64,000 bases of DNA, from positions 186,001 through 250,000 of the forward strand of contig NZ_JAGSHX010000006.1 of the NCBI RefSeq assembly GCF_018138715.1, read 5' to 3'. Each line of letters begins with the position of its first letter. The first letter of the stretch is position 1. This stretch comes from Streptomyces asiaticus (GTDB lineage Bacteria > Actinomycetota > Actinomycetes > Streptomycetales > Streptomycetaceae). The notes below the pieces were generated by a model that searched no databases, was not told the origin of the DNA, and saw only the letters and a program-made list of their open reading frames with translations. Shown piece by piece: positions 1 through 64,000 of the stretch. A program made the position numbers and the translations under genes.

Positions 1-2740
1 GGCCCGCGTACTCGGGGAGAGCGGCGGCGAAGTCGACCGTGCCGCCGTCGATGTGCGTCAGGGCGAGCGCGGTCAGCAGCGTACGGGGCTCGTCGCGGCC
101 CGGGCGCAGGACGGTGGCGAACACGGGCGCGGTGTCCGGGGTATCGGCGGAGGTCGGGTCGGCGGCCAGGGCGTCCTGGGCCATGGTGGTGAGGACGGCG
201 TCCGGCCCGAGTTCGAGGTAGCGCGTCACGCCTTCGCCGTGCAGGGTGCGCAGCCCGTCGTGGAACCGTACGGGCTCGCTGACGTGGCGCACCCAGTACT
301 CGGGGTCGCGGAGCTGCTCGGGGTCGGCCTGCCGACCGGTGATGTTGGAGATCACCGGGATGCGCGGGGCGTGGTAGGTGAGCCGCCGCGCCACCTCGCG
401 GAAGTCGTCGAGCATGGGAGCCAGGAGGGGCGAGTGGAAGGCGTGGCTGACCCGGAGCCGCTTGGTGCGGTGGCCCCGTTCCTTCAGGGTGCGGACGATC
501 TCGTCGACGGTTTCGGCGGCGCCGGACACGACCACCGAGGTGGGGCCGTTGACCGCGGCGAGCGCCACGCGGTCCTCATGGCCCGCGAGCAGAGGGAGGA
601 CCTGCTCCTCTGTGGCTTCGACGGCGGCCATCGCGCCGCCGGACGGCAGCGCCTGCATCAACCGGCCGCGAGCGGCCACCAGTTCGCAGGCGTCCGGCAG
701 GGACAGCACGCCCGCCACATGCGCCGCCACCAGTTCGCCGACGGAGTGTCCGGTCAGGAACGAGGGGGTGAGGCCGAACGACTCGACGAGCCGGAAGAGC
801 GCCGTCTCCAGGGCGAAGAGGGCCGCCTGGGTCACACCGGTACCGTGCAGGGCCCGCGCCTGGTCGGTGTCCTCCGCCGCGAAGAGGATCTCGCGGAGCG
901 GCCGGCCGGGCAGCGGATCGAGATGGGCGCAGACCTCGTCCAGGGTGGCGGCGAACACCTCGAACGTCCGGTACAGCTCACGGCCCATACCGGGCCGCTG
1001 GCTGCCCTGCCCCGTGAACATGAAGGCGGTGCCGCCGGAGCGGGTCGGCGCCGTGGCCCGGATCAGCCCGGGGTGGCTCTGGTCGTCGGCCAGGGCCCGC
1101 ACGGCGGCCAGCAGCTCGGCGCGGTCCTCGCCGATGGCCACGGCACGGTGTTCGAAGGCCGAGCGAGTGCGGGCCAGCGACCAGCCCACATCGGCCACGG
1201 GCAGCGCGGGGTGGGCGGTGAGATGGGCGGCGAGCGCCTCGGCCTGGTCCCGTAACGCCTGGCCGGTGCGGGCGGACACCGCCCAGGGCACCACGCGGCT
1301 CGCCGTCTCCGCGGCGGTCGGTTCAGGGGCCCGGTCCGACGCGGTGGGCTCGTCGGCGGGGGGCTGTTCGAGCAGCAGATGGGCGTTGGTCCCGGAGATG
1401 CCGAAGGAGGACACCGCGGCCCGGCGGGGCCGCTCGCCACGCGGCCATCCGACGGCTTCGGTGAGCAGGCGTACGGCGCCGGTGTCCCATGCCACGTGGG
1501 GCGTGGGCTCGTTGACGTTCAAGGTGGCGGGCAGCGTCTCATGTCGCATCGCCATGATCATCTTGATGACACCGGCCACGCCCGCGGCGCCCTGGGGGTG
1601 TCCGATGTTGGACTTGACCGATCCCAGCCACAGCGGCCGGTCCTCGGTACGGTCCTGGCCGTAGGTGGCGAGCAGCGCATCGGCCTCGATGGGATCGCCG
1701 AGGCGGGTTCCGGTGCCGTGCGCCTCCACGACGTCCACCTCGGCCGGGGACAGCCGTGCGTTCGCCAACGCCTGGAGGATGACGCGCTGTTGGGAGGGTC
1801 CGTTGGGCGCGGTCAGGCCGTTGGAGGCGCCGTCCTGGTTGATGGCCGAGCCCCGGATCACCGCCAGCACCCGGTGGCCGTGGCGCCGGGCGTCGGACAG
1901 CCGCTCCAACAGCACCAGGCCCACGCCCTCGGAGAAGGCGGTGCCGTCGGCGTCGGCGGAGAACGCCTTGCACCGGCCGTCGGGGGCCAGCCCGCGCTGC
2001 CGGGAGAACTCGGTGAAGACGTTCGGGATGGCCATCACCGTCACCCCGCCCGCCAGGGCCAGGGTGCACTCGCCCTGCCGCAGCGCCTGACCGGCCAGGT
2101 GCATCGCGACCAGCGAGGACGAGCACGCCGTGTCCACCGTGACGGCCGGCCCCTCCAGGCCGAGGGTGTACGCCACCCGGCCGGAGAGCACACTGGGCGC
2201 GTTGCCCGTCACCAGATAGCCCTCGGCGCTCTTCTCGATGTGCGGGGTGCCGAAGCCGGGCAGCGCGGTCCCGGCGTACACGCCCGTCGAGGTGCCCTTC
2301 AGCGAGACCGGGTCGATTCCGGCGCGTTCGAGGAGCTCCCAGGCCACCTCCAGCAGCAGCCGCTGCTGCGGGTCGATGGCCAGCGCCTCGCGCGGGCTGA
2401 TCCCGAAGAACTCGGGGTCGAAGCGGTCGGCGTCGTAGAGGAAGCCGCCCTCGCGGGCGTGGCTGGTGCCGGGCTGGTCCGGGTCCGGGTGGAACAGCCC
2501 TTCCAGGTCCCAGCCGCGGTCGTCGGGGAACTCCCCCATCGCATGCGCGCCGGAGGCCAGGAGCCGCCACAGCGCCTCGGGTGTGTCGGCCCCGCCGGGG
2601 TAGCGGCAGGCCATGCCGATCACGGCCACCGGCTCCTGGGAGCGGTCCTCCAGCTCGCGCAGCCGCTGACGCGTTTCGTGCAGATCGCCTGCCACTCGCC
2701 TCAGATAGTCGACCAGCTTCTCTTCATTAGCGTGCGTCAC
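1..2740 (-). CDS. Type I modular PKS, third gene of the line (partial: docking-KS-AT)
   Basis: This is the N-terminal part of an extension module; the rest lies beyond base 1. The start is a GTG at 2740, 41 bases after the preceding PKS gene. About 30 residues of N-terminal coiled-coil docking domain come first. The KS follows, with DTACSSS active Cys about 206 and an intact EAHGTGT His motif. The AT has GHSVGE Ser about 666 and an HAFH motif at about 766-769, which in this family marks malonyl-CoA specificity. Reductive domains cannot be judged because they are off the window. Inferred role: third extension, receiving the chain from the 2782-9486 protein by docking-domain contact. Confidence 0.95.
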
Positions 2741-2781
2741 GGAGGATCACCCGGCCTTCAGCGAAGGGCGCGCCACGTTGT
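2741..2781 (-). repeat. 41-base PKS intergenic spacer, copy 2
   Basis: This spacer between the second and third PKS genes is the same length as the one at 9487-9527. Both share the core GCTGAAGGCCGGGTGA followed by a pyrimidine and CCTC, read on the minus strand. GAAGG in the core is the best ribosome-binding candidate for the downstream gene. The match suggests the junction was duplicated together with the flanking docking domains. Confidence 0.7.
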
Positions 2782-9486
<6,705 letters not shown>

Positions 9487-9527
9487 GAGGGTCACCCGGC
9501 CTTCAGCGATCGTCGCGCCCGGCACAT
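9487..9527 (-). repeat. 41-base PKS intergenic spacer, copy 1
   Basis: Spacer between the loading/module 1 gene and the module 2 gene. It has the same length and the same core as the spacer at 2741-2781. No terminator-like hairpin was seen, consistent with one transcript for all three PKS genes. Confidence 0.7.
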
Positions 9528-12500
9528 TCAGGACACACCAAGCTCGTTGTCAATAAACTCAAGGACCTGATCCGCGGAGGCGGACTCCAGCCTCTGGGCC
9601 GCGCTCATCTCATCCGTCGGCTGCCGTGGCACATGCGTGCTCGGAGGGACGATCGCGGTGGGGGTGGCGTCGGTGCCGTCGGAGGTCAGCCGTCGCACCA
9701 GGTGGTGGGCGATGCCCTCCGGGGTCGGATGTCTGAAGATCAGGGCCGCGGGCAGCCGCAGACCCGTGGCGGCCGCGAGGCGATCGCGCAGTTCGACGGC
9801 GGTCAGGGACTCGAAGCCCAGCTCCTTGAAGCTGGCGTCGGCGTGCACCGCCTCGGCATCGGTGTGCCCCAGCACGGTGGCGGCGTGGTCGCGCACCAGG
9901 CCGAGGAGGGTGCGGTAACGCTCCACGGCCGACAGCCGTGCCAGCCGGGCGGCCCAGTCGACGGACGACGCTCCAGCGGCGGCAGCGGCGGCGCGCCGCC
10001 GTACGCTTCCGCCACCGGCACTCTCGGTCGCCACCCGGCCGGTGTTCAGGGAGCGCAGCTGATCGGCGTCGGCGGGACGCAGCACCAGCGCATCGATCGT
10101 CAGCACCGGGGCGCCCACGGCATCCGCGACGACGACCCGCAGTTCACGCTCGCCCTCGGGCTCGGCGGTCCGCGGACGGGGGGTGAGTCGGACGCGTACG
10201 GCGGTGGCCTCGGCCGCCCACAGGGACACACCGCTGATGGCGAACGGCAGCCACATCCGGCCGTCGCCCTCCTCCGCCCGGGTCCGGTCCATCCGTTCCA
10301 TGCCGTCCATCAGCAGCGCCGGATGCAGCACCGCGTCCAGCAGGGCGGGGTGAATACCGAAGCCACCGGGCTCACCCGCGGCCTTGGGCAGCTCCACATC
10401 GGCCAGCAGATCCGCGCCGTCCCGCCACACCGCGCGCAGCCCCTGGAACGCGGCGCCGTAGCCGTATCCGGATGTGGCGATCCGTTCGTAGAACCCGTCG
10501 GTGTCCACCGGCCGCGCTCCCGGCGGGGGCCAGGTCCCGGGCAACTCCCCCGACCGGCTTTCCGGTACGGCGGGGCCGAGGACGCCCACGGCATGGCACA
10601 CCCAGTCGGTGTCGCCCCCCGTGCGCAGGCTGTCGTCGGGAAGGGAGTAGATCGCGATGTCGCGGCGTCCGTCGTCGGCGGGTGGACCCACCACCACCTG
10701 GACACATCGGCCGCCCGTCGCGGGCATCACCAGCGGCAGCCGCAGCGCGAGCTCCTCCACCGCACCGCAGCCGGCCTCGTCGGCCGCCCGCAGCGCCCAC
10801 TCCACCAGTGCGGCTCCTGGCACCAGGGCCACGCCCGCCACCACATGGTCGGCGAGCCAGCCATGCGTCTGCGGGGAGAGACGTCCGGTCAGCACATGGC
10901 CACTGCCGTCGGCGAGCCGCACCGCGGCGCCCAGCAGCGGGTGGTCCGCGGCGACCAGGCCGAGGGCGGCGGGGTCCCCGCCGGGCCCGCTGGGGGCGTC
11001 CAGCCAGTAGCGCCGGCGCTGGAAGGCGTACGTGGGCAGATCGACCGTACGGGGCGGGGGGTCGGCCGGGAAGGCGGCCGACCAGTCCACCTCGGCACCG
11101 GCGATGAACGCCTGCGCGACCGACTTCGTCAGCTGGGCCAGGTCCCCGTGGTCGCGCCGCAGGGTGGGCACCGCGGCAGCGCCGATCCCGGCGTGCTCGA
11201 AGCCCTCCCGCATCGCCATGGTGAGGACGGGATGGGTGCTGGCCTCGATGAACACCCGATGCCCTGCCGCCAGCAGCGCCTCGACGGCATCGGCGAACCG
11301 CACCCGCTCCCGCAGATTCCGCATCCAGTAGTCCGTGTCCAGCACGGAGCCATCGGCCCGGGCACCGGTCACGGTGGAGTAGAACACCACCCCGGAGGAT
11401 CCGGGCGCCTCGACCGGCTCAACTCCCCCGAGCAGCTTGGTGAGTTCAGCGGCGATCTCATCGACCTGGGGGCTGTGCGAGGCGTAGTCCACCTCGATCA
11501 GCCGCGCCCGCTCGCCCGCGTCCTGACACGCGGCCACCACAGTGGCCACCTGCTCCGGTGGCCCGGAGACGACGGTGGACTCGGGGCCGTTCACCACGGC
11601 CACCACGACCGCGGCGGCCCGGTCGCCGAGCCCGGACAGCAGATCCGTGGCCTGCTCCTGGCCCACGCCGAGGGAGGCCATGGCCCCGCCCCCGGCGAGC
11701 CGCCGCAGGGCCCGGCTGCGCAGCGCCACGACCTTCGCGCCGTCCTCCAGGGACAGCGCTCCCGCCACCACGGCCGCCGCGATCTCGCCCTGGCTGTGGC
11801 CCACCACGGCGGCGGGGCGCACACCGTACTCGGCCCATACGGCGGCCAGGGACACCATCGCCGCCCAGAGCACCGGCTGCACCACATCCACCCGGCTCAG
11901 CCCGGCGGCGCCTTCGGCTCCCCGCAGGACATCCGTGAGCGACCAGTCGACGTGCGGCGCGAGCGCTCGTTCGCACTCCGCCACCCGGGCGGCGAACACC
12001 GGTGAGGCGTCCAGCAGTCCGACGCCCATCCCGATCCACTGCGAGCCCTGCCCGGGGAACACCAGCACCGGGCCCGCGTCAACGGCCGCGCCGGAGCGGG
12101 TGGCGCCCGGGCCCACCACGCCCGGATGCGTCTCGTCGGCCGCCAACGCCGCGAGGGCGGCGGTGAGTTCGCCACGGTCCGCGCCGACCACCACCGCACG
12201 GTGGTCGAAGGCCGTCCGGGTGGTGATCAGCGACCAGCCCACGTCCCGGGGCGACGGTGTGTTGTCGGCGGCCGTGTGGGCGGCCAGCTCCCGGGCCTGT
12301 CCGCGCAGGGCCTCGGCGCTGCGGGCGCACAGCACCCAGGGCACCGGCCGGTCGTCCGCGTCCGGCAGCGCGCCGCTGGGGGCCGGTTCCGGCTCGGGGG
12401 CCTGCTCCACGATCAGATGCGCGTTGGTGCCGCTGATGCCGAAGGAGGACACGCCCGCGCGGCGAGGGCGTTCGTCGCGCGGCCAGTCCACCGGCTCGGT

Positions 12501-15500
12501 CAGCAGCCGCACCGCGCCGCCGTCCCAGTTGACGTGGGGGCTGGGCGCGTCGATGTGCAAGGTGGCGGGCAGCAGTCCGTGCCGCATGGCCATCACCATC
12601 TTGATGACGCCCGCCACGCCGGCCGCGGCCTGGGTGTGGCCGATGTTGGACTTCAGCGAGCCCAGCCACAGGGGCCGCTCTTCCGGCCGCTCCCGCCCGT
12701 ACGTGGCGAGCAGGGCCTGGGCCTCGATCGGGTCCCCCAGCGTGGTTCCGGTGCCATGGGCCTCGACGGCGTCCACGTCGGCCGGGGACAGCCGGGCGTC
12801 GGCGAGGGCCTGGCGGATCACCCGCTGCTGGGAGGGGCCGTTGGGCGCGGTCAGGCCGTTGGAGGCGCCGTCCTGGTTGACGGCCGAGCCCCGGATCACC
12901 GCGAGCACCCGGTGGCCGTTCCGCCGGGCCTCGGACAGCCGCTCCAGGAGCAGCAGGCCGACGCCCTCGCCCCATCCGGTGCCGTCGGCGGCGGCCGCGA
13001 ACGGCTTGCACCGCCCGTCGGGGGCCAGGCCGCGCTGGCGGGAGAAGCCGGTGAACATGCCGGGTGCGGCCATCACCGTCACCCCTCCGGCCAGGGCGAG
13101 CGCGCACTCGCCCTGCCGCAGCGCCCGCACCGCGAGATGGATCGCCACGAGCGAGGACGAACACGCCGTGTCCACCGACACCGCGGGCCCCTCCAGACCG
13201 AAGGTGAACGCCACCCGGCCGGACACCACACTGGGGGTGCCGCCGGTCAGCAGATGGCCGTCGAGCCCCTTGGGCGCCTCGTGCAGCCGGGGGCCGTAGT
13301 CCTGGGGCATCACTCCGACGAACACCCCGGTGGGGCTGGACTGGAGGGCGGTGGAGCGGATGCCCGCCCGTTCGAAGGTCTGCCACGCGGTTTCCAGCAG
13401 CAGCCGCTGCTGTGGGTCGGTGGCGAGCGCCTCCCGGGGGCTGATCCCGAAGAACTCCGCGTCGAACTCCGGTGCGTCGTAGAGGAAGCCGCCCTCGTGG
13501 GCGTAGCTGGTGCCGGGGCGGTCCTGGTCGGGGTCGAAGAGTCCGGCCAGGTCCCAGCCGCGGTCCCGGGGGAACTCCCCGATCGCGTCGACGCCCTCGG
13601 TCACCAGCCGCCACAGCACCTCGGGCGAGTCGACGCCGCCGGGGAAGCGGCAGCCCATGGCCACCACCGCGATCGGCTCGTCGGCGTCGCACGCCGCGGG
13701 AGTCGTCGGCGCGGGCGGGGTGGCGGCAGGGGTGATGTGGGCGCGCAGGTGGTCGGCGACGGCCAGGGGCGTGGGGTGGTCGAAGGTGAGCGTGGCGGTC
13801 AGGGGCAGCCCGGTGGCGGCGCCGAGCCGCTCGCTGAGTTCGGTCGCCGCGAGAGAGTCGAAGCCCAGCTCCTTGAAGGTGAGGCCGGGATCGATGGCAT
13901 CCGGCTCGGAGTGTCCGAGGACGAGGGCCACTTGGGTCCGTACGACCTCGAGCGGGTCCCGGCCCGGCGCCGTGTCGCGGGGCCCGGCCGTCTCTCCCAC
14001 GGGCGCCGCCTGGTCCGGGGCGGCCTCCGTCCCGGTGGTGTGAGTGCCCCGCGCGATGGGTTCGGGTGAGGTGGTGGGCCAGTAGCGGTCCCGCTGGAAG
14101 GCGTACGTCGGCAGGGAGACCCGCTGCCGGGGGTGCCCGGCGCAGGCCCGGTCCCAGGCCACTTCGGCGCCGCGGACATACGTCTGGGCCATGGCGGCGG
14201 CGAAGGTGCGTACCTCGGGCCGGTCGCGGCGCAGTGCCGCCACCGCGGCCGGGCGTGGCCGCCCGGGGGCCGGACCGGGCCGCCCGGGGGCCGGACCGGG
14301 CCGTGCGGGGGCCGGACCGGGGCGTGCGGCGAGGCATTCGCGGGTCATGGCGGTGAGCGGGGCGTCCGGTCCGAGTTCGAGGAAGGTGGTGACACCGGCG
14401 TCCAGGAGGGTGTGCACTCCGTCCATGAAGCGCACCGCGTGGCGGGCGTGCCGGGCCCAGTAGTCCGGTGTGGCGAGCTCCGAGGCGGTGGCGAGCCGTC
14501 CCGTCACATTGGAGACGATGGGAATGGCCGGTGCGGAGAAGGTCAGCCCGGAGGCGACGGCACGCAGTTCGTCGAGCATGGTGTCCATGTGCGGCGAGTG
14601 GAAGGCATGGCTGACCTTCAGCAGCCGGGCCTTGCGGCCGCGCTCGCGCCATGTGGCGGCGGTCGCGTGGACGGCGTCGTGGTCACCCGAAATCACCACG
14701 GACGAAGGCCCGTTGACGGCGGCGAGGTCCAGCCGGTCCTCCCACCCGGCGAGCAGTCCCGCGGCCTCGTCCGCGTCGGCCTGGAGCGCGGCCATGGCGC
14801 CCTTCGCCGTGATGGCCTGCATCAGCCGGCCGCGGGCGGCCACCAGGGTGCAGGCGTCGGGCAGGGTGAGCACACCGGCCACATGGGCCGCGGCGATCTC
14901 GCCGACCGAGTGGCCCATCAGATGGCCGGGGGTGAGCCCCCAGGATTCGGCCAGCCGGTAGAGCGCCACCTCGATGGCGAACAGCGCGGGCTGGGTGTAC
15001 GCGGTGCGGTCGAGCAACTCCGCTCGCGGGGACGGAGGTTCGGCGGACAGCACATCGCGCAACGGCTCCGGCAACTGCCCGTCCAGACAGTCGCACACCT
15101 CGTCCAGCGCCGCGGCGAAGACCGGATAGGCGGCGTGGAGCTCACGGCCCATGGCCGCTCGCTGGCTGCCCTGGCCGCTGAAGAGGACGGCGAGACCGCC
15201 GTCCGTGGCCCTGCCCCGCATCACTCCGGCGGTCTCCGTGCCGTTGGCCAGCGCGTCCAGTCCGCTCAGCAGCTCGTCGGCGCCCTTCCCGAGGATCACG
15301 GCGCGGTGGGCGAAGGCGGTCCGGGTGGTGGCCAGGGAGTGTCCGATGTCGGCCGGGGAGAGGCCGTCGTGGTCCGCCAGATGGTCCCGTAGCCGCTCGG
15401 CCTGGGCGCGCAGCGCCGCGGGGGTCTTCGCGGAGATCGGCCAGGCCACGACCGGGGGCGCGAGGGTGTCGGCGGGGGCGGGCGCGGATACGGGTGCGGG

Positions 15501-16913
15501 CGCGGGCGCGGGCGCTTCGCCGAGGACGAGATGGCAGTTGGTGCCGCCCATGCCGAAGGAGCTGACCCCGGCGAGCAGCGGCCGGTTCGGGCGGGGCCAC
15601 TCGCCGAGCCGGTCCTGGACCCGCAGCCCGAGTTCGGCCAGCGGGATCCGTGGGTTCGGAGTGGTGAAGTGGAGGCTGGCCGGGAGCAGTCGGTGGGTGA
15701 TGGCGAGGGCGGTCTTGAGCAGTCCCACGATGCCCGCGGCGCCCTCGAGGTGGCCCACGTTGGTCTTGGCGGAGCCGACGAGCAGCGGTGTGCCGTCGGT
15801 CCGTACGGTGCCGAGCGCGGCGCCGAGTGCCGCCGCCTCGACGGGGTCGCCGACGGGGGTTCCGGTGCCGTGCAGCTCGACGTACTGGACCGCGTCGGGT
15901 AAGACTCCGGCCCGCCGGTGGGCGGTGCGCACCACGTCCTCCTGGGCCGCCGGGCTGGGGGACGTCAGCCCGTCGGTGGCGCCGTCGTTGTTGACGGCGG
16001 TCGCGTGGATGACGCAGTACACCGGGTCGCCGTCGCGTACGGCCGCGGCGAGTGGCTTGAGGAGGACCGCCGCGCCGCCCTCGCCACGGACGAATCCGTT
16101 GGCACGGGCGTCGAAGGTGTGGCAGCGCCCGTCCGGGGAGAGCCCGCCGAACTGGGCGGCGGCGGCCGCCATGCTGTCCTCGGTGAGGATGAGGTTGACG
16201 CCTCCGGCCAGGGCCAGGGTGCACTCCTGGCGGCGCAGGCTCTCGCAGGCGGTGTGCACGGCCACCAGCGAGGAGGACTGTGCGGTGTCGACGGTGAGGC
16301 TGGGGCCGCGCAGACCGTAGCCGTAGGAGACCCGGTTGGCGATGATGCTGCGGTGGACACCGGTCATGGCGTGCCGGGTGGCCGCGGTGGCGTCCCGGCG
16401 CAGCAGTGCGGCGTACTCGTCCCAGATGGCGCCGACGAACACCCCGGTCGGGGTGTCCTTCAGCGTGCCGGGGCGGATTCCCGCGTCCTCGAACGCCTCC
16501 CAGGCGAGTTCGAGCATCAGCCGCTGCTGCGGGTCCATGGCCGTGGCCTCGCGGGGCGAGATGCCGAAGAAGGAGGCGTCGAAGGTGTCGACGCGGTCCA
16601 GGAAGCCGCCGTACCAGGTCGGGGCCGCCCGGCCGGAACCGTCGCTGACGGGACCCTCGGCGGCGGGACCGTCGGGGGCGGTGCCCTCGGTGACGGAGCC
16701 ATCCGTGGCAGAGCCATCCGTGGCAGAGCCATCCGTGGCGGAGGCGCCGGTCCGGCGGCGGTCGTCCGGCATGGTGGTGATGGCGTTCCCGCCCTGCCGC
16801 AGCAGCCGCCAGAAGGCCGACGGGCTGGGTGCGTGGGGCAGGCGGCAGGCCATCCCCACCACGGCGATGGGCTCCGGGTGCTGAGGTGTGCGAGTGGGCT
16901 CGGCGCTATCCAT
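9528..16913 (-). CDS. Type I modular PKS, loading module plus module 1 (KSQ-AT-ACP-KS-AT-DH-ACP)
   Basis: This 2461-residue starter protein begins at ATG 16913; the only upstream in-frame codons before a stop are non-starts. The first KS has Gln 212 in place of the active Cys (DTAQSSS), the hallmark of a decarboxylating KSQ. The loading AT has Ser 669 and HAFH near 768 (malonyl), so an acetyl starter is predicted. ACP1 Ser is near 1019. Module 1 has KS Cys near 1251, AT Ser near 1706 with YASH near 1809 (methylmalonyl), DH His near 2021 with HxxxGxxxxP and a matching Asp near 2191, and ACP2 Ser near 2366. No KR or ER lies between DH and ACP2. The tail is a docking segment ending FIDNELGVS. 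Two in-frame tandem repeats lie in the loading module. Confidence 0.97.
14260..14322 (-). repeat. 21-bp in-frame tandem repeat, three copies
   Basis: Three near-identical 21-base units sit at the C-terminal end of the loading AT. They encode a repeated Arg-Pro-Gly-Pro-Ala-Pro-Gly-like unit. The length is a multiple of three, so gain or loss of a unit keeps the frame. It looks like a slippage-prone linker. Confidence 0.85.
16696..16740 (-). repeat. 15-bp in-frame tandem repeat, three copies
   Basis: The plus-strand unit GAGCCATCCGTGGCA occurs three times in a row. It encodes Ala-Thr-Asp-Gly-Ser repeats in an acidic, Ser/Gly-rich insertion near residues 58-72 of the KSQ domain. The insertion sits between conserved KS motifs and probably forms a flexible surface loop. 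Confidence 0.9.
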
Positions 16914-17157
16914 CGCACCCCATACGGCGCTCGGCGAACGGCTGCGTGTTCGTGGTCATGGGCGGCACTCCCGCTCCGGATTGTTGATCGGTGCGAGCAC
17001 GTGGCCCATCGTGGGGCGCGGTTCTAAAGCAAGACCAAATAGGCCACGGCCGGTGACTTTAGAGACGCGTTACCGGAACCCCGGACGATCGCTTGAGCGG
17101 GTGAGCCTTTATGTGCCCTGGGCCGACCCGATCTTTCGAGCACACAGGAGGAGTGCC
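16914..17157. promoter_or_regulatory. Divergent promoter region, PKS genes / methyltransferase
   Basis: This 244-base region lies between the leftward PKS operon and the rightward methyltransferase. Its middle (about 17030-17060) is AT-richer than its surroundings. The methyltransferase side carries a strong AGGAGGAG ribosome-binding site. No convincing -35/-10 pair or SARP repeat set was found. It is the natural place for cluster-specific activator binding. Confidence 0.5.
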
Positions 17158-17970
17158 ATGACCTCTCCCTCGGCCGTGCCACCGGGCGGCACGGTGTCGG
17201 ACTACTACAGCTCGCTGGGCCCGCTTCTCCAGATGGCGTGGGACGACAACTTCCACTTCGGCTACTGGGACGGCCCGTCCGATACCCGTTCGGTGCAAGA
17301 GGCCACCGATCGCTTCACGGATCTGCTGATCGAACGGCTGCGGGTGGGGCCGGGAGACCGGGTACTGGATGCCGGCTGCGGTATCGGGAAACCGGCGATG
17401 CGGCTGGCGTCCGCCACCGGCGCCAATGTCCTGGGCGTCACGATCAGCGAGCTCCAGGTCAAACAGGCGACCGAATCCGCCCGGCTGGCCGAGCTGTCCG
17501 ACCGGGTGGCATTCCAATACGCCGACGCCATGGCGATGCCTTTCGACGACGCGGCTTTCGACGCCGTACTCGCATTCGAATCGATCAATCACATGGACCG
17601 TCCGACGGCGCTGCGGGAGATGGCCCGTGTGCTGCGGCCGGGTGGCCGGGTGGTGCTCACGGATGTCACCCCGCCGAGCGACGGCAGTTATCAGCCGGAC
17701 GACGATCCCGCCGTGGTCACCTCGCTGACCCGGCTGGAGGACTGGCCCGGGCTGGTCGGTGACGCCGGGCTGGTGCTCGATGAGCTGACCGATGTCACCG
17801 AGAACACCAAGGACACCGCCAACCGAATGATCGACGGCATCCTGCGCTGTCGCCGCGAGTTCGAAGCGCGCCACGGGGTCAGCGTGCAGGAGGTACTGGA
17901 CGCCGCCAAGTCGGCGCTGCCCACCGTGCCCAGCGCCGGCTGCGCCATCGTGGTGGCCCACAAGCCCTGA
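17158..17970 (+). CDS. Class I SAM-dependent methyltransferase of the PKS cluster
   Basis: A 270-residue methyltransferase. The ATG at 17158 follows an AGGAGGAG site with good spacing. Motif I reads VLDAGCGIG at residues 69-77, followed by an acidic residue after the second strand and a DAAFDAVLAFES motif typical of the UbiE/Methyltransf_11 group. An N-terminal segment rich in Tyr and Trp (DDNFHFGYWDG) resembles antibiotic O-methyltransferases such as those annotated as 27-O-demethylrifamycin methyltransferases. It is divergent from the PKS genes and shares their upstream region, so a polyketide tailoring role is likely. The methylated atom (O or C) cannot be read from sequence. Confidence 0.88.
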   Translation: MTSPSAVPPGGTVSDYYSSLGPLLQMAWDDNFHFGYWDGPSDTRSVQEATDRFTDLLIERLRVGPGDRVLDAGCGIGKPAMRLASATGANVLGVTISELQVKQATESARLAELSDRVAFQYADAMAMPFDDAAFDAVLAFESINHMDRPTALREMARVLRPGGRVVLTDVTPPSDGSYQPDDDPAVVTSLTRLEDWPGLVGDAGLVLDELTDVTENTKDTANRMIDGILRCRREFEARHGVSVQEVLDAAKSALPTVPSAGCAIVVAHKP

Positions 17971-18698
17971 ATCGGCGGGGGCAGCGGGCGGCAAACCTGA
18001 CAGTTATTCGAGAATCCTTCATGGGTCCCGCGCAGACGGAATTTTCCACTCCTCATCAAAGCGGCGCCAAGGGGCCCATGATCTCGCAAGATGCGCTTGT
18101 CCCGGCCGATGCGATCCGCGTATTCTCTTTCGCGGACTGCAACACCTCAAGTGCGGGATATCCGGACTCCGATCTTCCGGACCGTATTGCGAATACCCGC
18201 TCCGCACCGTCGAGGATGCCGCCTCGAGGGCGCGTATATCCGGATTCTAGGCGAGGTGGGTAGTCATAGGACTCGCTTACGATGTGGGGCACCTGCCGAA
18301 GGCGTCGATCTCGTCCATCCTCTGATTCCTCGGCAGGTCCGCGATAAAAGAGGGGTGAGTAATGGCAGTCGCGAACGGCGTGCGTCAGTGGATCCGGCGG
18401 CACCGCCCGTACCCGTCCAGTGCGGAGCGGCCGGACCACTTTCCACACGCAAGCGGCTCGGCACGTGCCCACTTCCCATCCCCTTCGGGGTCGACGGACT
18501 CCGGGGACGTGACAATTCCAGCGCGCCACCCGGACGGCAAGGGTCGACGATCCGCATGGACCGCCAGAGCCCGACCCGCACACGCGTTCGCCTCCGGAAG
18601 CAGACCGCCCTCGAAATCGAGCGAACACACAGACAACCCCGCGGGCAATTCCGGCAAAGGCGCCGACTGTCCCATGACCGCACTCGTCGGCGACTCGG
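17971..18698. promoter_or_regulatory. Long intergenic region upstream of the SARP gene
   Basis: This 728-base stretch has no convincing gene and is less GC-rich than its flanks, especially 18000-18260. It contains a perfect inverted repeat TCGAGG-N6-CCTCGA at 18210-18227 and a direct repeat ATATCCGGA at 18158-18166 and 18236-18244. TACGAT near 18279 is a weak -10 candidate. A 119-codon ORF from 18362 has a fair ribosome-binding site but low-complexity Arg/Ser/Pro composition and runs into the SARP start, so it is not called. The region probably carries the regulator's promoter and operators. Confidence 0.5.
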
Positions 18699-19481
18699 AT
18701 GGGGCACATCGTGCGATATGAGATCATGGGACCTCTCCGCGTAGTGGAAGAGGAGAGGAAATTAACCATCAGGGCGCGGAAGATCGAGGTCCTGTTGACC
18801 GTCCTCCTCGTCCGCGCCGATCAAGTGGTCCCGATCGACCAGCTCATCACGGAGATCTGGGGAGAGGATCCGCCGCGCCGGGCGATCGCCGGGCTCCATG
18901 TGTATGTCTCCCAGATCCGTAAGTTCCTGCGCCGGCCCGGCCAGCACGAAAGCCCCGTTATCACCCGCCCGCCGGGATATGTTCTGCGGCTGGGCCACGA
19001 CCGCCTCGACTTCCACTGCTTCGAACGGCTGGTGTGCGAGGGCCGGGACCATCTGCGGGAGCGGCGTTACCAGCAGGCCACGGCGACTTTCGAAAGCGCA
19101 CTCGATCTGTGGCGCGATCCATTGCTGGACGACGTATGCCATGGACCGATCCTCGAAGGCTTTCAGACCTGGCTGAAGGAAGCGCGTCTGGAATGCATCG
19201 AAATGTTGACGGATTCCCGGCTCATGCTCGGCCGCCATCGCGAGCTGGTGAGCGATCTGTATCAGCTGACCACCGAGCATCCCCTGCGGGAGGCACTGCA
19301 CCGTCAGTTGATGCTGGCGCTCTACCGCTGTGGCCGCCGGGCGGACGCCTTGCATGTGTATCAAGCGGCGCGCAAGACGCTCAATGAAGAACTCGGGCTC
19401 GAGCCGTGCCGGGCCTTGCAGGACATGCAGCAGGCCATCCTCACCTCGGATGACCGACTGGAACTGCATGTTCCCGCTTGA
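18699..19481 (+). CDS. SARP-family pathway-specific transcriptional activator
   Basis: A 260-residue protein with the SARP layout: an N-terminal winged-helix OmpR-like DNA-binding domain (about residues 1-100, with the RYEIMGPLRV start and IWGEDPP motif) followed by a bacterial transcriptional activation (BTAD) domain to about residue 245. The short length, without NB-ARC or TPR extension, matches small activators of the ActII-ORF4 type. The ATG at 18699 is called, but the GTG at 18711 is a good alternative: it gives the usual VRYEIMGPL start and has GGGG upstream. It lies next to the PKS genes and the downstream small gene, so it most likely activates this cluster. Confidence 0.9.
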   Translation: MGHIVRYEIMGPLRVVEEERKLTIRARKIEVLLTVLLVRADQVVPIDQLITEIWGEDPPRRAIAGLHVYVSQIRKFLRRPGQHESPVITRPPGYVLRLGHDRLDFHCFERLVCEGRDHLRERRYQQATATFESALDLWRDPLLDDVCHGPILEGFQTWLKEARLECIEMLTDSRLMLGRHRELVSDLYQLTTEHPLREALHRQLMLALYRCGRRADALHVYQAARKTLNEELGLEPCRALQDMQQAILTSDDRLELHVPA

Positions 19482-19508
19482 GGAGGACCGCGTAAGGAGG
19501 TGGAGATA

Positions 19509-19739
19509 TTGAGCGAACACGTCAGTTATCTGTCCGAGGGCAGTCCGATCGAGGTCGTCCTCGAAGGCGGACCGGACGATCTGCCCCGGGCCTTCCGGGC
19601 CGGGCGGTCGACGCTCACCAGCAAGAAGCTCAAAATCCAGCACCGCGATGGATACGAGCACTTCGAACTCGTCAACGATTCCGCTGACATCACCACAGCG
19701 ATCTTTCGCTGGACCATGCGTACGAAAATCGCCGAGTAG
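19509..19739 (+). CDS. Small DUF5988-type protein downstream of the SARP
   Basis: A 76-residue protein. A TTG start at 19509 is chosen because AAGGAGG ends at 19500, giving an 8-base spacer; the in-frame GTG at 19500 would overlap that site. The sequence has a LEGGPDDLP motif, a basic centre, then HRDGYEHFE and a FRWTMRTKIAE end. This pattern matches my recollection of the DUF5988 family found near actinomycete secondary-metabolite regulators. It starts 27 bases after the SARP stop and is likely co-transcribed. Function is unknown, and no catalytic motif or membrane segment is visible. Confidence 0.7.
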   Translation: MSEHVSYLSEGSPIEVVLEGGPDDLPRAFRAGRSTLTSKKLKIQHRDGYEHFELVNDSADITTAIFRWTMRTKIAE

Positions 19740-19825
19740 CCTCCATGGCTCCGGAACCCCGGGATCGCCGACCGGTCACCGCCGGCCGGTGGTCCCGGGC
19801 CGGGGGCCGTGGCCAGGAGGTCCGT

Positions 19826-21778
19826 ATGCGTACTGCACGATGGCGCGGGGTCGTGATCGCCGCGCTCACGATGTCGACAGCCCTTGCCGCACTGCCCGCC
19901 GGGCCCGCGTCGGCCCGGACAGCCGCCGGACCCGCCACCAAGGTGGTGGACGGCCGCACCCAGCCGGTGTTCTCCTACGCGGACGCCGTGCGTGAGCATC
20001 TGATGGTCCAGACCCCGGTCGACAGCGACGGCGATGGCCACAAGGACCGGGTCGCGGTGGACATCATCCGGCCCAAGGAGACCCAGCGGGGTCTCCGGGT
20101 GCCGGTCATCATGTCGTCCAGTCCCTACAACGACACCGTGGGCCGTGGCTTCGAGTCGGAGCGGAAGAGCTACGACGCCCAGGGCAACCCGGTCAAGTTC
20201 CCTCTCTTCTACGACAATTACTTCGTACCGCGCGGCTACGCCGTGGTCGATGTCGATGTGACCGGCACCGGCAGATCCGACGGCTGTCTGACGGTCGGCG
20301 GCGCCGCCGATGTGGCCGCCGCCAAGGCCACGATCGACTGGCTGGGCGGCCGCGCCACGGCGTACGCGGCCGACGGCAGCGAGGTGAAGGCCTCCTGGTC
20401 CACCGGCAAGGTGGGCATGATCGGCCACTCGTACGAGGGCATGCTGGCCAACGCGGTGGCGGGCACCGGAGTGGAGGGGCTGGAGACCATCGTCCCGATC
20501 TCCGGAGTCAGCTCCTGGTACGAGTTCGCCCGCACCAACGGCGCCAAGCACTGGAACGGTTTCGCCTCGTATCTGACCACCGCGCTGGACACCGACCCGC
20601 CCCACAAGTGCCAGGCGGTGCGCGAGCGGTTGCAGGCCGGTGAGGACGACGCCACCGGCAACTACAACGCCCACTGGGACGAGCGCAATTACATCGCGCG
20701 GCCCGCGCCCGAGGTGGACAAGGTGCGCGCGAGCGTCCTCGCCGCGCATGACATCAACGACTACAACATCCGGATCAACCAGCTCGCGAACTGGTGGGAC
20801 GCGCTGGCCGAGCGCGGGGTGCCGCGCAAGCTGTGGCTTGGCCGCTACGGCCACACCGATCCGTTCGACTGGCCCGGTCGGCGCGCGCAGTGGGTCGACA
20901 CCGTGCACCGATGGTTCGACCACTGGCTGTACGGCATCCAGAACGGAGTCATGGACGAGCCCCGCGTCGATCTACAGACCGGTCCGGACACCTGGACGAC
21001 CCAGGCCGACTGGCCCGCGGGCACCTCCTCGGTCCCCCTGCACCCCCGGCCCGACGGCTCGCTGGCGCTGAGTCCCGCGAGCGGCACCGGGACCTTCACC
21101 GACACCAAGCTGAGCGAGGCGGATCTCACCGCCGACCCGTCGGCGAACCTCCCTGGCCGGCTGGCGTTCGTCACCCCGCCCCTGCGCACCGGGGTGCGGC
21201 TCTCCGGCACACCCACCGCCGATCTGCGGGTCACGCTCGACAAGCCGACATCGAACCTCACCGCGCTGCTCGTGGACTACGGCGAGGACGAACGGATCGA
21301 CTGGAACCGCAACGAACCCCAGAACCGGATCCACGACGGTCTGCGGGGGCTGGACGAGGAGTCCTGCCACGGGGAGAGCACCGTCCAGGACGACGCCTGC
21401 TACCAGCGGACCGCCAATGTGACGGCGCGCAAATCCTCCGAGGTGATCGCCCGGGGCTGGATGGACGCCCAGAACCGCCACTCGCTCACCACCCCCGAGC
21501 CGCTGGCCCCCGGCCGGTCCTACCGGATCACCTGGAAGACCCTGCCGGGCGACTACGAGCTCAAGCCGGGCCATCGGCTGGGGCTGGTCCTCGGCGGTAC
21601 CGACGCCGACTTCCTCTACTTCGAGGACGCGACCGGGACGAAGGTGACGGTGGACCTGGGTGACAGCCGGGTCAGCGTACCGGTGACCGCCGCCGGCAAT
21701 CTCCCCAACTCCCTTCGCCACAGGCGCGTTGATAAGGCCCGGACCGCCACCACCGGCGGTCCGGGCTCAGCCCCGTAG
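19826..21778 (+). CDS. Secreted S15-family X-Pro dipeptidyl-peptidase-like hydrolase
   Basis: A 650-residue alpha/beta hydrolase. The ATG at 19826 follows AGGAGG and gives a clear Sec signal peptide (basic start, hydrophobic core, Ala-rich cleavage site near residue 32). The nucleophile motif is GHSYEG, as in family S15, with acidic residues in the HDINDYN stretch and a His in RYGHTDPF as probable triad members. The C-terminal half is the jelly-roll domain of PepX/cocaine-esterase proteins. It should act outside the cell on proline-containing peptides or esters. The last ~15 codons run through a perfect hairpin (21737-21766), so the annotated C-terminus may be longer than the original gene. 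Confidence 0.9.
   Translation: MRTARWRGVVIAALTMSTALAALPAGPASARTAAGPATKVVDGRTQPVFSYADAVREHLMVQTPVDSDGDGHKDRVAVDIIRPKETQRGLRVPVIMSSSPYNDTVGRGFESERKSYDAQGNPVKFPLFYDNYFVPRGYAVVDVDVTGTGRSDGCLTVGGAADVAAAKATIDWLGGRATAYAADGSEVKASWSTGKVGMIGHSYEGMLANAVAGTGVEGLETIVPISGVSSWYEFARTNGAKHWNGFASYLTTALDTDPPHKCQAVRERLQAGEDDATGNYNAHWDERNYIARPAPEVDKVRASVLAAHDINDYNIRINQLANWWDALAERGVPRKLWLGRYGHTDPFDWPGRRAQWVDTVHRWFDHWLYGIQNGVMDEPRVDLQTGPDTWTTQADWPAGTSSVPLHPRPDGSLALSPASGTGTFTDTKLSEADLTADPSANLPGRLAFVTPPLRTGVRLSGTPTADLRVTLDKPTSNLTALLVDYGEDERIDWNRNEPQNRIHDGLRGLDEESCHGESTVQDDACYQRTANVTARKSSEVIARGWMDAQNRHSLTTPEPLAPGRSYRITWKTLPGDYELKPGHRLGLVLGGTDADFLYFEDATGTKVTVDLGDSRVSVPVTAAGNLPNSLRHRRVDKARTATTGGPGSAP
21737..21766. terminator. 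Hairpin between convergent genes
   Basis: The arms GCCCGGACCGCC and GGCGGTCCGGGC form a perfect 12-bp stem with a 6-base loop. It lies at the very end of the X-Pro peptidase ORF and 41 bases from the stop of the convergent methyltransferase, so it could end transcription from both sides. No U-tract follows, as is usual in Streptomyces. Confidence 0.75.
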
Positions 21779-21806
21779 CCGGGCGCTCGGTCTCGAGTCC
21801 ACGCGC

Positions 21807-22658
21807 TCAGCCCCGCGTCCAGGCGTGGATCACATGGGCGCCGAGGTCCGCGTGCGCCACGGCATCGCGGTGGCCGCTCTCGTACCGGGCCGTGAGGTCG
21901 CGGTAGCGGATGTCCTGCGTCGCGGAGAAGCCCAGTCGGCGCAGTTCGTCCGCGAGCTCCTCCGGGGTGAAGAAGCTGAGGAAGGGCTCACCGGCCTCAG
22001 CGGCCCACGCCGCGCGCGCCTCGTGCACGGCACGTTGCTCCGGTGGCAGCGCGTCCGGCGGCTCGCCGTAGTCGAAGACCACGCCCGAGCCGTCCGGCAG
22101 GGCCGCGATGAAGCCGAGCGTGTCCAGCACGGCCGTGTGGGTCAGATACGGCACCACCCCGAGCCAGAGGAAGAACGCCAGGCGGGCCGGGTCGAAGCCC
22201 GCCGCCGTCAGCCCGTCGGCCAGGCTCTGCCGCTCGAAGTCCACCGGCGCGAAGGTCAGTGACGGCGGTACGGGAATCTCCGCGGCGGACAGCCGGTCGC
22301 GCTTCCACTCCTGGGTGGCGGGGTGGTCCACCTCGAACACCCTGAGGCCCTCCGCCTCGTACGGATTGCGGCAACCGAAGGTGTCCAGCCCCGCCCCGAG
22401 CGCCACCGCCTGCCGTACCCCGCGTGTCACGGCGGCCGCGACGGCGTCCTCGGCGAACCGCGCCCGGGCCGCCACGGACAGTCGTACGTCCTCGCGCCCG
22501 GGGTGGAAGGCCGCCTCGAGGACGGGGTCGTCCGCGTCGGCGGCGAGGATGCGGAGGGCCAGCGGGTCGGAGAACACCCGGCCGCCCTCCAGCTCCTGGT
22601 GAGCGGCGCGGAACGCGGCCGCGCCGCGGGCGGTGATGCTGGGCCGGCCGGTCTGCAT
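21807..22658 (-). CDS. Class I SAM methyltransferase, TIGR00027/leucine carboxyl methyltransferase-like
   Basis: A 283-residue protein from ATG 22658 with GGGGGAGG upstream. It starts with a SITARGAAAFRAAH segment and has the FSDPLALRIL motif, an ALGAGLDTFGCR motif I and an EVDHPATQEWKR acidic loop, all characteristic of the TIGR00027 (LCM-like, PF04072) family abundant in actinobacteria. Family members are predicted SAM-dependent methyltransferases, mostly with unknown substrates. It converges on the X-Pro peptidase and diverges from the CapA-like gene. No evidence links it to the PKS cluster. Confidence 0.9.
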   Translation of the reverse strand: MQTGRPSITARGAAAFRAAHQELEGGRVFSDPLALRILAADADDPVLEAAFHPGREDVRLSVAARARFAEDAVAAAVTRGVRQAVALGAGLDTFGCRNPYEAEGLRVFEVDHPATQEWKRDRLSAAEIPVPPSLTFAPVDFERQSLADGLTAAGFDPARLAFFLWLGVVPYLTHTAVLDTLGFIAALPDGSGVVFDYGEPPDALPPEQRAVHEARAAWAAEAGEPFLSFFTPEELADELRRLGFSATQDIRYRDLTARYESGHRDAVAHADLGAHVIHAWTRG

Positions 22659-23003
22659 GGAACGTCCTCCCCCGAGGTCCCACCGCGGATACCGCGAGCG
22701 ACACCCTCATGGTGTCAGCTCCGGACCCCGCGCGCGCCGTTAACGGCCCTTGTTTACAAGGGAGTTACGCGCTGAACGGCCACCCGTGGACCGTCTCGGC
22801 GGCGGCGCCGCGCGGCGGGCGGGCATTGTCCCATCACTGACCTCCGGACAGGGGTTGACCGGGCCCACCGGGTGCAACCGATCGGCCGAACCGGTGAAGC
22901 TCCCCACCACTCCGCAAGCCTCTCTGATGTCGTGCAATAAATATGACAATCCGACAATCAGAACAAAAGGGTTCGGTATGGCCGGACCAGTGCGGAGTGC
23001 ACC
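22659..23003. promoter_or_regulatory. Divergent intergenic region with palindromes
   Basis: This 345-base region lies between divergent genes. A near-perfect palindrome CCCTTGT-TT-ACAAGGG sits at 22747-22762. Around 22923-22962 an AT-rich segment is bounded by TCTGATGTCG and CGACAATCAGA, which form an imperfect inverted repeat around AATATGACAAT, a possible -10 region for the CapA-like gene. No ORF is supported. Confidence 0.5.
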
Positions 23004-24173
23004 GTGTCCCCTCACCCACGCCATCGGACGGCGCTTCTCGCCGTCGCCCTGCTCGGCGCCGCCACCGCGTGCGGCAGCGGGACACCGGCCGCCCCGAAGG
23101 CCGAGGAGAAGCCGTCGAAGACCTCGGCGGCGGCCAGAAGCGGGTCCATGAAGGACTTCACCCTCGTGGCCACCGGCGATCTGCTGGCGCACGCCTCGGT
23201 CATCCGGCAGGCGAAGGCGGACTCGGGCGGTGAGAGCTATGACTTCCGGCGCATGATCCGGCCGGCCGCACCCATCGTCGCCCAGGCCGACCTGGCCATC
23301 TGCCATATGGAGACCGTCTACGGGGCCGCCCACGGGCCGTTCACCGGCTATCCGACCTTCAAGACGCCTCCGCAGCTCGCCTCGGCCGTGAAGGACATCG
23401 GCTACGACTCCTGCTCCACCGCCTCCAACCACACCCTCGACGCCGGTCCTGAGGGGGTGGTCCGCACCCTCGACGCCATGGACGAGGTCGGGCTCAAGCA
23501 CGCCGGATCGGCCCGGTCCGCCGCGGAGAGCGTCCGTCCCACGATCATGGAGGCCGGTGGCGCCAAGGTGGCCCATCTCGCCTACGCCTACGGCACCAAC
23601 GGCATCCCGGTCCCCAAGGGCAAACCGTGGCTGGTCAACCTCATCGATCCGGCACGGATCATCAAGGACGCGCGGGCCGCGCGGCGCGCCGGGGCCGATG
23701 TGGTCGTCGTCAGCGTGCACTGGGGCACCGAGTGGCAGCAGGCGCCGGACAAGCTCCAGCTCTCGCTCGCGAGGAAGCTCACCGCCTCCAAGGACGGCAG
23801 CCGCCGCGACATCGACCTGATCATCGGCACCCACGCCCATATCCCCCAGGCGTACGAGAAGGTCAACGGCACCTGGGTGGTCTACGGCATGGGCGACCAG
23901 ATCGCCGGGGTGATGCCCGACAAGCGCGGCCAGATGGGCTCGGCGGCGCGCTTCACCTTCACCCCGCCCTCCGCCCCGGGCAGGGCGTGGCAGGTGAAGA
24001 AGGCGGAGTACATCCCGCACGCGGTGGACAACGACCCGATCACCCTGGTGAACCTTCCCCGGGCCCTGGAGAAGAGCCCCGGCAACCCGGGTTACACCAG
24101 CGCCCTGAGCACCATCCAGGAGGCGGTGCTCAGCCGGGGCGGCAAGAAGGACGGCCTGTCCATGGGGCGTTGA
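23004..24173 (+). CDS. CapA-family putative lipoprotein (PGA_cap metallophosphatase-like)
   Basis: A 389-residue protein. The GTG at 23004 has GGAG 6 bases upstream and gives a signal peptide ending in LGAATAC, a plausible though not ideal lipobox. The mature part carries CapA/PGA_cap motifs: VATGDLLAH near the start, the ICHMETVYG acidic motif, a TASNHTLDAG motif, VVVSVHWGTEW, and a GTHAHIPQ motif near the C-terminus. The family resembles calcineurin-type metallophosphoesterases and includes the poly-gamma-glutamate synthesis protein CapA. No capB, capC or capE neighbour is present, so capsule synthesis is not implied; a cell-surface hydrolase is the safer call. It converges with the Clp gene 21 bases downstream. 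Confidence 0.9.
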   Translation: MSPHPRHRTALLAVALLGAATACGSGTPAAPKAEEKPSKTSAAARSGSMKDFTLVATGDLLAHASVIRQAKADSGGESYDFRRMIRPAAPIVAQADLAICHMETVYGAAHGPFTGYPTFKTPPQLASAVKDIGYDSCSTASNHTLDAGPEGVVRTLDAMDEVGLKHAGSARSAAESVRPTIMEAGGAKVAHLAYAYGTNGIPVPKGKPWLVNLIDPARIIKDARAARRAGADVVVVSVHWGTEWQQAPDKLQLSLARKLTASKDGSRRDIDLIIGTHAHIPQAYEKVNGTWVVYGMGDQIAGVMPDKRGQMGSAARFTFTPPSAPGRAWQVKKAEYIPHAVDNDPITLVNLPRALEKSPGNPGYTSALSTIQEAVLSRGGKKDGLSMGR

Positions 24174-24194
24174 CGCGGCTCGCTCCCGGTGGCG

Positions 24195-26819
<2,625 letters not shown>

Positions 26820-26891
26820 ATGACCAGTTTACGGGCGATCGAGTCCGATGTCCGTTTCTGGGCGGTGGCGCGAGCGGGCACCTCGGGCGGG

Positions 26892-28034
26892 CTACGGCTC
26901 GAGGGCGCCGCCGGGTGCGTCAGCGCTCCACCGGTGGCGTTCGAGGACGACCAGGGCGGCGTCATCGCCCTGGTGGCCGCCCGTGTGGCTGAGCAGATCG
27001 CGGTGCAGACGGTCGACGAGGTACTGGGGGCCGCCGCCGTCCGCTCCGGGGAGCCGCTCGGCGAGCGGGAAGAAGGTTCCCTCGCTGTTCCGCGCCTCGA
27101 CCACCCCATCGGTGTAGAGCAGCAGCTGATCGCCCTCCTCGAACGGGAAGTCCTCGGTGTGGTAGCGGCCGACCGCCAGGTGGCCGAGGCCCAGCGGCAG
27201 TGCGGGCGCCTCGCCCTCCAGCGCCTTGACACCGGAGTCGCACAGCAGGAGCGGCGGCGGATGTCCGCAGTTGACGAGGCGGACCACCGGCCGGTCGTCG
27301 GGGATCTCCAGCACGGCGGCGGTGACGAACGACTCCCCCGCCCCGGGCGCCTTGTCGCGGGGTTCGGTCCGTTCCGCGGACAGCGCGGTGTCCAGGTGGG
27401 ACGCCAGATCGGTCAGCGGCACCGGCCAGTGGGCGATCGCCCGGAAGGCGCCGAGCACCAGGGAGGCGTCCGCGACGGCGGTCAGCCCGCTGCCCCGGAC
27501 ATCGCCGATGATCAGCCGGGTGGCGTTCGAGGTGCGCGCCGCCGCGTACAGATCGCCGCCGATCTCCGCACCCGGTTCGGCCGCGAGGTAGACCGAGGCG
27601 ATCAGCAGCGGGCCGACCCTGACGGGGAGCGGGCGCAGCAGTACCCGCTGCGCCACATCGGCCACCGCCCGCACCCGGATCAGCTCACGCATGTGCCGGT
27701 CGAGGACCGCGCGGAACAGCACGATCATCGCCGAGACCAGGGCGAGGGTGACCACCTCGGTCAGCCGGCCGGGATGGCCGAGGAACCCCTCCGAGGCGTT
27801 CGCCGCGATCTGCGCGACGACGGCCAGCAGCCCGACGGACGCGGTGAGCACGGGACCGGCGAACGAGGCGGTCATGGCGGGGGCGGCGATCAGCAGCGGG
27901 CTGAGCCGGACACTTGCCGGTGCCAGCACATCGCCGACCGTGATCAGCCCGATGACCAGCAGGGGGATCACGACCAAGAAACGGGTCCGCCACCTTGGCC
28001 GGCGCAGATCCGAGGGACCTTGCCGCGCGTGCAC
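26892..28034 (-). CDS. Membrane-anchored PP2C/SpoIIE-type phosphatase
   Basis: A 380-residue protein starting at GTG 28034. The N-terminal ~130 residues contain hydrophobic helices with short loops (around 18-36, 42-75 and 90-110), as in many Streptomyces rsbU-like phosphatases. The C-terminal ~240 residues form the SpoIIE/PP2C domain, with AEIGGDLYAA, IGDVRGSGLTA, NCGHPPPLLL, LYTDGVVEAR and GDDAALVVLE motifs supplying the metal-binding acidic residues. It probably dephosphorylates an anti-sigma-factor antagonist. It is divergent from the ECF41 sigma gene, whose promoter lies in the shared intergenic region. Confidence 0.9.
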   Translation of the reverse strand: MHARQGPSDLRRPRWRTRFLVVIPLLVIGLITVGDVLAPASVRLSPLLIAAPAMTASFAGPVLTASVGLLAVVAQIAANASEGFLGHPGRLTEVVTLALVSAMIVLFRAVLDRHMRELIRVRAVADVAQRVLLRPLPVRVGPLLIASVYLAAEPGAEIGGDLYAAARTSNATRLIIGDVRGSGLTAVADASLVLGAFRAIAHWPVPLTDLASHLDTALSAERTEPRDKAPGAGESFVTAAVLEIPDDRPVVRLVNCGHPPPLLLCDSGVKALEGEAPALPLGLGHLAVGRYHTEDFPFEEGDQLLLYTDGVVEARNSEGTFFPLAERLPGADGGGPQYLVDRLHRDLLSHTGGHQGDDAALVVLERHRWSADAPGGALEP

Positions 28035-28109
28035 ATCTACTGCTTACGCCTGCCGTGGCCCCCGCGCCAACCCGTCGGCCCGGTCCACGACCGCGCCCCG
28101 GGAGGCGGC

Positions 28110-28136
28110 TGTCACACTTCCGGCCACTGTCTCGTC
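28110..28136 (+). promoter_or_regulatory. ECF41-type promoter of the sigma factor gene
   Basis: TGTCACA (28110-28116), 16 bases, then CGTC (28133-28136). This is an exact match to the known ECF41 consensus TGTCACA-N16-CGTC. It lies 41 bases before the ATG of the sigma gene, indicating autoregulation. Confidence 0.88.
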
Positions 28137-28176
28137 CTCCTTTCTCAGGCCGGGAAGCCGAGGAGAGGATCGGGAC

Positions 28177-29049
28177 ATGGCAGAGCTGACCGCCTTCGAA
28201 GAGCAGCGCGACCGGCTGTGGGCCGTCGCGTACCGCATCACCGGCTCGGTCGCCGACGCCGATGACGCGGTGCAGGAGACCTGGCTGCGCTGGCAGGCGC
28301 TGCCCGCGGACGAGGTGGCCGACCCCCGCGCGTATCTGACCACCGTCATCAGCCGCATCTGCTACGACCTGCTGGGTTCTGCGCGGGTGCGGCGCGAGCG
28401 TTACGTCGGCCCGTGGCTGCCCGAGCCGGTGGTGGCGGCCGGCGGTCCGGAGGACCGGGTGACGCTGGACGAGTCGGTGGGTCTGGCGCTGCTCACCGTG
28501 CTGGAGCGGCTGACTCCGGCGGAGCGGACCGCCTTCATCCTGCACGATGTCTTCTCGGTGCCGTTCCCGGAGATCGCCGAGGTGGTGGGCCGGAGCCCGG
28601 AGTCCGTACGGCAGCTGGCCTCCCGTGCCCGCAAGCGGGTCCGGGCGGAGGCGCCGCGGCGCTCGGTGGACCGCGAGGAGCACCGGCGGGCCGTGGACGC
28701 GTTCCTCCGGGCGGTCATGGGCGGTGACATGGACGGGCTGCTGGAGATCCTGGATCCGGAGGTCGTCTGGCGTTCGGACGGCGGCGGCAAGGTGGCGGCG
28801 GCCCGGCTCCCGGTGCTGGGGAACGAGAAGGTGGCCCGCTTCGCCCAGCGGCTGGCCCGGGGCTTCGACCCGGCCACGATGCTGGTGCACCACCGCGACG
28901 TCAACGGCGCCCCGGGCCTGGTCATCGTCGACAGTGCGAGCGGGCAGGCCGTGGTCTTCGCGTTCTCCGTACACCAGGGTCTGATCACCGAGATCGACGC
29001 GATCGCCAACCCCGACAAGCTCCGCCACCTCGACCTGCCGAACCTGTGA
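28177..29049 (+). CDS. ECF41-family RNA polymerase sigma factor with SnoaL-like C-terminal domain
   Basis: A 290-residue protein. The ATG at 28177 follows AGGAGAGG. Sigma region 2 spans about residues 7-70 and region 4 about 105-155. The ECF41 hallmarks are present: WLPEP in the linker (80-84), DGGGK (201-205) and NPDKL (278-282) in an NTF2/SnoaL-like C-terminal domain. In this family the extension replaces a separate anti-sigma factor and tunes activity. Both its own gene and the following oxidoreductase gene carry matching promoters. ECF41 genes are usually paired with an oxidoreductase or carboxymuconolactone decarboxylase-type gene, which fits here. Confidence 0.95.
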   Translation: MAELTAFEEQRDRLWAVAYRITGSVADADDAVQETWLRWQALPADEVADPRAYLTTVISRICYDLLGSARVRRERYVGPWLPEPVVAAGGPEDRVTLDESVGLALLTVLERLTPAERTAFILHDVFSVPFPEIAEVVGRSPESVRQLASRARKRVRAEAPRRSVDREEHRRAVDAFLRAVMGGDMDGLLEILDPEVVWRSDGGGKVAAARLPVLGNEKVARFAQRLARGFDPATMLVHHRDVNGAPGLVIVDSASGQAVVFAFSVHQGLITEIDAIANPDKLRHLDLPNL

Positions 29050-29059
29050 CCGGCATCAC

Positions 29060-29086
29060 CGTCACATCTCGGGCCGCCGTGTCGTC
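29060..29086 (+). promoter_or_regulatory. ECF41-type promoter of the oxidoreductase gene
   Basis: CGTCACA (29060-29066), 16 bases, then CGTC (29083-29086). It differs from the ECF41 consensus only at the first base of the -35 element and lies 38 bases before the oxidoreductase start. The repeat of the pattern seen before the sigma gene supports a two-target local regulon. Confidence 0.8.
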
Positions 29087-29123
29087 CTCCTCGTGAACAC
29101 CGACCGGCGAGGAGGCCGCCCAT

Positions 29124-30206
29124 ATGGAGAAGCAGCAGGTCCTGGTGCTCGGCGCGGGCTATGCGGGGCTGATGGCCGCCCTGCGGCTGGCCCCGCACAC
29201 CCGCGTCACCCTGGTCGATCCGAGCCCCGCCTTCACCGAGCGGGTGCGGCTGCACGAGCGGGCCGCCGGACGGCCCGACATCACACATCCGCTCGACACG
29301 CTGACCCGGCGGGCCGGGATCGTCCACGTGGCCGCCCGCGCCACCGGGATCGATCCGGCCGCCCGGCGGATCACCACCGACGACGGCCGCGGGCTCGCGT
29401 ACGACCGGCTGGTGTACGCGCTCGGCAGCCGCACCGCCGACCCCGGTGAGCGCGCCTACACCCCGGAGACGGCGGCCGAACTGCACAAGCGGCTGCTGGA
29501 CGGCCCGGGTGAGCTGACGGTGGTCGGCGGGGGACTCACCGGCATCGAGATCGCGGCCGAGATCGCCGAGTCCCACGACGCCTGGAAGGTCCGGCTGATC
29601 ACGGGCGAGGAGGTCGGCACGGGGCTGTCGGCGAAGGGCCGCGCCCATGTCCGTACGACGCTCACCGGGCTCGGTGTCCGGATCGAGGAGGGCCGCCGGG
29701 TGGCGCGCCCGGAGGACATCGACGCCGACGCGGTGGTCTGGGCCACCGCGATGACCGCGAACACCGCCCTGGCCGAGGCCGCCGGAATCACCCTCGACCC
29801 GGCCGGTCGCATCCGCGTCGACGCCACGCTGCGCTCGGTGTCCCATCCGGAGATCTACGCGGTGGGAGACGCGGCGGCCATGGCCACCCCGGCCGCCGGC
29901 GCCCTGCGCATGGCCTGCGCCACCGCGCTCCCGTCCGGTTCGCACGCCGCCTCCTCGATCATCGCCGAGACGCGGGGGCGGGAGCCGAAACCGTTGCGCT
30001 TCCGCTTCGTGGCGCAGTGCGTGAGCCTCGGCCGCCGGGACGGGCTGATCCAGCTGGTGCGGACGGACGACTCCCCGCGCGAGACGGTGCTGCGCGGTGG
30101 CACGGCCGCGCGCGCCAAGGAGCAGGTGGTGCGCGCCACGGTCAGGGCGCTGCGGCTGGCGGCGCGCCGCCCCGGGGCCGTCCCCCTCATTCCCGGGGTC
30201 GGCTGA
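29124..30206 (+). CDS. FAD-dependent NAD(P)H oxidoreductase, ECF41-controlled
   Basis: A 360-residue pyridine-nucleotide-disulfide-type flavoprotein. The ATG at 29124 follows a GAGGAGG site. The FAD-binding GAGYAG motif is at residues 11-16, the second dinucleotide motif VVGGGLTGIEIAAE is near 133-146, and the IYAVGDAAA motif near 249 binds the FAD ribityl chain. The overall form resembles type II NADH dehydrogenase or AIF-like oxidoreductases, but it is shorter and lacks an obvious membrane anchor and the redox CxxxxC. It is the presumed physiological target of the upstream ECF41 sigma factor. Confidence 0.9.
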   Translation: MEKQQVLVLGAGYAGLMAALRLAPHTRVTLVDPSPAFTERVRLHERAAGRPDITHPLDTLTRRAGIVHVAARATGIDPAARRITTDDGRGLAYDRLVYALGSRTADPGERAYTPETAAELHKRLLDGPGELTVVGGGLTGIEIAAEIAESHDAWKVRLITGEEVGTGLSAKGRAHVRTTLTGLGVRIEEGRRVARPEDIDADAVVWATAMTANTALAEAAGITLDPAGRIRVDATLRSVSHPEIYAVGDAAAMATPAAGALRMACATALPSGSHAASSIIAETRGREPKPLRFRFVAQCVSLGRRDGLIQLVRTDDSPRETVLRGGTAARAKEQVVRATVRALRLAARRPGAVPLIPGVG

Positions 30207-30309
30207 CGGGCCCGCGGAGAGGCTGAGTATCCCCGGCGAGCGGCCCGAGCCATGCGCCCGCGCTACGGGGTGTCCGGCGGGCCTTTCCCCTCCCCGCCCC
30301 TTCCCGTTA

Positions 30310-30328
30310 CCGGGGGCTACGCCCCCGG
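30310..30328. terminator. GC hairpin between convergent genes
   Basis: CCGGGGGC and GCCCCCGG pair perfectly around the loop TAC. This is the common Streptomyces intergenic hairpin type with a GGGGCTACGCCCC core, and it lies between the convergent oxidoreductase and aldehyde dehydrogenase genes. Confidence 0.75.
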
Positions 30329-30418
30329 ACCCCCGGGGGTCCGGGGGCCCGAGGGCCCGAGGGCCCGGGGGTCCGGGGGTCCGGGGGGCCCGAGGGCTAC
30401 GCCCCAGCCAAGCCGCGG
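30329..30418. repeat. G-run-rich low-complexity repeat
   Basis: Irregular repeats of GGGGGTCC and GGGCCCGA units give many G runs of three to six on the plus strand, ending with a partial copy of the upstream hairpin core (GGGCTACGCCCC). It is non-coding filler between convergent genes and can in principle form G-quadruplex or long hairpin structures. Confidence 0.85.
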
Positions 30419-30429
30419 AGCCGCACCGC

Positions 30430-31890
30430 TTAGAACGGGTAGTGCGCGTGCTGGGTGGCGAGGGTGATCCACCGGGTGTCGCTGAACGCCTCGATGCCCC
30501 AGCGGCCGCCGAACCGCCCGTACCCCGAGTGCTTGACGCCACCGAACGGGGCCTGGGGCTCGTCCGCCACCGACTGGTCGTTGATGTGCACGATGCCGGT
30601 CCGGACACGGCGGGCGACCTTGAGCCCATGGGTTCCGTTCTCGGTGATGATGCCGCAGGTCAGGCCGTGGTCGGTGGAGTTGGCCAGGGCCACGGCCCGA
30701 TCGTCGTCGGCGAAGGTGGCCACCACGCAGACCGGCCCGAACGCCTCGGCGTGGTGGATCTCCATGTCCGGGGTGACATCGGTCAGCACCGTCGCCGGGT
30801 GGACCGCGCCGTCCGGTTCGCCACCGCCGGTCAGCGCCGTGGCGCCCTTGTCCACCGCGTCCTTCACCAGGGCCGCCACCCGGCGCGCCGAGTCGGCCGT
30901 GATCAGCGGGCCGACGACGGTGGACGGTTGGGCGGGGTCGCCGCACGGCAGGGCGGCCACCTTGGCGGCGAACTTCGCGGTGAACTCCTCGGCGAGGCTT
31001 TCATGGACGAGTATCCGGTCGCCCGACATGCAGATCTGACCGGAATTCATGAACACGCCGAAGGTGGCGGCGTTCACCGCGTGGTCCACATCGGCGTCGT
31101 CCAGGACGATGATGGCGTTCTTGCCGCCCAGTTCCAGCACGGCCGGCTTGAGGTGCCGCGCGGCCAGTGAGCCGATGGTCCTGCCGACACCGGTGGACCC
31201 GGTGAAGTTGACGATCCGTACGCGCGCATCGGCGATGAGCGCCTCGGCCACCTCGGCGGCGTCCTCACGGGCGTTGGTGACCACGTTGAGCACCCCGTCG
31301 GGCAGCCCGGCGTCGCGCAGCACATCGGCGACGAAGAGCCCGCAGGCGAGCGGGGCGTCCTCGCTGGGCTTCATCACCACCGTGTTGCCCGCCGCCAGGG
31401 GCGCCGCGACGGCGCGGACACCGAGGATGACCGGCGCGTTCCAGGGGGCGAAGGCCGCGACGACACCGGCCGGTTCGCGGACGGCGAGTCCGAGGGCGTT
31501 CGCCTCCTGGGCGCTGAGCACCTCACCGCGCGGGGCGGTGATCGCGGCGGCGGCCTCGCGGAGGATGTTCGCGGCCAGGCCCACGTTGAAGTGTGCCCAG
31601 GGCGCGGTGCCCCCGGTCTCCTGGGCCATGATCTCGGCGGCCCGGGCGGCGCGCGACTCCAGCAGGTCCGCCGCGGTCAGGAAGATCGTACGGCGCTCGA
31701 ACGGGGCCAGCGCCGCCCAGGCCGGGAAGGCGGCGTCGGCGGCGGCCACCGCACGCGCCACGTCCTCGGCCCCGGCAGCCGCGACGGTGGCGAAGACCTC
31801 TCCGGTGTAGGGGTTGAGGTCCTCGGCGGTACGCCCCGAGACGGCCGGGGTGTCCTTGCCATCGATCAACAGATCGCGGTGGAGGGTCAT
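30430..31890 (-). CDS. NAD(P)+-dependent aldehyde dehydrogenase (aromatic aldehyde type)
   Basis: A 486-residue ALDH-superfamily enzyme oxidising an aldehyde to a carboxylate. The ATG at 31890 follows AAAGGA. Key residues are visible: PWN with Asn 151, MKPSE with Lys 174, the FTGSTGVGR cofactor loop (229-237), general base Glu 253 in LELGGK, and catalytic Cys 287 in NSGQICMSGDR. The sequence, including the QICMS and PFGGVKHSGYGR forms, resembles vanillin, salicylaldehyde and benzaldehyde dehydrogenases. It stands alone, so the substrate is inferred only from family resemblance. Confidence 0.93.
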   Translation of the reverse strand: MTLHRDLLIDGKDTPAVSGRTAEDLNPYTGEVFATVAAAGAEDVARAVAAADAAFPAWAALAPFERRTIFLTAADLLESRAARAAEIMAQETGGTAPWAHFNVGLAANILREAAAAITAPRGEVLSAQEANALGLAVREPAGVVAAFAPWNAPVILGVRAVAAPLAAGNTVVMKPSEDAPLACGLFVADVLRDAGLPDGVLNVVTNAREDAAEVAEALIADARVRIVNFTGSTGVGRTIGSLAARHLKPAVLELGGKNAIIVLDDADVDHAVNAATFGVFMNSGQICMSGDRILVHESLAEEFTAKFAAKVAALPCGDPAQPSTVVGPLITADSARRVAALVKDAVDKGATALTGGGEPDGAVHPATVLTDVTPDMEIHHAEAFGPVCVVATFADDDRAVALANSTDHGLTCGIITENGTHGLKVARRVRTGIVHINDQSVADEPQAPFGGVKHSGYGRFGGRWGIEAFSDTRWITLATQHAHYPF

Positions 31891-31965
31891 ATCGGATGTC
31901 CTTTGCGGTCCCTCGCCCCAAGGGCTTGTTCGCGGAATGAACTTCGGTTCACTGTGCGCGGACCG

Positions 31966-32732
31966 TCAGTCTCCGACGCGCCCCGGGCAGTCGTCAATGC
32001 GCGGGCGCCGCCGGGGCCACCGCACCCCGCCGGACGCCGTCACCGCCAGGAGGCCCAGGAGCGCCAGCGCGGCGGCGGGGGCGAGGACGGCCCACGGGGC
32101 ACGGGTGGTGCCGGTGGTCCTGGTCAGAGCGAAGGGGCCGGTGGAGGTGCCGGCCAGATCGGCCGCCGCCTCCCCCCGCCTCGTACCGGCCTTCGTCCGG
32201 TACGCCTTGGGCGAGAGGACGGCCAGGCTCGGGCTGGACAGCCGCAGCGGCAGGGCGGAGTCGGCGGTCGCGGTGGTGACCCGGACCCGCCGCTCCCCCA
32301 CCGCCTCCGCGGTGAGCGCGACCCCGGTGAGCGCGGCGGGCGGCGGATCGGCGCGGGCGGCATGGGTGAGGGCGCCCGCCACCGCCGCCGGGGTGACCTC
32401 GGTGCCGTCCTGGAACCGCGCCTCGCGCAGGGTGAACACCCAACCCCGGCCGCTCTCCCGGGTCCAGGCCTCGGCGAGGGCGGGCACCGCGCCGCCGTTG
32501 CCGTCCAGCCGGGTCAGCCCCTCGGTGACGCCGAGCCTGCTGAGCAGGGTGGCGTCGGCGCCGTACGGGGGGGGAAGCGCTCGGCGGGCGGGAAGGCCAT
32601 CGCGACGCGGAGGCGCCCGCCGCCCGCCTCGGCCCCGGCGTCGTACGGCGAACCGTCGCGGGCCGCGAAACACCCGGCGAGCAGCGGGAGGAGCAGCAGC
32701 GCGGCGGCCCACCGGCGGCGGACAGCGTGCAT
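31966..32732 (-). pseudogene. Degraded ABC-transporter solute-binding lipoprotein (SBP_bac_5 type)
   Basis: An ATG at 32732 opens a lipoprotein signal (LLLLPLLAGC) and about 50 codons of mature protein. The frame is then lost at a run of eight G (32567-32574) and coding continues in another frame. The second part has family 5 solute-binding features (GLTRLDGNG, PALAEAW, FTLREARFQDGTEVTP), then jumps to a GTSTGPFALTRTTGTT segment and a single C-terminal membrane helix. Total length is about 255 residues against roughly 500 for the family. It therefore shows a frameshift and loss of the C-terminal lobe. A sequencing error could explain the frameshift but not the short length. Confidence 0.8.
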
Positions 32733-32785
32733 GGGCGTGGTTCTCCAGGGGGCTGCGCGGGTACGACCGGAACACGGAAGTTATA

Positions 32786-32800
32786 TGATCATCATTTCCA
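32786..32800 (-). promoter_or_regulatory. Zur-box-like operator upstream of the SBP pseudogene
   Basis: On the minus strand this reads TGGAAATGATGATCA, which matches the Zur-type 7-1-7 palindrome TGAAAATGATTTTCA at 12 of 15 positions. It sits in an AT-rich island about 54 bases upstream of the pseudogene start, a normal operator position. The assignment is by motif similarity only. Confidence 0.45.
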
Positions 32801-32806
32801 TAAGAT

Positions 32807-33352
32807 TCAGGGCGCCCCGAGGGTCATGGGCACCTCGAAGTGGACGATGCCCTGACCGCCCCCGGGCGCCTCCCGCTCATCGCAGACGACCTTCGCCAGG
32901 GACCGCCAGAACGGCTCGGCGCCCGGCACCGCCGGATCGGTGTGCAGATAGACCGCGCGATAGCCGCCGTCCGCCGCGGCGAAGTCCAGCAGCGCACGCA
33001 CCAGCCGCCGGGCCAGCCCGTGGCGCCGGTGCTCGGGGCGCACATGGACCCGGCGCAGCTGGGCGGTCTCGCCCGACGGATAACGCGCGGACAGCCACGG
33101 CGGGTTGGGCGGATGGGCCGGGCCCCGGGAGTCGAGCGCGGCGGTCGCCACGACCGCCCCGTCGCCGCCGTCCACCGCGACCAGCAGGGTGTGGCGCGCG
33201 CCGGCCAGATACGCGGCGGCGGGATCGATGATGTCGGCGTGCCGGCGCGGCACATAGCCGGTTCCGAAGTCGCGGTAGACGGTGTCGAGCATCACGCCGC
33301 GGGCGGCGCCGAGGTCGTCGGGGGTCGCGGTTCTGATGCGGTAGCCGGGCAC
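32807..33352 (-). CDS. GNAT-family N-acetyltransferase
   Basis: A 181-residue protein. The GTG at 33352 gives VPGYRIRTATPDDLGAARG, a typical GNAT start; a longer upstream frame is only read-through. The acetyl-CoA binding motif is seen as LRRVHVRPEHRRHGLARRLV (about residues 100-120), followed by a TDPAVPGAEPFWRSL segment. No clear ribosome-binding site precedes the GTG. The acyl acceptor is unknown. It is divergent from the NTPase/TPR gene, with only 72 bases between them. Confidence 0.85.
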   Translation of the reverse strand: MPGYRIRTATPDDLGAARGVMLDTVYRDFGTGYVPRRHADIIDPAAAYLAGARHTLLVAVDGGDGAVVATAALDSRGPAHPPNPPWLSARYPSGETAQLRRVHVRPEHRRHGLARRLVRALLDFAAADGGYRAVYLHTDPAVPGAEPFWRSLAKVVCDEREAPGGGQGIVHFEVPMTLGAP

Positions 33353-33424
33353 CTGCGCATCATACGCAATAAGCCCGTCCGCCGACCGTGCTGGCAGACT
33401 GGATCCCGAGGGGAGGAGAGGCCG

Positions 33425-35806
33425 ATGGGGCGGGCACGGCCGTCGATGCAGGAGCTGATCCAGCGGCGCAGGAACGCCGGATTCGTGGGCCGGCGCCGGG
33501 AACTGGACGCGTTCCGGGACAATTTCGGGCTGCCGCCGGAGGACGCGCGGCATCGCTTCGTCTTCCATGTGCGGGGCCACGCGGGCGTGGGCAAGACCTG
33601 GCTGACGCGCCGGCTGGAACAGACCGCCCGCCAGGAGTACGGCGCGCTCACCGCCCGGATCGACGAGACGGCGAGCTCCGTACCCGAGGCGATGGCCGCC
33701 ATCAGCGAGCAATTCGCCCGCCAGGGGCGGGAGTTGGCGGCCTTCGACCGTCGGCTCGCCACCTATCGGCAGCGCCGCCACGAGGCGGAGTCGGCACCGG
33801 CGGAGGGCGAGCGGCAGGGGCCCAGCGCCGGCAGTATGGCCGCCGCGCGGGCGGGTCTCGCGGGGCTCGGCCTGGTGCCGGGGGTCGGGGCGCTGGCGGG
33901 CGCCGTCGATCCGGTGCCGCTGGCCGAGAGCACCGACCGGCTGCGGGCGGCGCTCAGCTCGCGGTTCCGCGACCACAAGGACGTCCAGCTGGTGCTGGAC
34001 CCGGTGGAGACACTGTCGCCGCTGCTGGTCAGGGAGTTGTCGGAGGCGGCCGCGGCGGTGCCGTGGCTGGTGCTGCTGTTCGACACCTACGAGCGCCTCG
34101 GACCGCTGCTCGACCCCTGGCTGCGCACCCTGCTCACCAGCGAACGCCTCGGCGTCCTCCCCGCCAACACCGTGCTGGTGCTGGCCGGGCAGACCCGGCT
34201 GGACCCCGGCTGCTGGGGCGATCTGGCCGATGTGGTCGCGGAGCTGCCGCTGGAGCCGTTCACGGACGCGGAGGCCCGGCAGCTGCTGACCGCCAAGGGG
34301 ATCACCGATGAGCCGGTGGTGCGGGAGGTGCTGCGGCTCTCCGGCCGGCTGCCGGTCCTGGTGTCCACCCTCGCCGAGAACCCCGGGACCGGTGGCGATC
34401 TGGGCGACCCCAGCGCCACCGCCGTCGACCGGTTCCTGAAGTGGGAGCGCGATCCGGTGCGCCGCTCCGCCGCCCTGGCGGGGGCGCTGCCCCGGCGGCT
34501 GAACGAGGACGTCTTCAGGGCGGCGGTGGACGACGACGGGGCCGTGCTGTTCGACTGGCTGCGGTCGCTGCCGTTCATCGGCGACCGCGACGGCGCGGCC
34601 CGCTACCACGATGTGGTGCGCGCGCCCATGCTGCGGCTCCAGCGGACCACCTCACCGCAGCGGTGGAGCGCGGCGCACACCCGGCTGGCGGAGACCTTCG
34701 CCGGTTGGCGGGAGGCGGCCGCCGGAGGGCTCGACCCGCACGACGGATGGCGGCTGGACGCCTGGAGCGGACCGCGCCTGGAGGAGTGGTACCACCTGCT
34801 GTGCGCACGGCCGTCGGCGGCGCTGCCCGGAGCGCTGCGGGACGGGATCGGCGCCTGTGACGCGGGCCCCGCGGTGGCCCGGCGCTGGGCGACCACCCTG
34901 GTCGAGGCGGGCGAGGACGCCGACTCGGACGCGGTGCGCACCTGGGGGTGGCACCTGGTGGAGGCGCTGACGGACGAACGGCGGCGTGGTATCGACGCGA
35001 TGGGGCTGCTGCTGGCCCGGGGCGGGCTGGACGCCACCGCCCGGGTCGCCGCCCTCGTCGTACGGGGCTGGCACCGCCGTTCGGTCGAGGAGTTCGACGG
35101 GGCGCTGGGGGACTTCCACCGGGCGATCGAGCTGGACCCCGGGAATGTGCGCGCGCACTTCGGACGTGCCGTGGTCCACCGGGCGACCGGGGAGTTCACC
35201 GCGGCGATGGACGCGCTGGACCGGGTGGACGCGCTGGAGCCGGGCTCGACCTGGGTGCAGCGGGAGCGCGGGGAGACCTGCCGCCGGGCGGGCCGGTACG
35301 AGGAGGCGCTGGCCCGGCTCGACCCGGTGATCGAGGCCGATCCGGCGGACCATGTGGCCCTGGGCAGCCGCGGCCAGACCAAGATGGCGCTCGGCCGGAT
35401 CCAGGAGGCCCTGGCGGACCTGGACCGGGCCATCGAGCGACACGGCGACTACACCTGGGCACTGCTCCGGCGGGCCCGGGTCCGCAGCACCCTGGGGGAC
35501 ACCGCGGGCGCGCTGGAGGACCTGGACCGGGTGGAGGCGCTGGAGCCGGGCATCCCGGGAACGCTCGGCGAACGCGGCGACGTCCACCGCTTCGCGGGCC
35601 ACTACGAGGAGGCCATCGCGGAGTACGACCGGGCGCTGGCCCTCGACCCCGGCTACGCCTGGGCCCTGGGGAGCCGTGCGATGGCCAACGAGGCCCTGGG
35701 CAGACGCGCGGCGGCGCTGGCGGATCTGGAGCGCGCGGTGGCGCTGAATCCCGGCTACGCCTGGGCCGTGGCGCAGCGCGAGCGGTTGCTCTCGAGCGGG
35801 GATTGA
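33425..35806 (+). CDS. P-loop NTPase with C-terminal TPR repeats (STAND-like)
   Basis: A 793-residue protein from ATG 33425, preceded by GGGAGGAGAGG. After a VGRRRELDAF motif, the Walker A GHAGVGKT is at residues 51-58. A hydrophobic Walker B-like strand (VPWLVLLFDTYE) is near 215 and an NTVLVLAG sensor-like strand near 252. A central region of about 200 residues has no recognised domain. From about residue 555 to the end there are at least six TPR units with repeated LDP/ALEPG, GR-EEAL and DLDRA patterns. The layout (NTPase, sensor arm, repeats) resembles STAND signalling ATPases but has no DNA-binding or effector domain. Role unknown. Confidence 0.85.
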   Translation: MGRARPSMQELIQRRRNAGFVGRRRELDAFRDNFGLPPEDARHRFVFHVRGHAGVGKTWLTRRLEQTARQEYGALTARIDETASSVPEAMAAISEQFARQGRELAAFDRRLATYRQRRHEAESAPAEGERQGPSAGSMAAARAGLAGLGLVPGVGALAGAVDPVPLAESTDRLRAALSSRFRDHKDVQLVLDPVETLSPLLVRELSEAAAAVPWLVLLFDTYERLGPLLDPWLRTLLTSERLGVLPANTVLVLAGQTRLDPGCWGDLADVVAELPLEPFTDAEARQLLTAKGITDEPVVREVLRLSGRLPVLVSTLAENPGTGGDLGDPSATAVDRFLKWERDPVRRSAALAGALPRRLNEDVFRAAVDDDGAVLFDWLRSLPFIGDRDGAARYHDVVRAPMLRLQRTTSPQRWSAAHTRLAETFAGWREAAAGGLDPHDGWRLDAWSGPRLEEWYHLLCARPSAALPGALRDGIGACDAGPAVARRWATTLVEAGEDADSDAVRTWGWHLVEALTDERRRGIDAMGLLLARGGLDATARVAALVVRGWHRRSVEEFDGALGDFHRAIELDPGNVRAHFGRAVVHRATGEFTAAMDALDRVDALEPGSTWVQRERGETCRRAGRYEEALARLDPVIEADPADHVALGSRGQTKMALGRIQEALADLDRAIERHGDYTWALLRRARVRSTLGDTAGALEDLDRVEALEPGIPGTLGERGDVHRFAGHYEEAIAEYDRALALDPGYAWALGSRAMANEALGRRAAALADLERAVALNPGYAWAVAQRERLLSSGD

Positions 35807-35900
35807 CCGGAGGGCGGACGGAACGACGGGCCGGTGTGACCTCCCGGCACCCGTGCTTCCGGCAGTGGCCGGTCAACGGCCGGGGGTCAACGGCCCGGTC

Positions 35901-35990
35901 TCACCGGCCTTGTGTGTCACCGGCCTTCGTATCACCGGCCTTCGTATCACCGGCCTCGCGTATCACCGGCCTCGCGTGTCACCGGCCCGG
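35901..35990. repeat. Six-copy 15-16-bp tandem repeat
   Basis: TCACCGGCC occurs at 35901, 35917, 35932, 35947, 35963 and 35979, spaced 15 or 16 bases, with the pattern TCACCGGCCTNNNTR between. The last TCA is also the stop codon of the leftward ORF ending at 35979, so the array lies just 3' of that ORF. Confidence 0.9.
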
Positions 35991-36308
35991 TCGTGAAGCG
36001 CGCCCGGCGAAGCAGGACGACACGGCATGGCGTACGGCGCGCAGCACGGCGCGGCAGCGCGACAGGTACCGGGACGGGCGGGCCCGGCGGACGGGACGCG
36101 GTACGCCGGAGGGAGCCGGTACGGTCGGCGGAGCCGGCACGGTCTCCTCGGCGCACGCACCCCGAACGGTGGGGTCACCCGACCCGGGAGCGGCCGGATC
36201 CACGGCGGGCGGCGACGGATCGGCGGTGCCGACCCGTGAGGTGGCGGGGCGCCGGGTGGCTTCCGCGCGCAGCATCGCGCGCATGGCGGCATAGACATCG
36301 ATGGGCAT
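35979..36308 (-). CDS. Small hypothetical protein
   Basis: A 109-residue protein from ATG 36308 with AGGAG eight bases upstream. It starts MPIDVYAAMRAMLRAEATR, an amphipathic segment that looks like real coding sequence. The middle is Pro/Ala/Thr-rich and the C-terminus is Arg-rich and disordered. No known domain is recognised. It is downstream of, and in the same direction as, the gene at 36415-36984 and may form an operon with it. The good start context supports it; the low-complexity body weakens the call. Confidence 0.5.
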   Translation of the reverse strand: MPIDVYAAMRAMLRAEATRRPATSRVGTADPSPPAVDPAAPGSGDPTVRGACAEETVPAPPTVPAPSGVPRPVRRARPSRYLSRCRAVLRAVRHAVSSCFAGRASRPGR

Positions 36309-36414
36309 GCGGATACTCCTGCGGTCTCGGACGTCCTACGGCTGGGCGGGCAGGCCGGACCGCATCCGGGATCCGCGGGGCACGCGGAACGGGATGACGG
36401 ACGGCCGGGCCCGG

Positions 36415-36984
36415 TCAGCAGCGCAGAACGACGGTCCGCGAGGAGAGCCGGCCGGCCGGGACGTGGCCCCCGGCGCCGAACGCGCCGACGCCCGGCGCCG
36501 GGTCGGCGGGGCGTCCACGGACCGCGCCGATCACGAGGGGGCCGAGGGACGTCGAGAGGGAGCGATGGGCGCCGAACGAGGCGCCGTGCGCCACCCGCCC
36601 GGCGTGCCGGGCCGGGTGCCCGGCGCCGTCCCGGGCGGAGTACACGGCCGACACCGAGGAGGCGGGGCGCTCGTCCTCGGCCTCCGGCGCCGGCGGAACA
36701 GGGGTGACGGGAGCGGGGGCGGACGCGCCGAGGGCCCGGGCCGATGCCGGAGCCCCCGCGTCACCCGGCGCGGACGGGGCCGGGGCCCGGTTCGGCACCC
36801 CGGCCGCCCCGGCCGCCCCGGCCTTCCCGGCCGCGCACCGCTCCGGCCCGGTGGACGGCGAGGCGCGGACGGCCCCCAGGGCCAGCACGGCATGCAGCAG
36901 CGTGGCCGCCAGCAGCAGAAGGACGGCGGCCGCGCACGGGCCGCCGCACGCCGCGGGGCGGTTCGTCCTGCCGCCGTGCACCAT
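36415..36984 (-). CDS. Hypothetical secreted or membrane-anchored protein
   Basis: A 189-residue protein from ATG 36984 with GAGGGAGG four to five bases upstream. A hydrophobic segment AAAVLLLLAATLLHAVLAL at about residues 18-36 is a signal peptide or anchor. The rest is Ala/Pro/Gly-rich, ending in a more ordered LGPLVIGAVRG segment and a terminal Cys. No domain is recognised. The leftward gene at 35979-36308 follows after 106 bases. The low-complexity composition makes a chance ORF possible, but the start site and hydrophobic segment favour a real gene. Confidence 0.55.
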   Translation of the reverse strand: MVHGGRTNRPAACGGPCAAAVLLLLAATLLHAVLALGAVRASPSTGPERCAAGKAGAAGAAGVPNRAPAPSAPGDAGAPASARALGASAPAPVTPVPPAPEAEDERPASSVSAVYSARDGAGHPARHAGRVAHGASFGAHRSLSTSLGPLVIGAVRGRPADPAPGVGAFGAGGHVPAGRLSSRTVVLRC

Positions 36985-37138
36985 GCGGCCTCCCTCGCTG
37001 ATCCCCCTCCAGGGAACCCCGCACAGCGGAAGACAGCACTCCGATTACCGGGAAAAGTCCAGACTTTCACCCGTGTCGGTTATCCGCTCGAACGTCCATA
37101 ACGCCACATTTCGAGGAGTCATGGGCCGCGTGGTGTGA

Positions 37139-37465
37139 TCATTCGAGTAATGCGGCCGGTGCGGCCTGCCGCCAGGAGTCGAGCAGGATGTCCCGCAGCT
37201 CATCGAGGTCGTCCAGCGCGGCGAGCCGCACCCGCACCCAGGCCGAACTCGCCTCATGGGCGGCGACCCAGAACTTCTCCGGCTCCGCCAGCACCAGCTC
37301 CTCCCGCTCCACCTTGGGACATCTGACCGCCATCGAGGTCTCGTCCTCGGGCAGGGTGGCGAACATCTTCCCGGCGACCCTGAAGGTGGGCATCGACCAG
37401 GCGATCTTCTCTGTGGTCTCCGGCAGCGACAGGGCGATGGCACGGACATCATCGGAGGTCGTCAT
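37139..37465 (-). CDS. MmcQ/YjbR-family protein
   Basis: A 108-residue protein. The ATG at 37465 gives MTTSDDVRAIALSLPETTEKIAW, the conserved start of the family; longer upstream reading adds only random sequence. The central PTFRVAGKMFATL and C-terminal AWVRVRLAALDDLDELRDILLDSWR segments match the YjbR fold (a CyaY-like alpha/beta fold with suggested DNA-binding ability). Length fits the family. No operon partner or specific role can be inferred. Confidence 0.85.
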   Translation of the reverse strand: MTTSDDVRAIALSLPETTEKIAWSMPTFRVAGKMFATLPEDETSMAVRCPKVEREELVLAEPEKFWVAAHEASSAWVRVRLAALDDLDELRDILLDSWRQAAPAALLE

Positions 37466-37518
37466 GGCCAGACCGTAGAACACCCCACCGACACATCCGC
37501 CCCCGGCCCCCGCCGGCG

Positions 37519-38295
37519 TCAGGCCCGGTAGACGTACGGCGTGGTGGTGGTCAGGGGCACGAAGCCGAGCCGGCGCAGGATCGGGCGGCTCAGGCCGGAC
37601 GCGTCCACCTGGAGATAGCGACAGCCGCGGTCGGCGGCGATACGGGCCCGGAACGCGACCAGGGCGCGGTAGACGCCCCGGCCGCGCCACTCCGGCACCG
37701 TGCCCCCGCCCCAGAGCCCGGCGAACGGCGCCCCCGGCGGCAGCTCCATCCGCGCCGCGCTGACCGGCCGGTCGCCGTCCATGGCCACCACCGCGGCGAC
37801 CGTGTCCGGGTCCTCGGCGAGCTGGGCGAGGAGCCGGTGCCGGAGAGCGGTGCCGTCGTCGCCGAACGCCCGCTCATGGACGTCCACCACCCGTTCCACA
37901 CCGGCCGCGTCGGTCACCGGGAGCAGCCGGACGCCCTGGGGCGGTTCGACGGCGGTGTCCAGCTCGGCCACGTGGGCGACCATCAGCGTCTCCTCGGGCT
38001 CGGGGACGAATCCGGCGGCCCGGAGTCGTTCGCCGAGGTCGCCGGGGCGGTCGTGCGCGTACAGCTTCCACTCGAACGTGCGGTCCGCGCTCCCGAAGTG
38101 CCGTATCTGCGCGGCGATCGCCGCATCGGCGGTGGCGTCGTCCAGATCCGACCACAGGACGCCGTTCCAGTCGTCGCGGCCACCGGTCTGCCGCACCACC
38201 GCGCCCACCCGCTCGACCCGGACGCCGGGGCCGTCGGCCCGCGCACCCTGTCTCATCTCCCGGTCGTACAGCTCACGCACCACATCACGGTCCAT
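37519..38295 (-). CDS. GNAT-family N-acetyltransferase
   Basis: A 258-residue protein from ATG 38295 (MDRDVVRELYDREMRQGAR). The N-terminal half is a degenerate acyltransferase-like domain. The C-terminal half carries the acetyl-CoA motif GGGTVPEWRGRGVYRALVAF, followed by a GCRYLQVDASGLSRPILRRLGF segment typical of GNAT proteins. The two-domain size resembles tandem-GNAT actinobacterial proteins in which only the second domain keeps the cofactor site. The substrate is unknown. Confidence 0.87.
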   Translation of the reverse strand: MDRDVVRELYDREMRQGARADGPGVRVERVGAVVRQTGGRDDWNGVLWSDLDDATADAAIAAQIRHFGSADRTFEWKLYAHDRPGDLGERLRAAGFVPEPEETLMVAHVAELDTAVEPPQGVRLLPVTDAAGVERVVDVHERAFGDDGTALRHRLLAQLAEDPDTVAAVVAMDGDRPVSAARMELPPGAPFAGLWGGGTVPEWRGRGVYRALVAFRARIAADRGCRYLQVDASGLSRPILRRLGFVPLTTTTPYVYRA

Positions 38296-38359
38296 GCGCC
38301 CACCCCAGCACCGGGCCCCTCCCACGGCAATCGATTATCGAGCCCTCGAGGCCGGCGCG

Positions 38360-39295
38360 TTACGACCCGCTCTTCGCCCCGGCCGCGTAGTGGATCGCGA
38401 TCCGCGCCCCGAGCCGTGCGTTGTTCTTGACCAGGGCGATATTGGTCCGCAGGCTCTCCCCCTCCGTCAACTCCACGATGCGGCCCAGCAGATACGGGGT
38501 CGCGTCCTTGCCGCCGATCCCCGCGTCCGCCATCTCGGCGAGGGCCCGCTCGATGATGCCGTCCATCCGGTCTGCGGGGATCTCCTCGGCCTCGGGGACC
38601 GGGTTGGCGATGCTCAGCCCCGCCGCCATCCCCAGCTCCCACTGGGCGCGCATGGTGGCGGCGATCTCCTCGGGTGAGTCGACGCGCAGCGGGGAGCGGA
38701 AGCCGCTCACCCGGGAGTAGAAGGCGGGGAAGTCGTCGGTGCCGTAGGTGAGCACCGGAACGCCCAGGGTCTCCAGCTTCTCCAGGGTCAGTCCGATGTC
38801 GAGGATGCTCTTGACCCCGGCGCTGATGACGGCCACCGGGGTGGTGGCGAGCTCGGTGAGATCGGCGCTGATGTCGAAGGACCGCTCCGCTCCCCGGTGC
38901 ACTCCGCCGATGCCACCGGTGACGAAGACCCGGATCCCGGCGAGTGCGGCGAGCCTCATGGTGGACGCCACGGTGGTCGCGCCATGGCCGCCGCGCGCGA
39001 TGACATGGGCGAGGTCGCGCACGCTGACCTTGCCCACCTCGGGGCTGGTGGCGAGCAGTTCGAGGCCGGCCCGGTCCAGACCGGCGCGCGGCCTGCCGTG
39101 GAGGACGGCGATGGTGGCGGGGACCGCGCCCTCGGCGCGGATGATCTCCTCGACCTCGGTGGCCATCTCGACGTTCTGCGGATACGGCATGCCGTGGCTG
39201 ATGATCGTGGACTCCAGCGCGACCACGGGACGGCCGTCGAGCAGGGCCTCCGCGACCTCCTCGGTGAGGGTCAGCCGGGGGTGGGGGGTCGTCAT
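38360..39295 (-). CDS. psuG: Pseudouridine-5'-phosphate glycosidase
   Basis: A 311-residue protein of the IndA/PsuG family, which reversibly splits pseudouridine 5'-phosphate into uracil and ribose 5-phosphate. The family signatures are clear: VVALESTIISHGMPYP near the start, GGHGATTVASTM, FVTGGIGGVHRG, VISAGVKSILD and VLTYGTDDFPAFY. Length fits the family (about 305-312). Its ATG overlaps the stop of the upstream kinase gene by 4 bases (ATGA), so the two are translationally coupled. Together they catabolise pseudouridine from RNA turnover. Confidence 0.96.
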   Translation of the reverse strand: MTTPHPRLTLTEEVAEALLDGRPVVALESTIISHGMPYPQNVEMATEVEEIIRAEGAVPATIAVLHGRPRAGLDRAGLELLATSPEVGKVSVRDLAHVIARGGHGATTVASTMRLAALAGIRVFVTGGIGGVHRGAERSFDISADLTELATTPVAVISAGVKSILDIGLTLEKLETLGVPVLTYGTDDFPAFYSRVSGFRSPLRVDSPEEIAATMRAQWELGMAAGLSIANPVPEAEEIPADRMDGIIERALAEMADAGIGGKDATPYLLGRIVELTEGESLRTNIALVKNNARLGARIAIHYAAGAKSGS

Positions 39296-40428
39296 GTGGT
39301 CCTCCGCAGCGTGGCGTCGAGCGCGTCCTCGATCAGACGCGGGGTCAGGTCGGGTCGTACGGTGGCGGGGGTGGCCACGGTCAGCGCGGCGGCGGCGTGG
39401 CCGTAGCGGGCGGCGTCCACCGGGTCGGCGCCGCCGAGCAGGGCGTGGGCGAACGCGCCGAGCATCGCGTCACCGGCCCCGGTGACGTCCCGCACCTCGG
39501 CCGGTGGCGCCGCCAGCGGCACCCGGCCCTCGTCGAGGGTGCTCAGCAGGGAGCCGCGGGCCCCGAGCCGCACCCACACATGCCGCACCCCGCGCTCGTG
39601 GAGGGCGGCCAAGGCCCGGAGCAGCTCCGGGTCGTCCGCGTCCGTGGCCCCTTCGAGGTCGCGCCCGGTGAGCGCGGCCAGCTCCGCCACGTTCGGCGTG
39701 ACGGCGAAGACCGGCCGCCCGGCGGCGAACAGCGGGGCCAGCAGCGCCGCCTTGGGGACGCTCACCGGATCGAGCAGCGTCTGGACACCCGTGGCGGAGG
39801 CGATGTCGAGGGCGTAGGAGAGCACCCGCGTGGAGAGGTTCCCGTCCAGCACCAGCAGACCGGAGTTGCCGATGAGTTCCCGCGCGGTGTGGAGGTGCTC
39901 GGGGGCCAGCGCGTCGGTGGCGGCCATGTCGGCGATGGCCACGACCAGATCGCCGTCGGCGTCCAGCACCGCCGTATAGGTGCCGGTGGGATGGGGGCCG
40001 CGGTGCACATGCTCGATCCGCACCCCGGCGGCCTGGGTCTCGCTCAGCAGCCGCTCCCCCGCCGCGTCCTGTCCCACGGCGGCGATGAGATGGGTGGGGG
40101 TGCCCAGCCGGGCGAGGTTCTCGGCGATGTTCCGGGCCACCCCGCCGGGGCTGGTGTGGGACCGCCCCGGATTGCTGGTGCGGTACGCCACGGGGGCGAG
40201 GCTGCGCACCTTGACGTCCACATTGGCCCCGCCGATGACCACCACCGCGTGCTCCTGGCGCAGGATGTAGCCGCGCCCCAGGATGGCGCCCTTCTTGCCC
40301 AGATTCGACAGATGCACATTGACCGCGGCCCGCGTGGTCCCGAGGGCGTCGGCGATGGACTGGGCGCCGGCCAGCGGGTCCCGCCGCAGCAGCGCGAGTA
40401 TTTCCCGCTCCCTGCGCGTCAGCGTCAT
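39292..40428 (-). CDS. psuK: PfkB-family pseudouridine kinase with N-terminal HTH
   Basis: A 378-residue protein. Residues 1-60 form a winged helix-turn-helix (MTLTRREREILALL, then ADALGTTRAAVNVHLSNLGKKGAI). The PfkB sugar kinase domain follows from about 62, with GGANVDVK, the GGVARNIAENL motif and the catalytic DVTGAGDAML motif near 315 (Asp as base). Coupling to psuG makes pseudouridine the substrate. The fused HTH is known for this kinase subgroup and suggests the enzyme may also regulate its own operon. The start has no strong ribosome-binding site. Confidence 0.92.
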   Translation of the reverse strand: MTLTRREREILALLRRDPLAGAQSIADALGTTRAAVNVHLSNLGKKGAILGRGYILRQEHAVVVIGGANVDVKVRSLAPVAYRTSNPGRSHTSPGGVARNIAENLARLGTPTHLIAAVGQDAAGERLLSETQAAGVRIEHVHRGPHPTGTYTAVLDADGDLVVAIADMAATDALAPEHLHTARELIGNSGLLVLDGNLSTRVLSYALDIASATGVQTLLDPVSVPKAALLAPLFAAGRPVFAVTPNVAELAALTGRDLEGATDADDPELLRALAALHERGVRHVWVRLGARGSLLSTLDEGRVPLAAPPAEVRDVTGAGDAMLGAFAHALLGGADPVDAARYGHAAAALTVATPATVRPDLTPRLIEDALDATLRRTT

Positions 40429-40618
40429 ATTCAGCAGAGTAAAGCAAACTTAGCGCGATAAACAGGTCTCATCGGGGGCCGATGAACGGGCCACTGACGG
40501 CCATGGGTTGGCCCAGGAGATCGTAAAAGAACGACGGATGACATCCTGAGGAGCCATGGCGCGCCGGACACTCTCGGCAGCGGCCCGGGGACCTGTCCGG
40601 TGACGAGGAAGAAGGCCC

Positions 40619-41548
40619 ATGAGACTCTGCTTTCTGGTGGAGGAGCGCTATCGCCATGACGGCATGCCGCGTGAGGTGATCCGTCAGCTCTCCGCCTGGG
40701 GTCACCAGGTGGATGTGGTCCGGCCGGGTCGTTCCCTGATACGGATGTCCGACGCGGTGCGGGCGGGCAGCCATGACGCCTGGGTGCTCAAGACGGTGTC
40801 CGGGGGCCCCGGGCTGACGCTGCTGGAGGCCGCGGCCGCGGTCGGGCTGACCACCGTCAATGACGCCCGCTCCATCCGCGGCGTACGGGACAAGGCCCTG
40901 GCGGCCGCCATCGGGCGCAGCCGTGGTCTGCCGATGCCGCCCACCTACGCGGCCGCCCGGCCCGAGGCACTGGAGGAGATACCGGAGGCCGAGTTCCCGC
41001 TGGTGGTCAAGCCCGCGGACGGCAGCTCGGGGCGGGCCGTGCGGCTGGTGCCGACCCCGGACCGGCTGCGGGCGCTGCGCCCCGAGCTGGCGGCGGAGGG
41101 CATGCTCATCGCCCAGCCGTATGTGCCGAATTCGGGCATCGACCTCAAGGTGTACTGCGTGGGCGGGGAGTTGTACGCCACCGAGCGGGGGTCACCGCTC
41201 GGCCCCGACGGGGGCACCCGCGGCCGTCGGGTACCGCTGTCCGCCGAAGTGGCCGCCATCGCCGCCGAGGTCGGCGCGGTCTACGGCCTCGATCTGTACG
41301 GGGTGGATGTGCTGCTGGGCCCGGACGGGCCGGTGGTCGTCGATGTGAACGACTTCCCCAGCTTCAAGGAGGTGCCGGACGCGGCGGCCCGGGTGGGGCG
41401 CGCGGTACTGGAGTTGGCGCGCGGGGGCGGTGGCCGGTCCCGGTCCGCGCTCGTCGGCGCCCTCACCGGAGCCGAGCCGCCGGTGCGCACTCCGGAGCCG
41501 CCCGCGGCCACGAGCCGGATGACCGCCACGGTGAGCGGCGGCCGATGA
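40619..41548 (+). CDS. ATP-grasp ligase, RimK-like, first of a pair
   Basis: A 309-residue protein from ATG 40619 with GAGGAAGAAGG upstream. It has a short N-terminal pre-ATP-grasp domain, a linker with RDKALAAAIGR, then the ATP-grasp fold: FPLVVKPADGSSGRAVRL (lysine and glycine-rich loop), QPYVPNSGIDLKVYCVGG, and the metal-binding end GVDVLLGPDGPVVVDVNDFPSF (Asp and Asn). This matches RimK/glutathione-synthetase-like carboxylate-amine ligases. The gene overlaps the next, related gene by 4 bases. Substrates are unknown; no precursor peptide or lysW-like carrier gene was seen nearby. Confidence 0.88.
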   Translation: MRLCFLVEERYRHDGMPREVIRQLSAWGHQVDVVRPGRSLIRMSDAVRAGSHDAWVLKTVSGGPGLTLLEAAAAVGLTTVNDARSIRGVRDKALAAAIGRSRGLPMPPTYAAARPEALEEIPEAEFPLVVKPADGSSGRAVRLVPTPDRLRALRPELAAEGMLIAQPYVPNSGIDLKVYCVGGELYATERGSPLGPDGGTRGRRVPLSAEVAAIAAEVGAVYGLDLYGVDVLLGPDGPVVVDVNDFPSFKEVPDAAARVGRAVLELARGGGGRSRSALVGALTGAEPPVRTPEPPAATSRMTATVSGGR

Positions 41549-42360
41549 GGATCGGCCTGATCACCGCCGACCCCGGCCATCAACTCCTCGCCGACGCCAC
41601 GGCTCTGCTGGCCTCCCGCCATGAGGTCATGGCCCTCGACCCGCGCGGCGACGACAACCCGGCCTCCCCCGGCAACCCCGCCTCCCCCGGCGAACTCGCC
41701 GATGTCTATCTGCTGAAGGCCCGGACGCCGCCCGCGCTGGCGCTCGCCCGGTCCCTGGAGCGGCGTGGCGCCCCGGTGGTGAACTCCGCCGCCGCCACCA
41801 CGCGGTGCCAGGACCGGACGGCGATGGCCGAACGGGCGCTCCGCGCCGGTCTGCCGTTCGCCCCCACCCGTACCGTGGCCTCCCTCGCCGGACTGGCGGC
41901 CGAGCCGCCGCCTCGTCCCGTCGTCGTCAAGAGCCGTCACAGCCGCCGCCATGACCTGGTGGCCCGCGTGGACGACGCCGCACAACTGCGTGCCCTGACC
42001 GCGGACTGGGCGGATGAGCCCGTGGTGGTGCAGGACTTCGTCCCGAACGACGGCTGGGACCACAAGCTGTGGGTGGTCGCGGGCCGGGTGTTCGCCGCGC
42101 TGCGCCGGTCGGAGCTGGCGGCCGGTGGCCGCGGTCCGAACCTGCCGCTGGCCCTGGACGCGCTGCCACCGGGCTGGCTGGATCCGGTGCTCCGGGTCGG
42201 TCCGGTGTTCGCGCTGGACGTCTACGGCGTGGATCTGATCGACTCGGGCGGTGGCGCGCCGCTGATCGTGGACATCAACGCCTTTCCCGGAATCCGCGGT
42301 CAGGCCGGGGCTCCCGAGGCGCTGGCGGCCCTGGCGCTGCGGACGGCCGAACGGGGCTGA
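41545..42360 (+). CDS. ATP-grasp ligase, second of a pair
   Basis: A 271-residue protein whose ATG lies in the ATGA overlap with the previous gene. It has a pre-ATP-grasp domain (MRIGLITADPGHQLL; DVYLLKARTP), RPVVVKSRHSRRHDLV as the lysine loop, VVQDFVPNDGWDHKLWVV, and FALDVYGVDLIDSGGG followed by DINAFPGIRG for metal binding. It is a diverged paralogue of the upstream gene and lacks the Gly-rich GSSG loop seen there (SRHSRRHD instead), so its ATP handling may differ. A short NPASPG repeat lies near residues 38-50. The tight coupling suggests a heteromeric or sequential enzyme pair. Confidence 0.85.
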   Translation: MRIGLITADPGHQLLADATALLASRHEVMALDPRGDDNPASPGNPASPGELADVYLLKARTPPALALARSLERRGAPVVNSAAATTRCQDRTAMAERALRAGLPFAPTRTVASLAGLAAEPPPRPVVVKSRHSRRHDLVARVDDAAQLRALTADWADEPVVVQDFVPNDGWDHKLWVVAGRVFAALRRSELAAGGRGPNLPLALDALPPGWLDPVLRVGPVFALDVYGVDLIDSGGGAPLIVDINAFPGIRGQAGAPEALAALALRTAERG

Positions 42361-42542
42361 CTCACCGCCTCCCGCGCATGACCGACACGAGGGAAATACT
42401 AGGGGACTCCAGGCCGAAATAGGGGTGGCCGCAGCTCGGATGGGACCGGCAGGGTGGTCTACTGGTCTGCGCGCGACCCGAGGCACGCGCCTGACAGCCA
42501 CCCGACAGCCGCCGCAGAGCGAGCGGCACGAAAGGACATCAC
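42361..42542 (+). promoter_or_regulatory. Upstream region of the thioesterase gene
   Basis: A 182-base gap with an AT-richer centre. CTAGGGGACTCCAGGC at 42399-42414 matches the PAS-LuxR (PimM-type) consensus CTVGGGAWWTCCCBAG at 11 of 16 positions. A second partial GAAATAGGGG follows at about 42416. GAAAGGA precedes the GTG start at 42543. Confidence 0.35.
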
Positions 42543-43298
42543 GTGACCGCAAACCCCACCGGCACAAGCCTGTGGATCAGGCAGTTCCACCCCGCGCCGA
42601 CCGCCGCGACGCGACTCGTCTGCCTGCCCCACGCCGGCGGGTCCGCCTCCTATTACTTCCCCGTCTCCAAGGCCCTCTCGCCCACGGTCGATGTGCTCGC
42701 GGTGCAGTACCCGGGGCGCCAGGACCGGCGCAATGAGAAGTGCATAGACAACATCGCCGAACTGGCCGACGCGCTGGTGCCCGAATTGCTGCCCTATACG
42801 GACAAGCCGGTGGCGCTTTTCGGCCACAGCATGGGCGCCACGCTGAGCTTCGAGGTCGCCCTGCGTCTGGAGCAGAAGGGCGTGCAGCCGGTGGCGCTGT
42901 TCGCCTCGGGGCGGCGCGCCCCGTCCTGCCACCGCGACGAGTCCGTCCACCTCCGCGACGACGACGGGCTGATCGCCGAGATGAAGGCCCTGAGCGGCAC
43001 CGACACCTCACTCCTTGGCGACGACGAGATCCTCCGGATGGTGCTGCCCGCGATCCGCAGCGACTACAAGGCGGCCGAGACCTACCGCTACACCCCCGGC
43101 CCGCGGCTGGCGACGCCCATCCACGCACACGTGGGGGACGACGACCCCAAGGCCACCGTCGAGGAGGCCCGCGCCTGGGGCGAGCACACCACCGGTGGCT
43201 TCGACCTCCAGGTCTACTCCGGCGGCCACTTCTACCTCAACGACCAGGCGCCGCGGGTGATCGCGTCGATCCGGGACGTGCTGACCTCGAAGTCCTGA
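42543..43298 (+). CDS. Type II thioesterase (alpha/beta hydrolase, GrsT/RifR-like)
   Basis: A 251-residue editing thioesterase from GTG 42543 with GAAAGGA upstream. It has the conserved CLPHAGGSASYYFP oxyanion segment (28-40), VQYPGRQDRR, nucleophile Ser 96 in FGHSMGA, a HVGDDDPKA segment around the catalytic Asp, and the catalytic His in SGGHFYLN near 229. Family members remove stalled or wrongly primed acyl groups from PKS/NRPS carrier proteins. It lies about 25 kb from the modular PKS genes and 12 kb from the iterative PKS, so which system it serves is open. Confidence 0.93.
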   Translation: MTANPTGTSLWIRQFHPAPTAATRLVCLPHAGGSASYYFPVSKALSPTVDVLAVQYPGRQDRRNEKCIDNIAELADALVPELLPYTDKPVALFGHSMGATLSFEVALRLEQKGVQPVALFASGRRAPSCHRDESVHLRDDDGLIAEMKALSGTDTSLLGDDEILRMVLPAIRSDYKAAETYRYTPGPRLATPIHAHVGDDDPKATVEEARAWGEHTTGGFDLQVYSGGHFYLNDQAPRVIASIRDVLTSKS

Positions 43299-43797
43299 AC
43301 ACCCGCCCGGCCGGGGTCCCGGGGTGGCCGCCCCGACGACGCGCGGGGCGATATCGCCGTAGGTGGTTCGCGGAACCCGCGCTCGCAGGTGCCACGGCGG
43401 CGCGACCCCGCTCCTGGCCGGGTTCTTCCAGGCCGCCGGTCTCGCGGTTGCCGTCGAACGCCTCCAGCCGGTACCGGACGTGGCAGCGGATAGGTGCCTC
43501 CACGGCCCGGCGGAGGTTCTCCCGCGCATCGTCCCGTACCGGCGACGGCGGCGTTGTCCCCGAGCGGCCGCTCCATCGTGCCGAGATGGTGTCGCCGACC
43601 AGGAACCGACGTGAGTTCAGTTCAATTCGTACGGAAGCCCCGGGGAATCGCGATCGCACCGTGTCCCATTCCTCTGAGCGTAGCCCCAACCTGAACTCGG
43701 TTGTGAGTCGATCCCCGGTTGCGTTTGCCTCTTCCGCGACCACCGCGTTACCTGGAATGAGGCGCAGTGAGGCTCACCGTCACGGCGAGGAGCGGCC
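43299..43797. other. Gap with a possible degraded leftward gene
   Basis: This 499-base gap holds no confident gene. A leftward ORF from GTG 43743 to 43237 has a protein-like start (GLRSEEWDTVRSRFPGASV, then IELNSRRFLVGDTISARWS) but its last third is low-complexity, and it overlaps the thioesterase end. A conserved-looking start with a random end suggests a frameshifted remnant. A ribosome-binding site, GAGGAG, belongs to the next rightward gene. Confidence 0.35.
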
Positions 43798-44952
43798 ATG
43801 ATCACGCAAGAGCAGGTCGACCGGGTCCTGCGGTTGAGGGGGGACGGCCTTCCGTGTGTGTCCCTCTACGTCCCCGTGCCGCCCGAGCAGCCCGGCCGCA
43901 GCACATTCATGACCCGGGTGGCCAGTCTGCTGGACGGCATCCGGCCGCTCTCACTGGACAGCTCGCTCGATCATGCCGCGCGGCTCTCGCTCCGCGAGGA
44001 CATCGTGAAGCTGGAGAAGTCGCTGGCCTTCGAGCCGCACCAGCCCGGTGCCGTCGCCGTCTTCGCCTGTAGCGGCAAGGATGTGTACGAGGAGGTGTGG
44101 CTGCCCCGCCCCACCCGCGAGCGCATCGTGGTGGATTCCGATCCGTACGTCCGCCCCATGCTGGCCGTGCTGGATGAGTACGACCGCGCCTGCGCCGTCA
44201 TCGTGGACCGGGGGACCGGCCAGATCTGGGAGCACTACCTCGACCAGGCCCGGGAACTGGAGACGATCCGCGATCGTACGCTGCGCAAGCCCAACTACGC
44301 TGCGGGGCTCGCCGAGGACAGGGTCCGCAACAAGGCCGATGAGCTGAGCAAGCGCCACTTCCGGAAGCTCATCGGCGAGCTCAAGCAGCTGTTCGGAAAG
44401 CGGGCCTTCGATGTGCTCGTGGTCGGCGGGCACTCCTACGAGGTGCCGAACTTCCTTCAGTTCCTCCCCCGTGACCTGCGGGAGCGGCTGATCGGCGACT
44501 TCACCGTCGACCGTGAGACCGCGACCCCCGCGGACGTCAGGAACCGGGTGCAGAAGATCGTCTCCGACCACGCCCACCAGAAACAACGGCAGCTCGTGGG
44601 CGACATCCTGGAGGCCAAGGGGGCCGGGCGGCCGCCGAGCGCCGTAGGGCTGGACGAGACGCTGTGGGCGGCGTCGCTGGCCGCGGTCGGCACACTGGCG
44701 GCGGATGAGGAGGCGGCCGCCCCCGGGGTCGTCTGTGACCGGGACGGGCTCCTCGCGCGCTCGGGCGAGAGCTGTCCGCTGTGCGGCGATCCGCTGAGCG
44801 AGGTCCCCGACATCATCGACGCGCTGGCCGAAACCGTCATCGACGACGGGGGCGAGATCCGCCATATCGAGCCGGAGACGGAGCTGCGCACCCATCTGAC
44901 CGGGGCCCTGCTGCGCTTCGAGCTCCCGCCGCGGCCAGCCGCCGCGGGATAG
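43798..44952 (+). CDS. Bacterial archaeo-eukaryotic release factor-like protein (baeRF10 type)
   Basis: A 384-residue protein from ATG 43798 with GAGGAG upstream. It starts with the CVSLYVPVPP strand and continues with FACSGKDVYEEVWLP, CAVIVDRGTGQIWEHY and DVLVVGGHSYEVPNFLQFLP, the eRF1 domain 2/3-like layout of the baeRF family. A C-terminal CPLCGDPL knuckle (near 327-334) resembles a zinc-binding turn. The family is predicted to act at ribosomes or in RNA quality control, without experimental proof of function. It converges with the DUF4032 gene across a GC hairpin. Confidence 0.8.
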   Translation: MITQEQVDRVLRLRGDGLPCVSLYVPVPPEQPGRSTFMTRVASLLDGIRPLSLDSSLDHAARLSLREDIVKLEKSLAFEPHQPGAVAVFACSGKDVYEEVWLPRPTRERIVVDSDPYVRPMLAVLDEYDRACAVIVDRGTGQIWEHYLDQARELETIRDRTLRKPNYAAGLAEDRVRNKADELSKRHFRKLIGELKQLFGKRAFDVLVVGGHSYEVPNFLQFLPRDLRERLIGDFTVDRETATPADVRNRVQKIVSDHAHQKQRQLVGDILEAKGAGRPPSAVGLDETLWAASLAAVGTLAADEEAAAPGVVCDRDGLLARSGESCPLCGDPLSEVPDIIDALAETVIDDGGEIRHIEPETELRTHLTGALLRFELPPRPAAAG

Positions 44953-44953
44953 C

Positions 44954-44992
44954 CCGCCCCGCCCCGGGGCGGCTGCCTCGGGCGCGGGGCGG
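44954..44992. terminator. Bidirectional GC hairpin
   Basis: CCGCCCCGC (44954-44962) and GCGGGGCGG (44984-44992) form a perfect 9-bp stem, with GCCCCGGGGC in the loop able to pair on its own. It fills the 40-base space between the convergent baeRF-like and DUF4032 genes. Confidence 0.65.
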
Positions 44993-46207
44993 TCAGCCGT
45001 GCGGCCGGTCCGCCAGGACGGTCCGTATGTAGTCCTCGACAGTGGCGTCCAGGCCCACGTCCCGGCCGGCCCGCTCGGACAACAGCCAGCGGTGCTCGAG
45101 GAGTTCGTAGTAGATCTGCGCGGTGTCGGTGGCACCGCGCAGCTCCTTCGGCACGGTCCGCACGGTGGGCCGGAAGACATCGCGGACCCACCGGTGGGCG
45201 AGCACCTCCGGGCGGGCGCCGAGCGGATCGCCGGGCGTGTAGTCGTCCTGGGTGGCCATCCAGGTCTCCAGGTCGTTCAGGAGGCTGCGGGCCTGGTTCT
45301 CCTCCGCGTCGAGCCCGGTCAGCCGCAGCAACTGCCGCTGGTGGTGGCCCGCGTCCACGACCTTGGGCACGAAGGTGACGGTGTCGCCGTCCGGCGAGCG
45401 CTCGATCTGCATCTCCGCCACGTCGAACCCGAGGTCGTTCAGGCGCCGGACCCGCTGGTCGATGGCGTGGCGCTGGGCGAGCGGATAGACCGACTGCCGG
45501 GTCAGCTCATGCCACAGCTCGCAGTAGCGCTCGACGATGGCCTGGCCGAAGAGCACCGGATCGACCGAGGGGTGCAGCGAACCGCTCGCCTCCAGGTCCA
45601 TCAGCTCGCCCGCGATGTTCACCCGCGCCACCTCGACGTCGTACTCCCGCTGTCCGCTGGTGAGCCTCGGCTGGATCTGCCCGGTCTCGGCGTCCACCAG
45701 ATAGGCGGCGTACGCGCCCGCGTCGCGCCGGAAGAGGGTGTTGGACAGCGAGCAGTCGCCCCAGGCGAACCCGGCCAGGTGCAGCCGCACCAGCAGCACG
45801 GCGAGCGCGTCGAGCAGCCGTCTGATGGTGCTGGGCCGCATGGTCGTCTGGAACATCGACCGGTACGGCTGCGACCCCACCAGATGGCGGGTGATCAGCG
45901 CCGGTTCCAGGGGTTCGCCGTGCTCGTCGGTGCGCCCGGTCACCACCGCGAGCGCGTCCACCGCGGGGACCGCGAGCCGGTCCAGATCGCGCAGCAGCCC
46001 GTACTCGCGCACCGCCGCCCACTCGCCGACCTCCTTGACCGCCACGATCTCGCCGCCCGCCTGCGCGAACCGCACGACATGGCGGGAGATGCCCCGGGGC
46101 AGCGCGACCAGATGCTCCTCCGGCCACTCCTCCAGCGGGATGTTCCACGGCAGATCGAGCAGGGACGCCGGATGCTCGGGCGACGTGGCGGTGATCTGCA
46201 ACTCCAT
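44993..46207 (-). CDS. DUF4032 protein with kinase-like lipopolysaccharide kinase fold
   Basis: A 404-residue protein from ATG 46207. The N-terminal ~230 residues have a kinase-like arrangement: an IVAVKEV lysine strand near 54-60, an LHLAGFAWGDCSLSNTLF loop resembling HxDxxxxN of aminoglycoside/LPS kinases near 143-160, and YLVDAETGQI in place of the metal-binding DFD near 170. The C-terminal part carries the DUF4032 segment (VVDAGHHQRQLLRLTGLDAEENQARSLLNDLE). The family is widespread in actinobacteria and its function is unknown. It is divergent from the SDR gene. Confidence 0.88.
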   Translation of the reverse strand: MELQITATSPEHPASLLDLPWNIPLEEWPEEHLVALPRGISRHVVRFAQAGGEIVAVKEVGEWAAVREYGLLRDLDRLAVPAVDALAVVTGRTDEHGEPLEPALITRHLVGSQPYRSMFQTTMRPSTIRRLLDALAVLLVRLHLAGFAWGDCSLSNTLFRRDAGAYAAYLVDAETGQIQPRLTSGQREYDVEVARVNIAGELMDLEASGSLHPSVDPVLFGQAIVERYCELWHELTRQSVYPLAQRHAIDQRVRRLNDLGFDVAEMQIERSPDGDTVTFVPKVVDAGHHQRQLLRLTGLDAEENQARSLLNDLETWMATQDDYTPGDPLGARPEVLAHRWVRDVFRPTVRTVPKELRGATDTAQIYYELLEHRWLLSERAGRDVGLDATVEDYIRTVLADRPHG

Positions 46208-46276
46208 GACACCCCAGTGTGCGGTACGGAAGTCTCGTCGGAGCCGGTCGTACGGCGACCCGACGCACGATCAAAT

Positions 46277-46291
46277 GGACAGAATCTGTCC
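46277..46291. promoter_or_regulatory. Palindromic operator 1 upstream of the SDR gene
   Basis: GGACAGAATCTGTCC is a palindrome with one central base. It lies 91 bases before the SDR start and 40 bases, centre to centre, from a second similar site. The form is typical of a dimeric TetR-family site. Confidence 0.7.
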
Positions 46292-46316
46292 GGATACATA
46301 CGCTGAAGATCCAATC

Positions 46317-46331
46317 GGACAAGATCTGTCC
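46317..46331. promoter_or_regulatory. Palindromic operator 2 upstream of the SDR gene
   Basis: GGACAAGATCTGTCC shares both GGACA and TGTCC arms with operator 1, and its flanks (C and G) extend the palindrome. The 40-base centre spacing puts the two sites on the same DNA face. Confidence 0.7.
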
Positions 46332-46381
46332 GCTCAGGGAGGCCGCCGCTACAGGACCGACACCTCGAAGGGAGCCCGTGC

Positions 46382-47170
46382 ATGAGCCACCTCGCCGGCA
46401 CCACCGCGGTGATCACAGGAGCCAGCGAGGGCCTCGGCTACGCCATCGCGGACGCCTTCGCGGTGGAGGGCGCCGACTTGGTGCTGCTCGCCCATGACGG
46501 CGACAAGCTGGAGCGGGCCCGCCACACCCTGGCCGGACACGGCACCACCGTACGCGGACTCCGCGTGGACCTGGCCGACCCCGGCGCCGCGACCACCGCC
46601 GCGCGTGAGGTGCTCGCGCTCACCAAGCGGGTGGACACCCTGGTCAACAACGCGGGCACGGCGCATTTCAGCCCGCTCGCCCAGACCTCGGCCGACTCCT
46701 TCGACGCCATGCTGCACCACAATGTCCGGGTGCCCTTCCTCCTCGCCCAGGCGCTGCTGCCCGCGCTCATCGAGGGGCGCGGCAGCATCATCAACATCAG
46801 CAGCTACTGGGCCCATACGGCGTCCGCCGACCGCCCGTCCGCGGCCTACTCCGCCGCCCATGGCGCCATCAACGCGATGACCAGGGCGCTCGCCAACGAA
46901 CTTGGCCCCTCCGGGGTCCGGGTCAACGGCATCGCCCCCGGCGCCGTACCCGCCCCGGCGTGTGAACGGGACCGGCTCGTCGCGATGAGCGCCGTGGAGC
47001 GGTACGGAGCCGGTCAGGCCCCGGACGGCCGTCCGCCGGGCCGCGCGGGCGAGCCCCATGAGGTGGCCGCCGCGGCGGCCTTCCTCGCCTCCCCCCGAGC
47101 CGGGTGGACCACCGGCACCATCATGAACATGGACGGCGCCAAACTGGACGGCGCACTGACCGTCCGCTGA
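46382..47170 (+). CDS. Short-chain dehydrogenase/reductase with altered active site
   Basis: A 262-residue classical-type SDR from ATG 46382 with GAAGGGAG upstream. The cofactor motif TGASEGLG is at 12-19, NNAG at 89-92, and Ser 140/141 in the catalytic Ser position. The YxxxK motif reads Tyr 156-Ser-Ala-Ala-His 160, so the catalytic Lys is replaced by His. The C-terminal GTIMNMDGAKLDG follows the usual TGxxxxVDGG position but is changed. The fold and cofactor site are sound, while the reaction may be altered or lost. It is controlled by twin palindromes and followed by an AraC regulator. Confidence 0.9.
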   Translation: MSHLAGTTAVITGASEGLGYAIADAFAVEGADLVLLAHDGDKLERARHTLAGHGTTVRGLRVDLADPGAATTAAREVLALTKRVDTLVNNAGTAHFSPLAQTSADSFDAMLHHNVRVPFLLAQALLPALIEGRGSIINISSYWAHTASADRPSAAYSAAHGAINAMTRALANELGPSGVRVNGIAPGAVPAPACERDRLVAMSAVERYGAGQAPDGRPPGRAGEPHEVAAAAAFLASPRAGWTTGTIMNMDGAKLDGALTVR

Positions 47171-47231
47171 CGGCCGTGGCGGAGGCCACGCCCCGGCCAC
47201 CGGCTCCGGTGACCGATACCATGAGGTCGCG

Positions 47232-47978
47232 ATGGAGAGAATCCGCCACGCTCCCCGGGCGACGACGGGCCAGCGCCCGCTGCCCGCCGGTGGTGGCATC
47301 GACGCGCACCGGCATGACGAGCACCAGATCGTCTACGCCGGACGCGGGGTACTGGCGGTCACCACCGACGCGGGCAGCTGGATCGCGCCCGCCAACCGGG
47401 CACTGTGGATCCCGGCCGGGACCGTCCATGAGCATCGCGCGTACGGCGCCACCGAGCTCCATCTGGTGGGGCTGGCGGTGGCGGACAACCCGCTGCGGCT
47501 GGGGCAGCCCGCGGTCCTCGGCGTCGGCCCGCTGCTGCGCGAGCTGATCATCGAGTACACCGCGCGGCCGGCGGACCTCGGCGCCGAACAGCGTCGGCTG
47601 CGGGCCGTACTGCTCGATCAGCTCCGCCACTGTGCCGAGCAGCCGGTGCATGTGCCCGCCGCCAGGGATCCGCGCCTGGCGGCGGTGTGCGCCCTCCTCC
47701 ACGACGACCCGGCGGACAGCCGGACCCTGCGGCAGCTCGGCGCCGCGGTCGGGGTCGGCGAGCGCACCCTGACCCGGCTGTGCGGGGCGGAGCTGGGGAT
47801 GACCTTCCCGCAGTGGCGCACCCAGCTGCGGCTGCACCACGCCCTGCGGCTGCTGGCCGAGGGCGTCCCGGTCACGGCCGTGGCCCACCGCTGCGGCTGG
47901 GCGTCCAGCAGCGCCTTCATCGATGTCTTCCGCCGGGCCTTCGGCCACACCCCGGGTGCCCATCGCGCGCTCGGCTGA
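47232..47978 (+). CDS. AraC-family transcriptional regulator with cupin sensor domain
   Basis: A 248-residue protein. The N-terminal cupin-like domain has HRHDEHQIVYAGRGVLAV and WIAPANRALWIPAGTVHEH motifs. The C-terminal ~100 residues form two HTH motifs: LRQLGAAVGVGERTLTRLC, and TAVAHRCGWASSSAFIDVFRRAFGHTPG. The ATG at 47232 has GAGG upstream. It lies 61 bases after the SDR gene in the same direction and may be co-transcribed with it. The SDR operators are of TetR rather than AraC form, so this protein is probably not their ligand. Confidence 0.92.
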   Translation: MERIRHAPRATTGQRPLPAGGGIDAHRHDEHQIVYAGRGVLAVTTDAGSWIAPANRALWIPAGTVHEHRAYGATELHLVGLAVADNPLRLGQPAVLGVGPLLRELIIEYTARPADLGAEQRRLRAVLLDQLRHCAEQPVHVPAARDPRLAAVCALLHDDPADSRTLRQLGAAVGVGERTLTRLCGAELGMTFPQWRTQLRLHHALRLLAEGVPVTAVAHRCGWASSSAFIDVFRRAFGHTPGAHRALG

Positions 47979-47994
47979 CGCCCCGCGCCCGCGT

Positions 47995-49866
47995 TCAGTC
48001 CTCGGCCAGGACCACGACCGTATCGCCCTCCTCCAGGGTCAGCGGCGCGGTCCTGGACGGGTTGAGGTGGACTCCGTAGCGCGGTGGCTCGTCGCTGTGC
48101 CGGGCCAGCCGGTAGCCGATGGCCGTCTCACCGCGCTGGCGGGCGGCCTCGATGACGGTGGCGAAGTTGGCCTCCGCGCCGGGTATCAGATAGCTGGGCG
48201 CCGGTTTGAGGTAGATCTCGGAGCCCTCCGGGTCGAAGAGGTCGGCGAAGACCGCGTACAGATGGCGGTTCTCGGTGAGCTGGGTCAGCAGCAGGCTGAT
48301 CACCTTGGTGGAGACGATGAAGTCGTCGGCCTTGGTGACCTGCGCGACCTCACGGTTGGCGTCGTCGTGCATCTCGGTGACGATGGAGTACGGATCGCCC
48401 AGCTGGATCTCGATGTCGCGCAGGTGGAGCAGGGTGACCAGGGTGCGGTCGTCGGCGCGTCCGGGGTCGATCCCGTCCTCCGTCAGCACCACGATGTGGC
48501 GGTAGCCCTCCAGCCCGAGCGCCTCCAGCGACGGACGGCGGGTGGGTTCGCAGTACTTGAAGCCGACCGTGAGGTTCTTCAGCTCCCGCTCGGCCTCCTC
48601 CCGGGGCGGGCGCGCGGCCGCGATGTCCACCACCGACCCGGGTTTCACCAGCAGGTCGAGCTGCGCGATGATCTTCTCCGCGCGGGAGTTCCAGCCGATG
48701 AGCAGCGTCCGGTCCGGCACCGGCGGCTGGAACTCGGCCACGGCCATCGCCGGGCGCAGGACGCGCGGCCGGGTGACCGCGGCCTTGATGAGCAGATCGT
48801 CCTCCGCGACCATCAGCAGCCGGTCCCCGGGCCCGATGACGGTGTCCATGGGCGGGTTGACCAGCGCCTCGCCGTCCGCGCGGTGCACGCCGATGGGCAC
48901 ACCGAGCTCGAAGGCGTTCAGCGACTCCCCGTAGGTGGCGCCGGTCAGCGCGGGCTCGTCCCAGGGGTAGATCTCATTGCCGACGAAGCTGAGCAGTTCG
49001 TTGAAGACGGTGGAGAGACCGGACTGGCGGTGGGACTGCACGATCAGCCCGACCGCGATGTCATCGGCGTCGATCACCAGCGCGGTGTCCCCCGCGGCCA
49101 GCCGGGCGGCCGCCAGGTTCGCCGAACTCTGCACGGCGGCCACCACATTGGGCCGGGTCCCGGTCCAGGTGCGGCTGTTCAGCAGCAACAGCGACTTGAT
49201 GACGTCGATGTCGCTGTCGTCCCCGATGGGCGAGAGCACCATGATGGCCTTGGCGGTGTCCGGGCTCACCAGCTCCAGGTCGCCGCGCTGGAGCGGATTG
49301 CCGGAGCGGCAGACCACCCGGGTCTTGCCGGTGTCCGGGATGCGGCGCCGGATCTCGTCCTCCATGTCGACCTTGTCCCGGTCGGCGAGGATCACCACAC
49401 ACGAGCGCCGCTCGCTCTGGTTGGCCTCCACCAGCTCCGCTATCACCGTGAAGACCTGCTCCGACCAGCCCAGCACAATGGTGTGGTGGTGCTCGATCAG
49501 CCGTGAGGTGCCCTTGCGCAGCTGTTGGATCCGGGCCTCCAGGCCGGTGGTCATCACACCGATCAGCGCGCTGACGATGAAGATGCCGCCGATGGTCACC
49601 GTGAGCATGAGGACGAGGAACAGCGGCCGGCCGCTGTCTCCGCCCATCGTGCCCGGGTCGAGGGTGCGCAGCAGGCTCATCCAGACGATGCCCGGCCAGC
49701 CGCCGTTCTCCTTGGTGTCCTTGTGGGCGAAGGCGACCGCCGCCCCGGAGACCAGGGTGATCAACGCCAACGAGGCCAGCCCCAGCCAGCCGATCAGCGC
49801 CGGGGTGCCACGGTCCATCGTCCCGTCGAACCAGTACCGCAGCCGCTCCCGCAGCCTCTTGCGCAT
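47995..49866 (-). CDS. CASTOR/POLLUX-related putative ion channel
   Basis: A 623-residue protein. The ATG at 49866 gives a basic start (MRKRLRERLRYWFDG) and has GGAGGAAT upstream. There are two hydrophobic helices (about 22-46 and 80-105) with a pore-like segment GGWPGIVWMSLLRTLDPGTMGGDSG between them. Two TrkA/RCK-type NAD-binding regions follow (TIVLGWSEQVFTVIAEL near 130; TLLIGWNSRAEKIIAQL near 385), with a TrkA-C-like GPGDRLLMVAEDD segment. This is the CASTOR/POLLUX layout of gated cation channels. It follows the SpoIIE phosphatase gene in the same direction. Confidence 0.9.
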   Translation of the reverse strand: MRKRLRERLRYWFDGTMDRGTPALIGWLGLASLALITLVSGAAVAFAHKDTKENGGWPGIVWMSLLRTLDPGTMGGDSGRPLFLVLMLTVTIGGIFIVSALIGVMTTGLEARIQQLRKGTSRLIEHHHTIVLGWSEQVFTVIAELVEANQSERRSCVVILADRDKVDMEDEIRRRIPDTGKTRVVCRSGNPLQRGDLELVSPDTAKAIMVLSPIGDDSDIDVIKSLLLLNSRTWTGTRPNVVAAVQSSANLAAARLAAGDTALVIDADDIAVGLIVQSHRQSGLSTVFNELLSFVGNEIYPWDEPALTGATYGESLNAFELGVPIGVHRADGEALVNPPMDTVIGPGDRLLMVAEDDLLIKAAVTRPRVLRPAMAVAEFQPPVPDRTLLIGWNSRAEKIIAQLDLLVKPGSVVDIAAARPPREEAERELKNLTVGFKYCEPTRRPSLEALGLEGYRHIVVLTEDGIDPGRADDRTLVTLLHLRDIEIQLGDPYSIVTEMHDDANREVAQVTKADDFIVSTKVISLLLTQLTENRHLYAVFADLFDPEGSEIYLKPAPSYLIPGAEANFATVIEAARQRGETAIGYRLARHSDEPPRYGVHLNPSRTAPLTLEEGDTVVVLAED

Positions 49867-49973
49867 GCCGCATTCCTCCGTAGCCCATCGCGCCGCCGGG
49901 CCCAATGGCCCGTGGTGAGCGGCGCTTTACGCCATGAGGGTGTCGTCTGACGGGGCTTCGGCGCCAATCGGGG

Positions 49974-52739
49974 TCAGCCGGGGATGTCGGCCCACTGGTC
50001 GAGGAGGTCGTCGCCGGTGCATTCGCCCAGCGGTGACACCGGGGCGGCCAGGGGCTGCTCGGCCCAGATGATCTTGCCGTTGGGGGTGTAGCGGGTCCCC
50101 CAGCGCTGGGCGTACTGGGCCACCAGGAAGAGCCCTCGGCCGCCCTCGTCGGTGGTGGCGGCGCGGCGCAGATGCGGCGAGGTGCTGGAGCCGTCCGCCA
50201 CCTCGCAGATGAGGCTGCGGGCGCGCAGCAACCGGACCCGGCTGGGGCGGCATCCGTAGCGGATGGCGTTGGTCATCAGCTCGCTGAGGATGAGTTCGGT
50301 GGTGAAGCCGACCTCCTCCAGCCCCCATGCGCTCAGTTGCTCGGCGGCCTCGTTGCGGATGCGGGCCACCGCGGCGGGGTCGGAGGGCAGCTCCCACTCG
50401 GCGACGTGCCCGGGGTCCAGCAGATGGGTGCGGGCCACGAGGAGGGCGATGTCGTCGCCGGGGTGCGAGGACGCCATGGTGTCGAAGACGGCCTGGCAGG
50501 TCTCCTCCGGAGTGTGTTCGGGCAGTCCGGCGAGGGTGGTGCGCAGCACGCCGAGCCCCTCGTCGAAGTCCCGGCCGCGGTCCCGGATCAGCCCGTCGGT
50601 GAACAGCGCCAGCCGGCTGCCCTCGGGCAGTTCGAGATCGACGGTCTCGATGGGCTCACCGCCCAGCCCCAGCGGTGGGCCGAGGGGGACGTCGGGGAAG
50701 GTCACGGTGGAGTCGGGGAGGACCACCGCCGGGCCCGGGTGGCCGGCGCCCGCCATCGTGCAGCGGCCGGAGACCGGGTCGTAGATGGCGTACAGACAGC
50801 TGGCACCGCTGATCCCCGGGGCGTCGGTGCCCGCGGCGGCCTGGTCCTGGTCGAACCGGCAGACCAGCTCGTCGAGATGGGCCAGGAGTTCATCGGGCGG
50901 CAGGTCGAGCGCGGAGAAGTTGTGCACGGCGGTGCGCAGCCGGCCCATGGTGGCGGCGGCGTGCAGTCCGTGGCCGACGACATCGCCGACGACGAGGGCG
51001 ACCCGGGAGCCGGGCAGCGGGATGACGTCGAACCAGTCGCCACCGACCCCGGCCCGGGCGGGCAGATAGCGGTGGGCCACCTCCATGGCGTCCTGTTCGG
51101 GCAGGCCCTGGGGCAGCAGGCTGCGCTGCAAGGTGGCCGCCATCGCGTGTTCGCGGGTGTAGCGGCGGGCGTTGTCGATGGCGACCGCGGCGCGCGCGAC
51201 CAACTCCTCGGTGAGCGCCACGTCGTCCTCGTCGAACGGCTCGGACTTCTCCGAGCGCCAGAAGGTGGCGATGCCCAGGGTGACGTCCCGCGCCCGCAGC
51301 GGGATGGTGATCATCGAGTGGATGCCATACTTGACGATCTTGGTCGCCTGCTCGGGGTCCTGCTCCTGCCATCCCTCGTAGGTCCGCAGATCCGCCTCGA
51401 GCACCGGCCGGCCCGCACCGAAGCCCAGCGCCTGGGGTACGCTGCCGGTGTAGGTGATCATCTTGCCGACCCGCCACAGCGGATGGTCGGACCGGATGCC
51501 ACAGGTGGCGGTGCGGCGCATGGCGCTGCCCACGGGCTCGTCGCCGCGCAGCACGGGGTCCACGAGGTCGACGGTGGCGAAGTCGGCGAACCACGGGACG
51601 GCGAAGCGGGTCAGCTCCTCGGCGGTCCGTACGACGTCGAGGGTGGTGCCGACCTTCGCGCCGGCCTCGTAGAGCAGCCTCAGCCGCCGCTCCGCCACTT
51701 CGGCCTTGGCGGACAGCGCGCGCAGTTCGGTGGAGTCGCGGAGCGTGGCGACGCTTCCGAGTATCCCGCCGTCCCATCGGGTGGAGCGCTGGTTGACGGC
51801 CAGCAGCCGCTCCCCGGCCAGGTGCACCTCGTCGGTGGCGACCCGGCCCGAGGCGAGCAGCTCGGCCGTGCGCGGCTCGATGCCGAGTTCGGTGACGGGG
51901 CGGCCCTCGGCGTTGGGGGGCAGGTCGAGCAGCCGGACGGCCTCGTCGTTGGCGAGGACCAGGCGACCGTGGCCGTCGACGATGAGCACGCCTTCCTTCA
52001 CGGAGTGCAGAACGGCGTCGTGGTGCTCGTACATGCGGGTCATCTGGGCGGGGCCGAGCCCCCGCGTCTGCCGCCGCAGCCGCCCACCCACCAGCGCCGT
52101 CCCACCGGTGGCGAGCGCGAGCGCACCGGCGGCGGAGCCGAAGACCAGCGGCAGCTGGCGCTCGACCCGGCCGCTCACATCGGCGGCGGTCATCCCGGCG
52201 CACACCACGCCGGCCACGGTGCCGTCGCCCTTGGGGATCGGAACGGTGGCCTGGACCTCCCGGCCGAGGGGCCCCTGCACGGACTCGGTGACGATCTTGC
52301 CCTTCACCACCGGCCGCCAGTTGGCGATGACCTCCTTGCCGATGTACTGCGGCTTGGGGTGGGTGTAGCGGATGCCGTGGGTGTTCGCCACGACCACGAA
52401 GTCCAGATGCGCTCGCTTGCGTGTCTCCTCGGCCCGTGGCTGGAGCAGGGTGGTCGGATGCTCGGTGCGCATCGCGGACGCGGTGCCCGGGTAGGTGGCG
52501 AAGGTCTGGGCGACGGCGGTCGCGCGGTTGAGGGCCTCCTGCTCACTGTCGATACGGGCCTGGAGGATGAGCGCCGTCGTGGCGGCCACGATGAGCAGGC
52601 ATACGAGCAGCACTTGGACAGCGAAAACCTGCCCGGCGATACTGCGCACGCTCAAGCTGCGCAGACTCAGGAGCGAGCGGAGACGCGTCCGGGAAGGGGT
52701 GTGTGGGGCATGCCTAGATCGACCGAAGACTCCGACCAC
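49974..52739 (-). CDS. Multidomain sensor SpoIIE phosphatase (Cache-PAS-GAF-PP2C-HATPase)
   Basis: A 921-residue membrane protein starting at GTG 52739 with AGGAAGG upstream. An extracytoplasmic Cache sensor (about 60-200; DFVVVANTHGIRYTHP and FVVV/GVVCAGMT motifs as in DcuS/CitA) lies between two membrane helices. PAS (about 240-330), GAF (about 360-540) and a SpoIIE PP2C domain (about 560-765; GGDWFDVIPL, VVGDVVGHG, LFTDGLIRDRG, GDDIALLVA) follow. At the C-terminus is a RsbW-like HATPase (about 780-910; LILSELMTNAIRYG, DEGGRGLFLV). The protein thus combines the phosphatase and anti-sigma kinase functions of a partner-switching system. Confidence 0.94.
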   Translation of the reverse strand: MVGVFGRSRHAPHTPSRTRLRSLLSLRSLSVRSIAGQVFAVQVLLVCLLIVAATTALILQARIDSEQEALNRATAVAQTFATYPGTASAMRTEHPTTLLQPRAEETRKRAHLDFVVVANTHGIRYTHPKPQYIGKEVIANWRPVVKGKIVTESVQGPLGREVQATVPIPKGDGTVAGVVCAGMTAADVSGRVERQLPLVFGSAAGALALATGGTALVGGRLRRQTRGLGPAQMTRMYEHHDAVLHSVKEGVLIVDGHGRLVLANDEAVRLLDLPPNAEGRPVTELGIEPRTAELLASGRVATDEVHLAGERLLAVNQRSTRWDGGILGSVATLRDSTELRALSAKAEVAERRLRLLYEAGAKVGTTLDVVRTAEELTRFAVPWFADFATVDLVDPVLRGDEPVGSAMRRTATCGIRSDHPLWRVGKMITYTGSVPQALGFGAGRPVLEADLRTYEGWQEQDPEQATKIVKYGIHSMITIPLRARDVTLGIATFWRSEKSEPFDEDDVALTEELVARAAVAIDNARRYTREHAMAATLQRSLLPQGLPEQDAMEVAHRYLPARAGVGGDWFDVIPLPGSRVALVVGDVVGHGLHAAATMGRLRTAVHNFSALDLPPDELLAHLDELVCRFDQDQAAAGTDAPGISGASCLYAIYDPVSGRCTMAGAGHPGPAVVLPDSTVTFPDVPLGPPLGLGGEPIETVDLELPEGSRLALFTDGLIRDRGRDFDEGLGVLRTTLAGLPEHTPEETCQAVFDTMASSHPGDDIALLVARTHLLDPGHVAEWELPSDPAAVARIRNEAAEQLSAWGLEEVGFTTELILSELMTNAIRYGCRPSRVRLLRARSLICEVADGSSTSPHLRRAATTDEGGRGLFLVAQYAQRWGTRYTPNGKIIWAEQPLAAPVSPLGECTGDDLLDQWADIPG

Positions 52740-52911
52740 GCACCCTTCCTACCATTTATTCCCCTCCGATCGGGAAGCCTCGTGCCGCACGATCCGTGCC
52801 CGTCCCGATCCGCGATACACATCGGCACGATATGTGGCGCCCCGCCCACGCAACGCTCACCACGGCCCCGTCGACGGGCGTCACCGGCCCCGCCCGGGCG
52901 GGGGGACACGG

Positions 52912-53286
52912 TCACACATCGAGCCGGAGGGCCACATCGCGCATCGTGGTCCTCGCGGAGTCCAGGTCCGCCCGCGCCCGGTCGGCCACCAGATAGAGGA
53001 AGACACCCTGGCTGGCGCGCTGGCTGATCGGACGGATCAGGTGGTACTCGGTGTCCAGCGTGACGACGATGTCCTCGAGGCGCTCCGGACTGTAGCCGAG
53101 CAACTCCAGAGTGGAGAGCTTGGCCCGCAGCACATCCGTGTCCCCGTAGGCCACCTTCTCCAGGTCCGGTCCCTGCGCGGTCTGGACAGCGCCCAGGGTG
53201 ATCCGGCTCAGATAGTCGACGAGCGAGGCCGCGAGCGCGCCCTCGCACTCCATCATCTCGCGCAGCGACTCCTGGATATCGGTCAT
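52912..53286 (-). CDS. Roadblock/LC7-like small regulatory protein
   Basis: A 124-residue protein from ATG 53286; longer upstream reading has no support. The MTDIQESLREMMECEGALAASLVDY start, the hydrophobic strands LGAVQTA and DIVVTLDTEYHLIRPI, and GVFLYLVADRARADLDSARTTMRDV fit a roadblock/LC7 fold, in which such proteins partner small GTPases or sensor kinases in Streptomyces conservons. No GTPase gene lies nearby. It precedes the sensor phosphatase gene by 172 bases in the same direction and may be functionally linked with it. Confidence 0.7.
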   Translation of the reverse strand: MTDIQESLREMMECEGALAASLVDYLSRITLGAVQTAQGPDLEKVAYGDTDVLRAKLSTLELLGYSPERLEDIVVTLDTEYHLIRPISQRASQGVFLYLVADRARADLDSARTTMRDVALRLDV

Positions 53287-53480
53287 GGCCCGTCGCCCTC
53301 CCGGGACCTGGAGGTCATGTCCACACATTTCATCCTTGCACAGGGTCCGCCGGTGCACCCATGCGCGCGGCCGCCCCGGCGCCGTGCGGCACTCCCCGTG
53401 GTGGCGGGCGGCCGATCGTCCTATCCTGCGCAGGCGTTGATCGACTTCGGATTGAATCGTTTGCTTCCGCTGGAGGACGC

Positions 53481-54860
53481 ATGACCGTCGGCAGCACCCC
53501 GTCCCGGGCCGTGGTGGTGGGCACCGGCTCCCGGGCCCAGATGTTCACCGAGGCGCTGGCCCGCCGCCCACGGCTGAGGGTCGCCGCGCTGTGCGATCCG
53601 AACCCCGTGCGCATCGCCCACCACCAGCGGCTGCTGAAGGAGGCGGGCGAGCCGGAGGCCGCCGCCTGGAGCCCGGAGGAGTTCGAGCGGCGGCTGCGCG
53701 CGGACGATATCCAGGAGGTGGTGGTGACCTGCGTGGACGCGCTGCACGACGCGTACATCGTGCCCGCGCTGCGGGCCGGCTGCCGGGTGGTCACCGAGAA
53801 GCCGATGACCACCGACGCGGCCAAGTGCCGCCGCATCCTGGAGACGGTCCGGGAGACCGGCAACCATCTGGCGGTCGCCTTCAACTACCGCTTCAACCCG
53901 GTGCACGAGGAGGTCCACCGGCAGCTGTCCGGCGGCGCCATCGGCGAGGTGCTGTCGGTGCACTTCGAGTGGCTGCTGGACACCCGGCACGGCGCCGACT
54001 ACTTCCGCCGCTGGCACCGCGAGAAGGAGCACAGCGGCGGGCTGATGGTGCACAAGTCCAGCCACCACTTCGACCTGGTCAACTGGTGGCTGGGGGCCCG
54101 GCCGGAGGAGGTGTTCGGCTACGGCAGGCTCGGCTTCTACGGCCGTGCGGCGGGCGTGCGCAGCGGCTACCGGCGCGAGTACGAGCGGGCCCACGGCGCC
54201 GCCGCCGCCAAGGACGACCCGTTCGCGCTGGAGCTCGCCGAGAACGACGCGATGCGCTCGCTGTACCTGGACGCCGAGGGCGCGGACGGCTACCACCGCG
54301 ACCGCAATGTGTTCGGCGACAACATCACCATCGAGGACGACATGGCGCTGCTGGTCCGCTATGACACCGGCGCCACCATGACGTACCACCTGACCGCCTA
54401 CTCCCCCTGGGAGGGCTACCGGGTGATGTTCAACGGCACCCGGGGCCGGCTGGAGCTGGAGGTCGAGGAGAGCGCGTGGCAGCCGCCGCTGCTGGGCACC
54501 GCCTCCGGCCGCGGCACCATCCACGGCGACCGGGCCCTGGCCAACGCGGGCGGTCCGCGGCTGGTGCTGCGGCCGCTGTGGGAGCCGCCGCGGGAGGTGG
54601 AGCTGCCGGCGTTCGACCACGCGGGGCACGGCGGCGGGGACGAGCGGATGCTCGATGTGCTCTACGGCCCGGTGGCTCCGGCGGACGGCCCGGTGGATGC
54701 GGCGGCTGCCAGCGGAGCGGCGGCCGTGGACGCCTCGGACGCCTCCCGCCGCCGGGCCACCGAGGAGGACGGGGCGCTCGCGCTGGTCACCGGGCTCGCG
54801 GCCAACCAGTCGTTCGTCAGCGGAAGGCCGGTGGCCACGGCGGACGTCGTAACGCCGTAA
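53481..54860 (+). CDS. Gfo/Idh/MocA-family NAD(P)-dependent oxidoreductase
   Basis: A 459-residue protein. The ATG at 53481 follows GGAGGACGC. The Rossmann motif VVVGTGSRAQMF is at about residues 10-21, followed by the conserved VTEKPMTTDAAKCRRI motif (Glu-Lys-Pro) and the substrate-domain MVHKSSHHFDLVNWWLG with the catalytic His. The family oxidises or reduces sugars, inositols and related polyols. The C-terminus is longer than usual, with an Ala/Asp-rich insertion (about 405-430). No sugar transporter or kinase is adjacent, so the substrate is unknown. Confidence 0.92.
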   Translation: MTVGSTPSRAVVVGTGSRAQMFTEALARRPRLRVAALCDPNPVRIAHHQRLLKEAGEPEAAAWSPEEFERRLRADDIQEVVVTCVDALHDAYIVPALRAGCRVVTEKPMTTDAAKCRRILETVRETGNHLAVAFNYRFNPVHEEVHRQLSGGAIGEVLSVHFEWLLDTRHGADYFRRWHREKEHSGGLMVHKSSHHFDLVNWWLGARPEEVFGYGRLGFYGRAAGVRSGYRREYERAHGAAAAKDDPFALELAENDAMRSLYLDAEGADGYHRDRNVFGDNITIEDDMALLVRYDTGATMTYHLTAYSPWEGYRVMFNGTRGRLELEVEESAWQPPLLGTASGRGTIHGDRALANAGGPRLVLRPLWEPPREVELPAFDHAGHGGGDERMLDVLYGPVAPADGPVDAAAASGAAAVDASDASRRRATEEDGALALVTGLAANQSFVSGRPVATADVVTP

Positions 54861-54909
54861 CCGGGGCATCCGGTCCAACGCGGCTCATCCCGCCCGGCGT
54901 TGGGGCAGG

Positions 54910-55602
54910 ATGAGCCGCATGGACACGGATGCGATCACCACACTCCCGGCGCCTCTCTTCCGGGGCGCCGCCCGGCACCGCCGAAGACGGCTGCTCGGCG
55001 CGCTCGCGGCGGCCGGTCTGCTCACCGCGTGCGGTACGCAGTCCTCCTCGGGCGTGGCCGCGGTGCCCGACGAGGCCACGTCCCGCCCGGCGGGCCCCAC
55101 CGTCTCGCCGGACGCCACCGCCCCCACCGCTCCCGCGGCCTGCCCCGACTCGGGGGTGCTGCTGCGGGCCGCGGAGGCCGACGCGGCGATGGGGCTGCGG
55201 GTGCAGCAGATCGAGCTGGTGAACTGCGGCACGCGCGCCTATACGGTGAGCGGCCATCCGTCCGTCCAGGTGCTGGACGAGGACCTGGAGCCGCTGGAGG
55301 TCACGGTCAGCCACGGGGCCTCGGCCATCGCCACCCTCGACGGCTTCGAGACGGCCACCGGGCCGGTGCGGCTGAAGCCCGGTGAACGGGCGGTGGCACG
55401 GCTGGCGTGGCGGAATCTGGTGACGGATGTGACGCGCCCCGCCGCCGACGGGCGCTATCTGAAGATCGCGCCGAACGGCGGCGGGGCGGACGCCCAGACC
55501 GTGCCCGACCATGTCGACCTGGGCACCACCGGCAAGCTGGGCGTGAGCGCCTGGGCCCGCCCGACCCCGGATTCTCCGGAGCGCCCGGGCGCCCGTCCGT
55601 AG
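54910..55602 (+). CDS. DUF4232 putative lipoprotein
   Basis: A 230-residue protein from ATG 54910 with GGGGCAGG upstream. A twin-Arg-rich start (RRRRLLG) precedes a hydrophobic stretch ending in GLLTAC, a good lipobox. A Ser/Thr/Pro-rich spacer follows, then the DUF4232 domain with paired Cys (AACPDSG; LVNCGTRAYTVSGHP) and a LKPGERAVARLAW segment. The family is surface-exposed in actinobacteria, with no known function. It converges with the iterative PKS gene, with 24 bases between the stops. Confidence 0.88.
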   Translation: MSRMDTDAITTLPAPLFRGAARHRRRRLLGALAAAGLLTACGTQSSSGVAAVPDEATSRPAGPTVSPDATAPTAPAACPDSGVLLRAAEADAAMGLRVQQIELVNCGTRAYTVSGHPSVQVLDEDLEPLEVTVSHGASAIATLDGFETATGPVRLKPGERAVARLAWRNLVTDVTRPAADGRYLKIAPNGGGADAQTVPDHVDLGTTGKLGVSAWARPTPDSPERPGARP

Positions 55603-55626
55603 CCGCCGTACGGTCCCACGGCCCCG

Positions 55627-58600
55627 TCAGCCCGGGGTGCCCAGCCGCTCCTCCGACCGGTCGGCCGGGCCGGGCTCCAGCTGCTGGGCGAGCCCGGCGG
55701 CCAGGGCCTCCACGGTCGGATGCCGCCAGACGAAGTTGCCCGCGAGCTTGATGTTCAGCCCCGTCTCCAGCCGCACCCGCAGCTCCATGGCGAGCAGCGA
55801 GTCGAAGCCCAGCGACTTGAGCGGGGTCTGCGGATCGAGGGTGGCGCTGCTGAGCCGCAGCACGGCTCGGATGTGATCGGTCAGATACGACTCCAGCGCG
55901 GTGCGGCGGGCCGGACCGGCGGGAAGGGCGGCCAGCCGGGCGCGGATGTCGTCGGTGCTCTCCCGGGGGGCCGCCGGGGAGTCGTCGCCGGGGAGCAGCG
56001 GGGCGAACAGGGAGGACCGGCGGCCGGTGGCGGGGATCCAGGTGGCGGGTTCGCCGGGGATCACCCCGGTCTGCACCCGCCGATGAGCCAGCAGGGCGCC
56101 CAGCGCGCGCAGCCCCTCGTCCGTGGGGATCGTCTGGTAGCCGCGGTCGGCGAAGCCGGTGGCCACTCCGGTCTCGCCCCACGGGCCCCAGTTGACCGCG
56201 AGGGTGGGCAGCCCGCGCGCCGAGCGCCAGGCGGCGAAGCCGTCCAGCCAGGCGTTGGCGGCCGCGTAGGCGCCCTGTCCGGCGTTGCCCAGCAGGGAGG
56301 CCATGGAGGAATACACCACGAACCAGTCGAGCCGGTGCCCCTCGGTGGCCTGGTGCAGCCGCCACGCCCCGGTGGCCTTCGGCGCCCATACGCGGCGCAG
56401 CTGGTCCTCGCGGATGTTGGCCACGGCCGCGTCGTCGAGAACCATCGCGGAGTGGACGACGCCGTGCGGGGACTCCCCCTCGTCGGCGGTGGCGGCGGCC
56501 ACCAGCCGCTCGGCCGTGTCCGGGCGGGCGATGTCGCCGGTGACGACGGTGATCCTGGTGCCTGCGGCGGAGAGCTCGGCGAGCGTCCGCGCGGCGGCGC
56601 CGACCGGTGCGGTCCGTCCGTTGAGCACCAGGTGGCCCGCGCCCTGGCGGGCCAGCCAGCAGGCGGTGGCGAGCCCGAGACCGCGCAGACCGCCGGTGAC
56701 GATGTATGTGCCGCCGTCCCGCACCGTGAGCGGTCCGTCGGGCAGCACCGCGTCGACCTGGCCCTCCTGCGGGATGGTCAGCACCAGTTTGCCGATGTGG
56801 CGGGCGCCGGCCATCTGCCGGAACGCGTCGGTGACCTCGGCCAGCGGATAGGTGGTGCAGCGCAGTGGCTTGAGACGGCCCTCGCCGATCGCGGTGAGCA
56901 CCTCGCGCAGCATCGCCGCGTACTCCCGCGGGCGGTCCAGCTGGAGCTCCCTGAGGTCCACGGTGGAGAAGGTGATGTTGTGGCGCAGCGGGGAGAGTCC
57001 GAGCGGGGCGTCGGAGAGGATGTCGCGGACGCCGAGTTCGACAAAGCGGCCGAAGGGGCGCAGACACTCGAGACCGGCCCGGATGGCGGCCCCGGAGAGG
57101 GAGTTGAGCACCACGTCGACGCCCTCGCCCCCGGTGGCCTCCATGACCTCGTCGCGGAAGTCCAGCGACCGGGAGTCCATCACCCGGGCGATGCCCATCC
57201 CCCGCAGGAAGCGCCGCTTCTCCGCGCTGCCCGCCGTGGCCAGCACCTCGGCGCCCAGCAGCCGGGCCACCGCGATGGCGGCCAGGCCGGTGCCGCCGGT
57301 GGCCGAGTGGATCAGCACCCGCTCCCCCGCGCTCACCCGGCCGATGTGGCGCAGCGCGTACCAGGCGGTGAGGAACGCGATCGGCAGCCCGGCGGCGGTG
57401 TGCGGGTCGAGGCCCTCGGGGAGGGGCACGGTGTGGTCGGCGAGGACGACGGTGAAGGAGCCGAAGGCGCCGCCGTGCACATCGGCGGCCACCACCCGGT
57501 CACCGGCGCGGAGGTGGTCGACACCGGGTCCCACCGCGCTCACCTCGCCCGCGCATTCGAAGCCGAGCCGGTAGCGGATGTCCTCGTCGCCGGGGAGCAG
57601 CCCCATGGCGGTGAGGACGTCACGGAAGTTCAGGCCCGCGGCGAGCACCCGCAGTTCCACCTCACCGGGTCCGGGCGGGCGGCGGGGGTTGGTGGTGAGC
57701 TCCAGGCTGCCGAGGTCGCCGAGGCGTCCGGCGCGCAGCCGGAAGCCGTCGGTGCCGCAGCGCACGGTGCGGGCGGCGGCGGTGGTGCGCTCGGTGTCGG
57801 TGAGCGGCGCGTGGTCCAGTTCGGCGGTGTAGCGGGCTCCGTCGCGCAGTGCGATCTCGTCCTCGGGGCCGTCGGCGAGGAGTTCGGCGGCCAGGGTGTC
57901 CGCGAGCTGGTCCGGGGCGGCCGGGTCGGTGTCCACGAAGGTGGCCCGCAGCTCGGGGTGTTCCAGGGCGAGCACCCGCAGGAGTCCGCGGAGCGCGCTC
58001 TGTCCGGGGTCGGCCAGGTCGCCGGGGGTCACCGTGCGGGCGCCCGAGGTGGCGGCGTAGAGGCGGGGCGGTTCGGGGAAGCGGGCGGTGAGTGCCTGGG
58101 CGGCGGCGAGCAGCCGGCGGATGCGGCGCAGCCCGTCCTCCGCGCCGCCCTCGGCGGGGTGCGGGCCGCAGACGAACACCACGGCGCGCGGCCGTTCCCC
58201 GGGGCGGGTGAGCCGGTTGGTGAGGGCGTCGCGGAACGCGTCGAGCCCCTGGTCGGCCAGGGGCACGTCCCACACCCGGGCGGTGGCTCCGGCGGTGCGC
58301 AGGGCGGCGGCCACCGGGCGGGCGGTGCCGGCGGCCTCCCCGACGACCAGCCACCGCCCCGGGGGCCGGGTGGCCGGGGGCCGGGCGGCGCGCCGCCAGC
58401 CGACCTCGAGGAACCACTGGTCGGCCTCGGCCGCACGCTCCGCGGCCCGGTGGACGACCCGCAGCCCGTCGACGGCCAGCACCGGCCGGCCGGCCGCGTC
58501 GAGCAGGCGGATGTGGCCGACGGTGGCCCCGGGGGTGGTCTCGGCGAGCCGGGCGTGGCAGTACACGGCGGTCCCGGGGTCGCCGAGGACGCGTACGCAT

Positions 58601-61600
58601 CGCATCCGCGCGGGCAGCATCAGCCGCCGGTCGCCCTCGTCGAGCAGCCCGGCGATGAGCAGCTGGGCGCACAGGTCGACCAGGACGGGGTGGACACGCA
58701 GCCCGTGTCCGGGCTCGCGGGCGGCCTCGGGGACCCGCACCCGGGCCCAGAAGCTGTTGCCGTGGCGGGAGGCGGACACCTCGCTGATGCCCTGGAACGC
58801 CGGGCCGTGCGCCACGCCCCGGGCCCGCAGATTGGCGTACAGCGCTTCGGCCTCGATGGGCGCGGGATGGCGCAGGGCGAGGGTACGGACGGAGGCGGCG
58901 CGGGAGCGCGGGGGCACGGCGAGTCTGCGGAGCACCGCGGTGGCCTGCCGCACCCAGGCGCCGTCCTCGTCGCGTCCGAAGATCTCGCATTCGGCGCGGT
59001 CGGTGGCGGCCATGGTCACCGTGGTGGACAGGTCGGTGTGGTCGGCGAGCCGCAGCAGTTCACGGAAGCGCAGATCGGTGACCTCGACCTCCTCGGGCCC
59101 GGCGCCGAACACCTCGCAGGCGGCGGTGAGCGCGAGGGCGTAGGAGGCCGCGCCGGGCAGGACCGGGGCGCCGTGCACCCGGTGGTCGTCGAGCCAGGGC
59201 AGGGCCGCGGTGCCGGTGCGGGCGCGCCAGGTGTGGCGGACGGGTTCGCCGGGCACTTCGAGGTGCGCGCCGGGCAGCGTACCGGCCGAGGCCGCGTCGG
59301 AGGCCGCGGGGAGCGGGGTGTCGGCCCAGTGGCGGGTGCGGTCGAAGGTGATGGGCGGTACGTCGGCGAGTGCGCCGTCCGCGTACAGCACGGACCAGTC
59401 GACGGGGACGCCCGCGCAGTGCAGCGCGGCCAGCTGGGTCCGGAAGGTGGTCGGCTCGTCCTCCTCGCGGCGGAGTGTGGGCAGGACGACGGGGTCCTCC
59501 ACCAGACCGGCGAGACCGGCCAGGACGGGGTGGGTGATGACCGGGTGGGGGGAGATCTCGACGTACACCAGGTGGCGGTCGGCCGCGGCGGCGGCGACGG
59601 CCGCGGAGAACCGGACGGGGTGGCGCAGATTGGCACACCAGTAGTCGGCGTCGAAGGCGGGCCGGGTGTGGGGATCGTCCAGGACGGTGGTGTAGAAGGG
59701 CACGTCCGGGCGGCGGGGTTCGAGGTCGGCGAGGGCGGTGCGCAGATCGGCCAGGAGCGGGTCCACCTGGGGCGAGTGCGAGGCGACGTCCACGGCGACC
59801 AGCGCGGCGGGGACGGAGCGGGCCTGCCAGCCGGCGACGAGCCGTTCGATGTGTGCGGTGTCCCCGGCCACCACGGTGGAGCCGGGGGCGGCCATGACGG
59901 CCACGGTGACGGCCTCGGCGGCGCCGCCGCTGTCGAGTTCTGCCTGCACCTCGTCGGCGCCGAGGCCGACCGTGGCCATGGCGCCGTTTCCGGCGACGCG
60001 GGTGAGCAGCGCGGAGCGGCGGCAGATCACCTTGGCCCCGTCGGCGAGGGAGAGCGCCCCGGCCACCACGGCGGCGGCGACCTCGCCCATGGAGTGGCCG
60101 ATGACCCCGGCGGGCTCCACCCCGTGGGCGCGCCAGGTGGCGGCGAGCGCGGTCTGGAGCGCGAACAGCACGGGCTGCACCCGGCCGCAGCCGGTCACCG
60201 GCGCACCGCAGCGGACGATGTCGAGCACCGAGAATCCGGACTCGGCGGCGATGAGGGCGTCGGCCTCGGCGAGCGCCTCGGCGAAGGCCGGTTCGGTCTC
60301 CAGCAGCCGCCGCCCCATGCCGGGCCACTGGGAGCCCTGTCCGGAGAACACCCAGATCGGCCGGCGGGAGACCGCGGCGCCCACGGCGCCGCTCACCACG
60401 GCGGGGTGGGCCTGCCCGTCGGCGAACGCCCTCAAGGAGCCCACGAGTTCGGCGCGCGAGGCGGTGGTGACGCCGAGCCGTCCGCGGCCGGCGCCGCGGC
60501 GCAGCGCCAGGGTGTGGGCGATGTCGCGCAGCGGGGTGTCCGCGCCGTCGCCCTCCAGCCAGTCCGCCATCCGGCGGGCGGCGCCGGGCAGCACGGCCGG
60601 GGAGCCCGCGGGGACGAGGAACACCCGCGGAACGGCGCGGGTGGCGGGCCGTGGCGGTGCGGGGCGAGGGGCGGGTGCGGGCGGCTGTTCCAGCACCACA
60701 TGGGCGTTGGTCCCGGAGAAGCCGAAGGAGGACACGGCGGCCAGCCGGGGGCCGGTCCGCACCGGCCAGAGGGTGAGCTCGCGGGGGATGAAGAAGCGCG
60801 TTCCCTCGGCGGCGATGGCGGGATTCCACCGGGTGAAGTGCAGATTGGGCGGGATCTGTCCACGGCCCAGGCACAGCACCGCCTTGATCAGCCCGGTGAC
60901 ACCGGCGGCGGGCTCCAGATGGCCCAGGTTGGTCTTGACCGAGGCCAGGGCGCAGCGGTCGCGGCCGGTGCCGTAGACCTGGGCGAGGCTGGTGAATTCG
61001 ACCGGGTCACCGACGGGGGTGCCGGTGCCGTGGGCCTCGACCATGCCGACGTCGGCGGGGTCCACCCCGGCGCGGCCGAGTGCCTCCTCGTACAGGGCGT
61101 GCTGGGCGGCGGCCGAGGGCGCGGCGAGGCCGTCGGAGTGGCCGTCCTGGTTGACGGCCGAGCCGCGCAGTACGGCCAGGATCCGGTCCCCGTCGCGCAG
61201 GGCGTCGGTGAGGCGTTTGAGGACGACGATGCCGCAGCCCTCGCCGCGGACGAAGCCGTCGGCGGCGGCGTCGAAGGTGTGGCAGTGGCCGGTGTGCGAG
61301 AGCATGCCCATCTGGTCGAACGAGCGGGTGGTCCGCGGCTCGAACATCAGCGTCACCCCACCGGCCAGGGCCAGTTCGCACTCCCCGGTGCGCAGCGCCT
61401 GGGCGGCCAGGTGGATGGCGACCAGGGAGGAGGAGCACGCGGTGTCCAGCGCCACCGACGGGCCGTGGAGGCCCAGGAGGTAGGAGATCCGGCCGGTGGC
61501 GACGCAGTGCCCGTTGGTCAGGACGGAGCCCTCGACCTCCCGTTCCCGGGGGCGTCGGTCGAGCCGGTTCAGGTAGTCGTTGTAGCTGATCCCGGCGAAG

Positions 61601-61989
61601 ACGCCGGTGGCGGTGGAGCCGAGCCGGTCGGGTGGCATTCCGGCGTGTTCCAGGGCCTCCCAGGCCACTTCGAGCAGCAGCCGGTGCTGGGGGTCGAGGA
61701 CATCGGCCTCGCGTCCGGAGACGCCGAAGAAGTCGGCGTCGAAGCCGGACACATCGCGCAGATAACCGCCGCGTACGGGCGGTGCGGACGCGGGCCGGGC
61801 GGTCGTGGCGGGGTCGGCCGCCCAGAGCGCGGCGCGTTCGGCGGGCGGTTCGCCGACGGCGTCGCGTCCGTCGGCCAGCAGCCGCCACAGGGCGGCGGGC
61901 GAGTCGGTGTCACCGGGGAGCCGGCAGCCCATGCCGACGATGGCGATGTGGCCGGGGGAGCGGCCGGGGGCAGGAGTGTGCTGACGCAT
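55627..61989 (-). CDS. Mycocerosic acid synthase-like iterative PKS (KS-AT-DH-ER-KR-ACP)
   Basis: A 2120-residue single-module synthase. Domains: KS with active Cys 185 (DTACSSS), AT with Ser 633 (GHSMGE) and VASH at 735-738, DH with His 936 (HxxxGxxxxP) and a DLCAQ Asp near 1104, ER with ATGGTG near 1557, KR with VTGGLRGLG near 1764 and LDD (B-type), and ACP Ser near 2063. No docking domains or thioesterase. Length, domain order and the AT text [12 protein letters not shown] closely follow mycobacterial MAS, which adds methylmalonyl units iteratively to make methyl-branched acids. Methylmalonyl use is inferred from that similarity. It is followed upstream in the same operon by a ketosynthase-like gene. 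Confidence 0.93.
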
Positions 61990-62071
61990 CGGGGTCTCCG
62001 TGGGTGGTGCTCGGCCCGGGGTGGGGGCCGTGAGGGGCCGTGGGGTGGAGATCGCCGCGGGGGTTACGGAC

Positions 62072-63418
62072 TCAGGTGGCGTCCGGGCCGCCCAGCAGCA
62101 TCGCGTGCTTCACACCACCGATCTGGTAGTTGAAGCTGAGCGCGTGGTCGAAGTCGAGGGGACGGGTGCGGGTGCCGGGGACGGGGTCGAAGGGGAGCCC
62201 GTCGGCGGGTTGTTCGCAGTTGGCGGTGGGGCACACCTCGCCGTACTCCATCATCATCAGGGTCAGGGCGAGGTCGAGGCAGCCTGAGGCCGATCCGAGG
62301 TGGCCGAAACACCCTTCCTGAGAGGACATCAGCACCGTGGAGGCGGGGCCGTAGAGCTCGCGGACGGCGTTGGCCTCCAGGGCGGTGACGACCGGGTCGC
62401 CGTCGCTCGCGCCGTTGATGTACGGCAACTGCTCGATCCCCCAACGGTCGCCCGTGCACAGGCGGACGGCCCTGACCAGTTGGGCGCCGGAGTCGTCGGC
62501 GGCGAGCGGGTTGGCCAGGCCGTCGCGGGTCAGGGCGGTGGCGAGCACCTGGCCGTAGATGTGGGCACCCCGCCGCCCGGCGTGTTCCCGACTCTCCAGG
62601 ATCACGGTGGCGGATCCCTCGCCGTGGTTGATGCAGTCCGCACGCCGGTCGTAGGGACGCATCAGGGAGTCGAAGGAGGGCAGCAGATCGGGCATTCCGA
62701 CGGCGTCCGTCGCGTCGTGGGCGTGCTGGGCGCCGCGCAGCAGCCGCTGGCTCTTCTGGATGAGGCCGACGTTGAAGACGTCGACGCCGGTCACCAGCGC
62801 GAGATCGGTCTCGTCGGCCGCGATGAGCCGACGGGCGTTGCCGATCTGCACGGCGGCGGACGCGCAGCCGCAGGACACGGTGAAGCAGGGACCGACGGTC
62901 CGGGCCAGGGCTCCCTGGACGAGGGCGACATCGGAGGGGGAAACGGCCTGTTCGGTCGCGACGAGCATCTCCACGGCGTCGAAGGCGGTGGCGGAGTCGG
63001 GGTCGGCGCCGAGCAGGGAGACATAGCTGTCGACATTGGCGTCCACGCCGCCTCGGCCGACGAGCACGGCCGCCTCGCCCAGTTCACCGGCGTCCACGTC
63101 CAGTTCCGCGTCGGCACACGCCTCGACGAAGGAGACCAGGCCGTAGCGGTGGGCGTTGGTGTAGTGGCGGGAGAAGAATTCGGGGATGTCGGGGAGGCGT
63201 TCGGCGAACTGCTCGGCGCTGAGGTGCACCGAGCCGTAGTGGATACCGTGCCGGCCGAGGACGGTACGGCCGTGGGAGGCGATGTCCCACACCTGGGCCG
63301 CGGTGAAGACGGGTTCGGCGCCGCCCGGGAGGCAGAAACCCAGGCCGGTGACGACGGTGTCCCGTGGGTTTCCGGGGCCCCCGGGGGCCGGCCGGGGTGG
63401 GTGCCGGCGCGGGCTCAC
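62072..63418 (-). CDS. Stand-alone ketosynthase-like protein with degenerate active site
   Basis: A 448-residue FabF-type thiolase-fold protein. The GTG at 63418 is chosen because domain similarity begins about 20 residues later; a longer in-frame ATG at 63547 adds only unrelated sequence. The nucleophile Cys 185 (VSCGCASAA) and second His 373 (GHLGSASG) are kept. The first catalytic His (NAHGTSTP in FabF) is replaced by Ala 337 in INGASDGDP, the Lys before the second His is Glu 368, and the GFGGTN loop is altered. Normal condensation is unlikely. It precedes the iterative PKS by 82 bases and is probably co-transcribed, so a priming, length-control or carrier role is inferred. Confidence 0.88.
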   Translation of the reverse strand: MSPRRHPPRPAPGGPGNPRDTVVTGLGFCLPGGAEPVFTAAQVWDIASHGRTVLGRHGIHYGSVHLSAEQFAERLPDIPEFFSRHYTNAHRYGLVSFVEACADAELDVDAGELGEAAVLVGRGGVDANVDSYVSLLGADPDSATAFDAVEMLVATEQAVSPSDVALVQGALARTVGPCFTVSCGCASAAVQIGNARRLIAADETDLALVTGVDVFNVGLIQKSQRLLRGAQHAHDATDAVGMPDLLPSFDSLMRPYDRRADCINHGEGSATVILESREHAGRRGAHIYGQVLATALTRDGLANPLAADDSGAQLVRAVRLCTGDRWGIEQLPYINGASDGDPVVTALEANAVRELYGPASTVLMSSQEGCFGHLGSASGCLDLALTLMMMEYGEVCPTANCEQPADGLPFDPVPGTRTRPLDFDHALSFNYQIGGVKHAMLLGGPDAT

Positions 63419-63447
63419 GACGCCCTGCCGGATCTGAGGAGGGTCAT
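63415..63447 (-). CDS. Possible 10-residue leader ORF coupled to the ketosynthase-like gene
   Basis: An ATG at 63447 with AAAGGG nine bases upstream encodes MTLLRSGRAS and stops at a TGA that overlaps the ketosynthase-like GTG start (GTGA). The GTG itself has only a weak ribosome-binding site, so coupling through the leader would explain its translation. It is too short to judge by composition and may be chance. Confidence 0.3.
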   Translation of the reverse strand: MTLLRSGRAS

Positions 63448-63939
63448 GACGGTGGTCCCTTTCGCTCACACCGGAGTACGGGGCCGCCGGTACGGCGAGT
63501 CGCCGAATGCACGGTGGGACCGCCGGTGTTCCGGAATCGGTTTTCATGGTGAATTCGACGCGTGCGGCGCGGCGTTGGACGTACTCGTGGCCTTTCCCCG
63601 TTGGATGGCGAGTCGTCTCCGTCGGGAGAGCGGCTCATCGTCCGGAAAGGAGAGGTGGAATAGTTGACGCTACGCCCGGGAGGACAGGGCCGGTAGGTGG
63701 TGTCGTATCACCGCGGTGGATTCGGCCGTTCCGGCGCACCGCCCTTGTACCCCCGGAGCCCATACCGCGCGACCCCGGAGAAAAGGGGGCTCGTGCCCTG
63801 GTTCACGCCCCCTCTTGTGGAATCTTTCTGAAAGAGCGTAGAGAAAAAGACGCCTCAGGCACTCACTGAGTATGGGGCGGTTTTGAGTGCAGGGAAGAGG
63901 CCCCTTCGCGCATGGGGCGAAAGACGCAAAGGACGATAG
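63448..63939. promoter_or_regulatory. Divergent intergenic region, KS-PKS operon / Lrp regulator
   Basis: This 492-base region has no convincing gene and an AT-richer segment near the regulator (about 63815-63900). CTCAG-N7-CTGAG at 63854-63870 is a small inverted repeat suitable for a dimeric regulator. AAAGGA at 63928-63933 is the regulator's ribosome-binding site. The leftward promoter of the ketosynthase/PKS operon should also be here. Confidence 0.5.
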
Positions 63940-64000
63940 ATGATGACACATCAGGCCGTACCGTTCGATGATCTGGACCGCAAAATCGTTGCGGCGCTGG
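63940..64000 (+). CDS. Lrp/AsnC-family transcriptional regulator (partial)
   Basis: Only the first 20 codons are in the window: MMTHQAVPFDDLDRKIVAAL. The LDRKIVAAL segment is the standard start of the AsnC/Lrp N-terminal HTH (LDxxILxxL). AAAGGA lies six bases before the first of two ATGs. It is divergent from the ketosynthase/PKS operon and is a natural candidate to regulate it. Confidence 0.75.
   Translation, partial: MMTHQAVPFDDLDRKIVAAL

Follow-up and report, generated by a model that had tools for sequence, protein, structure and literature searches.

The gene at 62072..63418 on the reverse strand of the window, which is the whole 64,000-nucleotide stretch of Streptomyces asiaticus DNA that was analysed, encodes a ketosynthase-like (KS-like) protein that by sequence and residues is placed in the NonJ-like clade. 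At a probability of roughly one half (0.5), this protein is a stand-alone, non-condensing KS-fold acyltransferase that serves the adjacent PKS and releases its chain to an alcohol or amine, an ester being the most likely product bond. The NonJ-like clade and its residue pattern are known; new is the tie to a single reducing type I PKS without a second KS, and searches of the open-licence literature yielded no account of a NonJ-like KS paired in this way. KS-fold enzymes known to make C-O or C-N bonds are few, and a large natural set that ties such a KS to one type I PKS bears on how a condensing enzyme becomes a transferase. The features concerned are as follows.

62072..63418, reverse strand: KS-like gene of the NonJ-like clade, GTG start at 63418, stop at 62072, 448 aa
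62864..62866, reverse strand: codon of Cys185, the presumed acyl-accepting nucleophile, present in 257 of 257 family rows (rows redundant)
62414..62416, reverse strand: codon of Asn335, a position that is His in most PKS-linked relatives
62408..62410, reverse strand: codon of Ala337, at the site of the first catalytic His
62315..62317, reverse strand: codon of Glu368, at the site of the catalytic Lys
62300..62302, reverse strand: codon of His373, the second catalytic His, retained
62108..62125, reverse strand: QIGGVK, counterpart of the GFGGTN gate loop
55627..61989, reverse strand: partner PKS, 2120 aa, KS-AT-DH-ER-KR-ACP, own KS motifs intact

The KS-like reading frame has a codon-position GC of 0.73/0.50/0.90, and the recorded start of close relatives is the equivalent of 63418; an in-frame ATG further upstream, at 63547, falls within the remnant of a DUF5988 gene. 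The protein is FabF-like in fold and consists of PF00109 and PF02801, its only domain matches at E 0.001 or better being ketoacyl-synt and Ketoacyl-synt_C, not ACP_syn_III. Ungapped motif alignment to FabF structures (phmmer) pairs YINGASDGD with YVNAHGTST, SSQEGCFGH with SSTKSMTGH and QIGGVK with GFGGTN. On the same alignment the count of residues from Tyr333 to Glu348 is equal in the KS-like protein and FabF, so that no indel is required and Ala337 occupies the place of the first His. The original prediction had described a protein with the Cys and second His kept, the first His exchanged for Ala, the Lys for Glu and the GFGGTN loop altered, and each of these changes is borne out by direct reading of the 448-residue translation against the FabF motifs: of the residues that mark a condensing FabF/KAS II, Cys185 and His373 are present, the first His (of HGT) and the Lys are absent, and QIGGVK stands in place of the loop. 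Glu368 is close to His373 in terms of sequence distance. The first His and the Lys are needed for decarboxylative condensation in KSs and, given that both are absent, the KS-like protein should not decarboxylate an extender unit; to judge from the residues kept, an acyl group can still be held on Cys185, with His373 available as a base. The presence of Cys185 likewise upholds the earlier distinction from KSQ domains and chain-length factors: a KSQ decarboxylase is ruled out by a Cys that is not replaced by Gln, and a chain-length factor, by residues, by an active-site Cys that is still there.

The protein search scored 7992 candidates and returned 273 proteins at E 0.001 or better, and the named organisms among the best 120 of these are mostly Streptomyces and Kitasatospora. 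The residue alignment comprises 283 KS rows drawn, with redundancy, from the protein search, the loci and alignment copies, and 257 of them form the family. Across these redundant family rows Cys185 and His373 occur in 257 of 257 and His337 in none, and residue 368 is Glu in 250 and Asp in 7; a survey of homologues for the same residues, suggested at the outset, has therefore found them throughout. The other rows are ten NonK-like ones with Cys, Asn335, Tyr or Phe337, Glu and His, 14 canonical ones with His337 and Lys368, and two more KS-like rows that match no class and in which the Cys is absent from that column. Since the combination of Cys, no first His, an acid and His is found in every family row, it is more than chance and, together with purifying selection on the window KS gene (dN/dS 0.21-0.39 against nine relatives, by a simple counting script), rules out a chance or frame artefact. 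The pattern is therefore real, but it is not without precedent, as it is shared with the NonJ-like clade and the NonK-like second KS. Two other roles can be weighed against these counts. A residual condensing enzyme, elongating by a different use of Asn335, Glu368 and His373, is extremely improbable, since the first His and the Lys are absent from all family rows and the partner PKS owns a complete KS motif set. A structural or chain-length partner of the PKS that is no acyltransferase would suit both the usual dimeric state of KS folds and the KS/chain-length-factor heterodimer entries among the fold matches; nevertheless, such a role does not demand the invariant Cys185 and His373, the KS of the PKS has motifs of its own, and this explanation is very unlikely.

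On a tree of 77 rows, rooted by choice on six canonical rows and made by a quick search that leaves some forks open, the window KS groups with KSs of nonactin-type clusters, apart from the canonical KSs, in a 67-row branch (SH-aLRT 99). Nine loci (L070-L074, L076, L077, L079, L080) hold a relative at ~50-52% identity that adjoins a second KS, the first KS reading C/N/G/E/H and its neighbour C/N/Y/E/H at the five positions. Among the genes looked at in L073 and L080 are enoyl-CoA hydratases, SDR reductases and an ABC transporter, and L080 has a CocE/NonD-family hydrolase (637.7 bits). On this gene content, on which the label rests, the nine loci are read as nonactin-type clusters, and we infer which KS of the pair is NonJ. 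An adjacent pair of both KS kinds also occurs in L122-L124, three of four further stretches, while L125, the fourth, has two NonJ-like copies instead. NonJ and NonK are reported as C-O bond-forming KSs (PMC10006239; PMC10817512; PMC9582728), a role in dimer formation in S. globisporus is suggested for homologues (PMC10817512) and the nonactin system is described as ACP-less (PMC10817512). The window protein has ~51% identity to the KS read as NonJ-type, and the Cys, the lack of the first His, the Glu, the His and Asn335 are common to both; however, the NonJ-type KS belongs to a multi-KS cluster and adjoins a second KS, whereas the window KS precedes a type I PKS. The window gene is flanked by the PKS on one side and an AsnC-type regulator on the other, with no NonK-type second KS, and because this second KS is missing the protein lies outside the NonJ/NonK system. 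AmcF was considered as a model and rejected: the window protein reaches 86 bits against a cut-off of 325 for the NCBIfam AmcF profile, where AmcF is named an acyltransferase subunit, and PMC10698177 describes AmcF-AmcG as performing C2 elongation and cyclisation.

The window's partner PKS lacks a loading domain, its KS starting near residue 15, and a search by domain profiles found no TE domain in it. Among 57 aligned copies of more than 1900 aa, the KS of the partner PKS retains its Cys and its Lys/His in all 57 and HGTGT in 56 (HGPGT in the other), and the ACP motif GFDS is retained in 55. A family-seeded pattern scan of genome contigs gave 81 stretches, the best 80 of which represent 74 distinct loci with genes called by codon-position GC; PKS linkage was counted within these and the window locus, L037 and L084, where the KS was not called, standing outside the counts. 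A type I PKS cluster lies no more than two genes away in 62 of the 63 called copies of the PKS-linked branch, window locus included, and the exception (L011) ends at a contig edge; no such cluster lies within two genes in any of the 10 NonJ-like copies. The same PKS neighbour, as the original prediction had anticipated, thus accompanies the homologues of this branch. KS and PKS identities correlate over 54 loci (Mantel r 0.74, a value reached in 0 of 999 permutations), which is what co-inherited genes would give, in a comparison that holds no unlinked gene as control. Among 295 Streptomyces genomes, the window's own included, 32 have a relative at E 1e-90, and the relatives in this sample occupy 23 places with at least 63% identity and another 10 with 45-52%. 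With the Frankia-type relative P0151 as query, the phylum sample at E 1e-90 gave a match in the window's own genome only (1/396). Relatives of the KS also occur on 22 plasmid records, and on both plasmid stretches inspected from these records DUF5988, KS and type I PKS form a three-gene run. IPT/TIG-domain proteins are annotated near this run on the same two stretches (L090, L091), and a cluster that resembles such proteins, a putative assignment made by resemblance, has members in 27 of 75 loci.

Given this pairing, it is possible to ask in which direction an acyl group would move. The priming or transfer role suggested at the outset holds up for transfer, which fits an invariant Cys185 and a conserved PKS neighbour, and is less favoured for priming. 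In priming, Cys185 of the KS-like protein would pick up a starter acyl group and hand it to the neighbouring PKS by trans-acylation, and the invariance of this residue, the conserved pairing and a PKS without a loading domain are all consistent with it. This scenario is unlikely, however: the closest type for which a function is reported makes C-O bonds, no starter-activating gene was seen to accompany the pair in the gene-order table, where gene clusters are partly identified, and MAS-like PKSs are expected to take starters through their own KS. The C-O history of NonJ and NonK, together with the lack of a TE domain in the window PKS, favours release or transfer over priming.

For release, the PKS, a single-module, fully reducing type I enzyme that is presumably iterative, would assemble on its ACP an acyl chain that is reduced and perhaps methyl-branched, and this chain would then move to Cys185. 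His373, possibly aided by Glu368, would activate an acceptor hydroxyl (or amine), and the attack of the activated acceptor on the thioester would give an ester (or amide) and release the chain. We infer the acylation of Cys185, the direction of transfer, the nature of the acceptor, the role of Glu368 and the iterative use of the PKS. Against release by the KS-like protein stand the missing NonK-like neighbour, a looser selection on the KS in the window sub-branch and a separate thioesterase gene that could free the chain:

42543-43298, window: separate thioesterase gene

Furthermore, no acceptor-making gene kept with the KS/PKS pair was seen in the gene-order table of the loci.

Comparison with other known systems gives partial likenesses. 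The partner PKS resembles mycobacterial PKSs of the MAS/Pks2 type, with 1890 bits to the NCBIfam profile Pks2_ls1_myc, below its cut-off of 2400. Mycobacterial MAS/Pks2 chains are moved by PapA-type acyltransferases, and here the KS-like protein may fill the place of such an enzyme. CerJ, which makes an ester, and Pau29, for which the same is proposed, are KS homologues in which the first His is replaced, by Val in CerJ and by Asn in Pau29 (PMC4425429), but they are of KAS III-like lineage with a Cys- or Ser-His-Asp triad, whereas the window protein is FabF-like. KS0 domains, as described for algal PKSs in PMC4661987, are alike in that the first His is changed and transfer or release is expected, but they reside inside PKS proteins, and a stand-alone form with a Lys-to-Glu exchange falls outside that description. 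A search of the open-licence literature for a ketosynthase-like protein with an ester bond found no paper. The set assembled here also bears on how reducing PKSs that have no TE domain release their products.

Residue 335 separates the window protein from most of its PKS-linked relatives, which carry His335 (PYVHGGSDG) two residues upstream of 337. The original prediction would have been overturned by a first His conserved at a shifted position; such a His is present in most PKS-linked relatives, but in the window protein residue 335 is Asn, which rules out a hidden first His there. Over the family rows residue 335 is His in 181, Asn in 75 (50 NonJ-like and 25 of the window sub-branch) and Arg in 1, and the Asn335 of the NonJ-like rows is as in FabF, two residues ahead of its His. 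The Asn335 window sub-branch nests inside the His335 PKS-linked rows of the 77-row tree, with an SH-aLRT of 99 for a 12-row set of the sub-branch and its Asp368 relatives and of 95 for the sub-branch alone, and the trees, which were built with residue 335 included, require at least three changes at this site. Constraining 30 His carriers together without the window sub-branch lowers the likelihood by 61 log units (AU p 0.005, 74 rows), for a group named after the 77-row tree had been inspected and with three long rows left out. Judged from this placement, the window sub-branch has apparently lost His335. In our reading, the canonical His was already gone in the clade ancestor, the PKS-linked branch gained His335 and the window sub-branch lost it; given that the PKS-linked branch has this change of its own, its chemistry may have shifted. 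A His that appears and vanishes at a known site offers a direct handle on the switch from condensing enzyme to transferase. In the sister branch formed by L038, L039 and L057, Cys337 and Asp368 replace Ala/Gly and Glu, and DUF5988 was not found there.

Ahead of the window KS lies what is left of a small gene:

63500..63600 (limits approximate), reverse strand: decayed DUF5988 remnant with broken frames, weak alone (37 aa, E 3.0, contains a stop)

The DNA upstream of the window KS is 93% identical to that of L018, where the remnant of DUF5988 scores 7.6e-6. Of 60 PKS-adjacent loci, 39 have an intact DUF5988 ahead of the KS and 6 a partial one, and 15 lack it. It is not specific to the KS/PKS pair: 52 matches occur in 46 of 101 Streptomyces genomes, one of 30 loci fetched for DUF5988 with 1.5 kb flanks has the KS inside, and the coordinates put at least 6 of the 52 matches, including that one, next to a KS place of the 295-genome sample. 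The fold model of DUF5988 is all-beta (pLDDT 85.4), and neither a PDB match at E 0.001 or better nor, in open-licence papers, literature on DUF5988 was found. An intact DUF5988 gene, the sole match in the window's genome, is present at 19500-19739 on the forward strand, with a SARP-type regulator (18699-19481) on one side and an X-Pro peptidase-like gene (19745-21778) on the other.

Selection was compared over KS pairs at dS 0.15-0.5, pairs that share loci and fall into four classes, two of which hold only 1 and 2 pairs. Median dN/dS is 0.17 for the KS and 0.27 for the PKS in His pairs with DUF5988 (n=52), and 0.36 for both in Asn pairs without it (n=30); the single Asn pair with DUF5988 gives 0.13 and 0.22, and the two His pairs without it 0.30 and 0.36. 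Loosened selection on the KS therefore seems to track the absence of DUF5988 rather than that of the His, with two classes tiny and one contrary pair, L028-L031, loose at 0.28 for both KS and PKS despite having His and DUF5988. The looser selection in the window sub-branch leaves room for an eroding gene, that is, an acyltransferase family whose function is being lost in this sub-branch, and the apparent loss of His335 and the decayed DUF5988 point the same way. This is decidedly unlikely for three reasons: first, the KS remains under purifying selection, as strong as that on its PKS (ratio 1.03). Second, none of the 11 proteins of the sub-branch has lost Cys185, Glu368 or His373. Third, the Asn pair with DUF5988 is tightly constrained, so that loss of the His alone is not decay.

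Tentatively, and as a possibility well short of the acyltransferase assignment itself, DUF5988, the NonJ-like KS and the single-module reducing PKS may make up a compact type of pathway in Streptomyces and its kin, partly on plasmids and apparently undescribed, in which a Cys-His-Glu KS-fold enzyme would release an ester or amide, DUF5988 would be a helper or even the acceptor, and His335, gained once and then lost in the window sub-branch, would tune the acceptor or the chemistry. No paper covering the three genes together was found in the open-licence literature. From 63940 to beyond its right end the window corresponds to L009 8941-19408, a stretch with genes for an AsnC-type regulator, a dimethylargininase-like hydrolase, a class III aminotransferase, a fused glutamine amidotransferase/chorismate-binding synthase, an AMP-ligase and an FAD monooxygenase, several of which also flank the KS in close relatives. 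A motif search of the window shows Cys, HGTGT, Lys and His retained in three PKS ketosynthases, and a further ketosynthase is of KSQ type, a kind that occurs in decarboxylating loading modules:

9528-16913, reverse strand: PKS with a KSQ-type domain, DTAQSS with HGTGT kept (motif search)
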